Origin: an uncultured Lachnospiraceae bacterium | GTDB lineage: Bacteria; Bacillota; Clostridia; Lachnospirales; Lachnospiraceae | Assembly: GCA_902774915.1 (NCBI GenBank) | Contig: CACYKH010000008.1 | Location: forward strand, 1 to 64,000 | Direction of reading: 5' to 3' | Length of the DNA stretch: 64,000 nt | In this document: positions 1 through 64,000 of the stretch, one piece after another | Layout of the letters: each line of letters opens with the position of its first letter | Position numbering within the stretch: the stretch's first letter is position 1 | Program-made: the position numbers and the translations under genes | The notes under the pieces: model-generated | Seen by the model: only the letters and a program-made list of their open reading frames with translations | Databases searched by the model: none | Told to the model about the DNA's origin: nothing

Positions 1-303
1 TTTAAGAATGCTACCAATGAGGTTGCTGTTCGTGGAATAGCTGATCTGATATGTAAGGCTATGGATGAACCAATCGATGCAACCCTTAATACTGAAGATG
101 GCAAAATGATGAGTCATACTTTTAATATATCTGCAAGTATCGGTATCGCAGAGATACCATCAGATACAAATGATATAGAAGACCTTTATAAGAAGGCGGA
201 TGATGCGCTCTACACAGTTAAGCATACTAGCGAGAAGAGTTCATATTTGCTGTATAGGGAAATGGATGAGTTTAAGAAAACTCATAACAAACAGGAACAG
301 TAG
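1..303 (+). CDS. GGDEF-domain protein, C-terminal fragment (partial at window start)
   Basis: An open frame enters from the left edge and ends at TAG 301-303; only about 100 residues are visible. The segment SIGIAEIPSDTNDIEDLYKKA followed by DDALYTVK matches the end of GGDEF diguanylate cyclase domains, where an SIGIA strand is followed by a helix of the type 'L..KADKALY.AK'. The GGDEF signature itself would lie upstream of the window, so catalytic competence cannot be judged. Known role of the family: making cyclic di-GMP from two GTP. About 25 residues after the domain are hydrophilic. The next gene starts 31 bases downstream on the same strand, so the two may be cotranscribed. Confidence 0.8.
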   Translation, partial: FKNATNEVAVRGIADLICKAMDEPIDATLNTEDGKMMSHTFNISASIGIAEIPSDTNDIEDLYKKADDALYTVKHTSEKSSYLLYREMDEFKKTHNKQEQ

Positions 304-334
304 ATAGTTATTGGGTTATAAAATAGGGGTTGGT

Positions 335-1576
335 ATGAATAACAGATGGGTTAGGGCAGCAATTCCAGCATTGCTTATACATTGTTCTATAGGAACAGTT
401 TATTGCTGGAGTACATTTAAGGAAGCAATTGCAAACCAAATAGGAGTCAGCACATTCGGGACCGGCTGGGCATTTTCACTGGCTATATTTTTCCTGGGAA
501 TGTCTGCTGCCTTTGCAGGAAAGATAGTAGAGAAGGATATTCATAAGTCTTCTCTTATTTCATGTATATGTTTTACTGTCGGTATGATTGGTACTGGACT
601 AGTAATTCAGTTTATGAAGGGTGTTCCTGCATTAATTGGTATATATATATTTTATGGATGCATAATGGGAATAGGACTTGGAGTGGGATATCTTACTCCG
701 GTTAAAACTCTTATGCTATGGTTCTCTGATCAGAAGGGACTGGCTACAGGAATTTCCATCATGGGCTTTGGACTTGCCAAGGCTATTGCAACTCCAATTA
801 TGGAGAGACTTCAAACGGCATATGGAATATCGGCTATGTTCTATATACTGGGAACTATATATTTCATTATGATGTTTGCAGGACATATACTTCTCAGAAA
901 ACCTGAGGGCTGGGTTGAAAGTGATGATAAACATAGCGATTTCAAGTTATCAGAGCTTTTGAAGAATCCTATATTTATCTTCATCTGGCTTATGTTCTAC
1001 ATCAATATACACTGTGGACTTATGCTTATAACTTATGAAAAGCAGATACTTCAGTCCACATTTAATGCGACAGATCTTGTGATTACTATAGTGGCTGTAG
1101 TTCCATCAATTACAGCAGCTTGTAATGCACTTGGTCGTATAGGTTATTCGACTATTTCAGATAAAATGAAGGACAGAGTTCTTGTATATAAAATCATATT
1201 TGCAAGCTCTGTTCTGTTTACAGGATTTACTTTACTTATGTGGCTTCTTTCTGAGGGAAGTGGATTATATAAGGTAAGTATTATAGCGTTACTAATGGTT
1301 ATTAATCTTGGATATGGAGGTGGTTTCTCAACACTTCCAGCGCTTCTTTCCTCTCGTTTTGGAATGAATAATATATCTAAGATACATGGTATAACACTTT
1401 CTGCCTGGGCAGTTGCTGGACTTACAGGTAACAATATGTCTGAAGTAATACTGAAAGCTACTAGCCCAAGCGTTGCAACTAGATGCTATGATCTTCTTCT
1501 ATTTGCGACAATAATACTATATGCGATTGCATTTATATTTAGCTTCTTTACAAATAAGAAAAAAGAAAAGGGCTAA
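335..1576 (+). CDS. MFS transporter, OFA (oxalate/formate antiporter-like) family
   Basis: A 413-residue, very hydrophobic protein with about twelve membrane segments. The N-terminus PALLIHCSIGTVYCWSTFK resembles the first helix of the oxalate/formate antiporter (OFA) branch of the major facilitator superfamily, and a hydrophilic central loop (LRKPEGWVESDDKHSDFKLS) separates two six-helix halves. OFA proteins exchange small carboxylates across the cytoplasmic membrane; the substrate here is unknown. An upstream TTG at 311 is in frame, but ATG 335 has AGGGG (about 324-328) at good spacing and is preferred. The next gene is a hydratase of the aconitase family, so a di- or tricarboxylate substrate is a reasonable but unproven guess. 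Confidence 0.82.
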   Translation: MNNRWVRAAIPALLIHCSIGTVYCWSTFKEAIANQIGVSTFGTGWAFSLAIFFLGMSAAFAGKIVEKDIHKSSLISCICFTVGMIGTGLVIQFMKGVPALIGIYIFYGCIMGIGLGVGYLTPVKTLMLWFSDQKGLATGISIMGFGLAKAIATPIMERLQTAYGISAMFYILGTIYFIMMFAGHILLRKPEGWVESDDKHSDFKLSELLKNPIFIFIWLMFYINIHCGLMLITYEKQILQSTFNATDLVITIVAVVPSITAACNALGRIGYSTISDKMKDRVLVYKIIFASSVLFTGFTLLMWLLSEGSGLYKVSIIALLMVINLGYGGGFSTLPALLSSRFGMNNISKIHGITLSAWAVAGLTGNNMSEVILKATSPSVATRCYDLLLFATIILYAIAFIFSFFTNKKKEKG

Positions 1577-1632
1577 ATTATATTTTAAGGTAAAGACCAT
1601 TAAGGTTTACATAAAATTCTAGGAGGAAAAAG

Positions 1633-3919
1633 ATGGTTAAGTTGTATGAAACAGGTGCATACCTTGTTAAGGGTACTGAGCTCGTTACAGATTCTGCAGA
1701 GCTTGCTGCTAAGGGTGTGAACACCAGCAAGGAAGAGGCAAGAAAGGGTACTATAGCACATGGTATTCTAACAAGCCATAATACATCAGGAGATGAGGAG
1801 AATCTGAAGATTAAGTTTGATAAGATGACTTCTCATGATATTACATTTGTAGGAATTATTCAGACTGCTAGAGCATCAGGACTTAATCCCATATGTTCTT
1901 ACAAATTGCCACAACTCACTTTGTGCAGTTGGTGGAACTATAAATGAAGATGACCATATGTTTGGTCTTTCTGCTGCTAAGAAGTACGGCGGAATTTACG
2001 TTCCTCCTCATCAGGCAGTTATCCATCAGTATGCTCGTGAAGAGCTTGCTGAGTGCGGTGCCATGATACTTGGATCAGATAGCCACACACGTTACGGTGC
2101 CCTTGGTACAATGGCAATCGGTGAAGGTGGTGGAGAGCTTGCTAAACAGCTTCTTGGTAGAACTTATGATGTTAAGTCTCCAAAGGTTATCGCTATCTAT
2201 CTTGATGGTGAGCCAGTTAAGGGAGTTGGTCCTCAGGACGTTGCCCTTGCACTTATCGGAGCTACATTTAAAAATGGATATGTTAAGAACAGCGTAATGG
2301 AGTTCGTTGGACCAGGTGTTGATAAGCTTTCAACAGACTTCCGTATCGGCGTTGATGTAATGACAACAGAGACTACATGCCTCAGCTCAATCTGGAAGAC
2401 AGATGAGAAGACTAAGGAGTGGTTCGAAACTCATTACAGACCAGAAGCTTATAAAGAAATGAATCCTGCAGATGTTGCTTACTATGATGGAGTTGTATAT
2501 GTAGATCTTTCAAAGGTTCGTCCTATGATTGCACTTCCATTCCACCCATCAAATACATTCACTATTGAAGAGTTAAATGCAAACTTAAAGGATATTCTTC
2601 ATGAGTGTGAAGAGAATGGTAAGAAGCAGCTTACAGGTGATGTTGAATTTAAACTTACAGATAAGATTCGTGATGGAAAGCTCTATGTTGAGCAGGGAAT
2701 CATCGCTGGTTGTGCCGGTGGTGGATTCGAGAATATCTGCGATGCGGCAGATATCCTGAAGGGTTCATATATTGGTAACGATGAGTTCACACTTGATGTA
2801 TATCCTGCAAGTATGCCAATTATGATGGAACTTGTTAATAATGGTAAGGCTGCAGATATTATGAAGACAGGTGCAATCATTAAGACTGCATTCTGCGGAC
2901 CTTGCTTCGGTGCTGGTGATACACCTGCAAACAATGCACTTTCAATCAGACATTCAACACGTAACTTCCCTAACAGAGAGGGATCAAAGATTCAGAATGG
3001 TCAGATCAGTTCTGTTGCACTTATGGATGCTCGTTCAATCGCAGCTACAGCTGTTAATAAGGGATTCCTTACACCAGCAACAGATATTGATGTTGAATAT
3101 ACAGGACCTAAGTACTTCTTCGATAAATCTATCTATGAGAACAGAGTTTATGATGGATGGAAGAAGGCAAGACCAGAGGAAGAGCTTAAGCAGGGACCAA
3201 ACATCAAGCCTTGGCCAGCAATGCCTGAACTTACAGAGAATCTGGTACTTAAGGTTTGTTCAGTAATTACAGACCCTGTAACTACTACAGATGAGCTTAT
3301 TCCTTCAGGAGAAACATCATCATTCAGATCAAACCCAATCGGACTTGCTGAGTTCACACTTTCACGTAAGGATCCAGAGTATGTTGGACGTGCTAAAGAG
3401 TTCCATCAGCTTGAGGTTGTTCGTGAAGAGGGCGGACATCCTTGTGAAGTTTATCCTGAGATTAAAGAAGTTATGCCTGTTATCAAAGAGAAGTTCAACA
3501 GTGTAAATCACAAGAATACAGGATTTGGTAGCACAATATATGCAGTTAAGCCAGGTGACGGTTCTGCTCGTGAGCAGGCTGCTTCCTGTCAGAAGGTTCT
3601 TGGTGGCTGGGCAAACATAGCTCGTGAATATGCTACTAAGAGATATAGATCAAACCTTATCAACTGGGGAATGCTTCCATTTGTTATGGATGAATCATCG
3701 GTTGACATAACATCGGATAATCCATATGGATTTGAGAACGGAGATTACATCTTCGTACCTGATGTTCGTAAGGCTGTAGAAGAGAAGGCTGAAGTTATCA
3801 AAGCTTATATTGTAAATAAGGGAATGAAAGAGATTTCTCTTAAGCTTGGAGAACTTACAGATGATGAGCGTACAATTATAACAAGTGGATGTCTCATCAA
3901 TTACTATCGTGACCACTAA
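1633..3919 (+). pseudogene. Aconitase-family hydratase (4Fe-4S), split by a frameshift near 1890
   Basis: Two reading frames together make one about 755-residue hydratase of the aconitase superfamily. Frame 1 (1633-1947) gives the N-terminus up to TARASGL, then runs into unrelated residues and a stop. The family sequence resumes in another frame: from about 1889 bases encode [19 protein letters not shown] and continue without a break to TAA 3917-3919. Aconitase hallmarks seen: [17 protein letters not shown] and the cluster cysteines in [16 protein letters not shown]. Relatives appear to have a few extra codons between SGL and PYVL, so a short deletion (about 11 bp, inferred) explains the shift. 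Ribosome site AGGAGG at 1621-1626. Either a real loss of function or a sequencing/assembly error; the rest of the gene looks well preserved. Substrate (citrate, homoaconitate or other) not determined. Confidence 0.8.
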
Positions 3920-3950
3920 GTTTACATAATTCAGAAAGAAGGTGAAGGGT

Positions 3951-4391
3951 ATGAGCTATGGCACATTTTGGGTAATAGTTGCTGCGGTGGCTCTGGTGGT
4001 TGAGATAATCACTATGGGATTATCTTCCATATGGTTTACAGGCGGCGGTATAGTCGCAGCCATAATCGGATATCTAAACGGTCCATTATGGCTACAGATA
4101 GCGGCATTCATAATTGTCTCTACTGTACTGCTCCTCGCAATGCGTCCAATCGCAAAGAAGAAGCTTGGACTTGGCAAGGAGAAAACCAACGCAGATAGCT
4201 TTATCGGAAGAACAGAGAAAGTTCTTACGACTGTAGACAATAATGCCAAGACAGGTATGATAAAAATCGCAGACGTTGAATGGAGAGCGGTCTCCGAAGA
4301 CGGCAGCATTATACCAGAGGGGACACTTGTTGTAATTAAACGTATCGAAGGAACTAAACTATTTGTTCAAAGAGAAATAGATACAATATAA
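3951..4391 (+). CDS. NfeD-family membrane protein
   Basis: 146 residues: two or three N-terminal membrane helices (roughly residues 5-70), then a small soluble beta-rich domain with IGRTEKVLTTVDN, KTGMIKIADVEWRAVSEDG and EGTLVVIKRIEGTKLFVQ. This is the OB-fold layout of short NfeD proteins (G.. G.. V...G..W.A....G...G..V.V....G..L.V). NfeD genes are usually paired with a stomatin/SPFH gene, and that is what follows 27 bases downstream, so the two probably form a membrane microdomain complex. An in-frame GTG at 3942 would add three residues, but ATG 3951 has the better spaced AAGGTG/AAGGG site. Confidence 0.85.
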   Translation: MSYGTFWVIVAAVALVVEIITMGLSSIWFTGGGIVAAIIGYLNGPLWLQIAAFIIVSTVLLLAMRPIAKKKLGLGKEKTNADSFIGRTEKVLTTVDNNAKTGMIKIADVEWRAVSEDGSIIPEGTLVVIKRIEGTKLFVQREIDTI

Positions 4392-4418
4392 AGTGCATAA
4401 AAGGAGGTTTTAAGTATT

Positions 4419-5378
4419 ATGCCAGTATTAATTATTATTTTAGTTTTAGCAATTGTACTTCTTTGCAGCGCACTCCGCGTTGTTAGACAGGCAAATGCAT
4501 ATGTAATCGAGAGACTTGGAACTTACACAGCAACTTGGGGAGTTGGTATTCACATGATGGTTCCAATCATTGATAAGGTAGCCCGCAGGGTATCCCTTAA
4601 AGAGCAGGTTGCTGATTTCCCACCACAGCCAGTTATCACAAAGGATAATGTTACAATGAGAATTGATACAGTCATTTTCTTCCAGATAACAGATCCTAAG
4701 CTTTACTGCTATGGTGTTGAGAATCCAATCGCAGCTATTGAAAACCTTACAGCTACAACACTTCGTAACATCATCGGTGATCTTGAGCTTGACCAGACAC
4801 TTACATCTCGTGAGACAATCAACTCTAAGATGAGAGCTACACTTGATGAAGCAACAGATCCTTGGGGAATCAAGGTTAACCGTGTAGAGCTTAAGAATAT
4901 CATGCCACCTGCAGCTATCCAGGAATCAATGGAGAAGCAGATGAAGGCAGAGCGTGAGAGACGTGAGCAGATTATCCGTGCAGAAGGTGAGAAGCAGGCA
5001 GCTATCACAGTATCTGAAGGTGAGAAGGAGGCTAAGATCCTCCGTGCAACAGCTGATAAGGAAGCTACAATCCTTGCTGCTGAGGCTAAGAAGCAGGCTG
5101 CTATCCTTGAAGCTCAGGCACAGCGCGAAGCAGCTATCCAGAGAGCTCAGGGTAATGCTGAGGCTATTCGTCAGGTACAGCAGGCTGAAGCAGATGCTAT
5201 CAAGATGATGAATGAGGCTGCTCCTACACAGAATACAATTGCTGTTAAGGGTCTTGCAGCATTTGAAAGAGCTGCAGCAGGTCCTGCTAACAAGCTTATT
5301 GTTCCAGCTGATCTTGCAGGTATTACAGGTCTTGCAACAGCAGTTACAGAGGCTATTAAGACAGGAAAAGAGAACTAA
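4419..5378 (+). CDS. SPFH/band 7 protein (stomatin/paraslipin-like, QmcA family)
   Basis: 319 residues. Residues 1-20 form a membrane anchor; the band 7 domain follows (RQANAYVIERLGTYTATWGVG, then VITKDNVTMRIDTVIFFQI and ENLTATTLRNIIGDLELDQTL). From about residue 165 there is a long Ala/Glu/Lys/Arg-rich coiled coil (ERERREQIIRAEGEKQAA, then repeated AEAKKQAAILEAQ-type units), and the tail returns to a short hydrophobic stretch. The domain order is that of paraslipins, which form multimeric cages or scaffolds in the membrane. It is the partner of the NfeD gene upstream (same strand, AGGAGG site at 4402-4407) and is followed by a strong terminator, closing the operon. Confidence 0.92.
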   Translation: MPVLIIILVLAIVLLCSALRVVRQANAYVIERLGTYTATWGVGIHMMVPIIDKVARRVSLKEQVADFPPQPVITKDNVTMRIDTVIFFQITDPKLYCYGVENPIAAIENLTATTLRNIIGDLELDQTLTSRETINSKMRATLDEATDPWGIKVNRVELKNIMPPAAIQESMEKQMKAERERREQIIRAEGEKQAAITVSEGEKEAKILRATADKEATILAAEAKKQAAILEAQAQREAAIQRAQGNAEAIRQVQQAEADAIKMMNEAAPTQNTIAVKGLAAFERAAAGPANKLIVPADLAGITGLATAVTEAIKTGKEN

Positions 5379-5391
5379 TTAAAAAAATCTT

Positions 5392-5429
5392 AGCTCTTTG
5401 CTGATTTTTTTCAGCAAAGAGCTTTTTTT
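5392..5429 (+). terminator. Rho-independent terminator after the NfeD/SPFH pair
   Basis: Perfect 13-bp stem AGCTCTTTGCTGA (5392-5404) / TCAGCAAAGAGCT (5411-5423), a loop of six T, then a run of T. Confidence 0.95.
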
Positions 5430-5683
5430 GTTGCGCTTTTGTTACCCTTTTGGTGATAAACTATAAATGTTCACTGTTATGATGAGCATAGTGCGCAAAG
5501 CATGTTCATGAACTGTTGTGCACTTTACATAACAAGGGGCGAAAAAATCTAAATAAAAGGGTAAAAATACCCAAAAAAAAGTTTCAATATTCTGACAAAA
5601 GTGTTATAATTATTCTAACTTGTTGGGTGTGACTAGATATTTTTTTATTTAGACACAAGTTTTTACTTAAAAGGAGTGACAAA
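5430..5683 (+). promoter_or_regulatory. Leader region of glgCD with promoter and an upstream hairpin
   Basis: 254 bases without a gene. A promoter is visible at 5582-5610: TTTCAA, 17-base spacer, TATAAT, leaving a leader of about 65 bases before glgC. Upstream, 5489-5524 can fold as a hairpin with arms AGTGCGCAA and TTGTGCACT (one G-T pair) around a palindromic GTTCATGAAC loop. It lies before the promoter, so it is more likely a protein-binding site than an RNA signal. No riboswitch family was recognised. Ribosome site AAAAGGAGTG just before ATG 5684. Confidence 0.6.
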
Positions 5684-6955
5684 ATGGTAAAGAAGGAAAT
5701 GATCGCAATGCTTCTTGCTGGTGGCCAGGGCTCTCGTCTTGGTGTTCTCACCTCAAAGCTTGCAAAGCCTGCAGTTGCTTTCGGTGGAAAGTATAAAATC
5801 ATCGACTTCCCGCTAAGTAACTGTATCAACTCGGGGATTGATACCGTTGGTGTACTTACACAGTACAGACCTCTTCGCCTGAACCAGCATATCGGTATTG
5901 GTATGCCTTGGGATTTAGACAGGAATTTTGGAGGCGTTACGGTTCTTCCACCATATGAGAGTTCAGATAATGCATCCTGGTACACTGGTACCGCCAATGC
6001 CATCTATCAGAACCTCGAATTTATGGAGTACTATGATCCAGATTACGTACTTATATTATCAGGTGATCATATCTATAAGATGGATTATGAGGTAATGCTT
6101 GATTTTCATAAGAGCTCTCATGCAGACGTTACGCTGGCAACATATCAGGTTCCAATGGAAGAAGCCAGCAGATTCGGTGTAGTTATTACCGATGACAATA
6201 ACGTTATTCAGGAGTTTGAAGAGAAACCAGAGCACCCACGTAGCAACAAAGCTTCAATGGGTATCTACATCTTCAATTGGAAGCTTCTGAAAGATAAGTT
6301 GATTGAAATGAAGGACGTTCCTTCATGTGACTTTGGTAAGCACGTTATTCCTTCCTGCCATGAAGAGGGAAAGAAAATTGTTGCTTATGATTACAAGGGA
6401 TATTGGAAGGATGTTGGTACTCTTGGTTCTTACTGGGAGGCTAACATGGAACTTGTTGATATCATCCCAGAATTTAACCTCTATGAGGAGTTCTGGAGAA
6501 TATATACTAAGAGTGACAATCTACCACCTCAGTATATTGCACCGGGCAGCAGCGTAACAAAGAGTATCATTGGAGAAGGTACTGAAATATATGGAAACGT
6601 TGAAAAGTCTGTTATCGGTTCTGCAGTAAAGATTGGTAAGGGAGCTGTCATTAAGGATTCCATCATCATGAACAATGTTGAGATTGGCGATGGTGCTATC
6701 ATTGACAAGGCTATCCTTGCTGAGGGAGTAAAGATTGGTAAATCTTGCGAGCTCGGAGTTGGCGAGCCTGCAGAGAATGACTATAAGCCTTCGGTTTATG
6801 CATTTGACCTCGTAACTATTGGAGAGAATTCAATTATTCCTGACAATGTAAAGATTGGAAAGAATACTGCTATTCTCGGTGAGACCACTGCTGAGGATTA
6901 TCCTGATGGATTACTTCCTGGTGGCGGTTCAATAATTAGAGAGGCAGGTGAATAA
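5684..6955 (+). CDS. glgC: Glucose-1-phosphate adenylyltransferase (ADP-glucose pyrophosphorylase)
   Basis: 423 residues, full length. Makes ADP-glucose from ATP and glucose-1-phosphate, the committed step of bacterial glycogen synthesis (cytoplasm). The nucleotidyltransferase loop [49 protein letters not shown], the sugar-phosphate site [18 protein letters not shown] and KGYWKDVGT are all present. The C-terminus is a left-handed beta helix of hexapeptide repeats ([37 protein letters not shown]), as usual for allosteric GlgC. It overlaps translationally with glgD (glgD starts 2 bases after the stop), as in other Firmicutes where GlgC and GlgD form a heteromer. Confidence 0.97.
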
Positions 6956-6956
6956 T

Positions 6957-8081
6957 ATGAGAGCTATAGGAATAATTCTTGCAGGTGGAAACAGTAGTCG
7001 AATGGGAGAGCTGTCAGCTAAGCGTGCAACAGCTGCCATGCCTATGGCAGGATGCTACAGAGCGATAGACTTTTCACTGTCGAATATGTCTAATTCACAT
7101 ATTCAGAAGGTTGCTGTTTATACTCAGTACAATTCGAGATCTCTGAATGAACATCTTAATTCATCAAAATGGTGGGATTTCGGAAGAAAGCAGGGTGGAC
7201 TCTATATATTCACACCTACTATCACTGCTACAAATAGCTATTGGTATAAGGGAACAGCAGATGCCCTCTATCAGAACATTGGATTCCTGAAGGATGCACA
7301 TGAGCCATATGTAGTTATTGCATCTGGTGATGGCGTTTACAAGATGGATTACAATAAGGTTCTGGAGGATCATATAGCAAAGAACGCTGACATCACTATC
7401 GTTACCAAGGAGATTAAGGCAGACGAAGATGACATTTCCAGATTTGGAGTTGTTAAGGTAGGAGATAATGGAAGAGTTCTGGACTTTGAGGAGAAGCCAC
7501 TGGTAGCTGAAACTTCAACAGCTTCTATAGGAGTTTATGTTGTAAGAAGACGTCAGCTCATAGAACTCTTAGAGACATGTGCTGCAGAAGGCAGGACAGA
7601 CTTTGTAAAGGATATTCTTATCAGATATAAGAATGTCAAGAGAATCAATGCTTACAGCCTTGATTCATATTGGAGAAATATTGGCTCCATAGAATCATAC
7701 TACAAGACGAATATGGACTTTCTTGATCCGGAAGTAAGAACTCACTTCTTCCGTACAGCGCCAGGCGTCTATACCAAGGTGGAGGATCTTCCACCAGCTA
7801 AGTTCAATGGCGATGCTGTTACTACAAATTCACTTATTGCAAGTGGTTGTATCATCAATGGCTCAGTTGAGAACTCAGTTCTGTTTAAGAAGGTATATGT
7901 AGGTAATAATTGTGTTATCAAGAACTCTATCATTTTGAATGATGTACATATCGGTGATAACTGTTACATCGAGAACTGCATAGTTGAGAGTAGAGATACT
8001 ATCAAAGCCAACACAGTTCACACCGGTGAGGCAGGTAATCCAAAGATAGTTATAGAGAAGAGCTTTAGATATACACTGTAG
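6957..8081 (+). CDS. glgD: GlgD, regulatory/partner subunit of ADP-glucose pyrophosphorylase
   Basis: 374 residues with the same two-domain fold as GlgC (IGIILAGGNSSRMGELSAKR at the N-terminus, hexapeptide beta helix such as INGSVENSVLFKKVYVGNN at the C-terminus). The catalytic aspartate loop reads ASGDGVYKMDYNKV, and the nucleotide loop is altered (AGGNSSRMG rather than AGGQGSRLG), which is typical of GlgD, a subunit that is weakly active or inactive alone and raises GlgC activity. ATG 6957 is preferred over the in-frame GTG 6948, because AGGTG at 6946-6950 is correctly spaced for it and the GTG lies inside glgC. Same operon as glgC. Confidence 0.93.
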   Translation: MRAIGIILAGGNSSRMGELSAKRATAAMPMAGCYRAIDFSLSNMSNSHIQKVAVYTQYNSRSLNEHLNSSKWWDFGRKQGGLYIFTPTITATNSYWYKGTADALYQNIGFLKDAHEPYVVIASGDGVYKMDYNKVLEDHIAKNADITIVTKEIKADEDDISRFGVVKVGDNGRVLDFEEKPLVAETSTASIGVYVVRRRQLIELLETCAAEGRTDFVKDILIRYKNVKRINAYSLDSYWRNIGSIESYYKTNMDFLDPEVRTHFFRTAPGVYTKVEDLPPAKFNGDAVTTNSLIASGCIINGSVENSVLFKKVYVGNNCVIKNSIILNDVHIGDNCYIENCIVESRDTIKANTVHTGEAGNPKIVIEKSFRYTL

Positions 8082-8102
8082 TATTTTTGGGAGGTTACGG
8101 AT

Positions 8103-8375
8103 ATGGAAATCACAGATGTAAGAGTAAGACGAGTTGCCAAAGAGGGCAAAATGAAGGCAGTCGTTTCTATAACAATTGATAATGAGTTTGTAATTCATGA
8201 CATCAAGGTTATAGAGGGAGAAAAGGGATTATTTATAGCAATGCCAAGTCGCAAGTCAGCAGACGGCGAGTACAGAGACATTGCTCATCCAATTAATTCC
8301 GATACAAGAAAGCGTATTCAGGATTTAATTCTGACTAAGTATGAGGAGTCAGCTGATGAGGAGATTCCTGAATAA
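8103..8375 (+). CDS. spoVG: SpoVG, septation/sporulation RNA-binding regulator
   Basis: 90 residues beginning [20 protein letters not shown], with [38 protein letters not shown] and [13 protein letters not shown], the nearly invariant core of SpoVG. Known as a small nucleic-acid-binding regulator affecting septation, sporulation and capsule/virulence genes in Firmicutes. It sits 21 bases after glgD with its own GGGAGG site at 8089-8094, so it may be read from the glg promoter. A terminator follows at 8404. Presence of spoVG does not by itself prove sporulation. Confidence 0.95.
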
Positions 8376-8403
8376 AACTGCATAACAACAGAATAAAGAT
8401 TAC

Positions 8404-8435
8404 AGGAGAACAGCCTAAAAAGCTGTTCTCCTTTT
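8404..8435 (+). terminator. Rho-independent terminator after spoVG
   Basis: Stem AGGAGAACAGC (8404-8414) / GCTGTTCTCCT (8422-8432), loop CTAAAAA, then TTTT. Confidence 0.92.
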
Positions 8436-8439
8436 AAGT

Positions 8440-8468
8440 TTGCAAGGCAAAATCACTTGTGATATAAT
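8440..8468 (+). promoter_or_regulatory. Promoter for the uridylyltransferase-pth-mfd operon
   Basis: TTGCAA (8440-8445), 17-base spacer, perfect TATAAT (8463-8468), immediately after the spoVG terminator and about 38 bases before the next start codon. Confidence 0.75.
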
Positions 8469-8505
8469 GGCACGAGCTATAAGACAATTGTAGTTTGAGA
8501 GGAGT

Positions 8506-9255
8506 ATGATAAACGCAATGGATAAGTTCAAAGCTGTTATTCTTGCTGCAGGAAAAGGAACTCGTATGAAGTCTGATCTGCCTAAGGTTTTACACAAGGT
8601 AGATGGCAAACCTATGGTTCATTATGCAATCCAGGCGGCAAAGGATGCAGGAGCTACAGATGTAATAGTAATAGTAGGTTATCAGGGTCAGCTGGTAAAA
8701 AAAGAAATCATTGATTTTGTCGAGTATGCTGAACAGAGAGAACAGTTAGGAACAGGACATGCAGTTAAATGTGCTCAGCCTCTTTTAGGTACAGAAGGAG
8801 ATGTAGTAGTTCTTTGCGGAGACACCCCACTTATTACCGCAGATACTATTAAAAAGCTCTATGATAAGCATAAGCATGAATCTAATGGAGTTACAGTTCT
8901 TTCGGCTATTATGGATGATCCAACTGGTTATGGTAGGATCATCAGAGATGCAGAAGGTCACTTTGTAAAGATAGTAGAACATAAGGATTGTACAGATGAT
9001 GAGCTTAAGGTAAATGAGATCAATTCAGGAATGTATGTCTTTAATGCAGAGGCTCTGAATGCAAGTCTGTCACTTCTTAATAATGACAATGCTCAGGGAG
9101 AATATTATCTTACAGATACTGTTGCAATAATTAAGAATGCAGGTCTTAAGATAAACGCACTTCCTGTTGAAGATAACGATGAGATACTTGGAGTAAATAC
9201 TATTTCTCAGCTTATGACAGCTGAAAAGATAATGAAGGAAAGAAATCAGGAGTAG
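8506..9255 (+). CDS. GlmU-type UDP-N-acetylglucosamine pyrophosphorylase, uridylyltransferase domain only
   Basis: 249 residues corresponding to the N-terminal half of GlmU: AVILAAGKGTRMKSDLPKVLHKV, REQLGTGHAVKCAQPLL, VVVLCGDTPLI, GYGRIIRDAEG, EINSGMYVFNAEAL and GEYYLTDTVAI. The usual left-handed beta helix that acetylates glucosamine-1-phosphate in roughly 455-residue GlmU is absent; the protein stops after the linker and pth follows 1 base later. It is therefore predicted to transfer UMP to N-acetylglucosamine-1-phosphate, with acetylation done by another protein, or to serve a related nucleotide sugar (inference). Start uncertain: ATG 8506 lies almost on the GAGAGGAG site, ATG 8518 (MDKFKAVILAAG) lies 13 bases after it. 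Confidence 0.88.
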   Translation: MINAMDKFKAVILAAGKGTRMKSDLPKVLHKVDGKPMVHYAIQAAKDAGATDVIVIVGYQGQLVKKEIIDFVEYAEQREQLGTGHAVKCAQPLLGTEGDVVVLCGDTPLITADTIKKLYDKHKHESNGVTVLSAIMDDPTGYGRIIRDAEGHFVKIVEHKDCTDDELKVNEINSGMYVFNAEALNASLSLLNNDNAQGEYYLTDTVAIIKNAGLKINALPVEDNDEILGVNTISQLMTAEKIMKERNQE

Positions 9256-9256
9256 T

Positions 9257-9814
9257 ATGAAGATAATCGTTGGACTGGGTAATCCAGGAATTAAATATGC
9301 CGGAAGCCGTCACAACATGGGATTCTCTGTTGCGACAGAACTTTCTGATAAGTTTGATATTCCATTTAATAAGAAGGAATGCAAAGCTGTCACAGGTCAT
9401 GGCTTTATATCTGGCGAAAAGGTTGTCCTGGCAATGCCTCAGACCTTTATGAATCTAAGTGGCGAAGCGGTAAGCGAGCTGCTTAGTTTTTATAAGTGCG
9501 AAGTTTCTGACCTTATCATTATTTATGATGACATTGACCTGGATGTTGGAAAGCTTCGTATCAGAACTCATGGTAGTGCCGGTGGTCATAATGGTATTAA
9601 GAATATTATTGAACATCTGGGTACGGAAGAGTTCGACAGAATTAAGTTGGGAGTAGGTAGTAAGCCTGAAGGCTGGGACCTGGCAGACTATGTTTTGTCC
9701 AGATTCCCAAAGGAGGATCTCCCTGCTATTCGTGAAAGTGTTAGTAAAGCTGCAGATGCAGTTGTAACTATAATAGAAGATGGCGCTGATAAAGCCATGA
9801 ATTTATATAATTAA
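9257..9814 (+). CDS. pth: Peptidyl-tRNA hydrolase
   Basis: 185 residues, the usual length. Frees peptidyl-tRNAs that drop off ribosomes by cleaving the ester bond. Visible motifs: IVGLGNPGIKYAGSRHNMGF with the catalytic His in RHNMGF, MPQTFMNLSGEAV, LIIIYDDIDLDVGKLRIR and GSAGGHNGIKNIIEHLGT. Starts 1 base after the preceding stop codon and is followed by mfd, an order also common in other Firmicutes (pth-mfd). No sign of damage. Confidence 0.97.
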   Translation: MKIIVGLGNPGIKYAGSRHNMGFSVATELSDKFDIPFNKKECKAVTGHGFISGEKVVLAMPQTFMNLSGEAVSELLSFYKCEVSDLIIIYDDIDLDVGKLRIRTHGSAGGHNGIKNIIEHLGTEEFDRIKLGVGSKPEGWDLADYVLSRFPKEDLPAIRESVSKAADAVVTIIEDGADKAMNLYN

Positions 9815-9846
9815 AGATCTTTAGGATCTTAGGACAAGGTGTAAGA

Positions 9847-12800
9847 ATGGAAGCACTTGTTAGCCCAGTCCGTGAATGCGCTGAGCTAAGTAAGATGCAG
9901 GGAAAAGGTTATCCCCTTAGCATATGGGGTCTCACCAGAGCCGCTGAGCCTCTTATTATGGAAGCGATGCGTGGTGACAGCCTTTTTACACTGGTTGTAA
10001 CCGTTGATAGTGCCAGAGCAGATAAACTGTATCAGGATTATAAATTTCTCGACAGAGATGTTTATTTATATCCTGCAAAGGATGCTCTGTTTTATTATGC
10101 AGATGTCCACGGTAATCTTACATCAGCAAAACGACTGGAAATTTTAAAAAGAATATATCTTAACGAAAGAACAGTCATCATAACCACAATCGACGGCTTG
10201 ATGGACAGGCTGCCGGATATGAAATATTTCCGGAGGCATGCATTTAGCCTTTCTGTTGGACAGGAAATTGATATGGAGGATGTTAAACGCCGACTTATCA
10301 TGCTGGGTTATGAGAATGTTGCAGTAGTTGAGTCCAGAGGGCAGTTTTCTGCACGAGGAGGAATAATTGATATATACCCCCTTGCAGAAGAGTGCCCTTG
10401 TCGAGTTGAGTTTTTCGGTGATGAGGTGGAATCCATCAGATATTTTGATGAGAGTACACAGAGGTCCATCGAATCAATAGAGAGCTTTGATATTCTTCCA
10501 AGTAGTGAGTATGTTCTGAGTCAGGCAAGGATAAGACGAGGAATAGATGCTATAGAGGAAGAGGGTCTTAAGACCGCTGAAGTTTTCAAGAAGAATTTTG
10601 AAACAGAGTCTTATGCACGACTTAAGTCTTATATCCAGCATGTAAAGGATCAGGTTGTGGAATACAATTCTACTTCTGGTCTTGATAGCCTGGTTACTTA
10701 TTTCTTTAGTGATACAGTTTCTTTCCTGGATTATCTCCCAAAGGATACTCCGATCTTTATTGATGAGGCTGTAAAGGTGGAGGAAAGAGCTGCGGCTCAC
10801 GCTAATGAATTTGCCATTTCGATGAAGGCAAGATTGGAAAGTGGTTATATCCTTCCAGGTCAGGCAGGAGTTCTTTTTAGTGATAAAGAGATAATTGAAA
10901 GACTTGCTAAGTCCAGAACAGTTACCCTATCTGAATTCTATAAACAGGAAGGAATAATAAAGAGTAAGGCCTCATGTCATCTTGAGACAAAGGGTGTTGA
11001 GCCATATAGAGGAGACACCTCAAGACTTCTGGCTGATATCAGAAGCTGGAGGAAGGATGATTATAGGATCATTATAGTTTCGCCGTCACAGACAAGAGCT
11101 AAGAGACTGGTTGAATCATTTGTTAATGAGGAGGTTCCTGCATTTTTCTCGGCGAGCAGAAGCAGAGTGCTACAGCCAAGAGAGGTTATGGTCACTGTAG
11201 GAAGTCTGGAGGAAAGTCTCAGAATTCCTGATGCTCATCTTGTAGTTATAACTGAGGGAGAAATCTTCGGAGTTCGTCATGACCAGAAGAGAAGAAGAAA
11301 GCTCCCTCAGAAGCATGAAGGCGAGAGAGTTGCCAGTATAGACGAGATAGGCGTTGGCGACTATGTGGTTCATGAACGCCATGGTATTGGTATATATAAG
11401 GGAATAGAAAAGGTAAGAACTGCCGACGGCAGGGAGAGAGATTATATCCATATAGATTATGCAGATAGTGGTAAGCTCTTTATTCCTGTTGAACAGCTGA
11501 GTCTTATTGGAAAATATGCCAGCAAGGATTCACGTAAACCTAGACTGAATAAGCTGGGTGGAAATGAATGGAACAAGACAAGAGAACGTGTTAGAAATCA
11601 TGTTGATGATATAGCGGACGAACTTATTGAACTCTATGCAATAAGACAGAATAAAAAGGGCTTCGCTTTTTCGGAGGATACAGTTTGGCAGAAGGAATTC
11701 GAGGAACTGTTCCCATATGAAGAAACACCAGATCAGTATAATGCCATCCTTGATACAAAGAAGGATATGGAAAGTGATAAGATAATGGACCGTCTTATCT
11801 GTGGTGACGTTGGCTTTGGTAAGACCGAGGTTGCTATCAGGGCAGCATTTAAGGCTGTGCAGGATGGAAAACAGGTGGCATATCTGGTTCCTACTACAAT
11901 TCTGGCTGAACAGCATTTTACTACCTTCGAAGAGAGGATGAAGAATTATCCTATTAATATAAAGGTGCTTTCCAGATTCTGTACCGCCAAGGAAACTAAA
12001 GAGATTCTTGAAGGTCTGAAGAATGGAAGCGTGGACATAGTAATAGGTACTCATAGACTTCTTTCCAAGGATGTGGGCTATAAGGCTTTGGGACTTCTCA
12101 TAATAGATGAGGAACAACGCTTTGGTGTTAAGCATAAAGAGACTATCAAGCATTTAAAGAATACAGTAGATGTTCTTACACTTACTGCAACACCTATTCC
12201 TCGTACTCTTCATATGAGTCTTATTGGAATAAGAGATATGAGTCTTCTGGAGGAGCCTCCGGTGGACAGACGTCCTATCCAGACCTACGTAATGGAGTAT
12301 GATAAAGAGATAGTAAAAGAGGCTATTTCCAGGGAGCTGGGAAGAAATGGTCAGGTTTACTATGTTTATAACAGGGTAGATGACATTGAAAGAGTAACTC
12401 TGGAACTCAGGGCTCTTCTTCCAAATGCCAGGATTGAATTCGGACATGGCAAGATGAAGGAACGAGAACTGGAAAACATCATGCATGCATTTATCAATAA
12501 GGAGATAGATGTACTCGTTTCCACTACCATTATTGAAACAGGACTTGATATTCCAAATGTAAATACCATCATCATTCATAACGCAGATAACTTTGGACTG
12601 GCGCAGCTTTATCAGCTCAGAGGCCGTGTTGGAAGGTCTGACAGATCCAGTTTTGCGTTCCTTATGTATAGAAGAGATAAGGTGATTAAGGAAGTGGCTG
12701 AAAAGAGACTTTCTGCAATTAGGGAGTTTACAGAACTGGGATCAGGATATAAAATATCAATGAAAGATTTGGAGATACGTGGTGCTGGTAATGTTCTTGG

Positions 12801-13371
12801 AAGCAGCCAGTCGGGACATATGGAGGAAATAGGTTATGACCTCTATGTAAAACTTCTGGGTCAGGCCATTCGTTCTAAGATGGGTGACAAGGTAGAAGAG
12901 GACTTTGATACTTCGGTGGATATACCGGTAGATGCATATATCCCAGATGAATATGTTCGAAATGAATATCTTAAGCTGGAGATGTATAAGAGAATTTCGC
13001 ATATTGAATCACAGGATGATATAGATGACATTATGCGTGAGGCTGAAGATAGGTTTGGCGAGGTTCCAAAGACTATGCAGAGGCTTATGCGGGTTGCATA
13101 TATTAAGGAGTTGGCACATAAAGCCTACATTACCTTCCTGAGATACAGAAATGACAGTGTGGAATACATTATAAAAGATGGTGCTCCAATAGATGTTGCG
13201 AAGATAACATCTTTTATAAAGAAGTATAAAGGTACTATGCGGTTGATAAATGCTAAGGAGTCTGGATTTGCTGTTAAGACTTCCAGTCTGGTTCAGGACA
13301 GCATGCTGAGTAGTATAGAAAAAGTTATAGAGGATATTTATGACAATCTCATTATTAAAGAAGAAAACTAA
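9847..13371 (+). CDS. mfd: Mfd transcription-repair coupling factor
   Basis: 1174 residues, full length. ATP-driven translocase that displaces RNA polymerase stalled at lesions and recruits UvrA. Order of parts: N-terminal UvrB-like region ([38 protein letters not shown]), the RNA polymerase interaction domain ([37 protein letters not shown]), then the RecG-like motor with Walker [12 protein letters not shown], the DEEQ box [37 protein letters not shown] and [12 protein letters not shown], and the C-terminal TRCF domain (residues about 1020-1150). Its last 32 bases overlap the start of the next gene, which indicates translational coupling. Confidence 0.98.
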
Positions 13372-14419
13372 ATCTCTGGTAGCTTTGCTGCTTGCTATGA
13401 TGTTCGTGCTTATGACTGGCTGTGGACAGAAAGAGGAAACCTTTAACAGTGAAGATGTAGTCCTCACCTTTGGTGGTGAAGAGATTACCCTTGGCGAGGT
13501 TTATCTGTATGCAAATACTGTGATTCAGGATTACGAAGCTATTTATGGTGGCGAAATCTGGCAGACAGATGTTTCTGTTTCCAAGGATGACAGTGCAAAT
13601 ATGGAAGACCTGACCAGACGCGATATTATAGAAGATATTGTTCATGTAAAGCTTCTCACACGTAAGGCGGCTGAATATAAGGTTGCGCTGGATGAAAGTG
13701 ACATGGAGCAGGTTAAACGTGATACAGAGACATTTTACAGCAAGCTTACGGATGAGCAGATAAATGATATGCAACTTTCCTATGACCTGATAAATGAGGT
13801 CCTTCAGGAGAATGCATTGGCCCGTAAGGTTTATGATGAAATTATTGATGGAGCGGATATTGAGGTTTCTGATGAGGAAGCCAGAGAGACCACCTTCTAC
13901 GATCTATATTTTGAATGCTACGCAGTGGCTTCAAGTGGTGATGTAACAAACTTCTCTGAGGATGAGAAGGCAGCTCAGTACGACAGAGCAGTGCAGGCTT
14001 ATAATACTCTTATCAATCCTATTGAGAGCACCACAAATAATGGAACTTCTTCAACGAATTCCAACAGTACTAATATAGAAGGCCTTGCTGAATATTATGG
14101 ACTGCAGAATAGCTCATACTATACTATGACGCCATCTGAGATAAAAGGTGTTTATGGTGAAGAAATAAGCGAAATGCTATATGGACTGGAGGATGGTTCC
14201 TACAGTCTGGTTACAGAATCTGACTTCGGTTACCATATATTCTATATGAAATCTCTTACTGACAGAGATGCTACGGATGCCCGTAAGGAAGATATCATCA
14301 GAGTCAAAAAGAACGAATATATGGAAACCTTATATGCTGATTGGATGAAGGATGAAAATTACAACTTCACCTATGAGAAGTCAGTTAATTTCGATGTATA
14401 TAAACAAATAAAATTCTAA
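13340..14419 (+). CDS. SurA/PrsA-like peptidyl-prolyl isomerase lipoprotein
   Basis: 359 residues. Basic N-terminus, hydrophobic stretch and lipobox LMTGCGQK predict a lipoprotein anchored outside the membrane. A SurA_N-like helical region (FGGEEITLGEVYLYANTVIQ, LLTRKAAEYKVALDESDMEQ) leads to a rotamase-like C-terminal part (SEMLYGLEDGSYSLVTESDF, GYHIFYMKSLTDRD). The family helps exported proteins fold. A low-complexity Asn/Ser/Thr stretch (about residues 225-245) interrupts the rotamase region, so isomerase activity is uncertain; a chaperone role is possible. The gene starts inside mfd and ends one base before the convergent dut gene. Confidence 0.78.
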   Translation: MTISLLKKKTKSLVALLLAMMFVLMTGCGQKEETFNSEDVVLTFGGEEITLGEVYLYANTVIQDYEAIYGGEIWQTDVSVSKDDSANMEDLTRRDIIEDIVHVKLLTRKAAEYKVALDESDMEQVKRDTETFYSKLTDEQINDMQLSYDLINEVLQENALARKVYDEIIDGADIEVSDEEARETTFYDLYFECYAVASSGDVTNFSEDEKAAQYDRAVQAYNTLINPIESTTNNGTSSTNSNSTNIEGLAEYYGLQNSSYYTMTPSEIKGVYGEEISEMLYGLEDGSYSLVTESDFGYHIFYMKSLTDRDATDARKEDIIRVKKNEYMETLYADWMKDENYNFTYEKSVNFDVYKQIKF

Positions 14420-14869
14420 TTATTTAGTTCCGGTTGAACCGAAGCCGCCAGCACCACGGTCTGTATCAGACAGGTCGGCAGTTTCGTTAAAAACAGCCTG
14501 AACATAAGGAGTAATAACGAGCTGAGCGATTCTTTCGTTCGGCTCTATTTTTTGTGGATTCATTGAATGATTGTGTAGAGCAACAATAATCTCACCACGA
14601 TAATCAGAATCAATTACACCAACCTTATTTGCTGGTGCCAGGCCTCTCTTTGAAGCAAGACCGCTTCTTGCGTAGATAAGTCCGGCATATCCTTCAGGAA
14701 TCTCTAATGAGATGCCAGTTTTAACCATAAATGTCTCGCCTGGTTCTATTGTAATAGGTGCAAAAAGACATGCATAGAGGTCTGCGCCTGCGGCAAAGTC
14801 AGAACCATAAGTCGGAATAGTAGCATCCGGATTTAGTTTTTTAATATTGATATTTGCTGTTTGAACCAT
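14420..14869 (-). CDS. dut: dUTP diphosphatase (dUTPase)
   Basis: 149 residues, trimeric dUTPase. Hydrolyses dUTP to dUMP, keeping uracil out of DNA and supplying thymidylate synthesis. All five motifs are visible: YGSDFAAGADLYA, YARSGLASKRGL, GVIDSDYRGEIIVALHN, NERIAQLVITPY and the C-terminal DRGAGGFGSTG. Read leftwards from its own promoter at 14916-14944 with a GGGGG ribosome site. It meets the preceding lipoprotein gene end to end, with no space for a terminator between them. Confidence 0.97.
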   Translation of the reverse strand: MVQTANINIKKLNPDATIPTYGSDFAAGADLYACLFAPITIEPGETFMVKTGISLEIPEGYAGLIYARSGLASKRGLAPANKVGVIDSDYRGEIIVALHNHSMNPQKIEPNERIAQLVITPYVQAVFNETADLSDTDRGAGGFGSTGTK

Positions 14870-14915
14870 TTTATAACCCCCATTTTGATTGTAAAAAGTG
14901 TGTGAAGACTTACCA

Positions 14916-14944
14916 ATTATAGCATTTTTCGGTTGTTTTTTAAA
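14916..14944 (-). promoter_or_regulatory. Promoter of dut
   Basis: Read on the minus strand: TTTAAA (14944-14939), 17-base spacer, perfect TATAAT (14921-14916). It overlaps the -35 region of the divergent promoter at 14933-14961, so the two polymerases would compete for the same DNA. Confidence 0.6.
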
Positions 14945-14961
14945 CAGTGGTGTGTTATTAT
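14933..14961 (+). promoter_or_regulatory. Promoter of the trigger-factor-like lipoprotein gene
   Basis: TTGTTT (14933-14938), 17-base spacer, TATTAT (14956-14961), about 50 bases before the start codon. The apparent in-frame TTG at 14933 is this -35 box, not a start. Confidence 0.6.
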
Positions 14962-15010
14962 CGTACAGTTGAAAGCGAAAAGGTTTGCTTTAGTTTATAA
15001 AGAGGAAAGG

Positions 15011-16159
15011 ATGCGAATTATGAAATTCAGAAAGATAAGTGCCGTTTTGGTTGCTGTAATGATTCTTTCTTTATTGTCTGGATGTGGCAAGAAGTCAAAA
15101 GGTGTTATCGAAGACATGCAGAAAGAGTACAGCAAATTTGTTACTCTCGGAGAGTACAAAGGCGTTGAGTATACCGAACAGAAAACGGTTATAACAAGTG
15201 ATGATCTGGAGTACGATATTGATAATCTGATCGCTCAGAATACAAAGGAGAACCAGATCAAGGAAGGTATCGCAACATTTGGCGATGCTGTAAATATAGA
15301 CTATGTTGGTTCTATTGATGGAGAAGAGTTCGATGGTGGAAGTACTCAGGGTATGGGTACAGAAATCACACTTGGTGAAAGTGGATACATCGATAACTTC
15401 GATGAACAGGTTGCAGGACATAGCCCTGGAGATGCATTTGATGTAAAGGTTACATTCCCAGATGACTATGGTAACGCAGACCTTGCTGGTAAAGATGCTG
15501 TATTTGCTACAACTCTTAACTATATAGTAGAGAAGATTGAGCCTAAGTACAACGATGTACTTGTTGCAAGTGCTACAGATTACTCAACAGTAGATGAGTA
15601 CGAAGCTGCTCTTATTGAAGAGAAGCAGAAGAGCGCTGATGACAGTGATCTCAGTACAAACAAGAATCAGGCATTCCAGGCTGCAATTGATAAATGTACT
15701 GTTAGTGAGTACCCAGAGGCTGAGGTTAACGAGAGAGTTGAGATGGTAATGGGAAATGTTGAGCAAGAGGCAGAAGCTAATGGCGTAGACATTAATGGTT
15801 ACCTTGCAAACTATGGATATGACCTTGATACATTCAAGGATAATGTTAAGCAGTCAGTTGAAACATACATCAGAGAGAAGATGATCGTGGTTGCTATTTC
15901 TGAGAAGGAAGGCATTACAGTAACAGAAGAAGAAGCTGATAACAAAGTAAAAGAGCTTCTTGAGATGTCTGGTCTTTCAGATAAAGAAACACTTAGCAAG
16001 CAGTATGGTTTCAAGGATGAAGATTATTACTATGAGGTTCTTTATCAAAAGGTAGTTGACCTCATTTTTGAGAACGCTGTAGCTGTTAAGGCAACAGAAA
16101 CAGATGCTACTAGCGATGATGCTGGAATGGTTGATGATTACGGAACAACAGAAGAGTAA
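15011..16159 (+). CDS. Trigger-factor-like FKBP peptidyl-prolyl isomerase, lipoprotein form
   Basis: 382 residues. The N-terminus ILSLLSGCGKKSK carries a signal peptide and lipobox, so this is an extracytoplasmic lipoprotein and not the ribosome-bound trigger factor, whose N-terminal domain it lacks. An FKBP-type domain follows (FGDAVNIDYVGSIDGEEF, GSGYIDNFDEQVAGHSPGD-like segment, VTFPDDYGNADLAGKDAVF), then a long helical C-terminal arm like that of trigger factor (YPEAEVNERVEMVMGNVE, VAISEKEGITVTEEEADNKV). Likely helps exported proteins fold; Lachnospiraceae genomes often carry such genes (established family, role inferred). ATG 15011 follows GAGGAAAGG; ATG 15020 is also possible. Confidence 0.85.
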   Translation: MRIMKFRKISAVLVAVMILSLLSGCGKKSKGVIEDMQKEYSKFVTLGEYKGVEYTEQKTVITSDDLEYDIDNLIAQNTKENQIKEGIATFGDAVNIDYVGSIDGEEFDGGSTQGMGTEITLGESGYIDNFDEQVAGHSPGDAFDVKVTFPDDYGNADLAGKDAVFATTLNYIVEKIEPKYNDVLVASATDYSTVDEYEAALIEEKQKSADDSDLSTNKNQAFQAAIDKCTVSEYPEAEVNERVEMVMGNVEQEAEANGVDINGYLANYGYDLDTFKDNVKQSVETYIREKMIVVAISEKEGITVTEEEADNKVKELLEMSGLSDKETLSKQYGFKDEDYYYEVLYQKVVDLIFENAVAVKATETDATSDDAGMVDDYGTTEE

Positions 16160-16194
16160 TCGAACTGTTCAAAACAATATAATGATGTAAATAC

Positions 16195-16252
16195 GTAGCC
16201 ACTCTTCGGTTGACACTCTATTAGAATGATGTTAAACTTTCCGAGTGGCTAC
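16195..16252. repeat. Inverted repeat enclosing the tRNA-Leu promoter
   Basis: Arms GTAGCCACTC (16195-16204) and GAGTGGCTAC (16243-16252) are perfect complements 38 bases apart. The promoter of the tRNA gene sits between them. It could act as a terminator-like hairpin for the gene upstream only without a T run, so its role is unclear. Confidence 0.7.
16210..16238 (+). promoter_or_regulatory. Promoter of tRNA-Leu
   Basis: Perfect TTGACA (16210-16215), 17-base spacer, TAAACT (16233-16238), ending 20 bases before the tRNA 5' end. Confidence 0.7.
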
Positions 16253-16258
16253 TTATAG

Positions 16259-16343
16259 GCAGATGTGGCGGAATTGGTATACGCGCATGATTCAGGTTCA
16301 TGTCCACATTACGTGGGTTCGGGTTCGAGTCCCGTCATCTGCA
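16259..16343 (+). tRNA. tRNA-Leu, anticodon CAG
   Basis: An 85-base class II tRNA. Acceptor GCAGATG (16259-16265) pairs with CATCTGC (16336-16342), discriminator A. Anticodon stem CATGA / TCATG around loop TTCAGGT gives anticodon CAG at 16293-16295 (reads CUG). A long variable arm and a T arm of the type GGGTTCGAGTCCC are present. The 3' CCA is not encoded. It is transcribed alone from the promoter just upstream. Confidence 0.96.
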
Positions 16344-16353
16344 AAACTAGATT

Positions 16354-16540
16354 ACTATTTGCAGTAATCCCGCGCTTGAAATAAGTTGACCGCAAGCTCG
16401 CTTGCTGGGTCAACTTATCCCAAGCGCGGAATTCCTGCGAAGCAGGAATCAAAAACTCATGAAATAGGCCGCCTCCGAAGGAGGCAAGGAGCGCGATAGC
16501 GCGTGCCTATGAATGCAGTTTTTGGGATTACGCAAATAGT
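16354..16540. other. 187-nt multi-branched structured element downstream of tRNA-Leu
   Basis: No reading frame, but almost every base can pair. Outer stem: 16354-16371 with 16524-16540 (17 pairs, one bulged A at 16363). Inside: arm 1, CCGCGCTTG (16370-16378) with CAAGCGCGG (16421-16429), extended by an 11-bp helix 16381-16391 / 16408-16418 and a GCAAG/CTTGC tip. Arm 2, ATTCCTGC-GAA-GCAGGAAT (16431-16449). Arm 3, AAAAACT/AGTTTTT (16451-16457, 16517-16523) and ATAGGC/GCCTAT carrying two hairpins, GCCTCC-GAA-GGAGGC (16471-16485) and GCGC-GATA-GCGC (16491-16502). The GAA and GATA loops are tight. It may be a non-autonomous repeat (REP/MITE-like) or a structured non-coding RNA; no known family was recognised. 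Confidence 0.75.
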
Positions 16541-16600
16541 GTGGAAAATATAATTAAACTTGTATAAGATGATAAAAATCCATATAGAAGGAGAGATTCC

Positions 16601-17095
16601 ATGTCAGAAGAGAAGAAGCACATAGTTACATATGAGGAGTTAAAAAATCTTGAAGACGAACTTTCTGATCTTAAAGTTAATCGTCGTAAAGAGATAGCTC
16701 AGAAAATTAAAGAAGCTCGTGAGCAGGGCGACTTATCAGAGAACGCTGAGTATGACGCTGCCAAAGATGAGCAGAGAGATATCGAGACTCGTATAGCTGA
16801 ACTTGAGAAAATCCTCAAGAATGTCGAAGTTATCGATGAAGACAGCCTTGATACAGAGTCTGTATATATTGGATGTAAAGTACATTTCGTTGATATGGAA
16901 TCAAAAGAGGAGTTCACTTACAAGATCTCCAGTTCAACAGGTGCAAACATCCTGAAAGGCAAGATATCTAATGAATCACCAATTGGTTCAAAACTCATTG
17001 GTTCTAAAGTTGGACAGGTTATAACAGTAGATGCTCCAAACGGAAGACACAGTTATAAGATTCTTGATTTCAAGAGAGAAAAAGATAAAAAATAA
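16601..17095 (+). CDS. greA: Transcription elongation factor GreA
   Basis: 164 residues, usual length. Rescues backtracked RNA polymerase by stimulating cleavage of the transcript 3' end in the secondary channel. N-terminal coiled coil YEELKNLEDELSDLKVNRRK then the tip motif GDLSENAEYDAAKDEQ, with the acidic residues at the coil tip in place. The C-terminal FKBP-like domain includes SPIGSKLIGSKVGQVITVDAP. Starts after GGAGAGA and ends in a terminator. It is next to lysS, a common arrangement (greA-lysS) in Firmicutes. Confidence 0.97.
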   Translation: MSEEKKHIVTYEELKNLEDELSDLKVNRRKEIAQKIKEAREQGDLSENAEYDAAKDEQRDIETRIAELEKILKNVEVIDEDSLDTESVYIGCKVHFVDMESKEEFTYKISSSTGANILKGKISNESPIGSKLIGSKVGQVITVDAPNGRHSYKILDFKREKDKK

Positions 17096-17114
17096 TCTCT
17101 TATAGGAAACGATT

Positions 17115-17145
17115 AACCGCTGGAGTGTTTTTCCAGCGGTTTTTA
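17115..17145 (+). terminator. Rho-independent terminator after greA
   Basis: Stem AACCGCTGG (17115-17123) / CCAGCGGTT (17133-17141), followed by TTTT. Confidence 0.93.
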
Positions 17146-17207
17146 TTGATTAGAAATACTATCCTTAGCATTGTGGCGAAGGATTTATAATTGAGAGGAA
17201 AAAGAAT

Positions 17208-18869
17208 ATGTCAGAACAGAATAATCAGAATAAGAATAAGGGACAGGGACAGCAGCAGGATCTTAATCAGCTCCTCAAGGTTCGTCGTGAGAAGCTGGCT
17301 AATCTCCAGGAAGCTGGAAAGGACCCATTTGTAATAACAAAGTTTGATCAGTCATACCATGCAGCTCAGGCACGAGCTGAGTATGAAGAGCTTGAGGCAA
17401 AGCTTCTTGTAGGAAAGGATATGCCAGACACAGAAGGCATGGAGCCAGAAGAAGCTAAGGCTGTTAAGACTGAAGCTTACAATGAGAGACGCGCTATCAT
17501 GGATGCTAATCCTATTAAGGTAAGTATTGCAGGACGTCTTATGTCTAAGCGTGTTATGGGTAAGGCTTCATTCTGTAACGTTCAGGATAAGAGTGGAAAT
17601 ATTCAGGTATTCGTTTCAAGAGATGAGCTTGGAACAGATGAATATGCTGATTTCAAGAAGCTTGATGTAGGTGATATTGTTGGTGTAACAGGTTATGTAT
17701 TCCGTACAATGATGGGAGAGATTTCAGTTCACGCTGATACAGTAACTCTTCTTACAAAGTCACTTCAGATTCTTCCTGAGAAGTTCCATGGACTTACAAA
17801 TACAGATATCAGATATCGTCAGAGATATGTTGACCTTGTAATGAATCCAGATGTTAAGGATACATTTATCAAGAGATCACAGATTATTTCATGCATTCGT
17901 AGATTCCTTGATGAGCAGGGCTTTATGGAGGTTGAAACTCCAATGCTCGTTCAGGGCTTTATGGAGGTTGAAACTCCAATGCTCGTTGCTAATCCAGGTG
18001 GAGCTGCAGCACGTCCATTCGAGACACATTTCAATGCACTTGATGAAGACCTGAAGCTTCGAATTTCACTTGAGCTTTATCTTAAGAGACTTATCGTTGG
18101 TGGTCTTGAAAGAGTTTATGAAATTGGCCGAGTTTTCCGTAACGAAGGTGTTGATACACGTCATAATCCAGAGTTCACACTTATGGAGCTCTATCAGGCA
18201 TATACAGATTATCACGGAATGATGGACCTTACAGAAAATATGTATCGTCATATTGCTCAGGAAGTTCTTGGAACAACAACAATTACTTATAACGGTGTAG
18301 AGATGGATCTTGGTAAGCCATTTGAGAGAATTACAATGGTTGACGCTGTTAAGAAGTATGCAAATGTAGATTGGAACGAAGTTCCTGATCTTGAAGCAGC
18401 ACGTGCACTTGCTAAGGAACATCATATTGAATTCGAAGATTTCCATAAGAAGGGTGATATTCTTAATCTTTTCTTTGAAACATATGTAGAGGAGCATCTG
18501 ATCCAGCCAACATTTGTTATGGATCATCCAATTGAGATTTCTCCACTTACAAAGAAGAAGCCAGAGAATCCAGAATATGTTGAAAGATTCGAGTTCTTCA
18601 TGAATGGATGGGAGATGGCAAATGCTTATTCCGAGCTGAACGATCCTATTGATCAGCGTGAGAGATTTGCTGCACAGGATGCACTTGCAGAGGCAGGTGA
18701 TGACGAGGCAGAGCATACAGATGAGGACTTCCTTAATGCGCTTGAAGTTGGTATGCCACCTACAGGCGGTATCGGATATGGTATAGATCGTCTTGTAATG
18801 ATCATGACTGATTCACCAGCCATCAGAGACGTTTTACTCTTCCCGACACTTAAGTCAGAGAAGAAATAA
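17208..18869 (+). CDS. lysS: Lysyl-tRNA synthetase, class II, with an internal 12-residue duplication
   Basis: 553 residues. Charges tRNA-Lys. OB-fold anticodon domain (KVSIAGRLMSKRVMGKASF, QVFVSRDELG) followed by the class II core: motif 1 (RRFLDEQGFMEVETPML), motif 2 (VYEIGRVFRNEGVDTRHNPEFT) and motif 3 (GGIGYGIDRLVM). In motif 1 the segment QGFMEVETPMLV occurs twice in tandem because 36 bases are duplicated (17916-17987). Without it the gene would encode 541 residues. Motif 1 forms the dimer interface, so a true duplication would be expected to disturb an essential enzyme; an assembly error or a second intact copy elsewhere are alternatives. Downstream of the stop codon begins the accessory island. 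Confidence 0.95.
   Translation: MSEQNNQNKNKGQGQQQDLNQLLKVRREKLANLQEAGKDPFVITKFDQSYHAAQARAEYEELEAKLLVGKDMPDTEGMEPEEAKAVKTEAYNERRAIMDANPIKVSIAGRLMSKRVMGKASFCNVQDKSGNIQVFVSRDELGTDEYADFKKLDVGDIVGVTGYVFRTMMGEISVHADTVTLLTKSLQILPEKFHGLTNTDIRYRQRYVDLVMNPDVKDTFIKRSQIISCIRRFLDEQGFMEVETPMLVQGFMEVETPMLVANPGGAAARPFETHFNALDEDLKLRISLELYLKRLIVGGLERVYEIGRVFRNEGVDTRHNPEFTLMELYQAYTDYHGMMDLTENMYRHIAQEVLGTTTITYNGVEMDLGKPFERITMVDAVKKYANVDWNEVPDLEAARALAKEHHIEFEDFHKKGDILNLFFETYVEEHLIQPTFVMDHPIEISPLTKKKPENPEYVERFEFFMNGWEMANAYSELNDPIDQRERFAAQDALAEAGDDEAEHTDEDFLNALEVGMPPTGGIGYGIDRLVMIMTDSPAIRDVLLFPTLKSEKK
17916..17987 (+). repeat. 36-bp perfect tandem duplication inside lysS
   Basis: Bases 17916-17951 are repeated exactly at 17952-17987. 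Each copy encodes QGFMEVETPMLV, so the frame is kept. It falls in class II synthetase motif 1. Confidence 0.97.
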
Positions 18870-18943
18870 ATTCAGTATGGGTATATACCCGATAATATGG
18901 TTTTGAAACACTTATAAAACCGAGATAGTGAACACTGATTACT

Positions 18944-18985
18944 AAGCACTTTCCGAAACAAATTGTTTTGGAAAGTGCTTTTCTT
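18944..18985 (+). terminator. Probable terminator downstream of lysS
   Basis: Long stem AAGCACTTTCCGAAACA (18944-18960) / TGTTTTGGAAAGTGCTT (18964-18980), nearly perfect, then TTCTT. The right arm sequence GGAAAGTGCTT recurs at the far edge of the island, at about 32592, so this hairpin could belong to the island and not to lysS. Confidence 0.7.
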
Positions 18986-19009
18986 ATGGTTTAATTTGGA
19001 GGTTTTATA

Positions 19010-19159
19010 ATGGGGAAGAATATAAAGTTTGATTATTATTACGGAAAGGAAGCGGATCAATTCAGCTTTTACAGAATACCGAAGCTGCTATTCACAGATG
19101 AACATTTTAAGGGCTTATCAAATGATGCAAAGCTCCTGTATATTATCAGCAGAAGTTGA
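19010..19159 (+). pseudogene. Truncated replication initiator (RepA N-terminal domain-like), mobile element relic
   Basis: 49 codons from ATG 19010 (GGAGG at 18998-19002) to TGA 19157-19159: it contains FDYYYGKEADQFSFYRIPK, then LLFTDEHFKGLSNDAKLLY. This strongly resembles the first about 45 residues of the RepA_N-type initiator proteins found on Firmicutes plasmids and integrative conjugative elements; the full proteins are several hundred residues. After LLYIISRS it stops and no continuation is seen in any frame before hsdM. It is best read as the left-hand relic of the element that brought in the island. Confidence 0.72.
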
Positions 19160-19198
19160 ATCATGATTTGTATGGGTGAATAGCATACAAATATTATG

Positions 19199-19235
19199 GA
19201 ACCAACTATATTATCAATTATAGTTGGTTCTTTTT
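19199..19235 (+). terminator. Rho-independent terminator before hsdM
   Basis: Perfect 12-bp stem GAACCAACTATA (19199-19210) / TATAGTTGGTTC (19219-19230), then TTTTT. It isolates the RM operon from lysS and the initiator relic. Confidence 0.93.
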
Positions 19236-19305
19236 CTTTATAGAATTAAATGCTTGTGATAAAATATATGTTGAACAATTATTTTTGAGAAATGGAGAGA
19301 TAACA

Positions 19306-21045
19306 TTGACGGATAAAGAGTTAAAACAATTAAAAGATAATCTGTGGCATTCAGCAGATGTGCTTCGTGCCGGAGCTCATCTTGCTGCAAATAAATATGG
19401 TCAACCGATACTGGGACTGATCTTCCTTCGTTATGCTGATATTTTATTTAAGCAACATAAGGATGAGATAGAGGCGGAGTATAGCAAGTATAAGGGCGGA
19501 CGTATGGAGAAATCCATCAAAGAGATCGCTATAGAGAAGTGTGGGTTTTTCCTACCGGAATGCGCTTATTACGACTATATTAATGACGCTCCGGATGATG
19601 CCAATAAAGCAACTATCGTTAAGAAGGCGATGGAAGCCATTGAAGATGAGAATCCGAAGATGTTTGGCGTTCTTCCGAAGGAAGTGTATGCACAACTGGT
19701 ACCGGAAGAAGAGCCTGAGCTGTTGTCTAACATTGTCAGGATATTCAAGGATATCCCTGAAAACTGCACAGTGGACATTTTTGGAGAAATCTATGAATAC
19801 TTCCTTGGAAACTTTGCATTGGCAGAGGGTAAGGATGGAGGGACATTCTACACGCCGGCAACAGTAGTGCGTTACATGGTGGAAGTCCTTAATCCGGAAC
19901 CAGGTGACAAAAAGTTTCTGGATCCTGCCTGCGGTTCGGGTGGCATGTTTGTTCAGGCCGCGCGTTATATGCACAATCATAATGCTAGTGAAGCGGAGCA
20001 GATGAAGTTCCGTTGCTATGGCGTGGAGAAAGAACCGGATACGGTGAAACTGGCGAAGATGAATCTGCTTTTGAATAATGTGCGTGGAGAGATTACGGAA
20101 GCAAATACATTTTATTCAGATCCTTATAATTCTATTGGTCAATTCGATTATGTTATGGCAAATCCTCCTTTTAACGTGGATGAAGTTAATTATGAAAGAG
20201 TATCAAAAGATGATAGGTTTACTGAATATGGGGTTCCGAGAAATAAGTCAAAATCATCAAAAAAGGAATCAGATAAAAAGGAAACTGTACCAAACGCAAA
20301 TTATTTATGGATTGGATTGTTTGCAGCTGCCTTAAATAATACAGGAAAGGCTGCTCTTGTAATGGCAAATCAGGCTTCCGACGCCTCTAGTTCTGAACTT
20401 GATATCCGTAAAAAACTGATTGAGGAGGGAATAATTTGTCAGATGGTAACACTACCTTCGAATATGTTTTCCTCAGTTACATTACCTGCAACTCTATGGT
20501 TTTTTGATAAAGCCAAAGCTAAGACAGAAAGGAAAAACGAGATACTATTTATTGATGCAAGAGGTATATACACAAAAGTTGATCGTGCTCATAGAAAGTT
20601 TAGTGAAGAGCAGATAAAGAATCTTGGTATAATAACAAAACTATATAACGGAAACACAGAAGCCTTTGAACAATTGCTTCAAGAATATAAAGAGAACTTG
20701 CAAAATGCTCCAGTTGAATCCGGAGACAGTGAGCCGATGACAAAAGAGTATTGGCAAGCCCAGATCGATTGGCTTACCGATAGGTTCCCAGAAGGAATAT
20801 ATAGAGATGTGATTGGTTTATGTAAAGTTGCAACATTGGACGAAGAAGATGGAATTAAAGATCAAGATTATTCTTTAAACCCTGGACGATATGTTGGAGT
20901 CGTTTTTGAAGATGATGATACATCCGCCGAAGAGTTTAAAGTAGAAATGAAAATGATCAGCGATCAATTTGTTAAATTGAACGAGGATGCCAAGGGGTTA
21001 GAGGCAGCAATTGCTGACAATCTTAAGAAGTTTTTTGAGGACTAA
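19306..21045 (+). CDS. hsdM: Type I restriction-modification methyltransferase subunit HsdM
   Basis: 579 residues. N6-adenine methyltransferase of a type I system. Helical N-terminal domain (DNLWHSADVLRAGAHLAANK, LGLIFLRYADILF), then the SAM-binding motif DPACGSGGMFVQAA and the catalytic NPPF in YVMANPPFNV. TTG 19306 (MTDKELKQLKDNLWHS) has GGAGAG at 19294-19299 with 6-base spacing, so it is preferred to the in-frame TTG 19285. Codon choice changes within the gene: the first about 800 bases are richer in G/C-ending codons, while the part from about 20100 on is visibly AT-rich, hinting at a recombination junction. hsdS follows after 3 bases. Confidence 0.95.
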   Translation: MTDKELKQLKDNLWHSADVLRAGAHLAANKYGQPILGLIFLRYADILFKQHKDEIEAEYSKYKGGRMEKSIKEIAIEKCGFFLPECAYYDYINDAPDDANKATIVKKAMEAIEDENPKMFGVLPKEVYAQLVPEEEPELLSNIVRIFKDIPENCTVDIFGEIYEYFLGNFALAEGKDGGTFYTPATVVRYMVEVLNPEPGDKKFLDPACGSGGMFVQAARYMHNHNASEAEQMKFRCYGVEKEPDTVKLAKMNLLLNNVRGEITEANTFYSDPYNSIGQFDYVMANPPFNVDEVNYERVSKDDRFTEYGVPRNKSKSSKKESDKKETVPNANYLWIGLFAAALNNTGKAALVMANQASDASSSELDIRKKLIEEGIICQMVTLPSNMFSSVTLPATLWFFDKAKAKTERKNEILFIDARGIYTKVDRAHRKFSEEQIKNLGIITKLYNGNTEAFEQLLQEYKENLQNAPVESGDSEPMTKEYWQAQIDWLTDRFPEGIYRDVIGLCKVATLDEEDGIKDQDYSLNPGRYVGVVFEDDDTSAEEFKVEMKMISDQFVKLNEDAKGLEAAIADNLKKFFED

Positions 21046-21048
21046 TCG

Positions 21049-22242
21049 ATGGATAGATTTGGAGAAAAAGTGGTATGCAATCCAACAACTAAGCTTACAA
21101 AAGAAAAGAAATGCGGTTTTATTAGTATGGAGATGATAAAACCAGGATATAAGCACGTAAGTGGCGAAGCCGAAGTTTTCAATGGCCAAAGCGGTGCCAA
21201 ATTTTCTGACGGAGATGTTTTAATGGCAAGGATTACCCCATGCCTTGAAAACGGCAAGATTTCGCGTGCTAAATTGCCTGATGATTGTAAAAGCGGATAT
21301 GGGTCGACAGAGTTTTTCGTCTTCAGAGGAATGAAGGGTGTCACTGATACGGACTACATATACTATTTGCTAAATACTGATTATATGAAGCATATGGCAG
21401 TAAATAGCATGACTGGTGCAAGCGGAAGGCAACGTGCAGATATTGGTTTTATTAAAAGAATCAAATGGCCATTTCCAAGTTACGATAAACAGATTGAGAT
21501 TTCTAAGGTGTTAAATGTATACGATGACTTGATTGAAAAGAATCTGGAGAGAATTGCTCTGTTAGAACATGCATCTGAAGAAATCTTCAGAGAGTGGTTT
21601 ATTCGTTTTAGATTTCCTGGTCATGAAAGAGAACACTTCCATGATGGGATTCCTACATCATGGTGTATACAGCGAATTGAGGATTTTGGAAGAATTGAAA
21701 CTGGAAAGACACCTTCAATGGAGATTGAACAATACTATGGCGATGAGATTATGTTTATTAAAACGCCAGATATGCATGGGAATACATTTGTATTAAATAC
21801 TGAAGAAATGCTTTCGCAGTTAGGTAGTGATTCGCAACCCAAGAAATTGTTACCAGCCCGTTCAATCATGGTTACTTGTATAGGAACAGGAGGGGTTGTA
21901 GCATTAAATGCTGATAGGGCTCACACTAATCAGCAGATTAATTCTATCGTTTTAAAAGACGATCGCTATTTGGAATGGCTGTTTTTTTCCTGTAAGCGTT
22001 TAAAGCCGACGATAGAGTTATTTGGTGCTACAGGAACAACTATGACAAATTTGAGCAAAGGTAAGTTCTCAAGGCTGAAGATAATAACTCCGAGTGAAGA
22101 TTTAATAATAAGATTTCATGAGGAAGTGAATGATATTCTTGGAAGAATCTTGATTCTTCAGAAAGAGAACCAAGAACTGATACGACAAAGAGATAGGTTG
22201 GCAAAACACTTAATATACAAAGATATTGTTTTTGAAGAATAG
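21049..22242 (+). CDS. hsdS: Type I restriction-modification specificity subunit HsdS
   Basis: 397 residues with two target-recognition domains. The first spans about residues 1-150 (CGFISMEMIKPGYKHVSGEA, GDVLMARITPCLENGKIS, GASGRQRADIGFIKRIKWP) and is followed by a conserved helical spacer (LNVYDDLIEKNLERIALLEH). The second starts at about 195 (GIPTSWCIQRIEDFGRIETG, FIKTPDMHGN, MVTCIGTGGVVALN, LSKGKFSRLKIITP) and ends with the second spacer (QKENQELIRQRDRLAKHL). The first domain begins with a shortened lead-in. The two domains set the bipartite DNA target, which cannot be deduced here. The whole gene is AT-rich, as expected for HsdS alleles exchanged horizontally. Confidence 0.93.
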   Translation: MDRFGEKVVCNPTTKLTKEKKCGFISMEMIKPGYKHVSGEAEVFNGQSGAKFSDGDVLMARITPCLENGKISRAKLPDDCKSGYGSTEFFVFRGMKGVTDTDYIYYLLNTDYMKHMAVNSMTGASGRQRADIGFIKRIKWPFPSYDKQIEISKVLNVYDDLIEKNLERIALLEHASEEIFREWFIRFRFPGHEREHFHDGIPTSWCIQRIEDFGRIETGKTPSMEIEQYYGDEIMFIKTPDMHGNTFVLNTEEMLSQLGSDSQPKKLLPARSIMVTCIGTGGVVALNADRAHTNQQINSIVLKDDRYLEWLFFSCKRLKPTIELFGATGTTMTNLSKGKFSRLKIITPSEDLIIRFHEEVNDILGRILILQKENQELIRQRDRLAKHLIYKDIVFEE

Positions 22243-22263
22243 TGGGAAGGTAGGTGCGTCAAT

Positions 22264-25200
22264 ATGCGTAATTTCATATCAGAAGATGATATTGAACAGG
22301 CCATCCTCTCAGAGTTAAAAGAGGAACCATACAAATATGACATAATCATCTGCGACGCTGATCCCAGCAAGAGAGATGATTTGAATGACGGAACCGGGCG
22401 GGCTTCAAAGAAGGAGTGCGTCCTCCCAGCTGTGCTTGAAAAGTCTCTGAAAAAAATTAATCCGAACATTGCTCTGGAGCATATTGACCGCATCGTTAAA
22501 ACACTTCGACAGGATTTCACTGGAACAGATATCGTTGCGACGAATTACAAGCTGTATCAGCAGATCCGGAACAATATCAAAATCACAGTTCGCAGGAATG
22601 GTAAGGAAGATTTTGATTTCATTAAGCTGGTAGACTTTGAACATCCGGAGAATAACACTTTTACGGCAGTGTCTCAGATGTGGATCCAGGGTAAGGTGTA
22701 TTATCGAAGGCCGGATGTCTTGATATTCATCAATGGTTTGCCGATGGTCTTTATTGAATTGAAGAACAGTATTGTTAAGGTGGAGGAAGCCTACAACAAG
22801 AACCTAAAGGATTATCTGAAGGATATTCCAAATCTGTTTGCTTTCAATCAGATCTGCGTGCTTTCAAATGGCCTCGAAACAAGGCTGGGGGCCTTTAATG
22901 CTACCTATGATTTCTTCTTTGAGTGGCTGAAGGTACATTCTGAGAAGGAAAAACTGAATCGTAAGCTAATCGGCTCCGCAGAGACTGTTGATGACAGTTC
23001 TGTCCGTTACTTTGTAGAGGGACTTCTGAATAAAGAGCGACTCATTGATTATATTGAGAACTTCATACTCTTTGAGAATCAGTCCATAAAGATCATTGCG
23101 AAGAACCATCAGTATCTTGGTGTAAATAATCTTATGGAATCTGTGAAGAACCGTAAAGAGCTTAATGGTAAGCTTGGTGTCTTCTGGCATACTCAGGGTT
23201 CCGGAAAATCATACTCGATGGTTATGTTTGCGCGTAAGGTGAAGAGGAAGATAACCGGTAACTTTACGTTTCTGATCATAACAGACCGTGATGATCTCGA
23301 TACTCAGATTCATAAGAACTTTGTTCGTACCGAGGTTATTGGTGTCAAGGAAGAATGCCAGCCTAAGAATGGGGCTCAGCTTCGTGAATTCCTTACGACT
23401 AATAAGGCTTTCATATTTACTCTGATACACAAGTTCCGTTATGACAAGGGGAAGAAGTACCCGGTTTTATCTACAAGGAATGACATAATCGTCTTGGTTG
23501 ACGAAGCCCATAGAACACAATACAAAGATCTTGCTGAGAATATGAGAACAGCTCTGCCAAATGCCAACTACATCGCATTTACAGGAACACCGCTGCTGGG
23601 CTCTAAAAGACTGACCAATCAGTGGTTTGGTGATTATGTATCCGAGTATAACTTCGCGCAATCTGTTGAAGATGGATCGACGGTACCGCTGTTTTATTCG
23701 CGTCGTGTACCGGAGGTCGGGCTTCAGAATGATTTCCTGGACGATGATGTTGTAGATATTATTGAAGATGAGAATCTTAATGAGGATGAGACCAGACTGT
23801 TGGAGAATTCCGCTTCTCGAATTCTTGAAGTCATCAAGCGTGATGACCGTCTGGATAAGATAGCTCAGGATATTGCCCATCATTTCCCAAGGAGAGGATT
23901 TCTGGGTAAGGGTATGGTTGTTTCTGTTGATAAATATACCGCAGTAAAGATGTACGACAAGGTTCAGCATTACTGGGGTATTGAGAAACAAAAGATTATG
24001 CAGGAACGTAATCAGGTTCAGACAAAAGAAAGACGTGATGAGCTGACAAAGATCCTGAACTATATGAACACAGTTGAAATGGCGGTTATCATTTCTGAAG
24101 AAGCTGATGAGAATGATAAGTTCAGCAAGCAGGGCCTGGATATCACAAAGCATCGCCAAAAGATGAATGAAATCACTCCGGAAGGATATGATATCGAGGA
24201 TCGATTCAAGGATCCAAATGATCCATTGCAATTGGTATTTGTTTGTGCAATGTGGCTCACGGGTTTCGATGTAAAGAGTCTGTCTACTCTGTATCTGGAT
24301 AAGCCAATGAAGGGGCATACCTTGATGCAGGCAATAGCGCGTGCAAACCGTGTGTTTCCGGGAAAATCCTGCGGTATCATTGTGGACTATGTGAATGTCT
24401 TCAAATACATGCAGAAGGCTCTTACAGAATACGCAACTGGTGATGATGAAAAAGAATTTCCTGCTAAAAATATAGATAGGTTAATAGGATATATAAATGA
24501 AACTATAGAAGAAGCAGATTCATTTTTGCTTTCTATGGGCATAGATATTGGAAAAATAGTAGATAACACATCTACATTTGACCGTTTAGAAGAATTGAGA
24601 GATTCATACAATATAATAATTGCAAATGACGAAAGCAAAGAAAAATTTAAAGTTATACTAAATACTTTGATAAATCTTTATGATGCTTCAAAGCCAGAAA
24701 TATTTGAAAAGCATTGGACTAATGACAAGTTTTCTCCTTTGGTTTATTTGTACGGTCTTTTTCATAATACTATAGATGATTATAAAATTGCCAGAGCTAG
24801 ACTTAGAATGTCACAGGTGTTGGATGGTAGTGTCACAACTGACGAGTCATTTTCAGATGAATTTCATGAAGATAGTCAATATGTGATTCATGGAACGAAA
24901 GTGATCGATCTTTCAAAAGTCGATGTAGACGAACTGCGAAAGGAGATAAAAAAGGCAGAATACAAAGCTATCGAAATAGATAGTCTGAAAGAGTACTTAG
25001 AAGCAGCACTTGAGCGAATGATTAATAAAAATATAACACGAATTCAATTTTCGCAGAGATACAAAAGCATTATTGATAGATATAACGCTGGAGGCTCCGA
25101 AAATGAAGATTATTATGAACAGCTAGTTGCTCTTATTGAAGCTTTGAAAAAAGAAAATGAAAGAGCTGATACAGAAGGGCTAACAGAAGAAGAGCTTGAA

Positions 25201-25500
25201 ATATATGATTTGCTAACCGCTGGTAAAAAACTTTCACAAGCAGATGAACAGAGGGTTAAGCTATCAGCGAAGAATCTGTTTAAAAAGCTTAGTGAAAATC
25301 GAAAGAATCTACTTGTGGTTGATTGGTACAAGGATGATCAACCAAAAGCAAAAGTGAAGTCTGCAATAGAGGAGTCTTTAAACGAAGATCTTCCGGAGAG
25401 CTATGATAAAGAATCATTCCAGTCTAAAATCGATCTTTTGATGAATCATTTTGTGGATATGGCTGTTCAAGGATATGGCTGGATAGGTGCAGTGGCATGA
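22264..25500 (+). CDS. hsdR: Type I restriction endonuclease/translocase subunit HsdR
   Basis: 1078 residues. N-terminal PD-(D/E)XK nuclease (RPDVLIFINGLPMVFIELKN, with D...ELK), then the SF2 translocase: Walker A WHTQGSGKSYSMV, LIITDRDDLDTQIHKNF, the DEAH box LVDEAHRTQY, AFTGTPLLGSKR and MQAIARANRVFPGK. The C-terminal about 350 residues are helical and link to HsdM/HsdS. Base and codon use shift sharply at about 24440 from mixed to AT-rich, at the junction of the motor with the C-terminal domain. Together with the shift inside hsdM this suggests a mosaic operon in which the parts that contact HsdS were swapped along with it (inference). Confidence 0.96.
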   Translation: MRNFISEDDIEQAILSELKEEPYKYDIIICDADPSKRDDLNDGTGRASKKECVLPAVLEKSLKKINPNIALEHIDRIVKTLRQDFTGTDIVATNYKLYQQIRNNIKITVRRNGKEDFDFIKLVDFEHPENNTFTAVSQMWIQGKVYYRRPDVLIFINGLPMVFIELKNSIVKVEEAYNKNLKDYLKDIPNLFAFNQICVLSNGLETRLGAFNATYDFFFEWLKVHSEKEKLNRKLIGSAETVDDSSVRYFVEGLLNKERLIDYIENFILFENQSIKIIAKNHQYLGVNNLMESVKNRKELNGKLGVFWHTQGSGKSYSMVMFARKVKRKITGNFTFLIITDRDDLDTQIHKNFVRTEVIGVKEECQPKNGAQLREFLTTNKAFIFTLIHKFRYDKGKKYPVLSTRNDIIVLVDEAHRTQYKDLAENMRTALPNANYIAFTGTPLLGSKRLTNQWFGDYVSEYNFAQSVEDGSTVPLFYSRRVPEVGLQNDFLDDDVVDIIEDENLNEDETRLLENSASRILEVIKRDDRLDKIAQDIAHHFPRRGFLGKGMVVSVDKYTAVKMYDKVQHYWGIEKQKIMQERNQVQTKERRDELTKILNYMNTVEMAVIISEEADENDKFSKQGLDITKHRQKMNEITPEGYDIEDRFKDPNDPLQLVFVCAMWLTGFDVKSLSTLYLDKPMKGHTLMQAIARANRVFPGKSCGIIVDYVNVFKYMQKALTEYATGDDEKEFPAKNIDRLIGYINETIEEADSFLLSMGIDIGKIVDNTSTFDRLEELRDSYNIIIANDESKEKFKVILNTLINLYDASKPEIFEKHWTNDKFSPLVYLYGLFHNTIDDYKIARARLRMSQVLDGSVTTDESFSDEFHEDSQYVIHGTKVIDLSKVDVDELRKEIKKAEYKAIEIDSLKEYLEAALERMINKNITRIQFSQRYKSIIDRYNAGGSENEDYYEQLVALIEALKKENERADTEGLTEEELEIYDLLTAGKKLSQADEQRVKLSAKNLFKKLSENRKNLLVVDWYKDDQPKAKVKSAIEESLNEDLPESYDKESFQSKIDLLMNHFVDMAVQGYGWIGAVA

Positions 25501-25539
25501 GTTTGGTTATCTAGTGATAGGAAAGGTGATTTCTGAATT

Positions 25540-28500
25540 ATGAATACTATCAGTGACAAAATAATAGATGTTCTAATGGAATTACCATCTGAATGTTCAT
25601 ATATTGATTATAAAGTTATTCCTTATGAAAAATCCAAGAGTCATGAATTTATACGTGATATTATTGCTATGTTAAATTCAGAAGAATTAATGGAAGAGGA
25701 TAAATATATAATTATTGGGGTGGAGGATAAGACTCTAAGTCTAAGGGGGATAGTTAAAGAGGAATGGAGAGATGATAATGAATGGCAAAATTTGTTAGAT
25801 AAAATAAATCCAAGACCCCATGTTCAAACTGGAATTGTCGATTTTAAAGATAAATGCTTTGGATATATTTATATGAGAGCACAGGACAATATGGATCAGC
25901 CATATGAGGTGAAGGATACATGTATAGGCGATCCTAGTGCTCCATTGAAAGAAAAAAAAGGGGTGTTTAGAGGACAAGCATTTACTAGATATGGGAGTAG
26001 TAATAGAATTCTAGAAGAGGCGGGAAGACGCAGATTAATAAGAAAATCAAATATGTTGTTCAATTCCAATATGTATATTTTGAATAAAAACTCAATTGGA
26101 CCAGATTATATGGATGATTCAGATGTTGTGATTGCCTCAATGATAGGATCATGGTGTGAAAGCTACGAGGGAGATATCAATGATATAAGTGATATGGCCC
26201 AAAAGGATTACCACGAGTTTATTGGTGCTATTAGGAGAAGTTATGAATCAATACCTGGGTTTTTTGAGTTAAGAAATGGATGTTGGAAATGTAAGAATCA
26301 CCAAGATGCTTTAATAAGTATTGCACATAAGGTTTATGACGATAATGTTAAGACGTTATTTCGTATAGCGAAGAAAGCCTTTTTTGAAATTGATAAAAAA
26401 TATGAATTGCCTCAAGATAAAAGATATATGTCAGGTATTCATAAAGATAAAAATAAATATTCAAAATCTTTTAAACATGGCTTGGCTGAAGCAATTGCTG
26501 TATTAGGAAACAACATAGATACATTTAAGAATTGCTCTAATTCGTTAATAAAGAATTTATTATATGACTTTATTAGAGGCTTGTTTCATACGAGTGATTG
26601 GAAAGTTTATGCCACAGCTGCAAATGAGTTTGAATGCTTAGGGGAGGCATGTCCAGAAGCATTTTTGCAAGAATTAGACAGGGTTATAAAAAATAAGGAT
26701 AAAGCTTTTATTGAGTATTTTAACGAGAAAGAAAATGCTATAGTTACAGATTATTATGGTTATCAGTTGATTTGGATATTATGTACATTAGCTAAAATAC
26801 AAGACTATTTTTCTAGGGCTATTCATTTACTATTTGAATTAGGGAAAATACAAAGTAGATTTATTGATGCCTTGGTTGGCGTTATATTACCTTGGTATCC
26901 TCAAACGCATGCATCGATTGAACTCAGATTAGGAATTGTTAAAGGATTATTTACTGATGATGATATGTTGGCGTGGGATGTGTTAATGAAATTAATGCCA
27001 AGGAAAACCACTACTGGTAATGTGATTAATAATCCTAAATATATAAAAATACAAGACATCCCAGAGAATGTATCTGTCGCAGATTATCAAAGAATCAGTT
27101 TGGAATATATTCATTTAGCATTGAGTAAAATGGATGATAATATTGATAGAATCGAAGATATGTTTAGCGTTATAGATGATGTTCCGCATGGTGTACAAAA
27201 TGAAATATTGAATGTAATAGAAGAAAACTGTAAGAATATTTCTCGAAATGATAAAGAAAGACTATGGAAAAAAGGACAAGATTTTGTAAGTAATCATAGA
27301 AGATTTAAGGACGCTCAATGGGCATTAAACGAAGAACGGCTAAAAGAAATTGAAGATTTTATTAATGGCCTAGATGTTGATGCTAAGAAGCTTTTTAATA
27401 TTCGCTTATTTAGAAAAGATCAATTTGAACTATATGACAGAATAGACACATTTGAGGAAGAAGAGAAGAAATTAAGAAATAAGCAGAAGGATGCCATTTT
27501 AGAAATATATCAGACTGGTGGGAAAAAGTCCTGTGATGATTTTTCAGGGCTGATTGAAAATAAATACCTATATGGGGTGATTATAGCTTCTGTTTTTTCA
27601 AATGAGGAACTTACTGAGAGCTTAGAAGAAGGAATAATTAATAAAGAAGATGAAATTGTTTCAGGTATTTCAAATGGATTGGCGTATGAACAATTAAAAT
27701 TAATATTATACAGTTTTGACGATACAACAAAAGCGAATATTTTATCAAAAGTAGTTATTGATGATAATAAAATTGGGGAGATAAAACTATTAGATAATGA
27801 TTCGGCGGATATATTTTGGCGAATGAGTAATGTGTGGAGGATTCATTTATCTGAGGAAAACAATATCAAGTTCGCGATCAATGGATTTAATCGTAATAAT
27901 AAATATTGTGATAGTGTAGAGTTTATCCATTTTCTATTAAATGGTAATAAATCACTTGATAGCGAATTGGTAATTGAGACACTTGATAATTATCCGACTG
28001 AAGAAAAAATGAATCAAAATGAGTCGTACGCAGTAAAACAGATAATAAAATGGCTTCATAATCAAAAAGTAAATAAAGATAAAATGATACTAATAGAATG
28101 GAAGTATCTTGATTTACTAAACGAGACAGATGGTGTTTCTCCGATTTGTTTATGGAATGAACTAGCCAATAATCCCGATTTCTTTATTTATATTTTGAAG
28201 CTTATGACTGGAAGAGAAAAAATAGATTCGAAGAGTGAAGCTAAAATATCAGAACACAGTTTTGAATTGTTATCTTCGTGGAAAACCATTCCGGGCTCTG
28301 AAAAAGATGGAATAATTAATTCAGCTGCTTTGAATGAGTGGATCTTTCATGTTTCAAATAAACTAAAAGAATATGATTTAGACCGGATGGCTATGGAATA
28401 TCTTGGAAAGACATTTTATTACGCGCCGAAGGATAAAGACGGATTCTTTATATCAAGGATTGTTGCTGCTTATTTGCAAAAGGAAGAAATGGATTCGGCT

Positions 28501-28740
28501 AGAATGGGATATGAACTAGAAGCATATAATTCAAGAGGGGTACATTTTGTTGATCCGACCGGTAAACCTGAATTTGAATTAGAGGAAAAATATAAAGACT
28601 ATGCAGATGAGGCTGATAAAGAAGGATACTTTAGGTTTGCGGTAACTTTGAGAAATATAGCTAGTTCATTTCACAGACATGCTTTGGAGAATATTGAGGA
28701 TTCAAGGCTTATTGGGTATGGGGAATCCCCATCAAGTTGA
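25540..28740 (+). CDS. Large AlbA_2 (Schlafen-like) domain protein, 1066 aa, candidate defence effector
   Basis: The first about 160 residues look like an AlbA_2/Schlafen-type domain: CSYIDYKVIPYEKSKSHEFI, a conserved strand KYIIIGVEDKTLSLRGI, and GQAFTRYGSSNRIL. In this superfamily the domain binds, and in some members cuts, RNA or tRNA. The remaining about 900 residues have no motif I can name; they are charged, mostly helical by composition and could be repeat-type scaffolding. No Walker motif or membrane helix was seen. The gene is AT-rich, follows hsdR by 39 bases and is not a standard type I subunit. Its position between a complete RM system and two nuclease genes suggests a defence role (inference). 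Alternative: a general regulator. Confidence 0.6.
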   Translation: MNTISDKIIDVLMELPSECSYIDYKVIPYEKSKSHEFIRDIIAMLNSEELMEEDKYIIIGVEDKTLSLRGIVKEEWRDDNEWQNLLDKINPRPHVQTGIVDFKDKCFGYIYMRAQDNMDQPYEVKDTCIGDPSAPLKEKKGVFRGQAFTRYGSSNRILEEAGRRRLIRKSNMLFNSNMYILNKNSIGPDYMDDSDVVIASMIGSWCESYEGDINDISDMAQKDYHEFIGAIRRSYESIPGFFELRNGCWKCKNHQDALISIAHKVYDDNVKTLFRIAKKAFFEIDKKYELPQDKRYMSGIHKDKNKYSKSFKHGLAEAIAVLGNNIDTFKNCSNSLIKNLLYDFIRGLFHTSDWKVYATAANEFECLGEACPEAFLQELDRVIKNKDKAFIEYFNEKENAIVTDYYGYQLIWILCTLAKIQDYFSRAIHLLFELGKIQSRFIDALVGVILPWYPQTHASIELRLGIVKGLFTDDDMLAWDVLMKLMPRKTTTGNVINNPKYIKIQDIPENVSVADYQRISLEYIHLALSKMDDNIDRIEDMFSVIDDVPHGVQNEILNVIEENCKNISRNDKERLWKKGQDFVSNHRRFKDAQWALNEERLKEIEDFINGLDVDAKKLFNIRLFRKDQFELYDRIDTFEEEEKKLRNKQKDAILEIYQTGGKKSCDDFSGLIENKYLYGVIIASVFSNEELTESLEEGIINKEDEIVSGISNGLAYEQLKLILYSFDDTTKANILSKVVIDDNKIGEIKLLDNDSADIFWRMSNVWRIHLSEENNIKFAINGFNRNNKYCDSVEFIHFLLNGNKSLDSELVIETLDNYPTEEKMNQNESYAVKQIIKWLHNQKVNKDKMILIEWKYLDLLNETDGVSPICLWNELANNPDFFIYILKLMTGREKIDSKSEAKISEHSFELLSSWKTIPGSEKDGIINSAALNEWIFHVSNKLKEYDLDRMAMEYLGKTFYYAPKDKDGFFISRIVAAYLQKEEMDSARMGYELEAYNSRGVHFVDPTGKPEFELEEKYKDYADEADKEGYFRFAVTLRNIASSFHRHALENIEDSRLIGYGESPSS

Positions 28741-28959
28741 TATAGCACATTTTTCAAAGATGGCATTTTTGTCATACAGTGCGAAACTTGCTCTTAGCCT
28801 TTATATCTTTTATTAGAGCAAGTTTCGCACTGGCAGCCAATAATGTAAATTATTACTTTGTGCTGTGACGTTTTTCTCTGAAAAATCTATTAGTAGTGTT
28901 CTTGGATTTGGTACTTGATGAATCAGCTGTAAAATAAAAAATGAAGGAGATTTTGTTAT
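28741..28959. other. Intergenic segment with an 18-bp perfect inverted repeat and a weak promoter
   Basis: Arms 28777-28794 (CAGTGCGAAACTTGCTCT) and 28815-28832 are exact complements with a 20-base loop. There is no T run directly after, so it is an atypical terminator or a mobile-element end. A weak promoter, TTGGTA (28908-28913), 16-base spacer, TAAAAT (28930-28935), may serve the next gene. AAGGAG precedes ATG 28960. Confidence 0.75.
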
Positions 28960-30729
28960 ATGCAAACTAACGATAGACCGATTTCAGAATTAATGCAATC
29001 AGTTGAAAATGGAAATGCTCAGCTTCCGGATTTTCAGCGAGGATGGGTATGGGATGATAATAGAATTAAAGCATTAATTGCAAGTATCACAAATGGATAT
29101 CCGGTTGGTGCAGCAATGTTTTTGGAATACGGAAATGCAAATATCAGATTTAAGTATAGAGTGATTGAAGGATCTCCAGCTCAAAATGTGGTTCCGTCAG
29201 AGTTGATTCTTGATGGACAGCAGAGGCTTACATCAATTTACGCTTCGCTTTTTAGCCCGAATCCTGTTCATACAAGAACTGATAAAGGTAAGGATATTCA
29301 AAGATATTACTATATCGATATTGAGAAAGCTCTTGATACGAGTGTTGACCGAGTTGATGCTATTATCTCAGTTCCGGAAACAAGAATGATAACATCAAAT
29401 TTTGGTAGAGATATAGACTTAGATCTTTCATCACAGGAAAAAGAATTTGAACATAAAATGTTTCCTTTGAATATCATATTGGATACTCCAAAAACTTTTC
29501 TATGGCAGCAGGAATATCTTAAATACCATAATAATACTGTTGTTACAGAATATATGGATTTCCAAACTAAGATTATTATGCCAGTGATTCAATATAAAAT
29601 GCCAGTCATTTTGTTGGATAAGAATACACCGAAAGAAGCAGTTTGCCAAGTGTTTGAAAATGTAAATACTGGAGGTGTATCACTAACTGTATTCGAATTG
29701 GTTACTGCTATTTTTGCAATGGATGATTTTGAGCTTAGAAAAGATTGGGAAGAAAGGCAGAAAAAATATTTTGAAGGAGATTTGCTTTCTGTGATAACAG
29801 CCACAGATTTTTTGACTGCATGTACACTTTTATCAACATATAAGAAGGGTGGTACGGTTAGTTGTAAGAAGAAAGATGTTTTAAATCTATCTCTCGAAGA
29901 ATATAAAAAATACGTTGACGATTTGACAGCAGGTTTTGTTGAAGCGGAGAAAATCTTGCAAGAAGAAAGAATCTTTTCTAGTAAGGATCTTCCATATACT
30001 ACTCAGTTTATACCTTTGGCGGTTCTTTGCACCCTTTTAGCGGATGGAAACAAAATAAAAGTAACCAATATAAAGAATAAGATTAAGCAATGGTATTGGT
30101 GTGGAGTATTTGGCGAGATGTATGGCGGTGCTAATGAAACAAGATATGTCTATGATGTTGTAGGTGTTATGGATTGGATCTCTGATGATACTAAGGTTCC
30201 GCGTACTGTTCAGGAATCCTTCTTCAATCCTACACGTCTTTTGGGATTACAATCAAGATTATCTGCTGCATATAAGGGTATAATGGCACTTGTCTTAAAG
30301 AATCATTGCCAGGATTTTATCTCCGGAAGAGAAATGGACTTTACTGTGTATAAGGCAGAGAATATAGATATACATCATATTTTCCCAAGAGCATATTGTG
30401 AAAGTAAGAAGTATGACAAGACACTTTGGAATTCGGTTGTGAATAAAACACCAATTACATATTCGACAAACCGAGAAATCGGAGGTGTTGCACCAAGTGC
30501 ATATCTTTCGAAAATAGAGAATAAAGGTCAAGTGGCAGGAGATGTCCTTGATAAGTATATAGGCACTCACTGGATAGATGTTTCATGTTGTCGAAATGAT
30601 GATTTCCATGGACATATTATTAGTAGAGCTAAAATGCTGCTTGCGGCAATTGAAAATGCAACGGGTAAGTCTATCGCTGGTAAAGATAGTGAAGAAGTAA
30701 TAAATAGTTTTGGAGAATCATTAATATGA
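28960..30729 (+). CDS. DUF262-DUF1524 protein (GmrSD-like type IV restriction family)
   Basis: 589 residues. N-terminal DUF262 (ParB-like nucleotide-using fold) with QLPDFQRGWVW at 21-31, SITNGYPVGAAMFLEYG, and the signature LDGQQRLTSI near 84-93. The C-terminal DUF1524 is an HNH-type nuclease with IDIHHIFPRAYCE at about residue 470 and an Asn-containing helix NKTPITYSTNREIGG. The fused arrangement is that of GmrSD and BrxU-like enzymes, which cut modified (for example glucosylated) phage DNA using a nucleotide. Its own leader lies upstream; the DUF1016 nuclease gene follows. It would complement the type I system, which acts on unmodified DNA (inference). Confidence 0.85.
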   Translation: MQTNDRPISELMQSVENGNAQLPDFQRGWVWDDNRIKALIASITNGYPVGAAMFLEYGNANIRFKYRVIEGSPAQNVVPSELILDGQQRLTSIYASLFSPNPVHTRTDKGKDIQRYYYIDIEKALDTSVDRVDAIISVPETRMITSNFGRDIDLDLSSQEKEFEHKMFPLNIILDTPKTFLWQQEYLKYHNNTVVTEYMDFQTKIIMPVIQYKMPVILLDKNTPKEAVCQVFENVNTGGVSLTVFELVTAIFAMDDFELRKDWEERQKKYFEGDLLSVITATDFLTACTLLSTYKKGGTVSCKKKDVLNLSLEEYKKYVDDLTAGFVEAEKILQEERIFSSKDLPYTTQFIPLAVLCTLLADGNKIKVTNIKNKIKQWYWCGVFGEMYGGANETRYVYDVVGVMDWISDDTKVPRTVQESFFNPTRLLGLQSRLSAAYKGIMALVLKNHCQDFISGREMDFTVYKAENIDIHHIFPRAYCESKKYDKTLWNSVVNKTPITYSTNREIGGVAPSAYLSKIENKGQVAGDVLDKYIGTHWIDVSCCRNDDFHGHIISRAKMLLAAIENATGKSIAGKDSEEVINSFGESLI

Positions 30730-30776
30730 GATTGTATACTAAGTCTTATGTTTAATTAAAAGTAGAGGTGTGCTGC

Positions 30777-31862
30777 ATGAGTGAACTGATAAAAATAAAT
30801 GAAGAATATGCTGCATGGATAAAAGGAATCAGCCAAAGATTCAGGCGCAGTCAGATAAAGGCAGCGGTTAAAGTTAATGATGAAATGTTGCGATTCTATT
30901 GGGGATTGGGATCCGATATTTCTCATAGAGAAATGGAAAATAAGTATGGCAAGTCTTTTTTCAAGAACTTAAGCGCTGATTTAAAGGATGTACTTCCTGA
31001 TGTTAAATCATTTTCTGTTACTAACTTACATTATATGAAATGGTTCTATGAAATGTATCCTGATGCATATTCAAATTTACCCCAAGCTGGGGTAGATTTG
31101 GAGTATGGAAAGAATTTACCCCAAGTTGGGGTAAATTTGAACCAAGCGATTTTTTATATTCCTTGGGGACATAATAAAATAATAATTGACAAATGCAAGA
31201 ACGATAAAGAGAAAGCTTTATTCTTTGTTAGGAAAACCCTGGAAAATAATTGGTCACGAGCAGTTCTGATGAACTTTTTGGATACGAATCTGTTTGAAAG
31301 AGAAGGAAAAGCTATCTCTAATTTTGAACTAGCGCTTCCAGAACCACAAAGTGATTTAGCACAGGCGATGACAAAAGATCCTTATAATTTTGATTTCCTT
31401 ACATTGCGAGAGAATTACGATGAAAAAGAGTTTAAAGATGCACTGATGAATAATGTGCAAAAGTTTCTTCTAGAGTTAGGAATGGGATTTGCATTCGTAG
31501 GAAGAGAGTATCGACTTGTTGTAGGTGAAACAGAGCAGTTCATCGATATGCTTTTTTATAATATCAATAACCATTGTTATGTTGTAGTAGAAGTAAAGAC
31601 CAGAGACTTTGAACCTGGTGATATGGGACAACTTGGTACGTATATCTCGGCTACGGACGGAATACTGAAAAAAGATGGGGATAACCAAACTGTTGGATTA
31701 TTGATTTGTAAGGGTAAAGACAATATTCTCGCTCAATATGCAGTAAATAGTATGAAAACGCCTATTGGTATATCAGAATATCAACTTAGTAATATTATTC
31801 CGGAAAACTTCAAGAGCTCTATGCCTACTATTGAAGAAATAGAGCAAGGACTAAATGATTAG
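30777..31862 (+). CDS. DUF1016 (YhcG-like) PD-(D/E)XK nuclease domain protein
   Basis: 361 residues. N-terminal winged-helix-like DUF1016_N (RRSQIKAAVKVNDEMLRFYW, GLGSDISHREMENKYGKSFF, FSVTNLHYMKWFYEMYP) and C-terminal DUF1016 nuclease core with FVGREYRLVVGETEQFIDML and YVVVEVKTRDFEPGDMGQLG, where D and EVK form the PD-(D/E)XK site. Such proteins are common beside type I RM genes and in defence islands; function not established. Between the halves is a low-complexity repeat NLPQAGVDL / NLPQVGVNL encoded by near-identical palindromes. ATG 30777 is preferred over GTG 30768 because AGAGG at 30764-30768 is correctly spaced for it. Confidence 0.85.
   Translation: MSELIKINEEYAAWIKGISQRFRRSQIKAAVKVNDEMLRFYWGLGSDISHREMENKYGKSFFKNLSADLKDVLPDVKSFSVTNLHYMKWFYEMYPDAYSNLPQAGVDLEYGKNLPQVGVNLNQAIFYIPWGHNKIIIDKCKNDKEKALFFVRKTLENNWSRAVLMNFLDTNLFEREGKAISNFELALPEPQSDLAQAMTKDPYNFDFLTLRENYDEKEFKDALMNNVQKFLLELGMGFAFVGREYRLVVGETEQFIDMLFYNINNHCYVVVEVKTRDFEPGDMGQLGTYISATDGILKKDGDNQTVGLLICKGKDNILAQYAVNSMKTPIGISEYQLSNIIPENFKSSMPTIEEIEQGLND
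31073..31137. repeat. Two palindromic repeats inside the DUF1016 gene
   Basis: ACCCCAAGCTGGGGT at 31079-31093 and a perfect 25-base palindrome at 31113-31137 (AATTTACCCCAA, G, TTGGGGTAAATT). Both encode the repeated peptide LPQ(A/V)GV(D/N)L in the hinge between the two domains. Confidence 0.85.
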
Positions 31863-31919
31863 AATAATTTTTATATTCCCGACAAATTTCCGACGGTTGC
31901 CCTAATGCATGTCCGATTT

Positions 31920-31968
31920 TTAATCTGTAATATATTAATCATGATACATAAGTATTAATACAGATTAA
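31920..31968. promoter_or_regulatory. Inverted repeat ahead of the DUF6462 gene
   Basis: TTAATCTGT (31920-31928) and ACAGATTAA (31960-31968) are exact complements; the right arm runs into the AAGGAGG ribosome site. It could be an operator or a hairpin that hides the ribosome site. The 118 bases between the DUF1016 gene and this gene hold nothing else that was recognised. Confidence 0.55.
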
Positions 31969-31981
31969 GGAGGCTAGGGAC

Positions 31982-32188
31982 ATGAAGCGTGATAGAGATG
32001 ATAAGAAGAAAACTCGCTTTGTAAGATATAAAGAGGGTGCTGCGTTATATAGTATGTGCCAGACAAAGTTTGAGAGACTTGCTAAGGATGCCAATGCCGT
32101 TTACAAGGTTGATAAGCTTGTCCTTGTAAATACTGATATCCTTGATGATTATCTGGAAACATTTCATATCATTACAAATTATTCGTAA
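31982..32188 (+). CDS. Small DUF6462-like protein, mobile-element associated
   Basis: 68 residues, KKKTRFVRYKEGAALYSM and CQTKFERLAKDANAVYKVDK, ending in LVLVNTDILDDYLETFHI. This matches the small DUF6462-type proteins common in integrative and conjugative elements of Clostridia, which look like excisionase-type winged-helix DNA-binding proteins (choice of amino acid pattern: a helix with KFERLAKDA then a short basic wing). Good AAGGAGG site. It is one of the mobile-element remnants at the right side of the island and marks the island as former ICE/IME cargo (inference). Confidence 0.68.
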   Translation: MKRDRDDKKKTRFVRYKEGAALYSMCQTKFERLAKDANAVYKVDKLVLVNTDILDDYLETFHIITNYS

Positions 32189-32283
32189 GAAATGAAATGG
32201 GGAAATGCCGGAAGTGAATTATTTGAGATTGTATTATCGTTCAACATAAATTATAATTGAAATGTCAGTAGGAGGTAATTGAT

Positions 32284-32466
32284 TTGGCTAAGGTAGGAAG
32301 ACCGAAGGCTGACAATCCGAAAAGTATAGCAATAGGAGTAAGGCTTACGGTTGAAGATTATGAAAAATTAAAAAATGATGTTGCTTCCCATGACATAACC
32401 ATAAGTGAAGCTGTCCTTCAAGGGCTGGAGTTATTAAGACAGTCCTGGAATGATCAGCAGAGGTAG
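32284..32466 (+). CDS. Small ribbon-helix-helix-like DNA-binding protein
   Basis: 60 residues from TTG 32284 (AGGAGGT at 32271-32277). AKVGRPKADNPKSIAIGVR is a basic lead-in plus a beta strand, then LTVEDYEKLKNDVASHDITI and SEAVLQGLELLRQ give the two helices expected of Arc/CopG-like ribbon-helix-helix proteins. Such small repressors are frequent accessory genes of plasmids and conjugative elements, often controlling mobilisation or plasmid copy genes. No partner toxin gene follows. Confidence 0.65.
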   Translation: MAKVGRPKADNPKSIAIGVRLTVEDYEKLKNDVASHDITISEAVLQGLELLRQSWNDQQR

Positions 32467-32768
32467 TTAGTGTTCACTTCCGCTTTCCTTCTTGAAAGAT
32501 AAGGAGGAATCATATTATCTATGCAGAGGGTGCTGAAGGAAAGAAGCACGAAGTATTTGAGACACTCGCAAATAATGTTTCAGTATTTTAAGGAAAGTGC
32601 TTCGGTTATATAAGTGTTGATAATAAGGAATAATACTTTTGCTTATTTTTTTCGAAATAGCAATGTACGGGATAATGAGTGATAATAAGTATCACCGAGA
32701 AGTAATCCCGACACTGAAGAGCGAGAAGAAGTAAGCTTAGTAAAATAGTCATTTGTGAGGTGTTGCAA
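32467..32768 (+). other. Right edge of the island: gene-free remnant DNA
   Basis: About 300 bases with no intact gene. AGTGTTCACT at 32469-32478 is the reverse complement of AGTGAACACT at 18927-18936 near the left edge. From about 32508 to 32590 a short open stretch reads NHIIYAEGAEGKKHEVFETL and ends in TAA; it is an unrecognised fragment, possibly the tail of a mobile-element gene. GGAAAGTGCTT near 32592 repeats the arm of the hairpin at 18970. The segment ends with an lysS-tail-like sequence (separate entry) and GTGAGG before the next gene. Confidence 0.55.
32675..32734 (+). pseudogene. lysS 3'-end-like relic at the right border of the island
   Basis: Bases 32708-32734 encode PTLKSEKK and a stop, exactly the C-terminus of the lysS gene at 18843-18869, with only synonymous differences (CTG/CTT, AGC/TCA, AAG/AAA). 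Just upstream IMSDNKYHREVI loosely resembles IMTDSPAIRDVL of LysS. The lysS stop and this relic are the two borders of the accessory island, the pattern expected if an element integrated at the 3' end of lysS and displaced or imported a second copy of the gene end. Short, so chance similarity is not fully excluded. Confidence 0.6.
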
Positions 32769-33497
32769 ATGAACTTTATCTTTGATCTTGATCAGACATT
32801 ACTAGACTTTCACGCAACAGAATATAAAGCGCTTGGTATAGTGCTGAAGTCAAATGGCCTCTCGTTTTCAGATGAGATTTATCAGGCGTTTAAAACCTAC
32901 AATAAATCTCTTTGGCAGGAATTAGAAAAAGGAACTATCACAAGAACAGAGCTTTTTACAAAAAGATTTCAGTATGTGTTAGATCTATGTGATGGAGATG
33001 CATCTTCCCTGAATCCGCTTACAATCAATGATGATTTTATCAAAACAATGTCTGTAAATGGAATTCTGATGGAAGGGGCAGATGACTTCATAAAGAAGTT
33101 AAAAGAAAATATCCCAGATTCCCGAATCTTTATCGCTTCTAATGGAGCAACCATAAATGCAATGGGAAGAATAGCTTCAACGGGACTTGATAAGTATATA
33201 GATGAGGTATTCATAAGTGAAGACCTGGGAGTGGCAAAGCCTGATCCTGCTTTCTTTGATATATGTATAGAACGTATTGGTGAACCAAGAGAACTATGCA
33301 TCATGATAGGAGATTCACTTACATCAGATATGCTTGGTGCACAAAATGCTTCTATGGATTCGGTATGGTTCATGCCATCTGGAAATATAGAAGAAGCTGT
33401 GACTAGATACGATATCAACTACTGCGCATCTTCATTTGATGAATTGTATGATGTCCTGGAAAAATGGGCAAAAAAGATAACTGGCGCCTATGAGTAG
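32769..33497 (+). CDS. HAD-superfamily hydrolase, YjjG-type (pyrimidine nucleotidase-like)
   Basis: 242 residues. HAD motif I FDLDQTLLDF at the N-terminus, motif II IASNGAT, motif III lysine in LGVAKPDPAFFD and motif IV IGDSLTSDMLGAQNA. The helical cap inserted after motif I (residues about 15-90) places it in the YjjG/YfnB subgroup, phosphatases that act on nucleoside monophosphates including non-canonical pyrimidines (family knowledge; substrate here not shown). ATG 32769 is preferred to in-frame GTG 32760, since GTGAGG (32755-32760) is its ribosome site. First intact chromosomal gene right of the island; its stop lies inside a terminator hairpin. Confidence 0.88.
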   Translation: MNFIFDLDQTLLDFHATEYKALGIVLKSNGLSFSDEIYQAFKTYNKSLWQELEKGTITRTELFTKRFQYVLDLCDGDASSLNPLTINDDFIKTMSVNGILMEGADDFIKKLKENIPDSRIFIASNGATINAMGRIASTGLDKYIDEVFISEDLGVAKPDPAFFDICIERIGEPRELCIMIGDSLTSDMLGAQNASMDSVWFMPSGNIEEAVTRYDINYCASSFDELYDVLEKWAKKITGAYE

Positions 33498-33518
33498 AAA
33501 TACTTGTAGGCGTTTTTT
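33485..33518 (+). terminator. Terminator overlapping the end of the HAD gene
   Basis: CGCCTATGAGTA (33485-33496), loop GAAA, TACTTGTAGGCG (33501-33512), 12 pairs including two G-T, then six T. Confidence 0.88.
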
Positions 33519-33595
33519 ATGTCATAGAGAAAATTTTGTGGTATAGTAATGCAGTGGCATTTAGATGTCTACTTAAGTATGTGAGGTGAAAGGTT

Positions 33596-34312
33596 TTGGT
33601 AATACAAATAGTAGAAGATGATAAAACACTGAGCGAAGGAATATCCATATCTCTTGGTGACTTCGCGGATAGTTTTCATAAGGAATATAAGATAGGGGAT
33701 GCGAAAGCAGGCTTTGATAAATATGGCGAAGAGATTAGTTTGATAATACTTGATCTCAATCTTCCGGATGGAATAGGCTATGATTATTTAAAATATGTAA
33801 GAGAAAGAAGTTCTGTTCCTGTTCTTATCCTTACAGCGAATGATTTGGAGATGGATGAAGTTACAGGTCTTACAATGGGTGCTGATGATTTCCTTACAAA
33901 ACCATTTAGTCTTGCAGTTCTTAGGGCAAGGGTAACTGCACTGATTCGTCGCAGTCAGATGACAGGAAATACGACTTCAGGAGATACACATGCAGACACA
34001 GTAAATGACAAGTCTGCAATATATGAAATTGATGACATGGTATTTGATTTTGACAAGCTCATCTTTAAGAAAGACGAGGAGGAAATATTCCTTAGTGTGA
34101 ATGAACAAAGACTCCTCAAGGTATTCCTGGATAATAAGGGGATGATTCTTACAAGAGATACTCTTATTGAAAGATTATGGGGCGACAGTGGTGAATATGT
34201 TGAAGAAAATGCATTGTCTGTAACCGTTAATCGTCTTAGAAGTAAGATAGAAAGCTCTGGAGGAACTAAGCACATTAATACAGTATATGGACAGGGCTAT
34301 AGATTCGAATAA
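33596..34312 (+). CDS. OmpR-family response regulator
   Basis: 238 residues from TTG 33596 (GTGAGGTGAAAGG upstream). Receiver domain with acidic pocket QIVEDDKTL, phosphorylated Asp in LIILDLNLPDG, Thr in LILTAND and Lys in DFLTKPFSL. The C-terminal winged helix (NEQRLLKVFLDNKGMILTR, then ENALSVTVNRLRSKIE and INTVYGQGYRF) is of the OmpR/PhoB type. Next to a histidine kinase and an ABC exporter of the MacB/Bce type; this four-gene module usually senses and removes antimicrobial peptides or other envelope-active compounds (inference from context). Confidence 0.94.
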   Translation: MVIQIVEDDKTLSEGISISLGDFADSFHKEYKIGDAKAGFDKYGEEISLIILDLNLPDGIGYDYLKYVRERSSVPVLILTANDLEMDEVTGLTMGADDFLTKPFSLAVLRARVTALIRRSQMTGNTTSGDTHADTVNDKSAIYEIDDMVFDFDKLIFKKDEEEIFLSVNEQRLLKVFLDNKGMILTRDTLIERLWGDSGEYVEENALSVTVNRLRSKIESSGGTKHINTVYGQGYRFE

Positions 34313-34357
34313 CAAAAGAAGATTGGAATTAGAATTATACAAAAGAGGATTATTTAA

Positions 34358-35248
34358 TTGTTTAATAATAAAGTAATTGAAAGATTAGACCAGATGCTCG
34401 ATGATGCAATGAATGGCACATTTTCAGAGAGCAGTTATGATGAGACGAAACTTTCCAGACTTGAATCTAAGTGGAAAGAGTTTCTCGGAACATCGGTCCT
34501 ATCAAATCAGAATCTGGAAGAAGAGAGACATAGACTGGAACAATTTATATCAGACATATCTCATCAGACTAAAACCCCTATGACTAACATCAAGATGTAC
34601 ACTGAGCTGCTGAGTGAAGAGGTAAATGCCCTTCAGAAAAACGAGGCAGATGCTGAGGCGGTAAAAGCTTCGATAAAGAAGATACAGAAGTATACAGAGG
34701 AGATAGGAAGACAGAATGAACGACTTGAATTCCTCATCGATTCTCTTACGAAGCTCTCCAGACTTGAAAGCGGCACCCTGGAAGTGGTAGCGAATCAGTC
34801 CAGCGTAAATGAGCTTGTCCATTCCGGCATAGCTGCCGTTAAAGCAAAAGCCAGTAAGAAAGAGATTAAGATCATTACAACTGCCACAGAAGAGGATACA
34901 GCCGTAACAGCTGCCTTTGACATGAAGTGGACATTGGAAGCATTGATAAATGTACTTGATAATGCGGTCAAATATTCTCCGGATGGTGGAACCATTGAAG
35001 TGAAGTTGTCGGAAACAGAAATGTATGCGTCCATCCATGTAATTGATGAAGGACAAGGTATTTCTGAAGAAGATGCCACGAAGATTTTTGGAAGATTCTT
35101 CCGCAGCAGTGAAGTTCAGCAGGATGACGGCGTTGGAATTGGACTCTATCTGACGAGAGAGATTCTATCTAAGGAGGATGGCTATATTAAAGTTATATCA
35201 AATGATAAAAGAGAGGGCGGGGAATTCGTTCTCTATCTTAGGAAGTAA
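34358..35248 (+). CDS. Sensor histidine kinase without membrane segments
   Basis: 296 residues from TTG 34358 (AAAGAGG upstream). Phosphoacceptor motif FISDISHQTKTPMTNIKMYT, a dimerisation helix, and the ATP-binding domain with N box ALINVLDNAVKYSP, G1 VIDEGQGIS and G2 GVGIGLYLTREIL. No hydrophobic stretch precedes the kinase core, so unlike classical BceS-type sensors it has no visible membrane anchor. It may receive its signal by contact with the neighbouring ABC transporter or another protein. Forms an operon with the response regulator 45 bases upstream; a terminator follows at 35281. Confidence 0.92.
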   Translation: MFNNKVIERLDQMLDDAMNGTFSESSYDETKLSRLESKWKEFLGTSVLSNQNLEEERHRLEQFISDISHQTKTPMTNIKMYTELLSEEVNALQKNEADAEAVKASIKKIQKYTEEIGRQNERLEFLIDSLTKLSRLESGTLEVVANQSSVNELVHSGIAAVKAKASKKEIKIITTATEEDTAVTAAFDMKWTLEALINVLDNAVKYSPDGGTIEVKLSETEMYASIHVIDEGQGISEEDATKIFGRFFRSSEVQQDDGVGIGLYLTREILSKEDGYIKVISNDKREGGEFVLYLRK

Positions 35249-35280
35249 ACATCGGAAAAATTAGTAAAATGAAGTAAATC

Positions 35281-35314
35281 AGGAGCGATTCAATCATGGA
35301 ATTGCTCCTTTTTT
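35281..35314 (+). terminator. Terminator after the two-component genes
   Basis: AGGAGCGATTC (35281-35291) pairs with GGAATTGCTCCT (35298-35309), then TTTTT. Downstream, CTTTCA-AAAG-TGAAAG (35321-35336) is a small palindrome between this terminator and the ABC genes and may be the regulator's binding site (guess). Confidence 0.85.
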
Positions 35315-35424
35315 GAATTCTTTCAAAAGTGAAAGATTTGAGAAATAATCTGGAAAGAAACATATGATAGTATTAGGACAGTAAAAAAAAGAGAGACAAA
35401 GTTCTCGATAATGGAGGAATAAAA

Positions 35425-36090
35425 ATGAGTATTTTAATTGCAGAACATTTAAAGAAATATTACGGCGAGGGGGAAACACTTGTTAAGGCATTAGATGATG
35501 TAAGCCTGAAGGTTGAAAGAGGCGAGTTCCTAAGTATCATCGGAACAAGCGGAAGTGGTAAGTCAACATTGCTTCACATGCTTGGCGGACTTGATAATCC
35601 AACCGAAGGAAAAGTAATTATAGATGACAAGGACATCTCAGGACTTAAGGGCGACGAGCTTTGCATCTTCAGAAGAAGAAAGATTGGATTTATCTTCCAG
35701 AGCTTCAACCTGGTTCCATCAATTAGCGTTTATGACAACATCGTCCTTCCGCTTCAGCTGGATGGCAAAAAGGTCGATAAGGAATACATACAAAATGTAA
35801 TCGAAACTCTTGGTATCGAAAAGAAGTTAAATGTACTTCCTTCTAAACTGTCTGGTGGACAGCAGCAGAGAGTAGCCATAGCAAGAGCGCTTGCATCAAA
35901 GCCAGCTATTATCCTCGCGGATGAGCCAACAGGAAACCTTGATACAAAGACGAGTCAGGATGTACTTGGACTTCTGAAAACTACAGGAAACAAGTTCAAT
36001 CAGACAATCGTTATGATCACACATAATGATGAGATAGCTCAGATGGCTGACAGAACAATTCGAATCGAAGATGGACATGTATTTGCGTAA
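35425..36090 (+). CDS. ABC transporter ATP-binding protein (MacB/LolD/BceA type)
   Basis: 221 residues. Walker [21 protein letters not shown]-loop [18 protein letters not shown], signature [16 protein letters not shown], Walker [13 protein letters not shown] and switch His in MITHNDEI. The sequence spacing is that of type VII ABC systems, which couple ATP hydrolysis to mechanical movement of FtsX-like permeases rather than to import. AGGAG lies before ATG 35425. It pairs with the permease 53 bases downstream and with the regulators upstream. Confidence 0.96.
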
Positions 36091-36143
36091 GAAAAATCAA
36101 AAAAGTAAATGAAATTAAAATAACTTGAATAAAGGAACAAATC

Positions 36144-38732
36144 ATGAAGAACGTTAATAATAAAAAGGCAATCAACAATATAGCAACAAGTGGAATCAAG
36201 GCGAAGTTTAGTAAGTATGTAATACTTGTTATGGCGGTAATACTAACAAGTCTTCTTTTCTCGTCACTTTTCTCTGTAGGTGGAAGCATGATAAATGAGA
36301 TGCAGGAAGGTTCCATGAGACAGGCCGGCGGAAGTAGCCATGGTAGTTTTAAGTATCTTACAGAGGCTGAGTATAATCAGATAAAAGATGATCCAAAGCT
36401 TAAATCTGTCAATTATAGAATCATGGTAGGTAACCTTGCAAATGAGGAACTGAAGAAAATCCATTCAGAGTGTTATTTCGCTGAACTTGAAAATGCGAAG
36501 AATGGATTTAGCGCTCCTACAGAAGGTAGAATGCCTGAAGCTGAAGATGAGGTTGTTCTCAGTAATGTTACACTTGAGGCTTTAGGTGTCCCATGTGAAT
36601 TGGGAAGTAAGGTTACTCTTGATATAGAATTAGAAGATGAAGTGATAGAGAAAGAATTTACAGTGTGCGGAATCTATGAGGGAGATCCTATAAGTCCAGC
36701 GCAGATGACATATTTCTCAAAGGGCTTTCAGGAAAAGTATGCTCCTGCTAAGACAGTACCACTTCCAGAATCAGATACAAATGATTATATTGGTAGATAT
36801 TCAGTAGATTTTAATTTCAGTAATAGTATAAATATTGAAGGTAAGGTTCAGGAACTTATAGCCAGAACCGGAATCAGAGAAGATGTTGATTACGGTGTTA
36901 ACTGGGCTTATGCAGCAAGCAGTCTTGATCCATCTATGATCATCATATGCCTTGCACTTGCTGTAGTATTTATGTTGGCAGGTTACCTGATCATATTTAA
37001 TATATTTGATATAAATATCATCTCAGATATTCAGGAGTTCGGTCTTCTTAAGACAATCGGAACAACAGAGAAGCAACTTAGAAAGATAGTTATGAAGAGA
37101 GCAAACATCATTTCTCTTATTGGTATTCCAGTTGGAACAGCCCTTGGAGTTCTGGTTGCAGTAGTACTTCTTCCAATCATTTCAGGACAGTTCAGTACTG
37201 TTAATGTTGGAAAGGGTGAGCTTCACCTAAATGTATGGATGCTTCTCGGTGCAGCGGCATTTTCTTATATCACAGTAATTATCAGCGCTATGAAGCCTTG
37301 CCGTAAGGCTGCAAAGGTTTCACCAGTTGAGACAGTTAAATATACTGAGGAAACAGATAAGAATGGAAAGCCTAAGAAGAAGCTGATCACAGTAATCCTT
37401 TCACTTTCACTTGCACTTGTTGTACTTAATTCAGTTTATGGATTTGTAAGTGGTTTCAGTATGGATGGTTATGTTGAGAATCTGATCATAGCAGATTTCA
37501 GCGTACAGGATGTTACAGTGGATGACCCAGGTGCATCGTATAAAGAAACTCAGGCGATTGATTCAACTCTTTTGGAGAACTTAAAAGGACTGGATGGAGT
37601 TGAAGAGGTTGGAGCGGTTTATGTGAATGATACATTCCAGGAGTTCGGTGATGAAAACTGGGCTAAGATTGAGGAAAATGTAATTAACACAGATTTGATG
37701 AAGGAGAAGTATGCTAGTCTTGGCTATTCAGAAGCAGATATAAAAAGTACAGACGAGGATACGAGAACATCAAAAACTCTGGAAGGAAAGACATATGGTG
37801 TTGGAAAGCTTGCTTTTGATAAGCTGAAGGTTCTGGAGACAATAGATGGAAAAGATAGTATCGACTGGGATACATTTAACAGTGGAAACTATGTTCTTAT
37901 GACAAGATTTATGACGGATAATGATGAGGCGGATTTCCTTAAGCCGGGAGACAAGGTTCAGATTAGAAGCTACAATCCTAAGTATCAGGAGACTGTGAAG
38001 GATGTCGATGAAAATGGAAAAGAAATCGAGTGCGTCAGCTATGAAAATGCACCTATGAAGGAGTACGAGATCTACGGTATAGTGGAAATGCCAATAGCTA
38101 TGGATCTTGGAGTTTATAACCTTTTCGAATGTAACTATGTGCTTCCAGAGGATGAGTTCCTTGCTCTTAATGGTTCTGACTGGGGCGCTATGAGAGTTCT
38201 TATGAATGTTGAGGATTCCAAAGAAGCATCTGTAAATGATTGGCTGAAGAACTATACAAATAAGGTAAATTCTAATATGGATTATAATTCCAAAGAGAGC
38301 ATCGAAGAAGAGTATGCTTCATTTGGCAGCATGATAAAGACAGTAGGTATTGTGGTAGCAGCAATCCTTGGACTTATCGGTCTTATGAACTTTGCTAATA
38401 CTATGATCACATCAATAATTGTAAGAAGCAGAGAACTTGCAATGCTTGAAGCTGTAGGAATGACAGGTAAGCAGCAGAAGATAAAGCTGATGAAAGAAGC
38501 AGTAGTTTATCTGATCTGGACAGCCATCTGTTCAACTGGTATTTCTACTCTGATGAGCTTTACACTTGTAAAAATGCTTGTAGCAAATGTGCCAATGTTC
38601 AATTGGAACTTCACACTTCTTCCAATCGGAGTAACACTCCCATTTATCTGTGTGATGGTCATTGTTATACCTATAGTTGCTTACAACAAGCTTTGTAAGA
38701 GAAGCGTAGTTGACAGACTGCGTGTAGAATAA
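36144..38732 (+). CDS. FtsX-like ABC permease (MacB/Bce-type), 862 aa
   Basis: Two FtsX domains. Residues 20-45 form the first helix, followed by an extracytoplasmic domain (to about 260), then three helices with the FtsX core (FNIFDINIISDIQEFGLLKTI, GTALGVLVAVVLLPIISG, ITVIISAMKPCRKAAKVSPV). A second large outer domain (about residues 445-720) leads to the last three helices (VGIVVAAILGLIGLMNFANT, SIIVRSRELAMLEAVGMT). The ten-helix plan with two large outer domains differs from BceB (one outer loop) and fits general type VII exporters and toxin- or peptide-resistance permeases. Functional partner of the ATPase upstream. Confidence 0.92.
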   Translation: MKNVNNKKAINNIATSGIKAKFSKYVILVMAVILTSLLFSSLFSVGGSMINEMQEGSMRQAGGSSHGSFKYLTEAEYNQIKDDPKLKSVNYRIMVGNLANEELKKIHSECYFAELENAKNGFSAPTEGRMPEAEDEVVLSNVTLEALGVPCELGSKVTLDIELEDEVIEKEFTVCGIYEGDPISPAQMTYFSKGFQEKYAPAKTVPLPESDTNDYIGRYSVDFNFSNSINIEGKVQELIARTGIREDVDYGVNWAYAASSLDPSMIIICLALAVVFMLAGYLIIFNIFDINIISDIQEFGLLKTIGTTEKQLRKIVMKRANIISLIGIPVGTALGVLVAVVLLPIISGQFSTVNVGKGELHLNVWMLLGAAAFSYITVIISAMKPCRKAAKVSPVETVKYTEETDKNGKPKKKLITVILSLSLALVVLNSVYGFVSGFSMDGYVENLIIADFSVQDVTVDDPGASYKETQAIDSTLLENLKGLDGVEEVGAVYVNDTFQEFGDENWAKIEENVINTDLMKEKYASLGYSEADIKSTDEDTRTSKTLEGKTYGVGKLAFDKLKVLETIDGKDSIDWDTFNSGNYVLMTRFMTDNDEADFLKPGDKVQIRSYNPKYQETVKDVDENGKEIECVSYENAPMKEYEIYGIVEMPIAMDLGVYNLFECNYVLPEDEFLALNGSDWGAMRVLMNVEDSKEASVNDWLKNYTNKVNSNMDYNSKESIEEEYASFGSMIKTVGIVVAAILGLIGLMNFANTMITSIIVRSRELAMLEAVGMTGKQQKIKLMKEAVVYLIWTAICSTGISTLMSFTLVKMLVANVPMFNWNFTLLPIGVTLPFICVMVIVIPIVAYNKLCKRSVVDRLRVE

Positions 38733-38738
38733 AATATG

Positions 38739-38769
38739 GACGTCATAAGCTTTGCTTATGGCGTCTTTT
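38739..38769 (+). terminator. Rho-independent terminator after the ABC operon
   Basis: GACGTCATAAGC (38739-38750) / GCTTATGGCGTC (38754-38765), one G-T pair, then TTTTA. Confidence 0.9.
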
Positions 38770-38845
38770 ATTCTGTTATAAGTCTCTGCAATGTGGTATA
38801 TTATAACTTAGTAGTACTATGGGGTATTTAATGGAGGAGTTTATT

Positions 38846-40681
38846 TTGAAAAAGCTATCACCTAAGGGGAGTATGAACGATAGAATTGATACAGTTCTAT
38901 ATAAATTCCGTTCGAGAATGAGGGCCTATCCGCCTGGAATGTGTCCAATTTCTCTTTATCGTTCACTTCTTCAAATTTCAATGAATCAGTCCTGTGGAAA
39001 ATGTATTCCATGTAGAGACGGTCTTGTCGAAGTAGATAGAATGCTGCAAAGTATAATGGCAGGTTCAGCCGATGAAACTGTAGTTGAAAAACTTACAGAT
39101 ATGTGTCAGATGATTGCGAAAACATCTGATTGTGCTATTGGTATTTCTGCCGCTCAGCTTATCTTAGATAGTCTTGAACAGTTCCCTGATGAATATGAAA
39201 GTCATGTTAAAGAGCATCATTGCATAACAGATGTAAAGCAGACAATTCCCTGCGTAACTAAGTGTCCTGCTCATGTTGATGTTCCGGGATATATTGCGCT
39301 GATTAAAGAGGAGGACTATGCTGGTGCTATAAAGCTCATCCGTGCACGCAATCCTTTTCCAACTGCTTGCGCCTATGTGTGTGAGCATCCGTGCGAGAAG
39401 AGATGTCGCCGTGCTATCATAGATGATCCTATCAATATTCGTGGTCTCAAAAAGTATGCTGTAGATTCAGTTAAAGCTGATACAGTAGAAAATCCAAAGA
39501 AGAATGTTTCCACTGGTAAAAAGATTTCTATTATAGGTGCAGGTCCATCTGGACTTACTGCAGCTTATTATCTTGCGCTTATGGGACATGCTGTTACTAT
39601 TTACGATGAGCATGAACTTCCTGGTGGAATGCTTAGATATGGTATACCTGAATATCGTCTTCCAAAAGAGGAACTTGAGCATGACCTGAAGGCAGTTATG
39701 TCTGCAGGAGATATTGATTTCCGTGGAAATACCAAAGTAGGAAAGGACATAACTTTTGATGAAATCAAAGGTGAATCAGATGCTACGTATCTGGCTATAG
39801 GTGCACAGATTGGAAACCGAATGCCAGTTGATGGAGCAGATGCTTCCAATGTTATCCCTGCTGCAGATTTTCTTCAGCAGGTTTCAAGAGGAGATAACCC
39901 TGACCTTACAGGAAAAAGAGTGGCGATTATTGGCGGCGGAAATGTAGCGATGGACGCAGCCAGAACAGCAGTAAGACTTAAATCTGAAACAGTACATGTA
40001 TTCACCCGAAAAAGAGATGATTATACAGCTGTCCAGGAAGAGATAGTTGATGCTATGCAGGAAGGAGTGCGTTTCCGTACACTCCTGAGCTTTTTAAATA
40101 TTGAAACAGATAAAGAAACTGGAGAGGCAGTAGCTGTATGGCTCCAACCTGAGATTGTTGGAGAATATGATCAGAATGGAATGATGACTACTGAGCATTC
40201 TTCAAATTATCCATATCGTTTCAAATGTGATTACTTAATCCTTGCAGTTGGTCAGAAGAGTGATGTTGCGACCTTTGAAGTAGCAGGGGTTCCAACTGAA
40301 AGAGGAAGGATCAAAGCAGACGAAGAATGTAAAGTTGCAGATTCAGATGGCATTTTCTCAGGTGGTGACTGTGTAACAGGACCATCAACAGTAATAAATG
40401 CTGTTGCAGCTGGACAGGTGGCTGCATATAACATAGATGAGTATCTGGGATATCATCACAAGGTTAATACGTTTGTGGATATTCCGGTTGCACTTCCAAA
40501 TCCATGTACTCCTACTGGAAGGGCTGAGATTGAAATGAGAGACCCTTATGAAAGAAAAGAGGGATTTGATCCGGTGGAACTTCCAATGACCTATGAGGAG
40601 GCAATGAGAGAAGCAGGTCGTTGCCTTAGATGCGACCACCATGGTTGTGGTGTTCTGAAAGGAGGTCGTGGAGATGAGTGA
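38846..40681 (+). CDS. NuoF-like 4Fe-4S / GltD-like NAD(P)-binding flavoprotein, partner of formate dehydrogenase
   Basis: 611 residues. The N-terminal about 120 resemble the C-terminal Fe-S domain of NuoF/HydB (SCGKCIPCRDGLVEVDRML, then a single Cys in SDCAIG). Next comes a GltD-type module: CPAHVDVPGYIALI and CEHPCEKRCRR cluster region, the FAD loop ISIIGAGPSGLTAAYYLA, GGMLRYGIPEYRLPK, the NADPH loop VAIIGGGNVAMDAARTA and a closing GIFSGGDCVTGPSTV. It likely shuttles electrons between NAD(P)H and the formate dehydrogenase encoded next, whose start overlaps its stop. TTG 38846 follows GGAGGAG at 38833-38839 and is preferred; ATG 38831 or 38819 would extend the N-terminus by a few residues. 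Confidence 0.85.
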   Translation: MKKLSPKGSMNDRIDTVLYKFRSRMRAYPPGMCPISLYRSLLQISMNQSCGKCIPCRDGLVEVDRMLQSIMAGSADETVVEKLTDMCQMIAKTSDCAIGISAAQLILDSLEQFPDEYESHVKEHHCITDVKQTIPCVTKCPAHVDVPGYIALIKEEDYAGAIKLIRARNPFPTACAYVCEHPCEKRCRRAIIDDPINIRGLKKYAVDSVKADTVENPKKNVSTGKKISIIGAGPSGLTAAYYLALMGHAVTIYDEHELPGGMLRYGIPEYRLPKEELEHDLKAVMSAGDIDFRGNTKVGKDITFDEIKGESDATYLAIGAQIGNRMPVDGADASNVIPAADFLQQVSRGDNPDLTGKRVAIIGGGNVAMDAARTAVRLKSETVHVFTRKRDDYTAVQEEIVDAMQEGVRFRTLLSFLNIETDKETGEAVAVWLQPEIVGEYDQNGMMTTEHSSNYPYRFKCDYLILAVGQKSDVATFEVAGVPTERGRIKADEECKVADSDGIFSGGDCVTGPSTVINAVAAGQVAAYNIDEYLGYHHKVNTFVDIPVALPNPCTPTGRAEIEMRDPYERKEGFDPVELPMTYEEAMREAGRCLRCDHHGCGVLKGGRGDE

Positions 40682-43394
40682 TATTGTTAAAGTAAAAATA
40701 AATGATATTGATATAGAAGTTGAAAAGGGTACGACCATCCTGAATGCAGCTACGGCGAATGAAATTGAAATTCCTACTCTCTGTTATCTTGTTGGTGTAT
40801 CTGATGTTGGTATGTGCCGTCTTTGTATGGTGGAAGTGGAGGGCTATGACAGCTTCCTTCCTGCATGTCGTACAAAATGTATAGATGGCATGGTCATTAC
40901 AACTGAGAGTGAAACTCTTACTTCGTACAGAAGAGAGATTCTGAATCTTATCCTGGCTAATCATAACCTGAACTGTATGAACTGCCCTGCCAATGGTACA
41001 TGTAAGCTTCAGAGATTTTCGAATCTTTATAAGGCGGACAAAAATACCTATCAGGGTTCCAGAGTTATTACCGGAGATCCGGCCATTTCAGTTTCAGATG
41101 ACAATCCTTATATTGCATTTGATTCAGAGAAATGTATTCAGTGCCAGCGCTGTGTAAATGTTTGTCACAACATATCCGTTAACGGTGTTCTTGCTGGTGA
41201 GAGATGCGGAAATAAGACTACCATCCTCCCTGTTTTTGGAAAGGACTATAAAACAAATGGATGTGAGTCCTGTGGAAACTGTACCAGCGTTTGTCCAACG
41301 GGTGCTCTGTATTTAAAGAGGAAGAAAACATATAGAAGCTGGGAAACATCCCGCGTACTTACTACATGTCCACATTGTGCAACTGGATGTCAGTTCAACT
41401 TTGTAATGAAGGACGGAAAGATAGTTGATGTAGAGACGGTTGATGGACCAGCAAACCACAGAAGACTCTGTGTTAAGGGACGTTCGGGAAGTTATGACTT
41501 TGTTTATTCAAAGGACAGACTGACAAAGCCTCTTATCCGTGATGAGGCCACTGGAGAGTTTAGAGAAGCTTCCTGGTATGAGGCTATTTCTTATACTGCA
41601 AGACGTTTCATGGAAATAAAAGAAAAGTATGGCGGAGAAGCACTGGCTGGTTTTGCATGCTCCAGATCCGCTAATGAAGATATTTATATGGTCCAGAAGA
41701 TGGTAAGAACATGCTTTGGGTCAAATAATACAGACAACTGTGCCCGTGTTTGTCATTCGGCGACTGTTGCCGGACTTGCAAAGACTCTTGGTTCAGGTGC
41801 TATGACAAATCCGATTGCTGATATAACTAAGGGTGTAGATTGCATTTTCCTTATGGGTTCTAATCCGGAAGAGGCACATCCTGTTATTGGAATGAGAATA
41901 AGAAAAGCGGTTAAAAATGGAACTCGCCTTATTGTAGTTGATCCACGTGATATAGGACTTACAAAGTCAGCGGATATTCATCTGAAGCTTCGCCCTGGAA
42001 CAAATGTTGCATTTGTGAATGGTTTGATGCACGTTATCATTAAAGAAGACCTTGTGGATCATGATTATTTAGAGAATTTCACAGAAGGCTATGAGGAACT
42101 TAAGAAACTGGTTGAGGATTATACGCCTGAGAAGGTGGCGGAGATATGCCATATTGATCCAGACCAGCTTGTTGAGGCTGCAAGGATGTATGCTACTGCG
42201 GAGAAGGCGCCTATTATTTATTGCCTTGGAGTTACAGAACATTCAAGCGGTTCTGAAGGTGTAATGTGCCTGGCTGATATGGCGGCTATTTGTGGAAAGA
42301 TTGGAAAGAGTGGATGCGGTGTTAATCCGCTTCGTGGACAGAACAATGTTCAGGGTGCTTGTGATATGGGAGCTCTGCCTACTGACTATCCAGGATATCA
42401 GAAAGTTGATAACCCAGAGGTTCAAAAGAAGTTTGAGGAGGCCTGGGGCGTTAAGCTTAGTTCAAAACCTGGACTTAAAGCAACAGATGTTTTCCCAGCT
42501 GCAATAGAAGGCAAGATAAAGGGTCTCTATATCTGCGGTGAGGATCCAATAGTTACTGATCCGGATACCCATCATATTGAGAATGCTCTTAAGAGTCTGG
42601 ACTTCTTTGTTGTTCAGGATCTCTTCATGACAAAGACAGCTGAATATGCGGATGTAGTTCTTCCTGGTATAAGCTATGCTGAGAAGGAAGGTACATTCAC
42701 AAATACTGAAAGAAGAGTTCAGCGTATCCGTAAGGCTGCAAGCCTTCGTGGTGATATGAGACCTGATACAGATATCATCATAGATCTTATGAATGCAATG
42801 GGATACAGGCAGGAATTTATGACACCTGCACAGATAATGGACGAGATTGCATCTGTTACTCCTAGCTTCCATGGTATCAGTCATGAGAGACTTGATAGAG
42901 AGGGAGGCATTCAGTGGCCATGTCCTGAAAAAGATCATCCGGGAACGCCGATATTACATGTTGGAAAACCTGTAAGAGGAAAGGTACTTCTTTATCCTGC
43001 GGCTTATAAGCCATCCCAGGAACTTCCTGATGATGATTATCCATTTATTCTTTCAACAGGACGCATTTTATATCATTATAATGCCACCGCTATGACAGCC
43101 CGTTCTGAAGGACTTATAGACCTGGCTGGTGAAGGGTTTATAGAAGTGAATTATAAAGATGCGGATAGACTGGGAATCAAGAATGGGGAGAGAATAAAAG
43201 TCTGGAGCAGAAGAGGTGAAATCACTGCGACAGCACATGTAGGCAGAAAGGTTTCAGAAGGTGAAACATGGATGCCATTCCACTTTGAAGATTCGCCAGT
43301 AAATGTAATCACTAATGCGGCGCTTGATGATATTGCGAGAATTCCGGAGTATAAGGTGTGCGCAGTTAATATAGGAAAGCTAGAAGAGAATTAA
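40674..43394 (+). CDS. Formate dehydrogenase, molybdenum/tungsten catalytic subunit with NuoG-like N-terminus (Cys type)
   Basis: 906 residues. N-terminal 2Fe-2S domain (CYLVGVSDVGMCRLC, ACRTKC), a His-Cys cluster NHNLNCMNCPANGTC, two 4Fe-4S ferredoxin motifs (CIQCQRCVNVCH and CESCGNCTSVCP), then the 4Fe-4S Mo domain CPHCATGC and the molybdopterin core. The catalytic position reads CARVCHSATVAGL: Cys (TGT) where many formate dehydrogenases carry selenocysteine. Dinucleotide-binding loops such as GCGVNPLRGQNNVQGA are in place. Interconverts formate and CO2 in the cytoplasm, using the adjacent flavoprotein as electron partner. ATG 40674 is 8 bases after AAAGGAGG and overlaps the upstream stop. 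mobA is three genes downstream. Confidence 0.93.
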   Translation: MSDIVKVKINDIDIEVEKGTTILNAATANEIEIPTLCYLVGVSDVGMCRLCMVEVEGYDSFLPACRTKCIDGMVITTESETLTSYRREILNLILANHNLNCMNCPANGTCKLQRFSNLYKADKNTYQGSRVITGDPAISVSDDNPYIAFDSEKCIQCQRCVNVCHNISVNGVLAGERCGNKTTILPVFGKDYKTNGCESCGNCTSVCPTGALYLKRKKTYRSWETSRVLTTCPHCATGCQFNFVMKDGKIVDVETVDGPANHRRLCVKGRSGSYDFVYSKDRLTKPLIRDEATGEFREASWYEAISYTARRFMEIKEKYGGEALAGFACSRSANEDIYMVQKMVRTCFGSNNTDNCARVCHSATVAGLAKTLGSGAMTNPIADITKGVDCIFLMGSNPEEAHPVIGMRIRKAVKNGTRLIVVDPRDIGLTKSADIHLKLRPGTNVAFVNGLMHVIIKEDLVDHDYLENFTEGYEELKKLVEDYTPEKVAEICHIDPDQLVEAARMYATAEKAPIIYCLGVTEHSSGSEGVMCLADMAAICGKIGKSGCGVNPLRGQNNVQGACDMGALPTDYPGYQKVDNPEVQKKFEEAWGVKLSSKPGLKATDVFPAAIEGKIKGLYICGEDPIVTDPDTHHIENALKSLDFFVVQDLFMTKTAEYADVVLPGISYAEKEGTFTNTERRVQRIRKAASLRGDMRPDTDIIIDLMNAMGYRQEFMTPAQIMDEIASVTPSFHGISHERLDREGGIQWPCPEKDHPGTPILHVGKPVRGKVLLYPAAYKPSQELPDDDYPFILSTGRILYHYNATAMTARSEGLIDLAGEGFIEVNYKDADRLGIKNGERIKVWSRRGEITATAHVGRKVSEGETWMPFHFEDSPVNVITNAALDDIARIPEYKVCAVNIGKLEEN

Positions 43395-43429
43395 ACTAAT
43401 ATTGATTTTTATAAAGGTAGGTAGTTGTA

Positions 43430-44038
43430 ATGCAGGAGAATAATACAGTCAAAAAGAAGAGGGCGCTTGTCACTACTCTTTTTGATGGCAGCTTAAAATC
43501 TGATATTTTTATTATGCTGGTCTTATGTTTTGCAGGTGTTTTCTGCAAGAAGATGATCAATCCATTTGCAAATACTGTTACAGATTCGCTTCATGTTCCA
43601 GGAGGAATTTCTACTGCTATTGCTTTGATGTTCCTGGTGGTTGCATCTGGTATAACAGGAAGAAAATGGTGTGCCAGTGCCATGGGTCTTGCTCAGGTGG
43701 TTATGGCACTTGCTCTTGGGTCCATGGGAAGTATGGGGCTTCTGATGCCGCTTGCTTATCTTATTCCTGGAGTTGTGATTGATCTTGTTATGCTTATTCC
43801 TGAGAATAGAATTATTTCTTTAATGGGAAAATCTTTTATTGCAAATATAGCCAGCTCAGTTTCTGCGGCTCTTTTTGCTGATATAGTTGTTTTCCATTTA
43901 CCTGTTAAACCACTTGTGGTTTATTTATGTCTTGCTACGGTAAGTGGCGCGATATGTGGATTTATTGCGGGGGCAGTTAGTTCTTCGATAGATAAAAAGA
44001 AAAATGAAGAAAATGAGGGGGATGGAAAAGATGAGTGA
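43430..44038 (+). CDS. ECF-type S component-like membrane protein
   Basis: 202 residues with about five or six membrane helices (FIMLVLCFAGVFCKKMI, STAIALMFLVVASGITG, LGSMGSMGLLMPLAYLIPGV, LCLATVSGAICGFIAGAV) and a charged tail rich in Lys/Glu. The helix pattern and small size are those of substrate-binding S components of energy-coupling-factor transporters. No ATPase or T component lies nearby, so shared ECF machinery elsewhere would be needed. It lies between fdh and mobA; a role in uptake of a molybdenum-enzyme precursor or another cofactor is a guess. Overlaps the next gene by 8 bases. Confidence 0.6.
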   Translation: MQENNTVKKKRALVTTLFDGSLKSDIFIMLVLCFAGVFCKKMINPFANTVTDSLHVPGGISTAIALMFLVVASGITGRKWCASAMGLAQVVMALALGSMGSMGLLMPLAYLIPGVVIDLVMLIPENRIISLMGKSFIANIASSVSAALFADIVVFHLPVKPLVVYLCLATVSGAICGFIAGAVSSSIDKKKNEENEGDGKDE

Positions 44039-44522
44039 TACAGAGGTAATTAATACTGAAGATGTTAATGCAGAAAAAACAGGTGAGAAAAAGAGTGGCT
44101 GGAAAGGGCTTCTTGTAACTATTATCATACTGCTTGCTATAACAGCTGGAGCGGCTATCTGGTATAACCAAAGCCTTAATAAAACTCCAGAGCATTCACT
44201 TGTGGTTGTAACTGGCGGAGAAGAAAAGGTTGTTGATATTGATAAGCTTGACCTTGTTAGTTTTAGCGGAACTGCTGTGAACGGAAAGGGAGAACAGAAA
44301 GATATCGAGGCAGAAGGCATTCGACTTGAAGATGTAATTGATTCATCAGATTATTCAGAAGTTACTGTTACATCAGATGATGCTTACTCAGCGGATGTAA
44401 AGAAGGAAGAAATGGGTGAGGCCTGGCTGGAGATAGAAGATGGTTCAGCAAGACTCTATGTATTTAGCGATACAAATTCAAAGAGAAATGTAAAAAATGT
44501 AGTGAGGATAGAGGTTAAATGA
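44031..44522 (+). CDS. Membrane-anchored protein with a molybdoenzyme (sulfite oxidase)-like small domain
   Basis: 163 residues. A cytoplasmic Lys-rich start, one membrane helix (GLLVTIIILLAITAGAAIWY) and an outer domain beginning HSLVVVTGGEEKVVDIDKLD, then EGIRLEDVIDSSDYSEVTVT and ending RNVKNVVRIEV. The pattern 'V.GG.. ..D...L..... ..G..L.D.I....... .V..DGY...' resembles small domains related to the oxidoreductase molybdopterin fold (weak similarity, by eye). It lies in the fdh-mobA cluster, and ATGA overlaps mobA. ATG 44031 (with AGGGGG at 44016-44021) chosen over the upstream in-frame ATG 44004. Confidence 0.5.
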   Translation: MSDTEVINTEDVNAEKTGEKKSGWKGLLVTIIILLAITAGAAIWYNQSLNKTPEHSLVVVTGGEEKVVDIDKLDLVSFSGTAVNGKGEQKDIEAEGIRLEDVIDSSDYSEVTVTSDDAYSADVKKEEMGEAWLEIEDGSARLYVFSDTNSKRNVKNVVRIEVK

Positions 44523-45109
44523 CAGAGTATTCTGCGATTATCCTGGCTGGTGGAGAAAGCAAACGAATGGGACAAAAGAAATCCACTTTGCTTCTTCAAG
44601 GGAAAACATTTATTGAAATCATAATTGATAAGCTCATTGATATTGGCATTAGAGAAATACTGATTTCCGGTTATGAATATAATCTGGAAAAATATAGGGA
44701 TACCGAGTGTGTTTTTAAAACCGTGAAAGATATTTATCAAAATAAGGGACCGCTTGCCGGAATTCATGCAGGGCTGGAAGCTGCGGATCATAATTCTGTT
44801 CTGATTGTCACGGAAGACGCACCGTTGGTTCCGATAGATTTTATGAAACAATTGATGCAGGAACATGAGGAAAATGATTCTTCTATTACAGTTACCAGAA
44901 GTGGCGATAGACTTCAGCCATTACTTGGTATTTATGACAAGAGTCTGATTTCTGAGTGCGATGATATTCTTCAGGGAGACAAGGCTACTGTAAGGGCATT
45001 GATTGACAGAGTAGGATGCGGTGAAGAGACTTTTGATGGTGACGAAATATTGATCAGAGGCTGCAACACACCCGAAGAATATGAACTGGTGAGAAAGCAT
45101 TTATCCTAA
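44519..45109 (+). CDS. mobA: MobA-type molybdenum cofactor guanylyltransferase
   Basis: 196 residues. YSAIILAGGESKRMGQKKST is the GTP-binding loop (LAGG..RMG.K) of MobA; ILISGYEYN, NKGPLAGIHAGLEAADHNSV and the metal site TEDAPLVP (in place of the usual C-D-.P) follow. Attaches GMP to molybdopterin to make the bis-MGD cofactor needed by formate dehydrogenase, and this fits its place at the end of the fdh operon. Overlaps the preceding gene by 4 bases (ATGA). Confidence 0.88.
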   Translation: MTEYSAIILAGGESKRMGQKKSTLLLQGKTFIEIIIDKLIDIGIREILISGYEYNLEKYRDTECVFKTVKDIYQNKGPLAGIHAGLEAADHNSVLIVTEDAPLVPIDFMKQLMQEHEENDSSITVTRSGDRLQPLLGIYDKSLISECDDILQGDKATVRALIDRVGCGEETFDGDEILIRGCNTPEEYELVRKHLS

Positions 45110-45154
45110 AAACGTGACATAGGTTTATAGAAGAAAAATTAGGAGGCGATGAAA

Positions 45155-45628
45155 ATGGGCAATGTATTAGTGGCATATTTTAGTGCGAGCGGAGTTACTT
45201 CAGGGGTTGCCAAGAAATTGGCAGATGCGGCTGGCGCTGATCTTTATGAAATAGCACCGGAGCAGGTTTATACAAAGGCAGACCTTAACTGGATGGATAA
45301 GGAGAGCAGAAGTTCAGTGGAGATGAATGACCGCTCAGCGCGTCCGGCTATTGCAACAAAAGTTGAAAATATGGATCAGTATGATACGGTATTTGTAGGC
45401 TTCCCAGTATGGTGGTACAGAGAACCATCCATAATAGATACATTTATGGAAGCTTATGATTTCAGTGGAAAGAAAGTTGTTCCTTTCTGTACATCAGGAA
45501 GCAGCGGAATCGGTGATACATATAAAAACCTTCAGGAACTTGCACCTGGTGCAACTGTTGTAGAAGGAAAAAGATTAGCAAAAGGAGTTTCAGAATCGGA
45601 TCTGAGTGCATGGGTTAAGGAGTTTTAG
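45155..45628 (+). CDS. Flavodoxin family protein
   Basis: 157 residues, MGNVLVAYFSASGVTSGVAK at the N-terminus (FMN phosphate loop YFSASGVTSG), then DTVFVGFPVWWYREPSIIDTF and KKVVPFCTSGSSGIGDT, the pattern of the flavodoxin_4 group. These small flavoproteins work as electron carriers or quinone/NADPH reductases. ATG 45155 is 8 bases from AGGAGG; ATG 45149 lies too close. The next gene begins 1 base after its stop, so the pair is probably a redox unit. Confidence 0.9.
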   Translation: MGNVLVAYFSASGVTSGVAKKLADAAGADLYEIAPEQVYTKADLNWMDKESRSSVEMNDRSARPAIATKVENMDQYDTVFVGFPVWWYREPSIIDTFMEAYDFSGKKVVPFCTSGSSGIGDTYKNLQELAPGATVVEGKRLAKGVSESDLSAWVKEF

Positions 45629-45629
45629 T

Positions 45630-46829
45630 ATGCAATACAGAAAAGATAAAAATGGAAATGAACTTTCCATGTTGGGTTATGGCTGTATGCGCTTCACAAA
45701 GAAGGGCAATAGCATTGATATTGATAAGGCTGAAAAAGAAATCATGGCAGCCTTTGAAGCAGGTGTAAATTATTATGATACAGCCTATATTTACCCAGGA
45801 AGTGAGGCGGCTCTTGGAGAAATAGTAGAGCGAAATGGAATCAGAGATAAGATTAATATCGCGACAAAGCTTCCTCAGTATTTAATTAAGAATCGCAAAG
45901 GCCTTGATAAATATTTTGATGAAGAGCTTTCACGTCTTAGAACAGATCATGTTGATTATTACCTGATGCATCATCTTACAGATGTGGAGATGTGGGAGAA
46001 ACTCAAGGCGGTAGGAATTCTTGAGTGGATAGAAGAAAAGAAGAAATCCGGTCAGGTAAGAAATATCGGTTTTTCATATCATGGAAACACAGATAATTTT
46101 ATAACCATATTAAATGACTTCGACTGGGATTTTTGTCAGGTCCAGTACAACTATCTGGACGAGGTTACACAGGCTGGTGTTAAAGGAGTTAAGGCTGCGG
46201 CTGAGAAGGGCGTTCCAGTAGTTATTATGGAGCCACTTCGTGGTGGTAAGCTTGTGGGGATGCTTCCAGAAAAAGCAAAGAAGATATTTGCTGACAGCGA
46301 CAGAGGATGGACTCCTGCAGAGTGGGCTTTCAGATGGCTTTATAATCAGTCGGAAGTAACAGTTGTTCTTTCAGGAATGAATTCTCTCGAGATGGTTCAG
46401 GAAAATTGTAAAACAGCCAGTGATATGCAGGCTGGAACTCTTACTGATAAAGACTTTGAACTTCTTGAAGAAGTAAAGAAAGCAATAAAAGAAAAAGAAA
46501 AGGTAGGCTGTACGGGATGCCGCTATTGTATGCCTTGTCCTAAGGGCGTGGATATTCCTGGAACTTTTGCCTGCTGGAACACAATGTATACAGAAAAGAA
46601 AAAAGAAGGCAGGTTCCAGTATGCTCAGACAGTTGGTCTTACAAAAGAACCAGCCTTTGCTACACAGTGTGTTGAGTGTGGTAAATGCGAGCAGCATTGT
46701 CCTCAGAGTATTCCAATCAGGGAAATGCTTAAGAAAGCAGATAAGGATCTTCGTCCACTTGGATATAAGATAGGAATCAATGTGGCAAGAAAATATATGT
46801 TTAGAAAAAAGAAGAAAAAGACACAATAA
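45630..46829 (+). CDS. Aldo/keto reductase with C-terminal 4Fe-4S ferredoxin domain
   Basis: 399 residues. AKR barrel: SMLGYGCMRFTKKG, AGVNYYDTAYIYPGSEAAL, IATKLPQYL, HVDYYLMHHLTD, RNIGFSYHGNT. The C-terminal ferredoxin part carries CTGCRYCMPCPKGVDIP and CVECGKCEQHCPQSIPI. Such fused reductases are common in Clostridia and may draw electrons from the flavodoxin made by the adjoining gene. ATG 45630 is chosen (TAAGGAG at 45616-45622). Ends just before a bidirectional terminator. Confidence 0.94.
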   Translation: MQYRKDKNGNELSMLGYGCMRFTKKGNSIDIDKAEKEIMAAFEAGVNYYDTAYIYPGSEAALGEIVERNGIRDKINIATKLPQYLIKNRKGLDKYFDEELSRLRTDHVDYYLMHHLTDVEMWEKLKAVGILEWIEEKKKSGQVRNIGFSYHGNTDNFITILNDFDWDFCQVQYNYLDEVTQAGVKGVKAAAEKGVPVVIMEPLRGGKLVGMLPEKAKKIFADSDRGWTPAEWAFRWLYNQSEVTVVLSGMNSLEMVQENCKTASDMQAGTLTDKDFELLEEVKKAIKEKEKVGCTGCRYCMPCPKGVDIPGTFACWNTMYTEKKKEGRFQYAQTVGLTKEPAFATQCVECGKCEQHCPQSIPIREMLKKADKDLRPLGYKIGINVARKYMFRKKKKKTQ

Positions 46830-46830
46830 A

Positions 46831-46864
46831 AAAGTAGCGAGCCCTCGGGCTCGTTACTTTTTTT
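46831..46864. terminator. Bidirectional terminator between convergent genes
   Basis: AAAGTAGCGAGCC (46832-46844) pairs with GGGCTCGTTACTTT (about 46848-46861), with A and T runs on both sides. It serves the aldo/keto reductase gene and overlaps the stop codon of the gene on the opposite strand. Confidence 0.9.
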
Positions 46865-48470
46865 ATACCAATCCAGATGTTACTCCGTTTCCAACATTTG
46901 GAGAAACAATTGACCAAATCAAATCAATAATAAACAGAATCGAAAGGACTATACATATTATCCATCTATATTTCTTAGCGGCCTTTCCATAAAGGTCATC
47001 CAGGAACGGCGATATGATGTAGGTGAATGCCCATCCCGCCATGCCGAAGACCAGAAGTCCCTCGAAGCAGATGCGTCCGTTAAGATTTAGGAAGTATCCT
47101 GTATAGTCCCACCATTTTTCGTTGAATAAAACTTCAAGTATCCATGAAGTAAAGTATTCTACAGCTCCACATACAATTACGGTTAGAGTAAACAGAAGTG
47201 CTGGTTTTTCTCTAAATGGTCTCAGTAAGAGGATTATCAGCATTCCACCAACTCCGTATATTGGAAGCCATGGTCCATGCATGGTTCCTCTGTTAACAAA
47301 TTGACCAGTATTGGCAAGATAGAAGATGACCTCCCAGCACCATCCAAATAACGAATATGTAAAGAACAGTTGAAGGAGTGAAAGGAAGGAATACTTCCTC
47401 ATGTAATCATATTTAAATTTGTGTACATCTATTGTAGGGATATCCAGAGTTTCTTCCCCAGATGGATGCTCTCTTTCTTCTATATGTTCAATGGCCAGCA
47501 TGTCATCATTTAGAAGTTTTCTAAGACCAAGAGGAAGATCGTTCTTTCTGAGTCCCCTTATTGTCATATACAGCTCTGCTTTAACACATTCAATATATGC
47601 ATCTGAGAAAAACAGACCCGAAAGATTGAAGGTGAAGTAAGAGACAATGTACCAAGGGAACAGAGAAAGTTCTATCAGGAATGCACGGTATTTATTTCCA
47701 TACATAAGATCCTTGGAAAGTCTGAATGCTTCCCTTGTGGATACATTTGGATTCTCCGCTACAATGTATGGAATCATCATATATTCATAATGCTTTATGA
47801 TTCCGCCGATGATAGTAATGTTCCACAATGTCTGGAAAAGATATTTAATGAACATTACCTTGGATATATTTTTAAGTCTTTTATTCTTGTATGGGAAAAG
47901 AAGTTCGCCTGCGCCAGTTGCATGGTATCTGCGCTGTTCCAGATAGTACCTGTTCTTTCCGACAATGATTACATTTTTAACAAAAACGAACCAGAAGATA
48001 GAAATAACTGAGAAGATAAAAATAACTACCGAGGTTGCAATCTTTCCTTTAAATACAAGTTCGTTCACACCATTAAGAATTCCGAAAACAAAGGACTGAC
48101 TACCAGTTATTTCATTTACGAAAACGGAAGCAACACCTCCATAGTATTTAGCTGAAGTAGTAGATGCCTCGTCAACCTTTGGGTAATCCTTTATATCAAA
48201 CAGATTTAGGAAGAATGTCATTATGGTCTGAGAATTGGAGAGCCCGGCATCAAGTCCCATAGTACTGTTATTTCTTGTCTCCTCCAGAACCCCAACCGCA
48301 GATGTGATGCTTGGATCTGCCGGCGTTTCAAAACGCTTGGTTGCCAGCTGGTATCCTCCATTTATGATAATTGAAACAAGGAAGATGATAAGCACATTTA
48401 GATAGTAGCGCCTCTTCAGATTCTTCAATCCTTCCCGTCTTATTTTTCTTCTCGTATTTTTATCTAACAT
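46863..48470 (-). CDS. DUF975-CmpB-type fused membrane protein
   Basis: 535 residues, read leftwards. The first about 310 residues look like DUF975 (a helix at 25-45, then several membrane helices including SGLFFSDAYIECVKAELYMT with short amphipathic loops). After a hydrophilic linker (residues 325-360), a PF06541-like domain (putative ABC-transporter type IV, CmpB) follows: YSLFGWCWEVIFYLANTGQF, NRGTMHGPWLPIYGVGGML, then AVEYFTSWILEVLF and KWWDYTGYFLNLNGRICFEG. Both domain types are common in Firmicutes membranes with unknown function. Fusion of the two in one chain is the notable point. Confidence 0.8.
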   Translation of the reverse strand: MLDKNTRRKIRREGLKNLKRRYYLNVLIIFLVSIIINGGYQLATKRFETPADPSITSAVGVLEETRNNSTMGLDAGLSNSQTIMTFFLNLFDIKDYPKVDEASTTSAKYYGGVASVFVNEITGSQSFVFGILNGVNELVFKGKIATSVVIFIFSVISIFWFVFVKNVIIVGKNRYYLEQRRYHATGAGELLFPYKNKRLKNISKVMFIKYLFQTLWNITIIGGIIKHYEYMMIPYIVAENPNVSTREAFRLSKDLMYGNKYRAFLIELSLFPWYIVSYFTFNLSGLFFSDAYIECVKAELYMTIRGLRKNDLPLGLRKLLNDDMLAIEHIEEREHPSGEETLDIPTIDVHKFKYDYMRKYSFLSLLQLFFTYSLFGWCWEVIFYLANTGQFVNRGTMHGPWLPIYGVGGMLIILLLRPFREKPALLFTLTVIVCGAVEYFTSWILEVLFNEKWWDYTGYFLNLNGRICFEGLLVFGMAGWAFTYIISPFLDDLYGKAAKKYRWIICIVLSILFIIDLIWSIVSPNVGNGVTSGLV

Positions 48471-48505
48471 TTCTCTATTCTCTTTCTATCAATTTTATAA
48501 TCGTT

Positions 48506-49468
48506 TTATAAAACATTAAGTGATTCGCCATTAAGATATGCTTTCACATTTGCTGCAACTGTATCTATAAGTCGCGTTCTTGCTTCCACGCTTGCCCATG
48601 CCATATGTGGTGTTATACAAAGATTTGGTGCAGTTAGAAGTGGGTTATCTGCAAGCATTGGTTCACTGGTAACAACATCAACAGCAGCTCCACCTACCTT
48701 ACCACTCTTTAGGGCATCTGCAAGGTCCTGCTCATTCACAAGACCGCCACGAGAAACATTTATTATTATAATTCCATCCTTCATCTTGGAAATGTTTTCG
48801 GTACGAATTATCTTTTCAGTTTCGTTTGTCATTGGACAATGAAGAGTTACTACATCAGAGTTTTTCCAAATCTCTTCAAGAGATGTAAATGTAACCGATT
48901 TATCATCGATATATTTTTCCGGGTGCGCTGTATATACGAGCACATTCATGTGGAAAGCATTTGCTATTTCAGCAACTCTTTTTCCTATGTTTCCGTATCC
49001 AACAATTCCAATGGTTTTTTCAGCAAGCTCTGTAACCGGGCTGAGCCAATAGCAGAATGTTTCCGATTTCACCCAATCGCCTTTATGCACGCTTTCATTG
49101 TGAGTACTAATGTGACAGGCACATTCAAGGATGAATCCCCATGCCAGCTGAGCAACAGACTCTGTGCTATAAGCTGGAACATTTGTTACAGTTACGCCAT
49201 GTCGTTTTGCGGCTTCTAGGTCGATAACATTGTAGCCGGTAGCACAAACGCCAAGATATTTTAGATTAGGAAGACGACTGAAGGTTTCCTCGTCAAAGAT
49301 TATCTTATTCGTGTAGACCACATCTGCATCTCCAATGTGCTCATACTTATCATCTTCAGTAGTGTTGGAATAAACCGTCGTTTCCATTATAGATGTGATT
49401 GGTTCGAGAGAAATATCGCCGCGGTTTACGGCCCCTTCTTCCAAATAAACTGCTTTCATTTGCTTCAC
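48506..49468 (-). CDS. D-2-hydroxyacid dehydrogenase
   Basis: 320 residues, read leftwards. NAD-binding loop KTIGIVGYGNIGKRVAEIA, catalytic Arg in INVSRGGLVNEQDLADAL, Glu in DVVTSEPMLADNPLL and His in CITPHMAWAS. N-terminal part (VVYTNKIIFDEETFSRLPNL) carries the split substrate domain. Closest in plan to glycerate/hydroxypyruvate reductases that reduce a 2-oxoacid with NAD(P)H; substrate not established. Begins next to the divergent Q-rich gene, with a 7-bp inverted repeat TGTGGTT/AACCACA around 49520 in the shared promoter region. Confidence 0.92.
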   Translation of the reverse strand: MKQMKAVYLEEGAVNRGDISLEPITSIMETTVYSNTTEDDKYEHIGDADVVYTNKIIFDEETFSRLPNLKYLGVCATGYNVIDLEAAKRHGVTVTNVPAYSTESVAQLAWGFILECACHISTHNESVHKGDWVKSETFCYWLSPVTELAEKTIGIVGYGNIGKRVAEIANAFHMNVLVYTAHPEKYIDDKSVTFTSLEEIWKNSDVVTLHCPMTNETEKIIRTENISKMKDGIIIINVSRGGLVNEQDLADALKSGKVGGAAVDVVTSEPMLADNPLLTAPNLCITPHMAWASVEARTRLIDTVAANVKAYLNGESLNVL

Positions 49469-49575
49469 CTAATTTATTGTTTATTTCTTTATTCAAAAAG
49501 TATATACTGAGTAGTGTGGTTTTAATAACCACATTTACAAGTATACACTAAATTAGTAGTACAAGGAAGATAGAT
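49469..49575. promoter_or_regulatory. Divergent promoter region with a small palindrome
   Basis: 107 bases between genes read in opposite directions. TGTGGTT-TTAAT-AACCACA (about 49516-49534) is a perfect inverted repeat flanked by AT-rich stretches (GTATATACT and GTATACACT on either side), the layout of a repressor site between two promoters. No clear consensus -35/-10 pair was assigned. Confidence 0.45.
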
Positions 49576-50073
49576 ATGGACCAAGATTATTTTAATCCTG
49601 ATCAAGAGCCAAATTACGTTCCACCACAGGATCAGATGTATATGCAGCAACCACAAATGCAGCAGTCATATATGCAACAACCACAAATGCAGCAGATGCC
49701 ACCACAGCAAATGTCAAATGAGATTTCTCCTGAGGATAATCATAAGGCGAATATGTACTGCGTTGCGTCACTTTTGTGCACCTTCGTAATTCCACTGGCT
49801 ACAATGATGGTGTCCGGAGTTCTGGTTAATGTTTTCGTGAGTGTGGATAATGATACTACAACAAGTCTATTATCATCAGCTGTGTCAACCATCAGTGGAT
49901 TGTCCCATCTTGCAGGATGGGTTCTGATGATTATTACACGTGTAAGATTCCCGAAGAACAAATTTGGTAAGGTTCTTATGATAGTTTATCTTGCACTCCT
50001 TGCACTTGTTGTTATTGGAATTGTTGTACTTATAATTTCCTGTATAAAGTGTCTACAGGATTGTCCAGGTTAA
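49576..50073 (+). CDS. Q/P/M-rich small membrane protein
   Basis: 165 residues. The first 55 contain repeats of YMQQPQMQQ-type units (low complexity, Gln, Pro, Met), then a hydrophobic segment CVASLLCTFVIPLATMMVSG, a short loop and two more helices (GLSHLAGWVLMIITRV, VLMIVYLALLALVVIGIVVL). The tail ends CIKCLQDCPG. Overall layout recalls Firmicutes DUF4190-like proteins, but no family is claimed. AAGGAAG precedes ATG 49576. It lies 25 bases before an Lgt-like gene. Confidence 0.7.
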   Translation: MDQDYFNPDQEPNYVPPQDQMYMQQPQMQQSYMQQPQMQQMPPQQMSNEISPEDNHKANMYCVASLLCTFVIPLATMMVSGVLVNVFVSVDNDTTTSLLSSAVSTISGLSHLAGWVLMIITRVRFPKNKFGKVLMIVYLALLALVVIGIVVLIISCIKCLQDCPG

Positions 50074-50098
50074 CAATATATTTTTAGTGGAGTTTATT

Positions 50099-50797
50099 TT
50101 GAATATTCATATTCCAAATCTTGAATATACATTTTACGGACCGATAGTTCTTCTATCGATAGTAATAGGCATAATAATCGCCTGCATTCTTATGCGGAAT
50201 GCAGGCGTTAAATCTATTACTTGTTTTTATACTGTAATTTTTACATTCATGTCAATTTTGGTATGTTCAGCAATTCTTTCTATTTCAATAACTGGTGATA
50301 TCAGAAAAGTAGGTTTTGTTGGAGCCGGCGGAGCACTTGGTCTGATTGTTGGTGCGGTTACATCTGCTTTGATTCATCGTGACCATATATCCGAATCAAT
50401 GTCAGCATGGATAATCGTAGCACCACTAATGTATGGTCTTTCCAAAATTGGCTGTCATATAGCAGGCTGCTGTAATGGGATTCCATATAACGGTTTCTTT
50501 ACAATTACCTACGCCGAGAAAGGTAATATAAGCTACTTTCCAATACAAATAACAGAAACAATAGTCTTTGTTTTAATCTTTATCATCGGACTAATTCTCT
50601 ATTTAAAATCAAAGAACAAAACTCGCGTAGCAATTTTAGTCCTTCTTCTTTCGGGAATCGCAAAGATAGGTCTGGAATTTCTTCGCGAATCACATATAGG
50701 ACATACGATAACAAGCTACCAGATTATTGTTCTTTCTATTTCTATTATAGGAGCAGTCTCTCTCCATCTAACTAACAAGTCAGCAGAGACAGAGTAA
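50099..50797 (+). CDS. Prolipoprotein diacylglyceryl transferase-like membrane protein
   Basis: 232 residues, about seven membrane helices. TTG 50099 with GTGGAG at 50087-50092 is preferred to GTG 50087. The segment SKIGCHIAGCCNGIPYNGFF aligns with the Lgt-type loop G.IGC...GCC.G and FPIQITETIVF with the region before the last helices. These Cys-rich Lgt-like proteins are related to, but distinct from, the housekeeping Lgt; the canonical HGG..G motif is not seen. Possibly an accessory transferase or an unrelated enzyme on the same fold (inference). Confidence 0.6.
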   Translation: MNIHIPNLEYTFYGPIVLLSIVIGIIIACILMRNAGVKSITCFYTVIFTFMSILVCSAILSISITGDIRKVGFVGAGGALGLIVGAVTSALIHRDHISESMSAWIIVAPLMYGLSKIGCHIAGCCNGIPYNGFFTITYAEKGNISYFPIQITETIVFVLIFIIGLILYLKSKNKTRVAILVLLLSGIAKIGLEFLRESHIGHTITSYQIIVLSISIIGAVSLHLTNKSAETE

Positions 50798-51049
50798 TAT
50801 CAGGATTGGTATAAAAAGGGCAGTTGACAAAGCAACTACCCTAGTGTACTATCTGATCAGAGGTATCGGAGTCAGTTTCCCGACCACCTCACAAGTTGAT
50901 ATTATTTAAAGAAATAGCATCACACCTTGCGCGTTGGGGATGCTATTTCTTTTTGTCTTCGTGGTTACTGTGATTAATTATTTTCCGCACAGCGTTTGTT
51001 TTATGTTAAAATAAGCGTTGTGCGGTTTTTGTATATCGGAGGTTTTGAG
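50798..51049 (+). other. Non-coding stretch with two hairpins between the Lgt-like and Fic genes
   Basis: About 250 bases. First hairpin: GGGCAGTTG (50818-50826) / CAACTACCC (50833-50841), one mismatch. Second: AGAAATAGCATC (50910-50921) / GATGCTATTTCT (50939-50950) followed by TTTT, a good intrinsic terminator. Between them (50842-50909) is an unpaired stretch with no recognised family. Fic ribosome site GGAGG at 51038-51042. Confidence 0.7.
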
Positions 51050-51787
51050 ATGAGTCATACTTATGAAGATGTTTTAAAGTATTGGCAGGAGAATCTGCCT
51101 AAAACGAAAGATGATTTTCTAACTATTCTTGATAACTTCAAAATTATGTTTGCATTTAATTCTAACAAGATAGAAAATCCAGAAACAACATATCATAATA
51201 CAAGAGAAATTTTTGAAAATGGTAAAGTAATTAATTATACGGGAGATCTTCGAAATCTTTTTGAAATACAGAATCAGAAGGATGCATTCGATTTTATTAT
51301 TGATAATATAGTAGAGAAGAAACCTATTGATAAACAGTTTATCCTGGAGTTACATGAAGCTTTGATGAAAGGTTGTTATGATGAAACCCGTTATAATAAA
51401 GGTGAAAGACCTGGGGTATTCAAACTTCATGACTATGCTGTGGGAGATGATATTGGAGCGGCGCCTGAGGATGTTGAGCAGGAAATAGAGGATTTATGCG
51501 CAGAGCTTATGGAAAATGAAGGTAAGGATCCTCTAAGAATAGCAACATATCTTCATTTGACTTTTGAAACAATTCATCCTTTTGCTGATGGCAATGGTAG
51601 AGTCGGAAGAACTCTGCTAAATTATTATCTGATGACACATGACTATCCGCCAACAATTCTTTACGATGAGGATAAAGAAACATACTATATGGCTCTTACT
51701 GTATTTGACAAGAGTGGTCAGTTTACTGGTTTTGAACAGTTCCTGAAGGAACAGACCGTAAAAACATGGTCAAAGAGGTTGGGGTAA
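51050..51787 (+). CDS. Fic-domain AMPylator, class II (N-terminal inhibitory helix)
   Basis: 245 residues. ATG 51050 lies 7 bases after GGAGG; an upstream in-frame TTG at 50996 is rejected. Fic motif HPFADGNGRVGR at about residues 178-189, the canonical HPFx(D/E)GNGRxxR. Near the N-terminus SNKIEN fits the (S/T)xxxE(G/N) inhibitory motif on a preceding helix, which marks class II enzymes that are held inactive by their own Glu. Fic proteins transfer AMP (or related groups) to a hydroxyl of a target protein. Target unknown. No antitoxin gene adjoins, consistent with the built-in inhibitor. Confidence 0.9.
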   Translation: MSHTYEDVLKYWQENLPKTKDDFLTILDNFKIMFAFNSNKIENPETTYHNTREIFENGKVINYTGDLRNLFEIQNQKDAFDFIIDNIVEKKPIDKQFILELHEALMKGCYDETRYNKGERPGVFKLHDYAVGDDIGAAPEDVEQEIEDLCAELMENEGKDPLRIATYLHLTFETIHPFADGNGRVGRTLLNYYLMTHDYPPTILYDEDKETYYMALTVFDKSGQFTGFEQFLKEQTVKTWSKRLG

Positions 51788-51794
51788 AATATTG

Positions 51795-51822
51795 TTGCAA
51801 TTTCAAAATTTCGTATTATACT
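51795..51822 (+). promoter_or_regulatory. Promoter of purF
   Basis: TTGCAA (51795-51800), 16-base spacer, TATACT (51817-51822). Transcription would begin near 51829. Confidence 0.65.
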
Positions 51823-51843
51823 AAGAGAGTAATATTTGGAAAT

Positions 51844-51890
51844 GAAGCAAAGGCGCTTCGAGCTTACTGGCTCGGAGTGCCTTCTTTTTT
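51844..51890 (+). promoter_or_regulatory. Attenuator leader of purF: hexaloop hairpin overlapping a terminator
   Basis: Hairpin GAAGC (51844-51848), loop AAAGGC, GCTTC (51855-51859). Overlapping it, the terminator pairs 51850-51863 with 51870-51883 (14 pairs, two G-T), loop TTACTG, then six T. The two cannot coexist, since 51850-51859 is used in both. Loop A at position 1 and G at position 4 match the loops bound by ANTAR-domain antiterminators. Only one such hairpin is seen; known ANTAR sites usually have two. Confidence 0.75.
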
Positions 51891-51945
51891 ATTCCGCGTT
51901 TGTAAATCGCATTGCGAAATATGCATGCAATGAAAGGATTATGCT

Positions 51946-53391
51946 ATGTACAAATCTGTTGTTTCAGACGATAAGTTACATGAGGAGTGTGGGGTCTTTG
52001 GAATTTACTCCTTGGCGGGTGATGATGTAGCGGAGGATATCTATTACGGTCTTGTGGCTCTTCAGCACAGAGGCCAGGAGGCGGCAGGAATTGCAATTTC
52101 TGATACGGAAGGACCTATGGGAAATCTTTCCATCAAGAAAGATATGGGGCTGGTAAGCGAAGTCTTCTCTGAAAAGGACCTTCATGAAATGAAAGGAAAC
52201 ATTGGTGTTGGTCACGTTCGTTATTCTACTACCGGCGGAAGCGTGGTTGAAAATGCACAGCCAATTGCAATGAATTATATCAAGGGTACCCTGGCGATTG
52301 CTCATAATGGAAACATAGTAAATGCGTCCGAGCTGAAACAGCAGCAGATGTATCGCGGTCTTGCTCACTACACAACCTCAGATACAGAAGTTCTTGCCTA
52401 CGAAATAATAGGAGAACGTGTTAAGAACCCTACTATAGAAGATGCTATCAAAAGCACTGCTTCAAAATTAAGAGGTGGTTATGCAGTAGTTGTAAACAGT
52501 CCTCGTAAGCTGATCGGTATGAGGGATCCTTTCGGAATCAAACCTCTTATTCTTGGTCGAAAGATGAACTATTCTATAGATAAGAATATTCTGGAAGAAA
52601 ATGAGAGTACAGTTAAAGAGCTTTATACATACATCCTTGCATCAGAAAGTGCAGCTATCACTTCAGTTGGTGGAGAGGTTATTAGAGATATCGAGCCGGG
52701 AGAAGTTATTTCTATAACCAAGGATGGCTTGGAATCCGACAGAACTCTCTGTCAGGAAAAAAGAGCTCATTGTATTTTTGAGTATATTTATTTTGCCCGT
52801 AATGATTCAGTCATGGACGGAATAGAAATACATGATGCAAGAGTGAATGCTGGTCGTGCCCTTGCAAAGAAAGCAAAGGTAGATGCAGACATAGTAGTGG
52901 GTGTTCCAGATTCTGGTCTTGCAGCAGCAGAAGGTTATGCATTGGAATCCGGTATTCCATTTGCACTTGCCTTCCATAAGAATAGCTATATAGGTCGAAG
53001 CTTTATTAAGCCAACAGATAAAGAAAGACAGACTGCGGTTCATATGAAACTGAGTGTTATGAAAAGCGTAGTTGAGAATAAAAATATTGTAATCATTGAT
53101 GACTCCATAGTACGTGGAACCACAATGAGACAGCTTATAGAGATGCTTCGAGATGCAGGAGCGAAGTCAGTTCATGTAAGGATAAGCTCTCCACCATTCC
53201 TTTATCCCTGCTATTACGGAACTGATGTTCCAACAGCGAAGCAGCTGATTGCATCTCACCATTCAAGTCAGGAGGTCTGTAGAAGCGTTGGTGCGGATTC
53301 GCTGGAGTACCTCAGTATAGAGGACTTTAAATCTATGGTTGGTGACCTGCCACTTTGTACAGCCTGCTTCACCAATGAATATCCTGTTTAA
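51946..53391 (+). CDS. purF: Amidophosphoribosyltransferase (PurF)
   Basis: 481 residues. Transfers glutamine amide nitrogen to PRPP, the first committed step of purine synthesis. Class II amidotransferase N-terminus: the short propeptide (MYKSVVSDDKLHEE) ends before the nucleophile CGVFGIYS, then LQHRGQEAAGIA, GHVRYSTTGG and AHNGNIVNA. The PRPP-binding loop VIIDDSIVRGTTMRQLIEML is at about 380. Expressed from its own promoter through an attenuator leader. Ribosome site AAGGAT is weak. Cysteines near the end (CYYGTD, LCTACF) may hold the Fe-S cluster of PurF enzymes of this type. Confidence 0.97.
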   Translation: MYKSVVSDDKLHEECGVFGIYSLAGDDVAEDIYYGLVALQHRGQEAAGIAISDTEGPMGNLSIKKDMGLVSEVFSEKDLHEMKGNIGVGHVRYSTTGGSVVENAQPIAMNYIKGTLAIAHNGNIVNASELKQQQMYRGLAHYTTSDTEVLAYEIIGERVKNPTIEDAIKSTASKLRGGYAVVVNSPRKLIGMRDPFGIKPLILGRKMNYSIDKNILEENESTVKELYTYILASESAAITSVGGEVIRDIEPGEVISITKDGLESDRTLCQEKRAHCIFEYIYFARNDSVMDGIEIHDARVNAGRALAKKAKVDADIVVGVPDSGLAAAEGYALESGIPFALAFHKNSYIGRSFIKPTDKERQTAVHMKLSVMKSVVENKNIVIIDDSIVRGTTMRQLIEMLRDAGAKSVHVRISSPPFLYPCYYGTDVPTAKQLIASHHSSQEVCRSVGADSLEYLSIEDFKSMVGDLPLCTACFTNEYPV

Positions 53392-53442
53392 CGTTGTCAG
53401 AAAAAAAATAATAGAAATAATAAAATTAAGTAAAAATAATAC

Positions 53443-53470
53443 TTGACTTTTAAAAATAAAGTCATATACT
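53443..53470 (+). promoter_or_regulatory. Promoter of gltB with an internal palindrome
   Basis: TTGACT (53443-53448), 16-base spacer, TATACT (53465-53470). TGACTTT-N7-AAAGTCA (53444-53464) is a perfect palindrome occupying the -35 and spacer, so a repressor site is plausible. Confidence 0.72.
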
Positions 53471-53500
53471 AATAATAGTTTCAAAAAATAAATATCTTGA

Positions 53501-53550
53501 GAAGCAATGGCGCTTCAGGTTTTAGGACCTGGGGCGCCTTCTGTTTTTTT
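53501..53550 (+). promoter_or_regulatory. Attenuator leader of gltB: hexaloop hairpin overlapping a terminator
   Basis: Hairpin GAAGC (53501-53505), loop AATGGC, GCTTC (53512-53516). The terminator pairs 53509-53520 with 53527-53538 (GGCGCTTCAGGT with its near complement, two G-T), loop TTTAGG, then TTCTG and seven T. The design repeats that of the purF leader, including identical hairpin stems and a loop with A at 1 and G at 4. Confidence 0.78.
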
Positions 53551-53574
53551 CAGATTAGTTTTGGAGGAATCACA

Positions 53575-56500
53575 ATGAATAAGTCAGTTGAAGAAATAAG
53601 AAGAAAGGGTTTATACGATGCATCTTTTGAGCATGATAACTGTGGTATTGGTGCCATCATTCATTTAGATGGTAAGGCTAGCCATGATCTTGTTGCAGAT
53701 GCGCTCTCTATAGTTGAAAACCTTGAGCATAGAGCGGGTAAGGATGCAGAAGGAAAAACCGGTGACGGTGTTGGTATTCTCACTCAGGTGCCTCATAAAT
53801 TCTTCAAGAAGATTATGAAAGAACAGGATGTAGTACTTGGTGATGCCAGGTCCTACGGTGTTGGTATGTTCTTCTTCCCTCAAAATGATCTGGAGAGAAG
53901 ACAATCTAAAAATATGTTCGAAACTATTGTAAGAAAAAGCGGTCTTAAGGTTCTTGGATGGAGAAGAGTTAATATCAGCCCAGACGTTCTTGGTTCTAAA
54001 GCAAGAGAATGTATGCCAGTAATAGAGCAGGCATTTATCCAGAGACCAGAAAGCATTTCACTGAAGAATAAAGATGAGTCTCAGGATCTCGCCTTCGACC
54101 GTATGCTCTATATCATTCGAAGAGAGTTCGAGCAATGCAGCGTAAGCACATATGTTCCTTCTCTTTCCTGCAGAACTATTGTCTATAAAGGTATGTTCCT
54201 GGTTGGGCAGCTGAGAACCTTCTTCCTGGATCTACAGGATAAGGATTATGAATCAGCTATTGCCATGGTTCATTCCCGTTTCTCAACAAATACAAATCCA
54301 AGCTGGAACAGAGCTCATCCAAACCGTCTTATGGTTCATAATGGTGAGATAAATACTATCAAGGGAAATGCAGACAAGATGCTTGCCCGTGAAGAGACAA
54401 TGCATACAGATACCTTCAGCGAAGAGGATATGACTAAGGTTCTTCCGGTTATTTCTTCAAGCGGTTCAGATTCTGCAATGATGGATAATACTCTGGAGTT
54501 CCTCATGATGAGTGGAATGGACCTGCCACTTGCAGCCAGTGTTCTGATTCCTGAACCATGGGCGCATAACGATACTCTGACTCAGGAGGAAAGAGACTTT
54601 TATCAATACTATGCAACTATGATGGAGCCATGGGACGGCCCTGCATCAATCGTTTTTTCTGACGGAGATGTAATGGGTGCAATCCTTGATAGAAATGGCC
54701 TTCGTCCATCACGTTATGTCATAACAGATGATCGTCGTCTCATCCTTGCATCTGAGGTTGGTGTTCTTCCTCTTGAGGAAAAGCATATCCTTAAGAAGGA
54801 TAGACTTTATCCAGGAAAGATGCTTCTCGTAGATACAAGAGAAGGAAAAATATATTCCGATGATGAGATAAAAGGAAAGTATGCACATCGCGAGCCATAT
54901 GGTGAGTGGCTGGATATGTCTCTCCTTGAGCTTCATGATATTAAGATTCCTAATGAGAAAGTTCCAGCAGTTTCTGGTGATGAAAGAAAGAAGCTGCAGA
55001 AAGCATTTGGCTATACATATGAGAATTACCGTGAAGGAATTCTGAATATGGCACTGAACGGTATTGAGCAGATTGGCTCTATGGGCGTTGATACTCCTAT
55101 AGCAGCACTGTCTCATGAATACCAGCCACTGTTCTATTATTTCAAACAGCTCTTCGCACAGGTTACAAATCCACCTATCGATGCAGAACGTGAGAAGATT
55201 GTAACTTCAAGAAGTGTTTATGTTGGAAAGAATGGTAATCTCCTTGAAGAGAAATCTTCAAATTGTCACGTACTTAAAATTCACAATCCAATCCTTTCGG
55301 ATCTGGATATGCTGAAGATTAAGAGTCTTTCTGGAGATGGTGATGGAGACCTTAAATCTGCAGTAGTATCTATCCTCTACTACAAGGGTTCTCCTATAAG
55401 ACATGCATTGGAGCATCTCTTTGTAGAGGTTGACCGTACTTACCGTGAGGGCGCAAACATTCTTGTTCTTTCAGATAGAGGAGTGGATGAAAACCATCTG
55501 GCTATCCCTTCGCTTCTTGCAGTAGCAGCAGTTCATAAGCACCTGGTAGAAACAAGAAAGTGCACAGCAATGTCACTTATTCTTGAGTCAGGTGAACCAA
55601 GAGAGGTACATCATTTTGCAACACTTCTTGGCTTTGGTGCATCTGCAGTTAACCCATATCTTGCGCATGCAAGCGTTGGCGAACTTATAGAAGAAGGTCT
55701 GGTTGAAAAAGATTATTATGCAGCTGTTGAGGATTATGATGAGGCAATCATCAGCGGTATTGTAAAGATTGCATCTAAGATGGGTATCTCGGCTATCAAG
55801 TCTTATCAGGGTAGTAAGATATTCGAGGCAATCGGTATATCAGAAGAGGTAATAGATGAATACTTTACAGGAACAGTAAGCCGTGTTGGCGGAATTACTC
55901 TTGATGACATTGGAAGGAATGTGGAAGCTCAGCATAGCAAGGCTTTTGATCCACTTGGACTTCCAGTTGAGCTTGAACTGGATTCTACAGGAAGACACAA
56001 GTTCCGCAGTCAGAAGGAAAATCACAGATACAATCCTCAGACTATCCATATGCTTCAAATGTCAACTCGTGAGGGTGACTATTCTAAATTTAAACAATAT
56101 ACAGAAATGGTAGATAACGAGAAGACAGGTTATCTCAGAAGTCTTATGGAGTTTGAATATCCAGAAACAGGAGTTCCTATTGAGGAAGTGGAAAGTGAGG
56201 AATCTATTGTTCAGAGATTTAAGACTGGTGCAATGTCTTATGGTTCTATTTCCGAGGAGGCACATCAGACTCTTGCAATCGCAATGAACCATCTGCATGG
56301 TAAATCCAACAGTGGAGAAGGTGGAGAGAGTGATGAAAGAATAGCTTCAGCTGGAACAGATAATGATAGAAGCTCTGCTATCAAGCAGGTGGCAAGCGGT
56401 AGATTTGGAGTTACAAGTAAATATCTTGTAAGTGCTCGTGAGATTCAGATAAAGATGGCACAGGGTGCAAAGCCTGGTGAAGGAGGACATCTTCCAGGAA

Positions 56501-58185
56501 AGAAGGTTTATCCATGGATTGCAAAAACTCGTCATTCAACTCCAGGTGTAAGTCTTATTTCTCCACCACCTCATCATGACATCTATTCAATAGAGGATCT
56601 GGCACAGCTTATTTATGATCTCAAATGTTCAAATAAGCAGGCAAGAATTTCGGTTAAGCTTGTTTCAGAGGCAGGCGTAGGTACAGTAGCAGCTGGTGTT
56701 GCTAAGGCAGGTGCAGAGGTTATTCTCGTATCTGGTTATGATGGTGGTACTGGTGCGGCTCCACTCAGTTCAATCCACAACGCTGGACTTCCATGGGAAA
56801 TGGGTCTTGCAGAAACACATCAGACCCTGGTTCAGAACGGACTTAGAAATCAGGTTGTTATCGAGACAGATGGAAAGCTTATGAGCGGAAGAGATGTGGC
56901 CATCGCTGCAATCCTTGGTGCTGAGGAATTTGGATTTGCAACGGCTCCATTGGTAACAATGGGCTGTGTAATGATGAGAGTCTGCCAGAGCGATACCTGT
57001 CCAATGGGTGTTGCAACTCAGAACCCAGAGCTTAGAAAACGTTTCAGAGGTAAGCCGGAATATGTGGAGAACTTTATGCTCTTTATTGCAAGAGAGCTTC
57101 GTGAATATATGGCTAAGCTGGGTGTTAGAACTCTGAGTGAATTGGTTGGTAGAACAGACCTTCTGAAGATGAAGAATTTTGATTCAGAAGATGCAGGCGT
57201 TAAAGAGAAGATAGATCTAAGTCGTATACTACTTGATATGTCAGGTGTTGCCAGAGAGGAGCAGACATTTAATCCAGAACTTAAGTATGACTTTAAGCTC
57301 GAGACAACAAAGGATGAAAGTGTTCTCCTGAAGGATAAAGCAATAAAGGCTGTACTTTCTCAGGCTTCAAAAAATCAGAAGGCTGATAACAGCTGCGAGG
57401 TAAGTGTAAATGTTTCAAATACAGACAGAGCATTTGGAACCCTTCTCGGTGCAGAGATAACAAGAAATGTGGCCGAAGGACTGAAAGAGGATACCCTCGT
57501 TATCAACGCAACTGGCGCAGGTGGACAGAGCTTTGGTGCATTTATCCCTCGCGGACTCACTATTAATCTTGTGGGTGACAGTAATGATTATTTCGGAAAG
57601 GGACTTTCAGGTGGTAAGCTGATCGTTCATGCTCCAGAGGATGCTGGTTATAACGCTGAAGAAAATATAATCATCGGTAATGTTGCACTTTATGGTGCTA
57701 CATCCGGTGAAGCATATATAGCAGGTATGGCAGGAGAAAGATTCTGCATAAGAAACTCAGGCGCAACTGCAGTTGTTGAAGGTGTGGGTGAACATGGATG
57801 CGAATATATGACAGGTGGACGCGCAGTAATCCTGGGACCTACTGGTAAGAACTTTGCTGCTGGTATGAGCGGTGGTATCGCTTATGTACTTGATGTAGAT
57901 AATACACTTTACAAGAATCTCAATAAGCAGATGGTAAATATGCAGCAGCTTACAGAGAAGAATGATATGGAAGAACTTAGAAGCATCATTGAAAAGCATG
58001 TTGCATTAACAGGTTCGGAAAAAGGTAAGAAGATTCTTGATGAATTTGAAGAGTATGCACCACACTTTAAGAAGATAATTCCAGAGGGATATGACAAGAT
58101 GATCAGAACAACTGCAGAATTGGAAGCAAAAGGTATTTCACATGAACAGGCTCAGATAGAAGCCTTCACTAAACTCGTTGGGTAA
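53575..58185 (+). CDS. gltB: Glutamate synthase (NADPH) large subunit
   Basis: 1536 residues from ATG 53575 (TTGGAGG at 53561-53567); the in-frame TTG at 53497 lies in the leader and is rejected. Class II glutaminase domain with nucleophile DNCGIGAIIH, the central domain, the FMN-binding synthase core (SGEGGESDERI, KPGEGGHLPGKKVYPWIAKT, SGYDGGTGAAPLSSI, ETDGKLMSGRDVA), 3Fe-4S cysteines in CVMMRVCQSDTCPMG, and the C-terminal beta helix (TGAGGQSFGAFIPRGLTINL). Makes two glutamate from glutamine and 2-oxoglutarate. The propeptide before Cys is about 22 residues. gltD follows. Confidence 0.98.
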   Translation: MNKSVEEIRRKGLYDASFEHDNCGIGAIIHLDGKASHDLVADALSIVENLEHRAGKDAEGKTGDGVGILTQVPHKFFKKIMKEQDVVLGDARSYGVGMFFFPQNDLERRQSKNMFETIVRKSGLKVLGWRRVNISPDVLGSKARECMPVIEQAFIQRPESISLKNKDESQDLAFDRMLYIIRREFEQCSVSTYVPSLSCRTIVYKGMFLVGQLRTFFLDLQDKDYESAIAMVHSRFSTNTNPSWNRAHPNRLMVHNGEINTIKGNADKMLAREETMHTDTFSEEDMTKVLPVISSSGSDSAMMDNTLEFLMMSGMDLPLAASVLIPEPWAHNDTLTQEERDFYQYYATMMEPWDGPASIVFSDGDVMGAILDRNGLRPSRYVITDDRRLILASEVGVLPLEEKHILKKDRLYPGKMLLVDTREGKIYSDDEIKGKYAHREPYGEWLDMSLLELHDIKIPNEKVPAVSGDERKKLQKAFGYTYENYREGILNMALNGIEQIGSMGVDTPIAALSHEYQPLFYYFKQLFAQVTNPPIDAEREKIVTSRSVYVGKNGNLLEEKSSNCHVLKIHNPILSDLDMLKIKSLSGDGDGDLKSAVVSILYYKGSPIRHALEHLFVEVDRTYREGANILVLSDRGVDENHLAIPSLLAVAAVHKHLVETRKCTAMSLILESGEPREVHHFATLLGFGASAVNPYLAHASVGELIEEGLVEKDYYAAVEDYDEAIISGIVKIASKMGISAIKSYQGSKIFEAIGISEEVIDEYFTGTVSRVGGITLDDIGRNVEAQHSKAFDPLGLPVELELDSTGRHKFRSQKENHRYNPQTIHMLQMSTREGDYSKFKQYTEMVDNEKTGYLRSLMEFEYPETGVPIEEVESEESIVQRFKTGAMSYGSISEEAHQTLAIAMNHLHGKSNSGEGGESDERIASAGTDNDRSSAIKQVASGRFGVTSKYLVSAREIQIKMAQGAKPGEGGHLPGKKVYPWIAKTRHSTPGVSLISPPPHHDIYSIEDLAQLIYDLKCSNKQARISVKLVSEAGVGTVAAGVAKAGAEVILVSGYDGGTGAAPLSSIHNAGLPWEMGLAETHQTLVQNGLRNQVVIETDGKLMSGRDVAIAAILGAEEFGFATAPLVTMGCVMMRVCQSDTCPMGVATQNPELRKRFRGKPEYVENFMLFIARELREYMAKLGVRTLSELVGRTDLLKMKNFDSEDAGVKEKIDLSRILLDMSGVAREEQTFNPELKYDFKLETTKDESVLLKDKAIKAVLSQASKNQKADNSCEVSVNVSNTDRAFGTLLGAEITRNVAEGLKEDTLVINATGAGGQSFGAFIPRGLTINLVGDSNDYFGKGLSGGKLIVHAPEDAGYNAEENIIIGNVALYGATSGEAYIAGMAGERFCIRNSGATAVVEGVGEHGCEYMTGGRAVILGPTGKNFAAGMSGGIAYVLDVDNTLYKNLNKQMVNMQQLTEKNDMEELRSIIEKHVALTGSEKGKKILDEFEEYAPHFKKIIPEGYDKMIRTTAELEAKGISHEQAQIEAFTKLVG

Positions 58186-58223
58186 TGAGGCGCAGCGAAG
58201 GATTTTGAAAAGGAGAAAAGGTA

Positions 58224-59822
58224 ATGGGTAAACCAAGCGGATTTTTAGAATATGACAGAGTAGACGGGCCTGTAGTAAGCGAAGAAAAAAGAATAGAAAA
58301 CTTTCTTGAGTTTCATGGACTTTTAAGCAAAGAGGAACAACAAAAACAGGGTGCCAGATGTATGGACTGTGGAGTGCCATATTGCCAGGCGGGAATGATG
58401 ATCTCCGGTATGGCTTCTGGCTGCCCGCTCAATAATATGGTGCCAGAAACGAATGACCTGGTCTATCGTGGGGCATTTGATAAGGCTTATAGAAGGCTCT
58501 CTATGACTCACAGTTTTCCAGAGTTTACTTCCAGAGTATGCCCAGCTCTTTGCGAGGCTGCATGTACCTGTGGCGTAGATGGAGCTCCAGTAAGCACAAA
58601 AGAAAATGAAAAAACAATTATTGAATATGCTTTCGAAAATGATCTGGTTAAAGAACTTGTTCCTGAAACCAGAACCGGAAAGAAGGTGGCGGTCATTGGA
58701 AGTGGTCCTTCGGGACTAGCTGCAGCCCAAATGTTAAACCGCAGGGGCCACTCCGTGACTGTCTATGAAAGAAATGACCGTATTGGCGGACTCCTTCGTT
58801 ATGGCATTCCGAATATGAAGCTGGATAAATCTGTGATAGACAGAAGAGTTAAGCTTATGGAGGATGCTGGCATTCGTTTCATTACAGGTGTTAATGTATG
58901 TGGAAATGACGCACAGGATAAACTCAGTTCAGGACTTATAGTTGAAAACGTTAAGCATATAAGTGCAAAAGAATTAGAGAAAGAATATGACGCTATAATA
59001 CTTGCCTGTGGAGCTTCCAATCCAAGAGATATCAAGGCTCCGGGAAGAGAGGCGGAAGGAATACATTTTGCTGTAGAATTTCTTGGCAGAGTAACTAAGG
59101 AGCTTCTTGACTCTGAGTTTGGAATCCTGGATGACATGAAGAAGGCTGGCAAAGGAAAACTGGGAAATATAATCGATAAGGTTTATGGAAAAGATGTAAT
59201 AGTTATTGGTGGTGGCGATACTGGTAATGACTGTGTAGGAACAAGCATACGTCTTGGATGTAAGTCTGTAACTCAGCTGGAGATGATGCCTAAGGCACCG
59301 GATGAAAGACTAGAAACAAATCCATGGCCAGAATGGCCTCGTGTCTGCAAGACTGATTATGGTCAGGAAGAGGCTATCTATAAGTTTGGTCATGATCCAC
59401 GTATTTATAAAACAACAGTAAAAGAATTTGTGGCAGATGAAAAAGGTAAACTGAAGGAAGTTGTAATTCAATCGCTTGAACCTAAGAAGGACGAGAAGAC
59501 AGGAAGAATGATGATGGTTCCTGTTGAGGGAAGTGAGAAAACACTTCCAGCGCAGCTTGTACTCATAGCTGCTGGATTCCTGGGAAGCGAGAACTATGTA
59601 ATAGAAGACTTTGGTGTTGAAGTTGATGGTAGAACAAACATAAGGACTGAAGCAGGACATTACAAGGCTGAAATTAAGGAAGGTGCATCTGGCAGATCAA
59701 AGAAGAATCCTGCAAAGATTTATACTGCTGGAGATATGCATAGAGGTCAGTCTCTTGTGGTATGGGCTATCGCAGAAGGACGCAGAGCGGCCCTGGAATT
59801 AGACCATGATTTAATGTTATAG
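58224..59822 (+). CDS. gltD: Glutamate synthase (NADPH) small subunit
   Basis: 532 residues, 38 bases after gltB with an AAAGGAGAAAAGG site. N-terminal Fe-S cysteines (CMDCGVPYCQAG, SGCPLNN, CPALCEAACTCG), FAD loop KVAVIGSGPSGLAAAQML, GGLLRYGIPNMKLDK, and NADPH loop VIVIGGGDTGNDCVGTSIR, closing with YTAGDMHRGQSLVVWAIAEG. It feeds NADPH electrons to GltB. A segment of about 35 residues near 280-320 (KELLDSEFGILDDMKKAGKG) extends the chain beyond the usual length. Ends in a terminator. Confidence 0.97.
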   Translation: MGKPSGFLEYDRVDGPVVSEEKRIENFLEFHGLLSKEEQQKQGARCMDCGVPYCQAGMMISGMASGCPLNNMVPETNDLVYRGAFDKAYRRLSMTHSFPEFTSRVCPALCEAACTCGVDGAPVSTKENEKTIIEYAFENDLVKELVPETRTGKKVAVIGSGPSGLAAAQMLNRRGHSVTVYERNDRIGGLLRYGIPNMKLDKSVIDRRVKLMEDAGIRFITGVNVCGNDAQDKLSSGLIVENVKHISAKELEKEYDAIILACGASNPRDIKAPGREAEGIHFAVEFLGRVTKELLDSEFGILDDMKKAGKGKLGNIIDKVYGKDVIVIGGGDTGNDCVGTSIRLGCKSVTQLEMMPKAPDERLETNPWPEWPRVCKTDYGQEEAIYKFGHDPRIYKTTVKEFVADEKGKLKEVVIQSLEPKKDEKTGRMMMVPVEGSEKTLPAQLVLIAAGFLGSENYVIEDFGVEVDGRTNIRTEAGHYKAEIKEGASGRSKKNPAKIYTAGDMHRGQSLVVWAIAEGRRAALELDHDLML

Positions 59823-59830
59823 GTTTTATG

Positions 59831-59857
59831 TATAGCAGTTAATAAAAAACTGCTATA
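59831..59857 (+). terminator. Terminator after gltD
   Basis: Perfect 10-bp stem TATAGCAGTT (59831-59840) / AACTGCTATA (59848-59857), loop AATAAAA, then CTTTATA; the T run is imperfect. Confidence 0.78.
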
Positions 59858-59871
59858 CTTTATAACGTTAA

Positions 59872-59906
59872 AACCTATTGACATAATAGGTTGATAGTAT
59901 TAATAT
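59872..59906 (+). promoter_or_regulatory. Promoter of the sulfhydrylase leader with a palindromic operator
   Basis: TTGACA (59878-59883), 17-base spacer, TAATAT (59901-59906). The -35 sits inside the perfect palindrome AACCTATT-GACAT-AATAGGTT (59872-59892), so a repressor bound there would block polymerase. Its form recalls sites of Rrf2-family regulators (CymR/IscR type) that control cysteine or Fe-S genes; this assignment is inference. Confidence 0.72.
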
Positions 59907-59958
59907 ACGCACTATAGCGAGCTAAAGTGCTATGAAATAAATTAGGAGGCAAAACATT

Positions 59959-60084
59959 ATGAGAAGTTATTCACTTAACAAAACATTATATGAAATGTGT
60001 TGTTGTCGAATGCAGAACTCCCGGGCAGTTAATATGGCTGGTATCTTAACATGTCGATGTTTGAGCCTCGAAAATGTAAGATAA
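59959..60084 (+). CDS. Cysteine-rich 41-residue leader peptide upstream of the sulfhydrylase
   Basis: 41 codons from ATG 59959 (AGGAGG at 59944-59949, spacing 9) to TAA 60082-60084. The peptide begins MRSYSLNKTLYEMCCCRMQ, with three successive Cys codons (14-16, 59998-60006) and two more close together (codons 32 and 34, LTCRCL). The Cys run is followed by codons that form the 5' arm of an antiterminator helix. This is the layout of amino acid leader peptides, with Cys as the sensed amino acid, upstream of a gene that makes homocysteine/cysteine. Small Cys-rich leader peptides with an RM..(S)R motif of this type are known near sulfur genes in other bacteria, but I cannot verify that they are the same family. 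Whether the peptide is made is untested. Confidence 0.75.
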   Translation: MRSYSLNKTLYEMCCCRMQNSRAVNMAGILTCRCLSLENVR

Positions 60085-60135
60085 AGATTAACCAAGCATA
60101 TTTGCCCGGGAGCTGAAAAAGGCCTCGGGCTTTTT
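60018..60135 (+). promoter_or_regulatory. Transcription attenuator: antiterminator and terminator of the sulfhydrylase leader
   Basis: Antiterminator helix: CTCCCGGGCA (60018-60027, inside the leader peptide gene) with TGCCCGGGAG (60103-60112), 10 perfect pairs. Terminator: GCCCGGG (60104-60110) with CCTCGGGC (60123-60130), 7 pairs including one G-T, then five T. Both use 60104-60110, so only one can form. A ribosome paused at Cys codons 14-16 would reach to about 60017 and leave the 5' arm free. Confidence 0.78.
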
Positions 60136-60184
60136 AAAACCAAATTTTACCAAAAGTTATTTATTACAAAGGAGATTTATAAAA

Positions 60185-61465
60185 ATGAGTAATTACAAAT
60201 TCGAAACACTTCAGTTACACGTTGGACAGGAGAAGTCAGATCCTACTACAGATTCAAGAGCAGTACCTATTTATCAGACTGTTGCCTATACATTCCATAA
60301 TGCTCAGCACGCAGCTGACAGATTTGGACTTGCTGATCCAGGAAATATTTATGGAAGACTTACAAACTCTACACAGGGAGTTCTTGAAGAAAGAATAGCT
60401 GCTCTCGAGGGTGGTTCAGCAGCCCTTGCAGTTGCATCAGGAGCAGCAGCAATTGCTTATACTATTCAGGCACTTGCAGCTAACGGTGGTCACATCGTTG
60501 CACAGAAAACTATCTACGGAGGAACTTATAATCTTCTGGAGCATACATTTACACAGTATGGAATTAATTCAACATTTGTTGATACAAATAATCTTGATGA
60601 GGTTAAGGGTGCTATAAAGGAAGATACAAGAGCAATCTTCATTGAGACTCTTGGAAATCCTAACAGTGATATTCCTGATATTGAAGAGATTGCTAAGATT
60701 GCACATGGTGCTGGAATTCCACTTGTAATAGATAATACATTTGGTACACCTTATCTTATCAGACCTATTGAGTACGGTGCAGACATCGTTATTCATTCCG
60801 CAACTAAGTTTATCGGCGGCCATGGAACAACACTTGGCGGAGTTATAGTTGAGTCAGGTAAGTTCGATTGGTCTGCTTCTGGTAAATACCCTAACATTGC
60901 AGCGCCAAACCCAAGCTATCATGGAATTTCATTCTATGAGGCTGTTGGCCCTGCAGCATTTGTAACATACATTAGAGCAATTCTTCTTCGTGATACAGGT
61001 GCAACACTTTCACCATTCAATGCATTCCTTCTTCTTCAGGGAGTTGAAACACTTTCACTCAGACTTGAGAGACATGCTGAGAATGCAAAGAAGGTTGTTG
61101 ATTTCTTAGCAAATCATCCAAAGGTTGCAAAGGTTAATCATCCATCACTTCCAGATCATCCAAATTATGATCTTTATAAGAAGTACTTCCCTAATGGAGG
61201 TGGATCAATCTTCACATTCGAGATCAAGGGTGGAAAGGAAGAAGCTTGGAAGTTTATTGATAGCCTGAAGATATTCTCTATTCTGGCAAATGTTGCTGAT
61301 GTTAAGAGTCTCGTTATACATCCAGCTTCAACAACACATTCACAGCTTACAGAGGAAGAACTTCTGGCTAATGACATTAAGCAGAGTACTATCAGACTTT
61401 CTATTGGTACAGAGCATGTTGATGATATAATCGCAGACCTGGATAATGCACTCGCATCAATTTAA
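60185..61465 (+). CDS. O-acetylhomoserine (thiol)-lyase / sulfhydrylase
   Basis: 426 residues, PLP-dependent Cys/Met metabolism family. Incorporates sulfide into O-acetylhomoserine to form homocysteine (or into O-acetylserine for cysteine). Visible: TDSRAVPIYQTVAYTF, the PLP phosphate loop, AVASGAAAIAYTIQAL, IDNTFGTPYLIRPIEYGAD and the Schiff-base Lys in SATKFIGGHGTTLGG, with C-terminal KSLVIHPASTTHSQLTEEEL. The length and EALERHAENA-type C-terminal domain place it with MetY/OAH sulfhydrylases (426 residues versus about 430). The start follows AAAGGAG. Read from the cysteine-attenuator leader. cysK lies 77 bases downstream with its own promoter. Confidence 0.93.
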   Translation: MSNYKFETLQLHVGQEKSDPTTDSRAVPIYQTVAYTFHNAQHAADRFGLADPGNIYGRLTNSTQGVLEERIAALEGGSAALAVASGAAAIAYTIQALAANGGHIVAQKTIYGGTYNLLEHTFTQYGINSTFVDTNNLDEVKGAIKEDTRAIFIETLGNPNSDIPDIEEIAKIAHGAGIPLVIDNTFGTPYLIRPIEYGADIVIHSATKFIGGHGTTLGGVIVESGKFDWSASGKYPNIAAPNPSYHGISFYEAVGPAAFVTYIRAILLRDTGATLSPFNAFLLLQGVETLSLRLERHAENAKKVVDFLANHPKVAKVNHPSLPDHPNYDLYKKYFPNGGGSIFTFEIKGGKEEAWKFIDSLKIFSILANVADVKSLVIHPASTTHSQLTEEELLANDIKQSTIRLSIGTEHVDDIIADLDNALASI

Positions 61466-61480
61466 TACTTCGCATTTGAT

Positions 61481-61509
61481 TTGCAGCCCTCCTGGAAAAA
61501 GAGTAAAAT
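61481..61509 (+). promoter_or_regulatory. Probable promoter of cysK
   Basis: TTGCAG (61481-61486), 17-base spacer, TAAAAT (61504-61509), about 33 bases before the start codon. Confidence 0.58.
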
Positions 61510-61542
61510 AATTATTGCAAATTCAAATAAAAGGAGATCATT

Positions 61543-62472
61543 ATGAGTAAGATATACAAGGGTACTACTGATTTAATTGGAAACACACCTCTCGTTGAGG
61601 TAGTAAATATAGAGAAGGAACTTGGGCTTGAGGCAACAATCCTCGTAAAGCTTGAGTATCTTAATCCTGCAGGAAGTGTAAAAGATCGTATTGCAAAAGC
61701 TATGATCGAGGATGCAGAGGAAAAGGGTCTTCTGAAGGAAGGTTCAGTCATTATTGAACCTACTAGCGGAAACACAGGAATTGGTCTTGCATCTTTAGCT
61801 GCCTCAAAGGGTTATAGAATAATTCTTACAATGCCTGAGACAATGAGTGTCGAGAGAAGAAATATCCTCAAGGCTTATGGTGCAGAGATTGTTCTTACTG
61901 AAGGCGCAAAGGGTATGAAGGGTGCCATTGAAAAGGCTAATGAACTTGCTGAAGAGATTGAAGGAAGCTTTATTCCTGGTCAGTTTGTTAACCCAGCTAA
62001 CCCTGCTATTCATAAAGCAACAACAGGTCCTGAGATCTGGAATGATACAGATGGAAATGTAGATATATTCATCGCCGGTGTTGGTACTGGTGGAACAGTA
62101 ACAGGTGTGGGAGAGTACCTCAAAGAGCAGAAGGCTGATATAAAGGTTGTAGCTCTTGAGCCAGAGGATTCACCGGTTCTTTCAGAAGGTAAGGCTGGAG
62201 CTCATAAGATTCAGGGAATCGGAGCTGGTTTTGTTCCTGATGTACTTAATACAGATGTATTCGACGAAGTATTTAAAGCACCAAATGAGGCTGCATTTGA
62301 AACTGCTAAGCTTCTCGCCAAGAAGGAAGGAATTTCAGTTGGCATTTCTTCAGGCGCCGCTCTTTATGGAGCTATTCAGCTTGCTAGGAAACCTGAGAAC
62401 AAGGGTAAGGTAATCGTTGCCCTGCTTCCAGATAGTGGCGACAGATACTATTCAACTGCATTATTTAATTAA
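61543..62472 (+). CDS. cysK: Cysteine synthase A (O-acetylserine sulfhydrylase)
   Basis: 309 residues. Makes cysteine from O-acetylserine and sulfide. LIGNTPLVEVVN, the PLP lysine in NPAGSVKDRIAKAM, the substrate loop IIEPTSGNTGIGLASLAA, the phosphate loop AGVGTGGTVTGVGEYL and IQGIGAGFVPDVLN are all present, with SSGAALYGAIQLA near the C-terminus. AAAGGAG at 61531-61537. It sits between the sulfhydrylase gene and a Trp T-box. Confidence 0.97.
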   Translation: MSKIYKGTTDLIGNTPLVEVVNIEKELGLEATILVKLEYLNPAGSVKDRIAKAMIEDAEEKGLLKEGSVIIEPTSGNTGIGLASLAASKGYRIILTMPETMSVERRNILKAYGAEIVLTEGAKGMKGAIEKANELAEEIEGSFIPGQFVNPANPAIHKATTGPEIWNDTDGNVDIFIAGVGTGGTVTGVGEYLKEQKADIKVVALEPEDSPVLSEGKAGAHKIQGIGAGFVPDVLNTDVFDEVFKAPNEAAFETAKLLAKKEGISVGISSGAALYGAIQLARKPENKGKVIVALLPDSGDRYYSTALFN

Positions 62473-62526
62473 TCTACGTATAATTTTGCTTTTTAGCACA
62501 CTTTACTTAGATAAAGCAAAAAACTC

Positions 62527-62556
62527 TTGACAAGAGTAACACTGTGGTGGTACTAT
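62527..62556 (+). promoter_or_regulatory. Promoter ahead of the T-box leader
   Basis: TTGACA (62527-62532), 18-base spacer, TACTAT (62551-62556), about 12 bases before the leader stem I. Confidence 0.62.
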
Positions 62557-62567
62557 CCACACATAAA

Positions 62568-62860
62568 CCGAAGATGAAGAGTAAGTAGGCGAGACCTCCT
62601 TATCTACAGAGAACCGCTTGGTGGTGAGAAAGCGGATGTTAAGTGTTTTGTTGAATGGACTTCAGAGGGCGACCTGAACTGATTACACATAGTATGGGAG
62701 CCGGAGTAAGAACCTCCGTTAACAAAGTTCGGCATATAAAAGTATGATGGATATCATATGGAGTATGTACTGAGTGGGTGTAAGTATACACCAAGCCGGG
62801 TGGCACCGCAGGAAAAAGATTAACCTGTCCCAGCAATCGAATTAGATTGCTGGGACTTTT
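62568..62860 (+). ncRNA. T-box leader, specifier TGG (tryptophan)
   Basis: The conserved 14-nt T-box core is seen as GGGTGGCACCGC (62798-62809), the antiterminator bulge that pairs with the uncharged tRNA end. Stem I starts near GAAGATGAAGAG, with the AG-bulge region and CGCTTGGTGG (62614-62623), and closes with GTTGAATGGACTTC, where the specifier TGG is at 62656-62658. The intrinsic terminator is GTCCCAGCAATC (62827-62838) / GATTGCTGGGAC (62845-62856) plus TTTT. Trp fits the trpE gene two genes downstream; uncharged tRNA-Trp would allow read-through. Confidence 0.93.
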
Positions 62861-62878
62861 GTATTTCAGGAGGTTTTT

Positions 62879-63283
62879 ATGATAACTCAATTATCAGTAT
62901 TCACAGAGAATAGCAAAGGAGCAATGCTTAAGGTATCAAGGCTGATATCTGATGCAGGAATAGACATCTACAATGTTGTAACAAACGACAGTGCAGAATT
63001 CGGAATTGTAAGAATGCTGGTCACTGAACCAGAGAAGGGGTTCGAGGTTCTTAAGTCTGAGGGCTATATGTGCAAGCTTGATAAAGTTATGGGAGTCGAG
63101 ATACCTGATGAGGTTGGCAGTCTCACAAAGCTTCTTGATACTTTAGATAAAAGCTACATCAATATAGATTACATTTACGTTTCATACAGCAGGGATTCAA
63201 AAACTCCACTTGCTGTTATGAAGGTTGGAGGTTATGACGAAGTAGAGTCGAGCCTCAGAAGCAGAGGTTACACAACGGTTTAG
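62879..63283 (+). CDS. Double-ACT-domain protein under Trp T-box control
   Basis: 134 residues made of two ACT folds. First ACT: MITQLSVFTENSKGAMLKVS, SDAGIDIYNVVTNDSAEFGI. Second ACT: VMGVEIPDEVGSLTKLLDTL, YINIDYIYVSYSRDSKTPLA. ACT domains usually bind amino acids and regulate a partner enzyme. No enzyme is attached, so it is probably a free-standing regulator or sensor, and its place under the Trp T-box and before trpE suggests tryptophan or an aromatic precursor as ligand (inference). AGGAGG lies 8 bases before ATG. Confidence 0.85.
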   Translation: MITQLSVFTENSKGAMLKVSRLISDAGIDIYNVVTNDSAEFGIVRMLVTEPEKGFEVLKSEGYMCKLDKVMGVEIPDEVGSLTKLLDTLDKSYINIDYIYVSYSRDSKTPLAVMKVGGYDEVESSLRSRGYTTV

Positions 63284-63319
63284 TTTCACATCCTGAAAAG
63301 GAACTATGGAGAAGTAAAA

Positions 63320-64000
63320 ATGGAAGTAAGACCAACACTTGAGGAATTAAAAAAAGTTGATACCAGTAAATATTCAGTGGCTCCTGTGAGTTACGAAATT
63401 CTGTCAGATTTTATAACTCCTATCGAAGCACTGAGGATACTAAAGAATGTTTCAACTCACACTTACATGCTTGAATCTGCCCAGGCAGATGAGACCTGGG
63501 GAAGGTACACATTCCTTGGTTTCGAACCAAAGATGGAGATCACATGTATGAATGGTGAGATGAAAGCGGGGGACCTGAGTTTTAAGACTGAGAATCCTAC
63601 GGATTATCTGAGACAGATTCTTTCAGAGTATAGAAGTCCTAAGTTCGATTATCTCCCTCCTTTCACTGGTGGACTGGTTGGATACTTCTCGTTTGATTAT
63701 CTGAAGTATAGTGAGCCAATCCTTAGAACAGAGGTTAAGGATGAAGAGGAATTCAGAGACGTGGACCTGATGCTCTTTGATAAGGTGATTGCATTTGACA
63801 ATGTGAAACAGAAAATTGTTCTTATTGCAAATGTAAAACTTGCGGAGCTGGATACAGAGTATAACAGAGCTATCAATGATCTGAAGCAAATGGCTGACCT
63901 TCTTGAGAATGGAGAAAAGTTTAAGGATTCAAAGGGAAAGGTTACCGGAGAATTCAAACCACTTTTTAACGAGGAAGAATATTCCGAGATGGTTGAGAAG
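63320..64000 (+). CDS. trpE: Anthranilate synthase component I, N-terminal part (runs off the window)
   Basis: From ATG 63320 the frame stays open for 227 codons to the window end. Start EVRPTLEELKKVDTSKYSVA, the tryptophan-binding LLES-like motif YMLESAQADETWGRYTFLGF (about residues 50-70), FTGGLVGYFSFDYLKYSEP and FRDVDLMLFDKVIAFDN are diagnostic of TrpE. Converts chorismate and glutamine-derived ammonia to anthranilate, feedback-inhibited by Trp. The chorismate-binding core lies beyond the window. The leader T-box and the double-ACT gene precede it in one transcript. Confidence 0.95.
   Translation, partial: MEVRPTLEELKKVDTSKYSVAPVSYEILSDFITPIEALRILKNVSTHTYMLESAQADETWGRYTFLGFEPKMEITCMNGEMKAGDLSFKTENPTDYLRQILSEYRSPKFDYLPPFTGGLVGYFSFDYLKYSEPILRTEVKDEEEFRDVDLMLFDKVIAFDNVKQKIVLIANVKLAELDTEYNRAINDLKQMADLLENGEKFKDSKGKVTGEFKPLFNEEEYSEMVEK

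Follow-up and report, generated by a model that had tools for sequence, protein, structure and literature searches.

Ribosome-mediated attenuators of the trp, his and leu type are known from Proteobacteria, where a short ORF carries a run of codons for the cognate amino acid and a terminator shares the second arm of the structure. For cysteine, the available text on the uORFC-8-2 motif places it in the Rhodobacterales (Alphaproteobacteria), only before cysS and with the Cys codons contained in its first stem (PMC8632094). Short ORFs with Cys runs also precede cys operons in mycobacteria and other actinobacteria, and are presented in the available part of that report without conserved terminator hairpins (PMC1262725); the title of Canestrari et al. 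(2020), as cited elsewhere (PMC9094748, PMC13236596), contains the terms leaderless and cysteine-responsive. In the Firmicutes, His leader peptides have been proposed in Bacilli, before hisS/hisZ, where they would replace a T-box (PMC2965389). According to the accessible sections of the respective reports, Cys T-boxes of Clostridium perfringens precede cysK, mcc genes and genes for cystine transport and act by premature termination in response to cysteine (PMC2940859), and C. acetobutylicum has a predicted CymR regulon (PMC3828012). For clostridial cysteine genes that lack a T-box, other mechanisms are expected (PMC2940859).

We analysed a leader upstream of an O-acetylhomoserine sulfhydrylase (OAHS) gene in a 64,000-nt stretch of DNA from an uncultured Lachnospiraceae bacterium, hereafter the window (Table 1). 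A preliminary description had reported a 41-codon frame with its own AGGAGG site, three consecutive Cys codons and two later ones, a perfect 10-bp pairing between the codons that follow the Cys run and a downstream segment, and an intrinsic terminator with five T that shares this segment. Direct reading of the sequence, together with the ORF list, bore out each of these features. The frame runs from the ATG at 59959, 53 nt past a −10-like box, to the TAA at 60082-60084, and the later Cys codons are codons 32 and 34 (60052-60054 and 60058-60060). Within the frame, CTCCCGGGCA (arm 1) is the exact reverse complement of TGCCCGGGAG (arm 2), and the terminator hairpin, which occupies 60104-60130, is followed by TTTTT at 60131-60135. 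The segment 60012-60140 folds at −49.3 kcal/mol (z −5.68), and 0/200 dinucleotide shuffles were as stable. When the first arm was removed by folding from 60035, the terminator hairpin formed instead. The leader terminator was absent from the list of a simple terminator scan of the window, probably because the hairpin has a bulge. The arrangement of frame, Cys run, arms and terminator in the window is confirmed. A search of our copy of Rfam with cmscan yielded no match at the element, T-box (RF00230) and SAM riboswitch (RF00162) included, and neither was retained as an account of it. The leader peptide matched no family in Pfam or NCBIfam.

Table 1. Features of the OAHS leader region and the genes behind it (positions in the window)
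Feature	Position	Strand	Basis
Inverted repeat ACCTA-TTGACATAA-TAGGT over the −35 box, candidate operator	59873..59891	+	Only loose-pattern match in 64 kb
Promoter-like TTGACA-N17-TAATAT	59878..59906	+	10/12 matches; consensus only
Shine-Dalgarno AGGAGG of leader ORF	59944..59949	+	Read directly
Leader peptide ORF, 41 codons, MRSYSLNKTLYEMCCCRMQNSRAVNMAGILTCRCLSLENVR	59959..60084	+	Direct reading, ORF list; homologues in 51/104 OAHS upstream regions
Three tandem Cys codons (codons 14-16), proposed sensing codons	59998..60006	+	Cys conserved at codons −1/−2/−3 in homologous sites
CGA ATG between last Cys codon and arm 1, nearly invariant	60007..60012	+	CGA 95/99, ATG 96/99 sites
Arm 1, 5' arm of antiterminator, inside leader ORF	60018..60027	+	98.9% of cells paired with arm 2
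Second Cys cluster TGT CGA TGT (C-R-C)	60052..60060	+	Cys is codon 15 after CGA in 40/92 sites, codon 17 in 25/90
Arm 2, 3' arm of antiterminator and 5' arm of terminator	60103..60112	+	Direct reading, pairing counts, covariation
Intrinsic terminator hairpin and T5	60104..60135	+	Direct reading, folding, terminator pairing in homologues
O-acetylhomoserine sulfhydrylase (OAHS), first operon gene	60185..61465	+	TIGR01326, 626.8 bits (cut-off 495.1)
Cysteine synthase A (cysK), probable second operon gene	61543..62472	+	TIGR01139, 449.9 bits (cut-off 350.95)

The amino acid of the codon run fits the genes behind the leader, which are OAHS and cysK in the window, and most of 100 first genes classified elsewhere. 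No terminator was listed between OAHS and cysK by the simple scan; because the same scan missed the leader terminator, we only infer that the two genes are co-transcribed. Between cysK and an ACT-domain gene (62879) lies a T-box match at 62562-62835, which scored 80.5 bits (gathering 93; E 7.3e-18). The window's own genome contains five T-box matches at E ≤ 0.001, one of them over the cut-off and the window match among the others, and no SAM riboswitch was found in it. Among the matches listed, which may omit records very near the window's genome, the closest named OAHS locus is that of Lachnospiraceae bacterium UBA3850 (92% identical), which shares an identical OAHS upstream region with G046, a genome from the window's genus.

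Upstream regions were collected from 80 OAHS loci of named genomes (the best 80 of at least 570) and 30 from the window's own and related genomes; removal of six duplicates from these 110 left 104 distinct regions. The leader core was present within 600 nt upstream of the gene in 51/104 of them, including loci L017 and L041 of the cultured, non-pathogenic Lachnospiraceae AC2029 and XBB2008. Leader rows were picked by the amino-acid pattern M-x-x-S-R-A with Cys, Trp or Tyr just before it, a choice that partly conditions the residues and leaves the codons free. They were aligned with MAFFT (alignment A1, which leaves out the 53/104 regions lacking the core). The consensus consists of Cys codons followed by CGA ATG NNN NNC TCC CGG GCA, and the codons are remarkably constant: of the 51 leaders, CGA occurs in 50, ATG in 51, TCC in 48, CGG in 49 and GCA in 40. 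The one row that departs from CGA has Leu. Because the Arg before ATG is always written CGA, the constraint looks to act on the RNA.

The position of the Cys codons was evaluated in a larger collection of 151 assembled sites, from which three identical ones had been removed. Forty-one were dropped for having no canonical in-frame arm 1, or no stop codon 5-70 nt before arm 2, although the dropped sites include several real leaders whose arms have changed. Of the remaining 110, 11 near-identical blocks were set aside to give 99 non-redundant sites. Counting back from the CGA, Cys occupies codon −1 in 78/99, codon −2 in 79/99 and codon −3 in 34/99 sites, counts that are partly conditioned since the model that found about half of the sites was itself informed by the sequence of codons −3 to −1. 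Further upstream, at codons −12 to −6, Cys is found in only 0-3 of 97-98 sites. The Cys codons at this stall position number one to five, and codon −1 starts 14 nt before arm 1. Some rows of the alignment have one Cys or none before arm 1; locus L043, for example, reads MFYRM and has no T-run. Between the end of the leader stop codon and arm 2 lies a median distance of 27 nt (99 sites). Cys is often also the last codon before the stop, as TGT in 29/99 sites, in the context CGATG-TTGA (A1 columns 119-129). The conserved Cys clusters that the preliminary description had proposed looking for in homologous upstream regions are thus present before arm 1.

The 53/104 OAHS upstream regions that lack this leader count against the attenuator reading. 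They include loci L084 and L087, of the window's genus, whose OAHS proteins are 93% and 90% identical to that of the window and which have no recognisable leader within 600 nt. Both keep the promoter repeat described below, ∼100-110 nt upstream of OAHS (one base off in L087). The preliminary description had named loss of the Cys codons in close relatives, with the gene unchanged, as evidence against its proposal. These two loci go part of the way, in that the gene and the promoter repeat are kept and the leader is gone as a whole. We considered a T-box or SAM riboswitch as a substitute; none was found at the 53 loci at Rfam gathering scores. This result is not proof of absence, because the gathering threshold also misses the window's T-box match. 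Several of the 53 loci have other Cys-rich leaders (L016, L030, L036, L068, L078 and L079), the one at L030 being very Cys-rich (MSYALINKSYEYMCSNRMCCCRIGSCRMCCCDMCNDCID) and without a visible terminator. A different Cys leader, of the form LLI.FVRHN...RMQ.CCCC.CC, lies before OAHS at L329, L331, L332 and L346, and also at L016, L078 and L080. It resembles F.KLVR.NFR.GRMC on contigs labelled Treponema and Clostridia, and is possibly a second attenuator family.

We then evaluated whether the arms are conserved as RNA structure. Of the 10 positions of arm 1, 9-10 are paired by arm 2 in all 51 leaders, as compared with 6-8 at the second-best place. A T-run of at least four follows arm 2 in 44/51 leaders and is absent in 7/51. 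Changes on both sides of the helix preserve the pairing in several loci: CGGACA/TGTCCG in L095, L105, L107 and L108, CGAACA/TGTTCG in L032, TTCCGG/CCGGAA in L067 and GGCT/AGCC in L041. Two further helices were recognised by eye: an extension in which AUGGCU (codons 9-10 after CGA) pairs with AGCCAU just before arm 2, and an inner helix of GGGGCG with CGCCUC. Over the 22 pairs of the three helices in A1, 90.2% of 1084 cells were paired, compared with 28-50% in slid registers. Changes on both sides occurred at 17/22 pairs, and 0/500 shuffles reached any of five measures. The selection of arm 2 as the best complement of arm 1 favours the outer helix; the inner helices were not so chosen. Antiterminator pairing in the 99-site set was likewise matched by 0/500 shuffles, with 22 double-change cells between arms 1 and 2 versus 2.1 in shuffles. 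In the homologues, 88.5% of 348 terminator cells were paired. RNAalifold on A1 returned only nine outer antiterminator pairs, and the inner helices were tested as named structures. The window keeps the outer helix at 10/10 positions and the other two at 4/6 and 3/6 in the A1 register. Overall, these data indicate that the antiterminator, which shares an arm with the terminator, is conserved as a structure; the covariation between the arms that the preliminary description had called for is found across the homologues.

A pause hairpin was considered as the reason for the invariant CGA-ATG. The candidate, CGAAUGC:GCGUUCG, forms in many single folds. With its inner stem it was 80.6% paired, above slid registers and similar to shuffles (76/500 reach this value), and its outer stem had fewer double changes in the 99 sites than shuffles (492/500 reach). 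The window forms 3/9 of the outer pairs. Although promising in single folds, the pause hairpin lacks support from covariation and is not proposed here.

To relate ribosome position to structure, the 110 sites were folded at equilibrium with a masked ribosome at four positions. With the ribosome seven codons upstream, the mean antiterminator probability was 0.63; it was 0.68 at the canonical Cys position, 0.00 on arm 1 and 0.42 at the stop codon. The mean terminator probability was 0.85 with the ribosome on arm 1 and 0.51 at the stop. Masking the Cys position rather than the stop raised the antiterminator by more than 0.05 in 56 sites and lowered it in nine; relative to the position seven codons upstream, it was higher in 31 and lower in 15. 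These values suggest that the Cys position suits the on state. A ribosome's footprint usually reaches ∼12 nt beyond the start of its A site. Given this footprint and the 14-nt spacing, a ribosome halted at Cys codon −1 would end just short of arm 1. In the window, the antiterminator values were 1.00, 1.00, 0.00 and 0.99 at the four positions, respectively. In this equilibrium model, the off state calls for a ribosome that covers arm 1; for many sites other than the window, one at the stop would also do. Equilibrium folding is insufficient as a full account of the off state in the window: because the antiterminator stands at 0.99 with the ribosome at the stop, switching off would need a lagging ribosome, timing or a further hairpin. 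Of the logic in the preliminary description, the part in which a Cys-held ribosome leaves arm 1 free is consistent with the folding; the part in which an advancing ribosome covers arm 1 applies only for as long as the ribosome stays there.

The attenuator reading is supported by the anatomy of the leader, the Cys codons before arm 1, the covariation of the antiterminator and the recurrence of the element before sulfur operons. Besides the loci that lack the leader, the points against it are the persistence of the window's antiterminator with a ribosome at the stop, the lack of covariation in the pause hairpin, the rows with few or no Cys codons or no T-run, and the single convincing covariance-model match in the window's genome (below). 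On this evidence, the OAHS-cysK operon is very probably controlled by a ribosome-mediated transcription attenuator that senses Cys-tRNA. Under a shortage of Cys-tRNA, the ribosome would halt with a Cys codon of the run in its A site and its leading edge near 60016, as estimated from the footprint rule. Arm 1 would then be free to pair with arm 2 as the latter emerges, so that the terminator is blocked and transcription continues into the operon. With an ample supply of Cys-tRNA, the ribosome would be over arm 1 while RNA polymerase makes the terminator, and transcription would stop. The signal (charged tRNA-Cys), the direction (low Cys as the on state) and the timing of ribosome and polymerase are the presumptive elements of this scheme.

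To determine where the element recurs, the covariance model R1 was searched in genomes blind to genes (E ≤ 0.001). In overlapping samples, the element was found in 41/146 relatives (5/79 genera), 40/393 genomes of the order (24/174 genera), 17/393 of the class (7/220 genera) and 2/299 of the phylum, the window's own included; searches over more than 40 genomes used stricter filters, by which weak matches were lost. In the window's genome, the model recovered the window copy only, two other matches (E 0.45 and 0.52) being taken as chance. From these searches, 103 sites were gathered: 33/54 places in relatives (chosen mainly as lying outside the OAHS sites already collected) and 70/72 new ones from the order, class and phylum. 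Of 105 covariance-model entries, the two chance matches were left out and three had no first gene, leaving 100 to be classified. First genes were clustered by BLAST and named by scanning one or two members per cluster, and the counts include related genomes that are not independent. Pyridoxal phosphate (PLP) enzymes of Cys/Met metabolism (OAHS, cystathionine synthase/lyase type) make up 48, among them a miscalled locus, L268, in which a PepT-like frame precedes the counted gene. A further 24 are ABC substrate-binding proteins, including MetQ/NlpA and family-3 cystine-like ones, followed by eight amino-acid ABC permeases, three ABC ATPases (named by eye), four LCM-type methyltransferases, each with a binding protein behind it, four PepT-like M20 peptidases, two cysK-like genes (by eye) and two SsuA-type sulfonate binding proteins. 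The others, one each, are a LysR-type regulator, a GST_C protein, an SDF symporter, a further ABC permease and a locus with masked bases. No cysS was recognised among the 100 first genes. Most loci with organism names are from metagenome-assembled genomes. It is well supported by these sequence comparisons that the element represents one copy of a homologous, regulon-wide family of putative cysteine attenuators, in the window's family and in other families and orders, often downstream of a promoter with a conserved inverted repeat.

The promoter region contains a second candidate control element. The promoter scan alone proves nothing, because it returned seven promoter-like sites in the window versus 6.1 in shuffles. 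The inverted repeat ACCTATTGACATAATAGGT covers the −35 box of the OAHS promoter. Its loose form, ACCTA-N9..13-TAGGT, occurs once in the 64-kb window and in 45/104 OAHS upstream regions, comprising 29/51 leader-bearing and 16/53 leaderless ones; L078, one of the 16, lacks the TTGAC core and L087 has TTGAT. It also precedes 43/105 covariance-model entries. In the window's genome, ACCTATTGACNNNNTAGGT recurs once exactly and once with a single mismatch (three sites in total), compared with no site at ≤1 mismatch for a reversed control pattern. The further exact site, G000:C12:47747-47765 (-) (L306, L363), precedes a second leader, MTNIYRQNNNMCCCCMLKLTGYEMAGVLACRCLSCK (MCCCC), with a strong terminator and a cystathionine synthase/lyase-like gene behind it. 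This leader was missed by the covariance model and found via the promoter repeat, without use of leader sequence; its ribosome-binding site is poor and it folds without a simple arm pairing. The one-mismatch site precedes a gene resembling glutamate-cysteine ligase (by eye) and no leader. In the order, 29/294 genomes contain the exact motif. Among 54 distinct repeat sites, 16 have a ribosome-binding site followed by a short ORF that contains C-x(0-1)-C, versus a mean of 2.2 and a maximum of five in 30 shuffles, and 14 have an ATG with CC, versus at most three in 20 shuffles; the shuffle routine is approximate. The leaders of L306 and L361 were missed by the ribosome-site rule. By eye, other genes at repeat sites resemble cysteine desulfurase, metK, cysK and SufC. 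At L353, L355 and L357, Cys-run leaders lie behind the repeat and before a metK-like (S-adenosylmethionine synthetase) gene, as judged by eye. A single Rrf2 gene (G000:C12:24487-24876) is present in the window's genome and shares its contig with two of the three repeat sites; the repeat is a candidate operator of a CymR/IscR-like regulator of this type. The preliminary description had contrasted the leader mechanism with CymR-type control; the two may coexist at this locus.

It is conceivable, though unlikely, that such an Rrf2-type repressor acting at the repeat is the main control and the attenuator a minor or relict layer. The retention of the loose repeat in 16/53 leaderless loci, its position over the −35 box in the window, the presence of one Rrf2 gene in the genome and the absence of the leader in close relatives speak for such an arrangement. 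Yet the attenuator covaries and occurs at many operons, and 22/51 leader-bearing OAHS loci have no match to the repeat pattern. The leader might instead report that translation as a whole is slowed, or that the invariant CGA is decoded slowly, with the Cys run secondary. Conservation is indeed higher for CGA-ATG (95/99 and 96/99) than for the Cys codons (78/99 and 79/99), and in the masked folding any stall that leaves arm 1 free would antiterminate. We consider this improbable, as the one to five Cys codons are located exactly at the stall position and the first genes mostly encode amino-acid ABC transporters or enzymes of cysteine, methionine or sulfur metabolism; a switch for general stress would not follow a single pathway.

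Two further explanations assign no regulatory role to the translation of Cys codons. A regulator protein or ligand could bind the leader RNA, for which the conserved core CGAATG-N5-CTCCCGGGCA would offer a site, and the antiterminator exceeds 0.5 without any ribosome in 56/110 sites. Such binding would not account for the open frame with its Shine-Dalgarno start, nor for Cys codons at a constant distance across sites, and the element has no Rfam match, making this explanation very improbable. The scarcely credible case is that of a functional Cys-rich small protein, with a metal or redox role and incidental hairpins. The amino-acid pattern CCRMxxSRAxxMAGA does recur in the leaders. However, the constant part is constant as nucleotides (the CGA, TCC and CGG codons above), it is the antiterminator arm and covaries with RNA 3' of the ORF, and the window peptide is without a match in Pfam and NCBIfam. 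Codon constancy and covariation disfavour a plain conserved small protein.

The proposed cysteine attenuator resembles the trp, his and leu leaders in its codon run, the antiterminator arm right after it, the shared terminator arm and the pathway genes behind. It differs from them in that it would sense Cys, is found in Clostridia and occurs as one homologous element at many operons, as T-boxes do. In addition, it has no proven 1:2 pause hairpin and its ORF runs well past arm 1. To our knowledge, leader attenuators are mostly operon-specific and unrelated by sequence, so a homologous leader-peptide element across a whole regulon would be unusual. The uORFC-8-2 motif, as far as its published description goes, shares tandem Cys codons (two there, usually 14-15), a terminator-like 3' end and the same proposed logic, and by that description is set apart by its taxon, its genes and the placement of Cys (PMC8632094). 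Unlike the actinobacterial leaderless Cys ORFs, as excerpted and by the cited title, the element has a Shine-Dalgarno start, a terminator and a covarying antiterminator (PMC1262725). In the portion of the report at hand, the gene set of the C. perfringens Cys T-boxes overlaps that of the element; those T-boxes read tRNA directly, whereas the window element has a translatable Cys run and no T-box match (PMC2940859). The Bacilli leaders, as summarized in the available text, are similar in being leader-peptide attenuators of Firmicutes and sense His (PMC2965389). Searches of open-licence papers brought up no leader attenuator for cysteine in Clostridia. The mechanism is of a known kind; what appears to be new is the family, together with its spread and its repeated use at many operons.

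The element is a candidate for the other mechanism expected at clostridial cysteine genes that lack a T-box. More tentatively, and with somewhat more doubt than belief, we suggest that it might be a portable, riboswitch-like attenuator, comprising the Cys run, CGA-AUG and CTCCCGGGCA with its two partners, that has spread to about ten kinds of operon, mostly for sulfur, in several clostridial families and orders. At many promoters it would join a cysteine or Fe-S repressor, and CGA-AUG would be a second functional part, a slow codon or an RNA contact, that sharpens the position of the ribosome. The element would add an RNA family absent from the copy of Rfam searched and would explain many short unannotated ORFs. 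With it, cysteine sensing in Lachnospiraceae and their relatives becomes directly testable.
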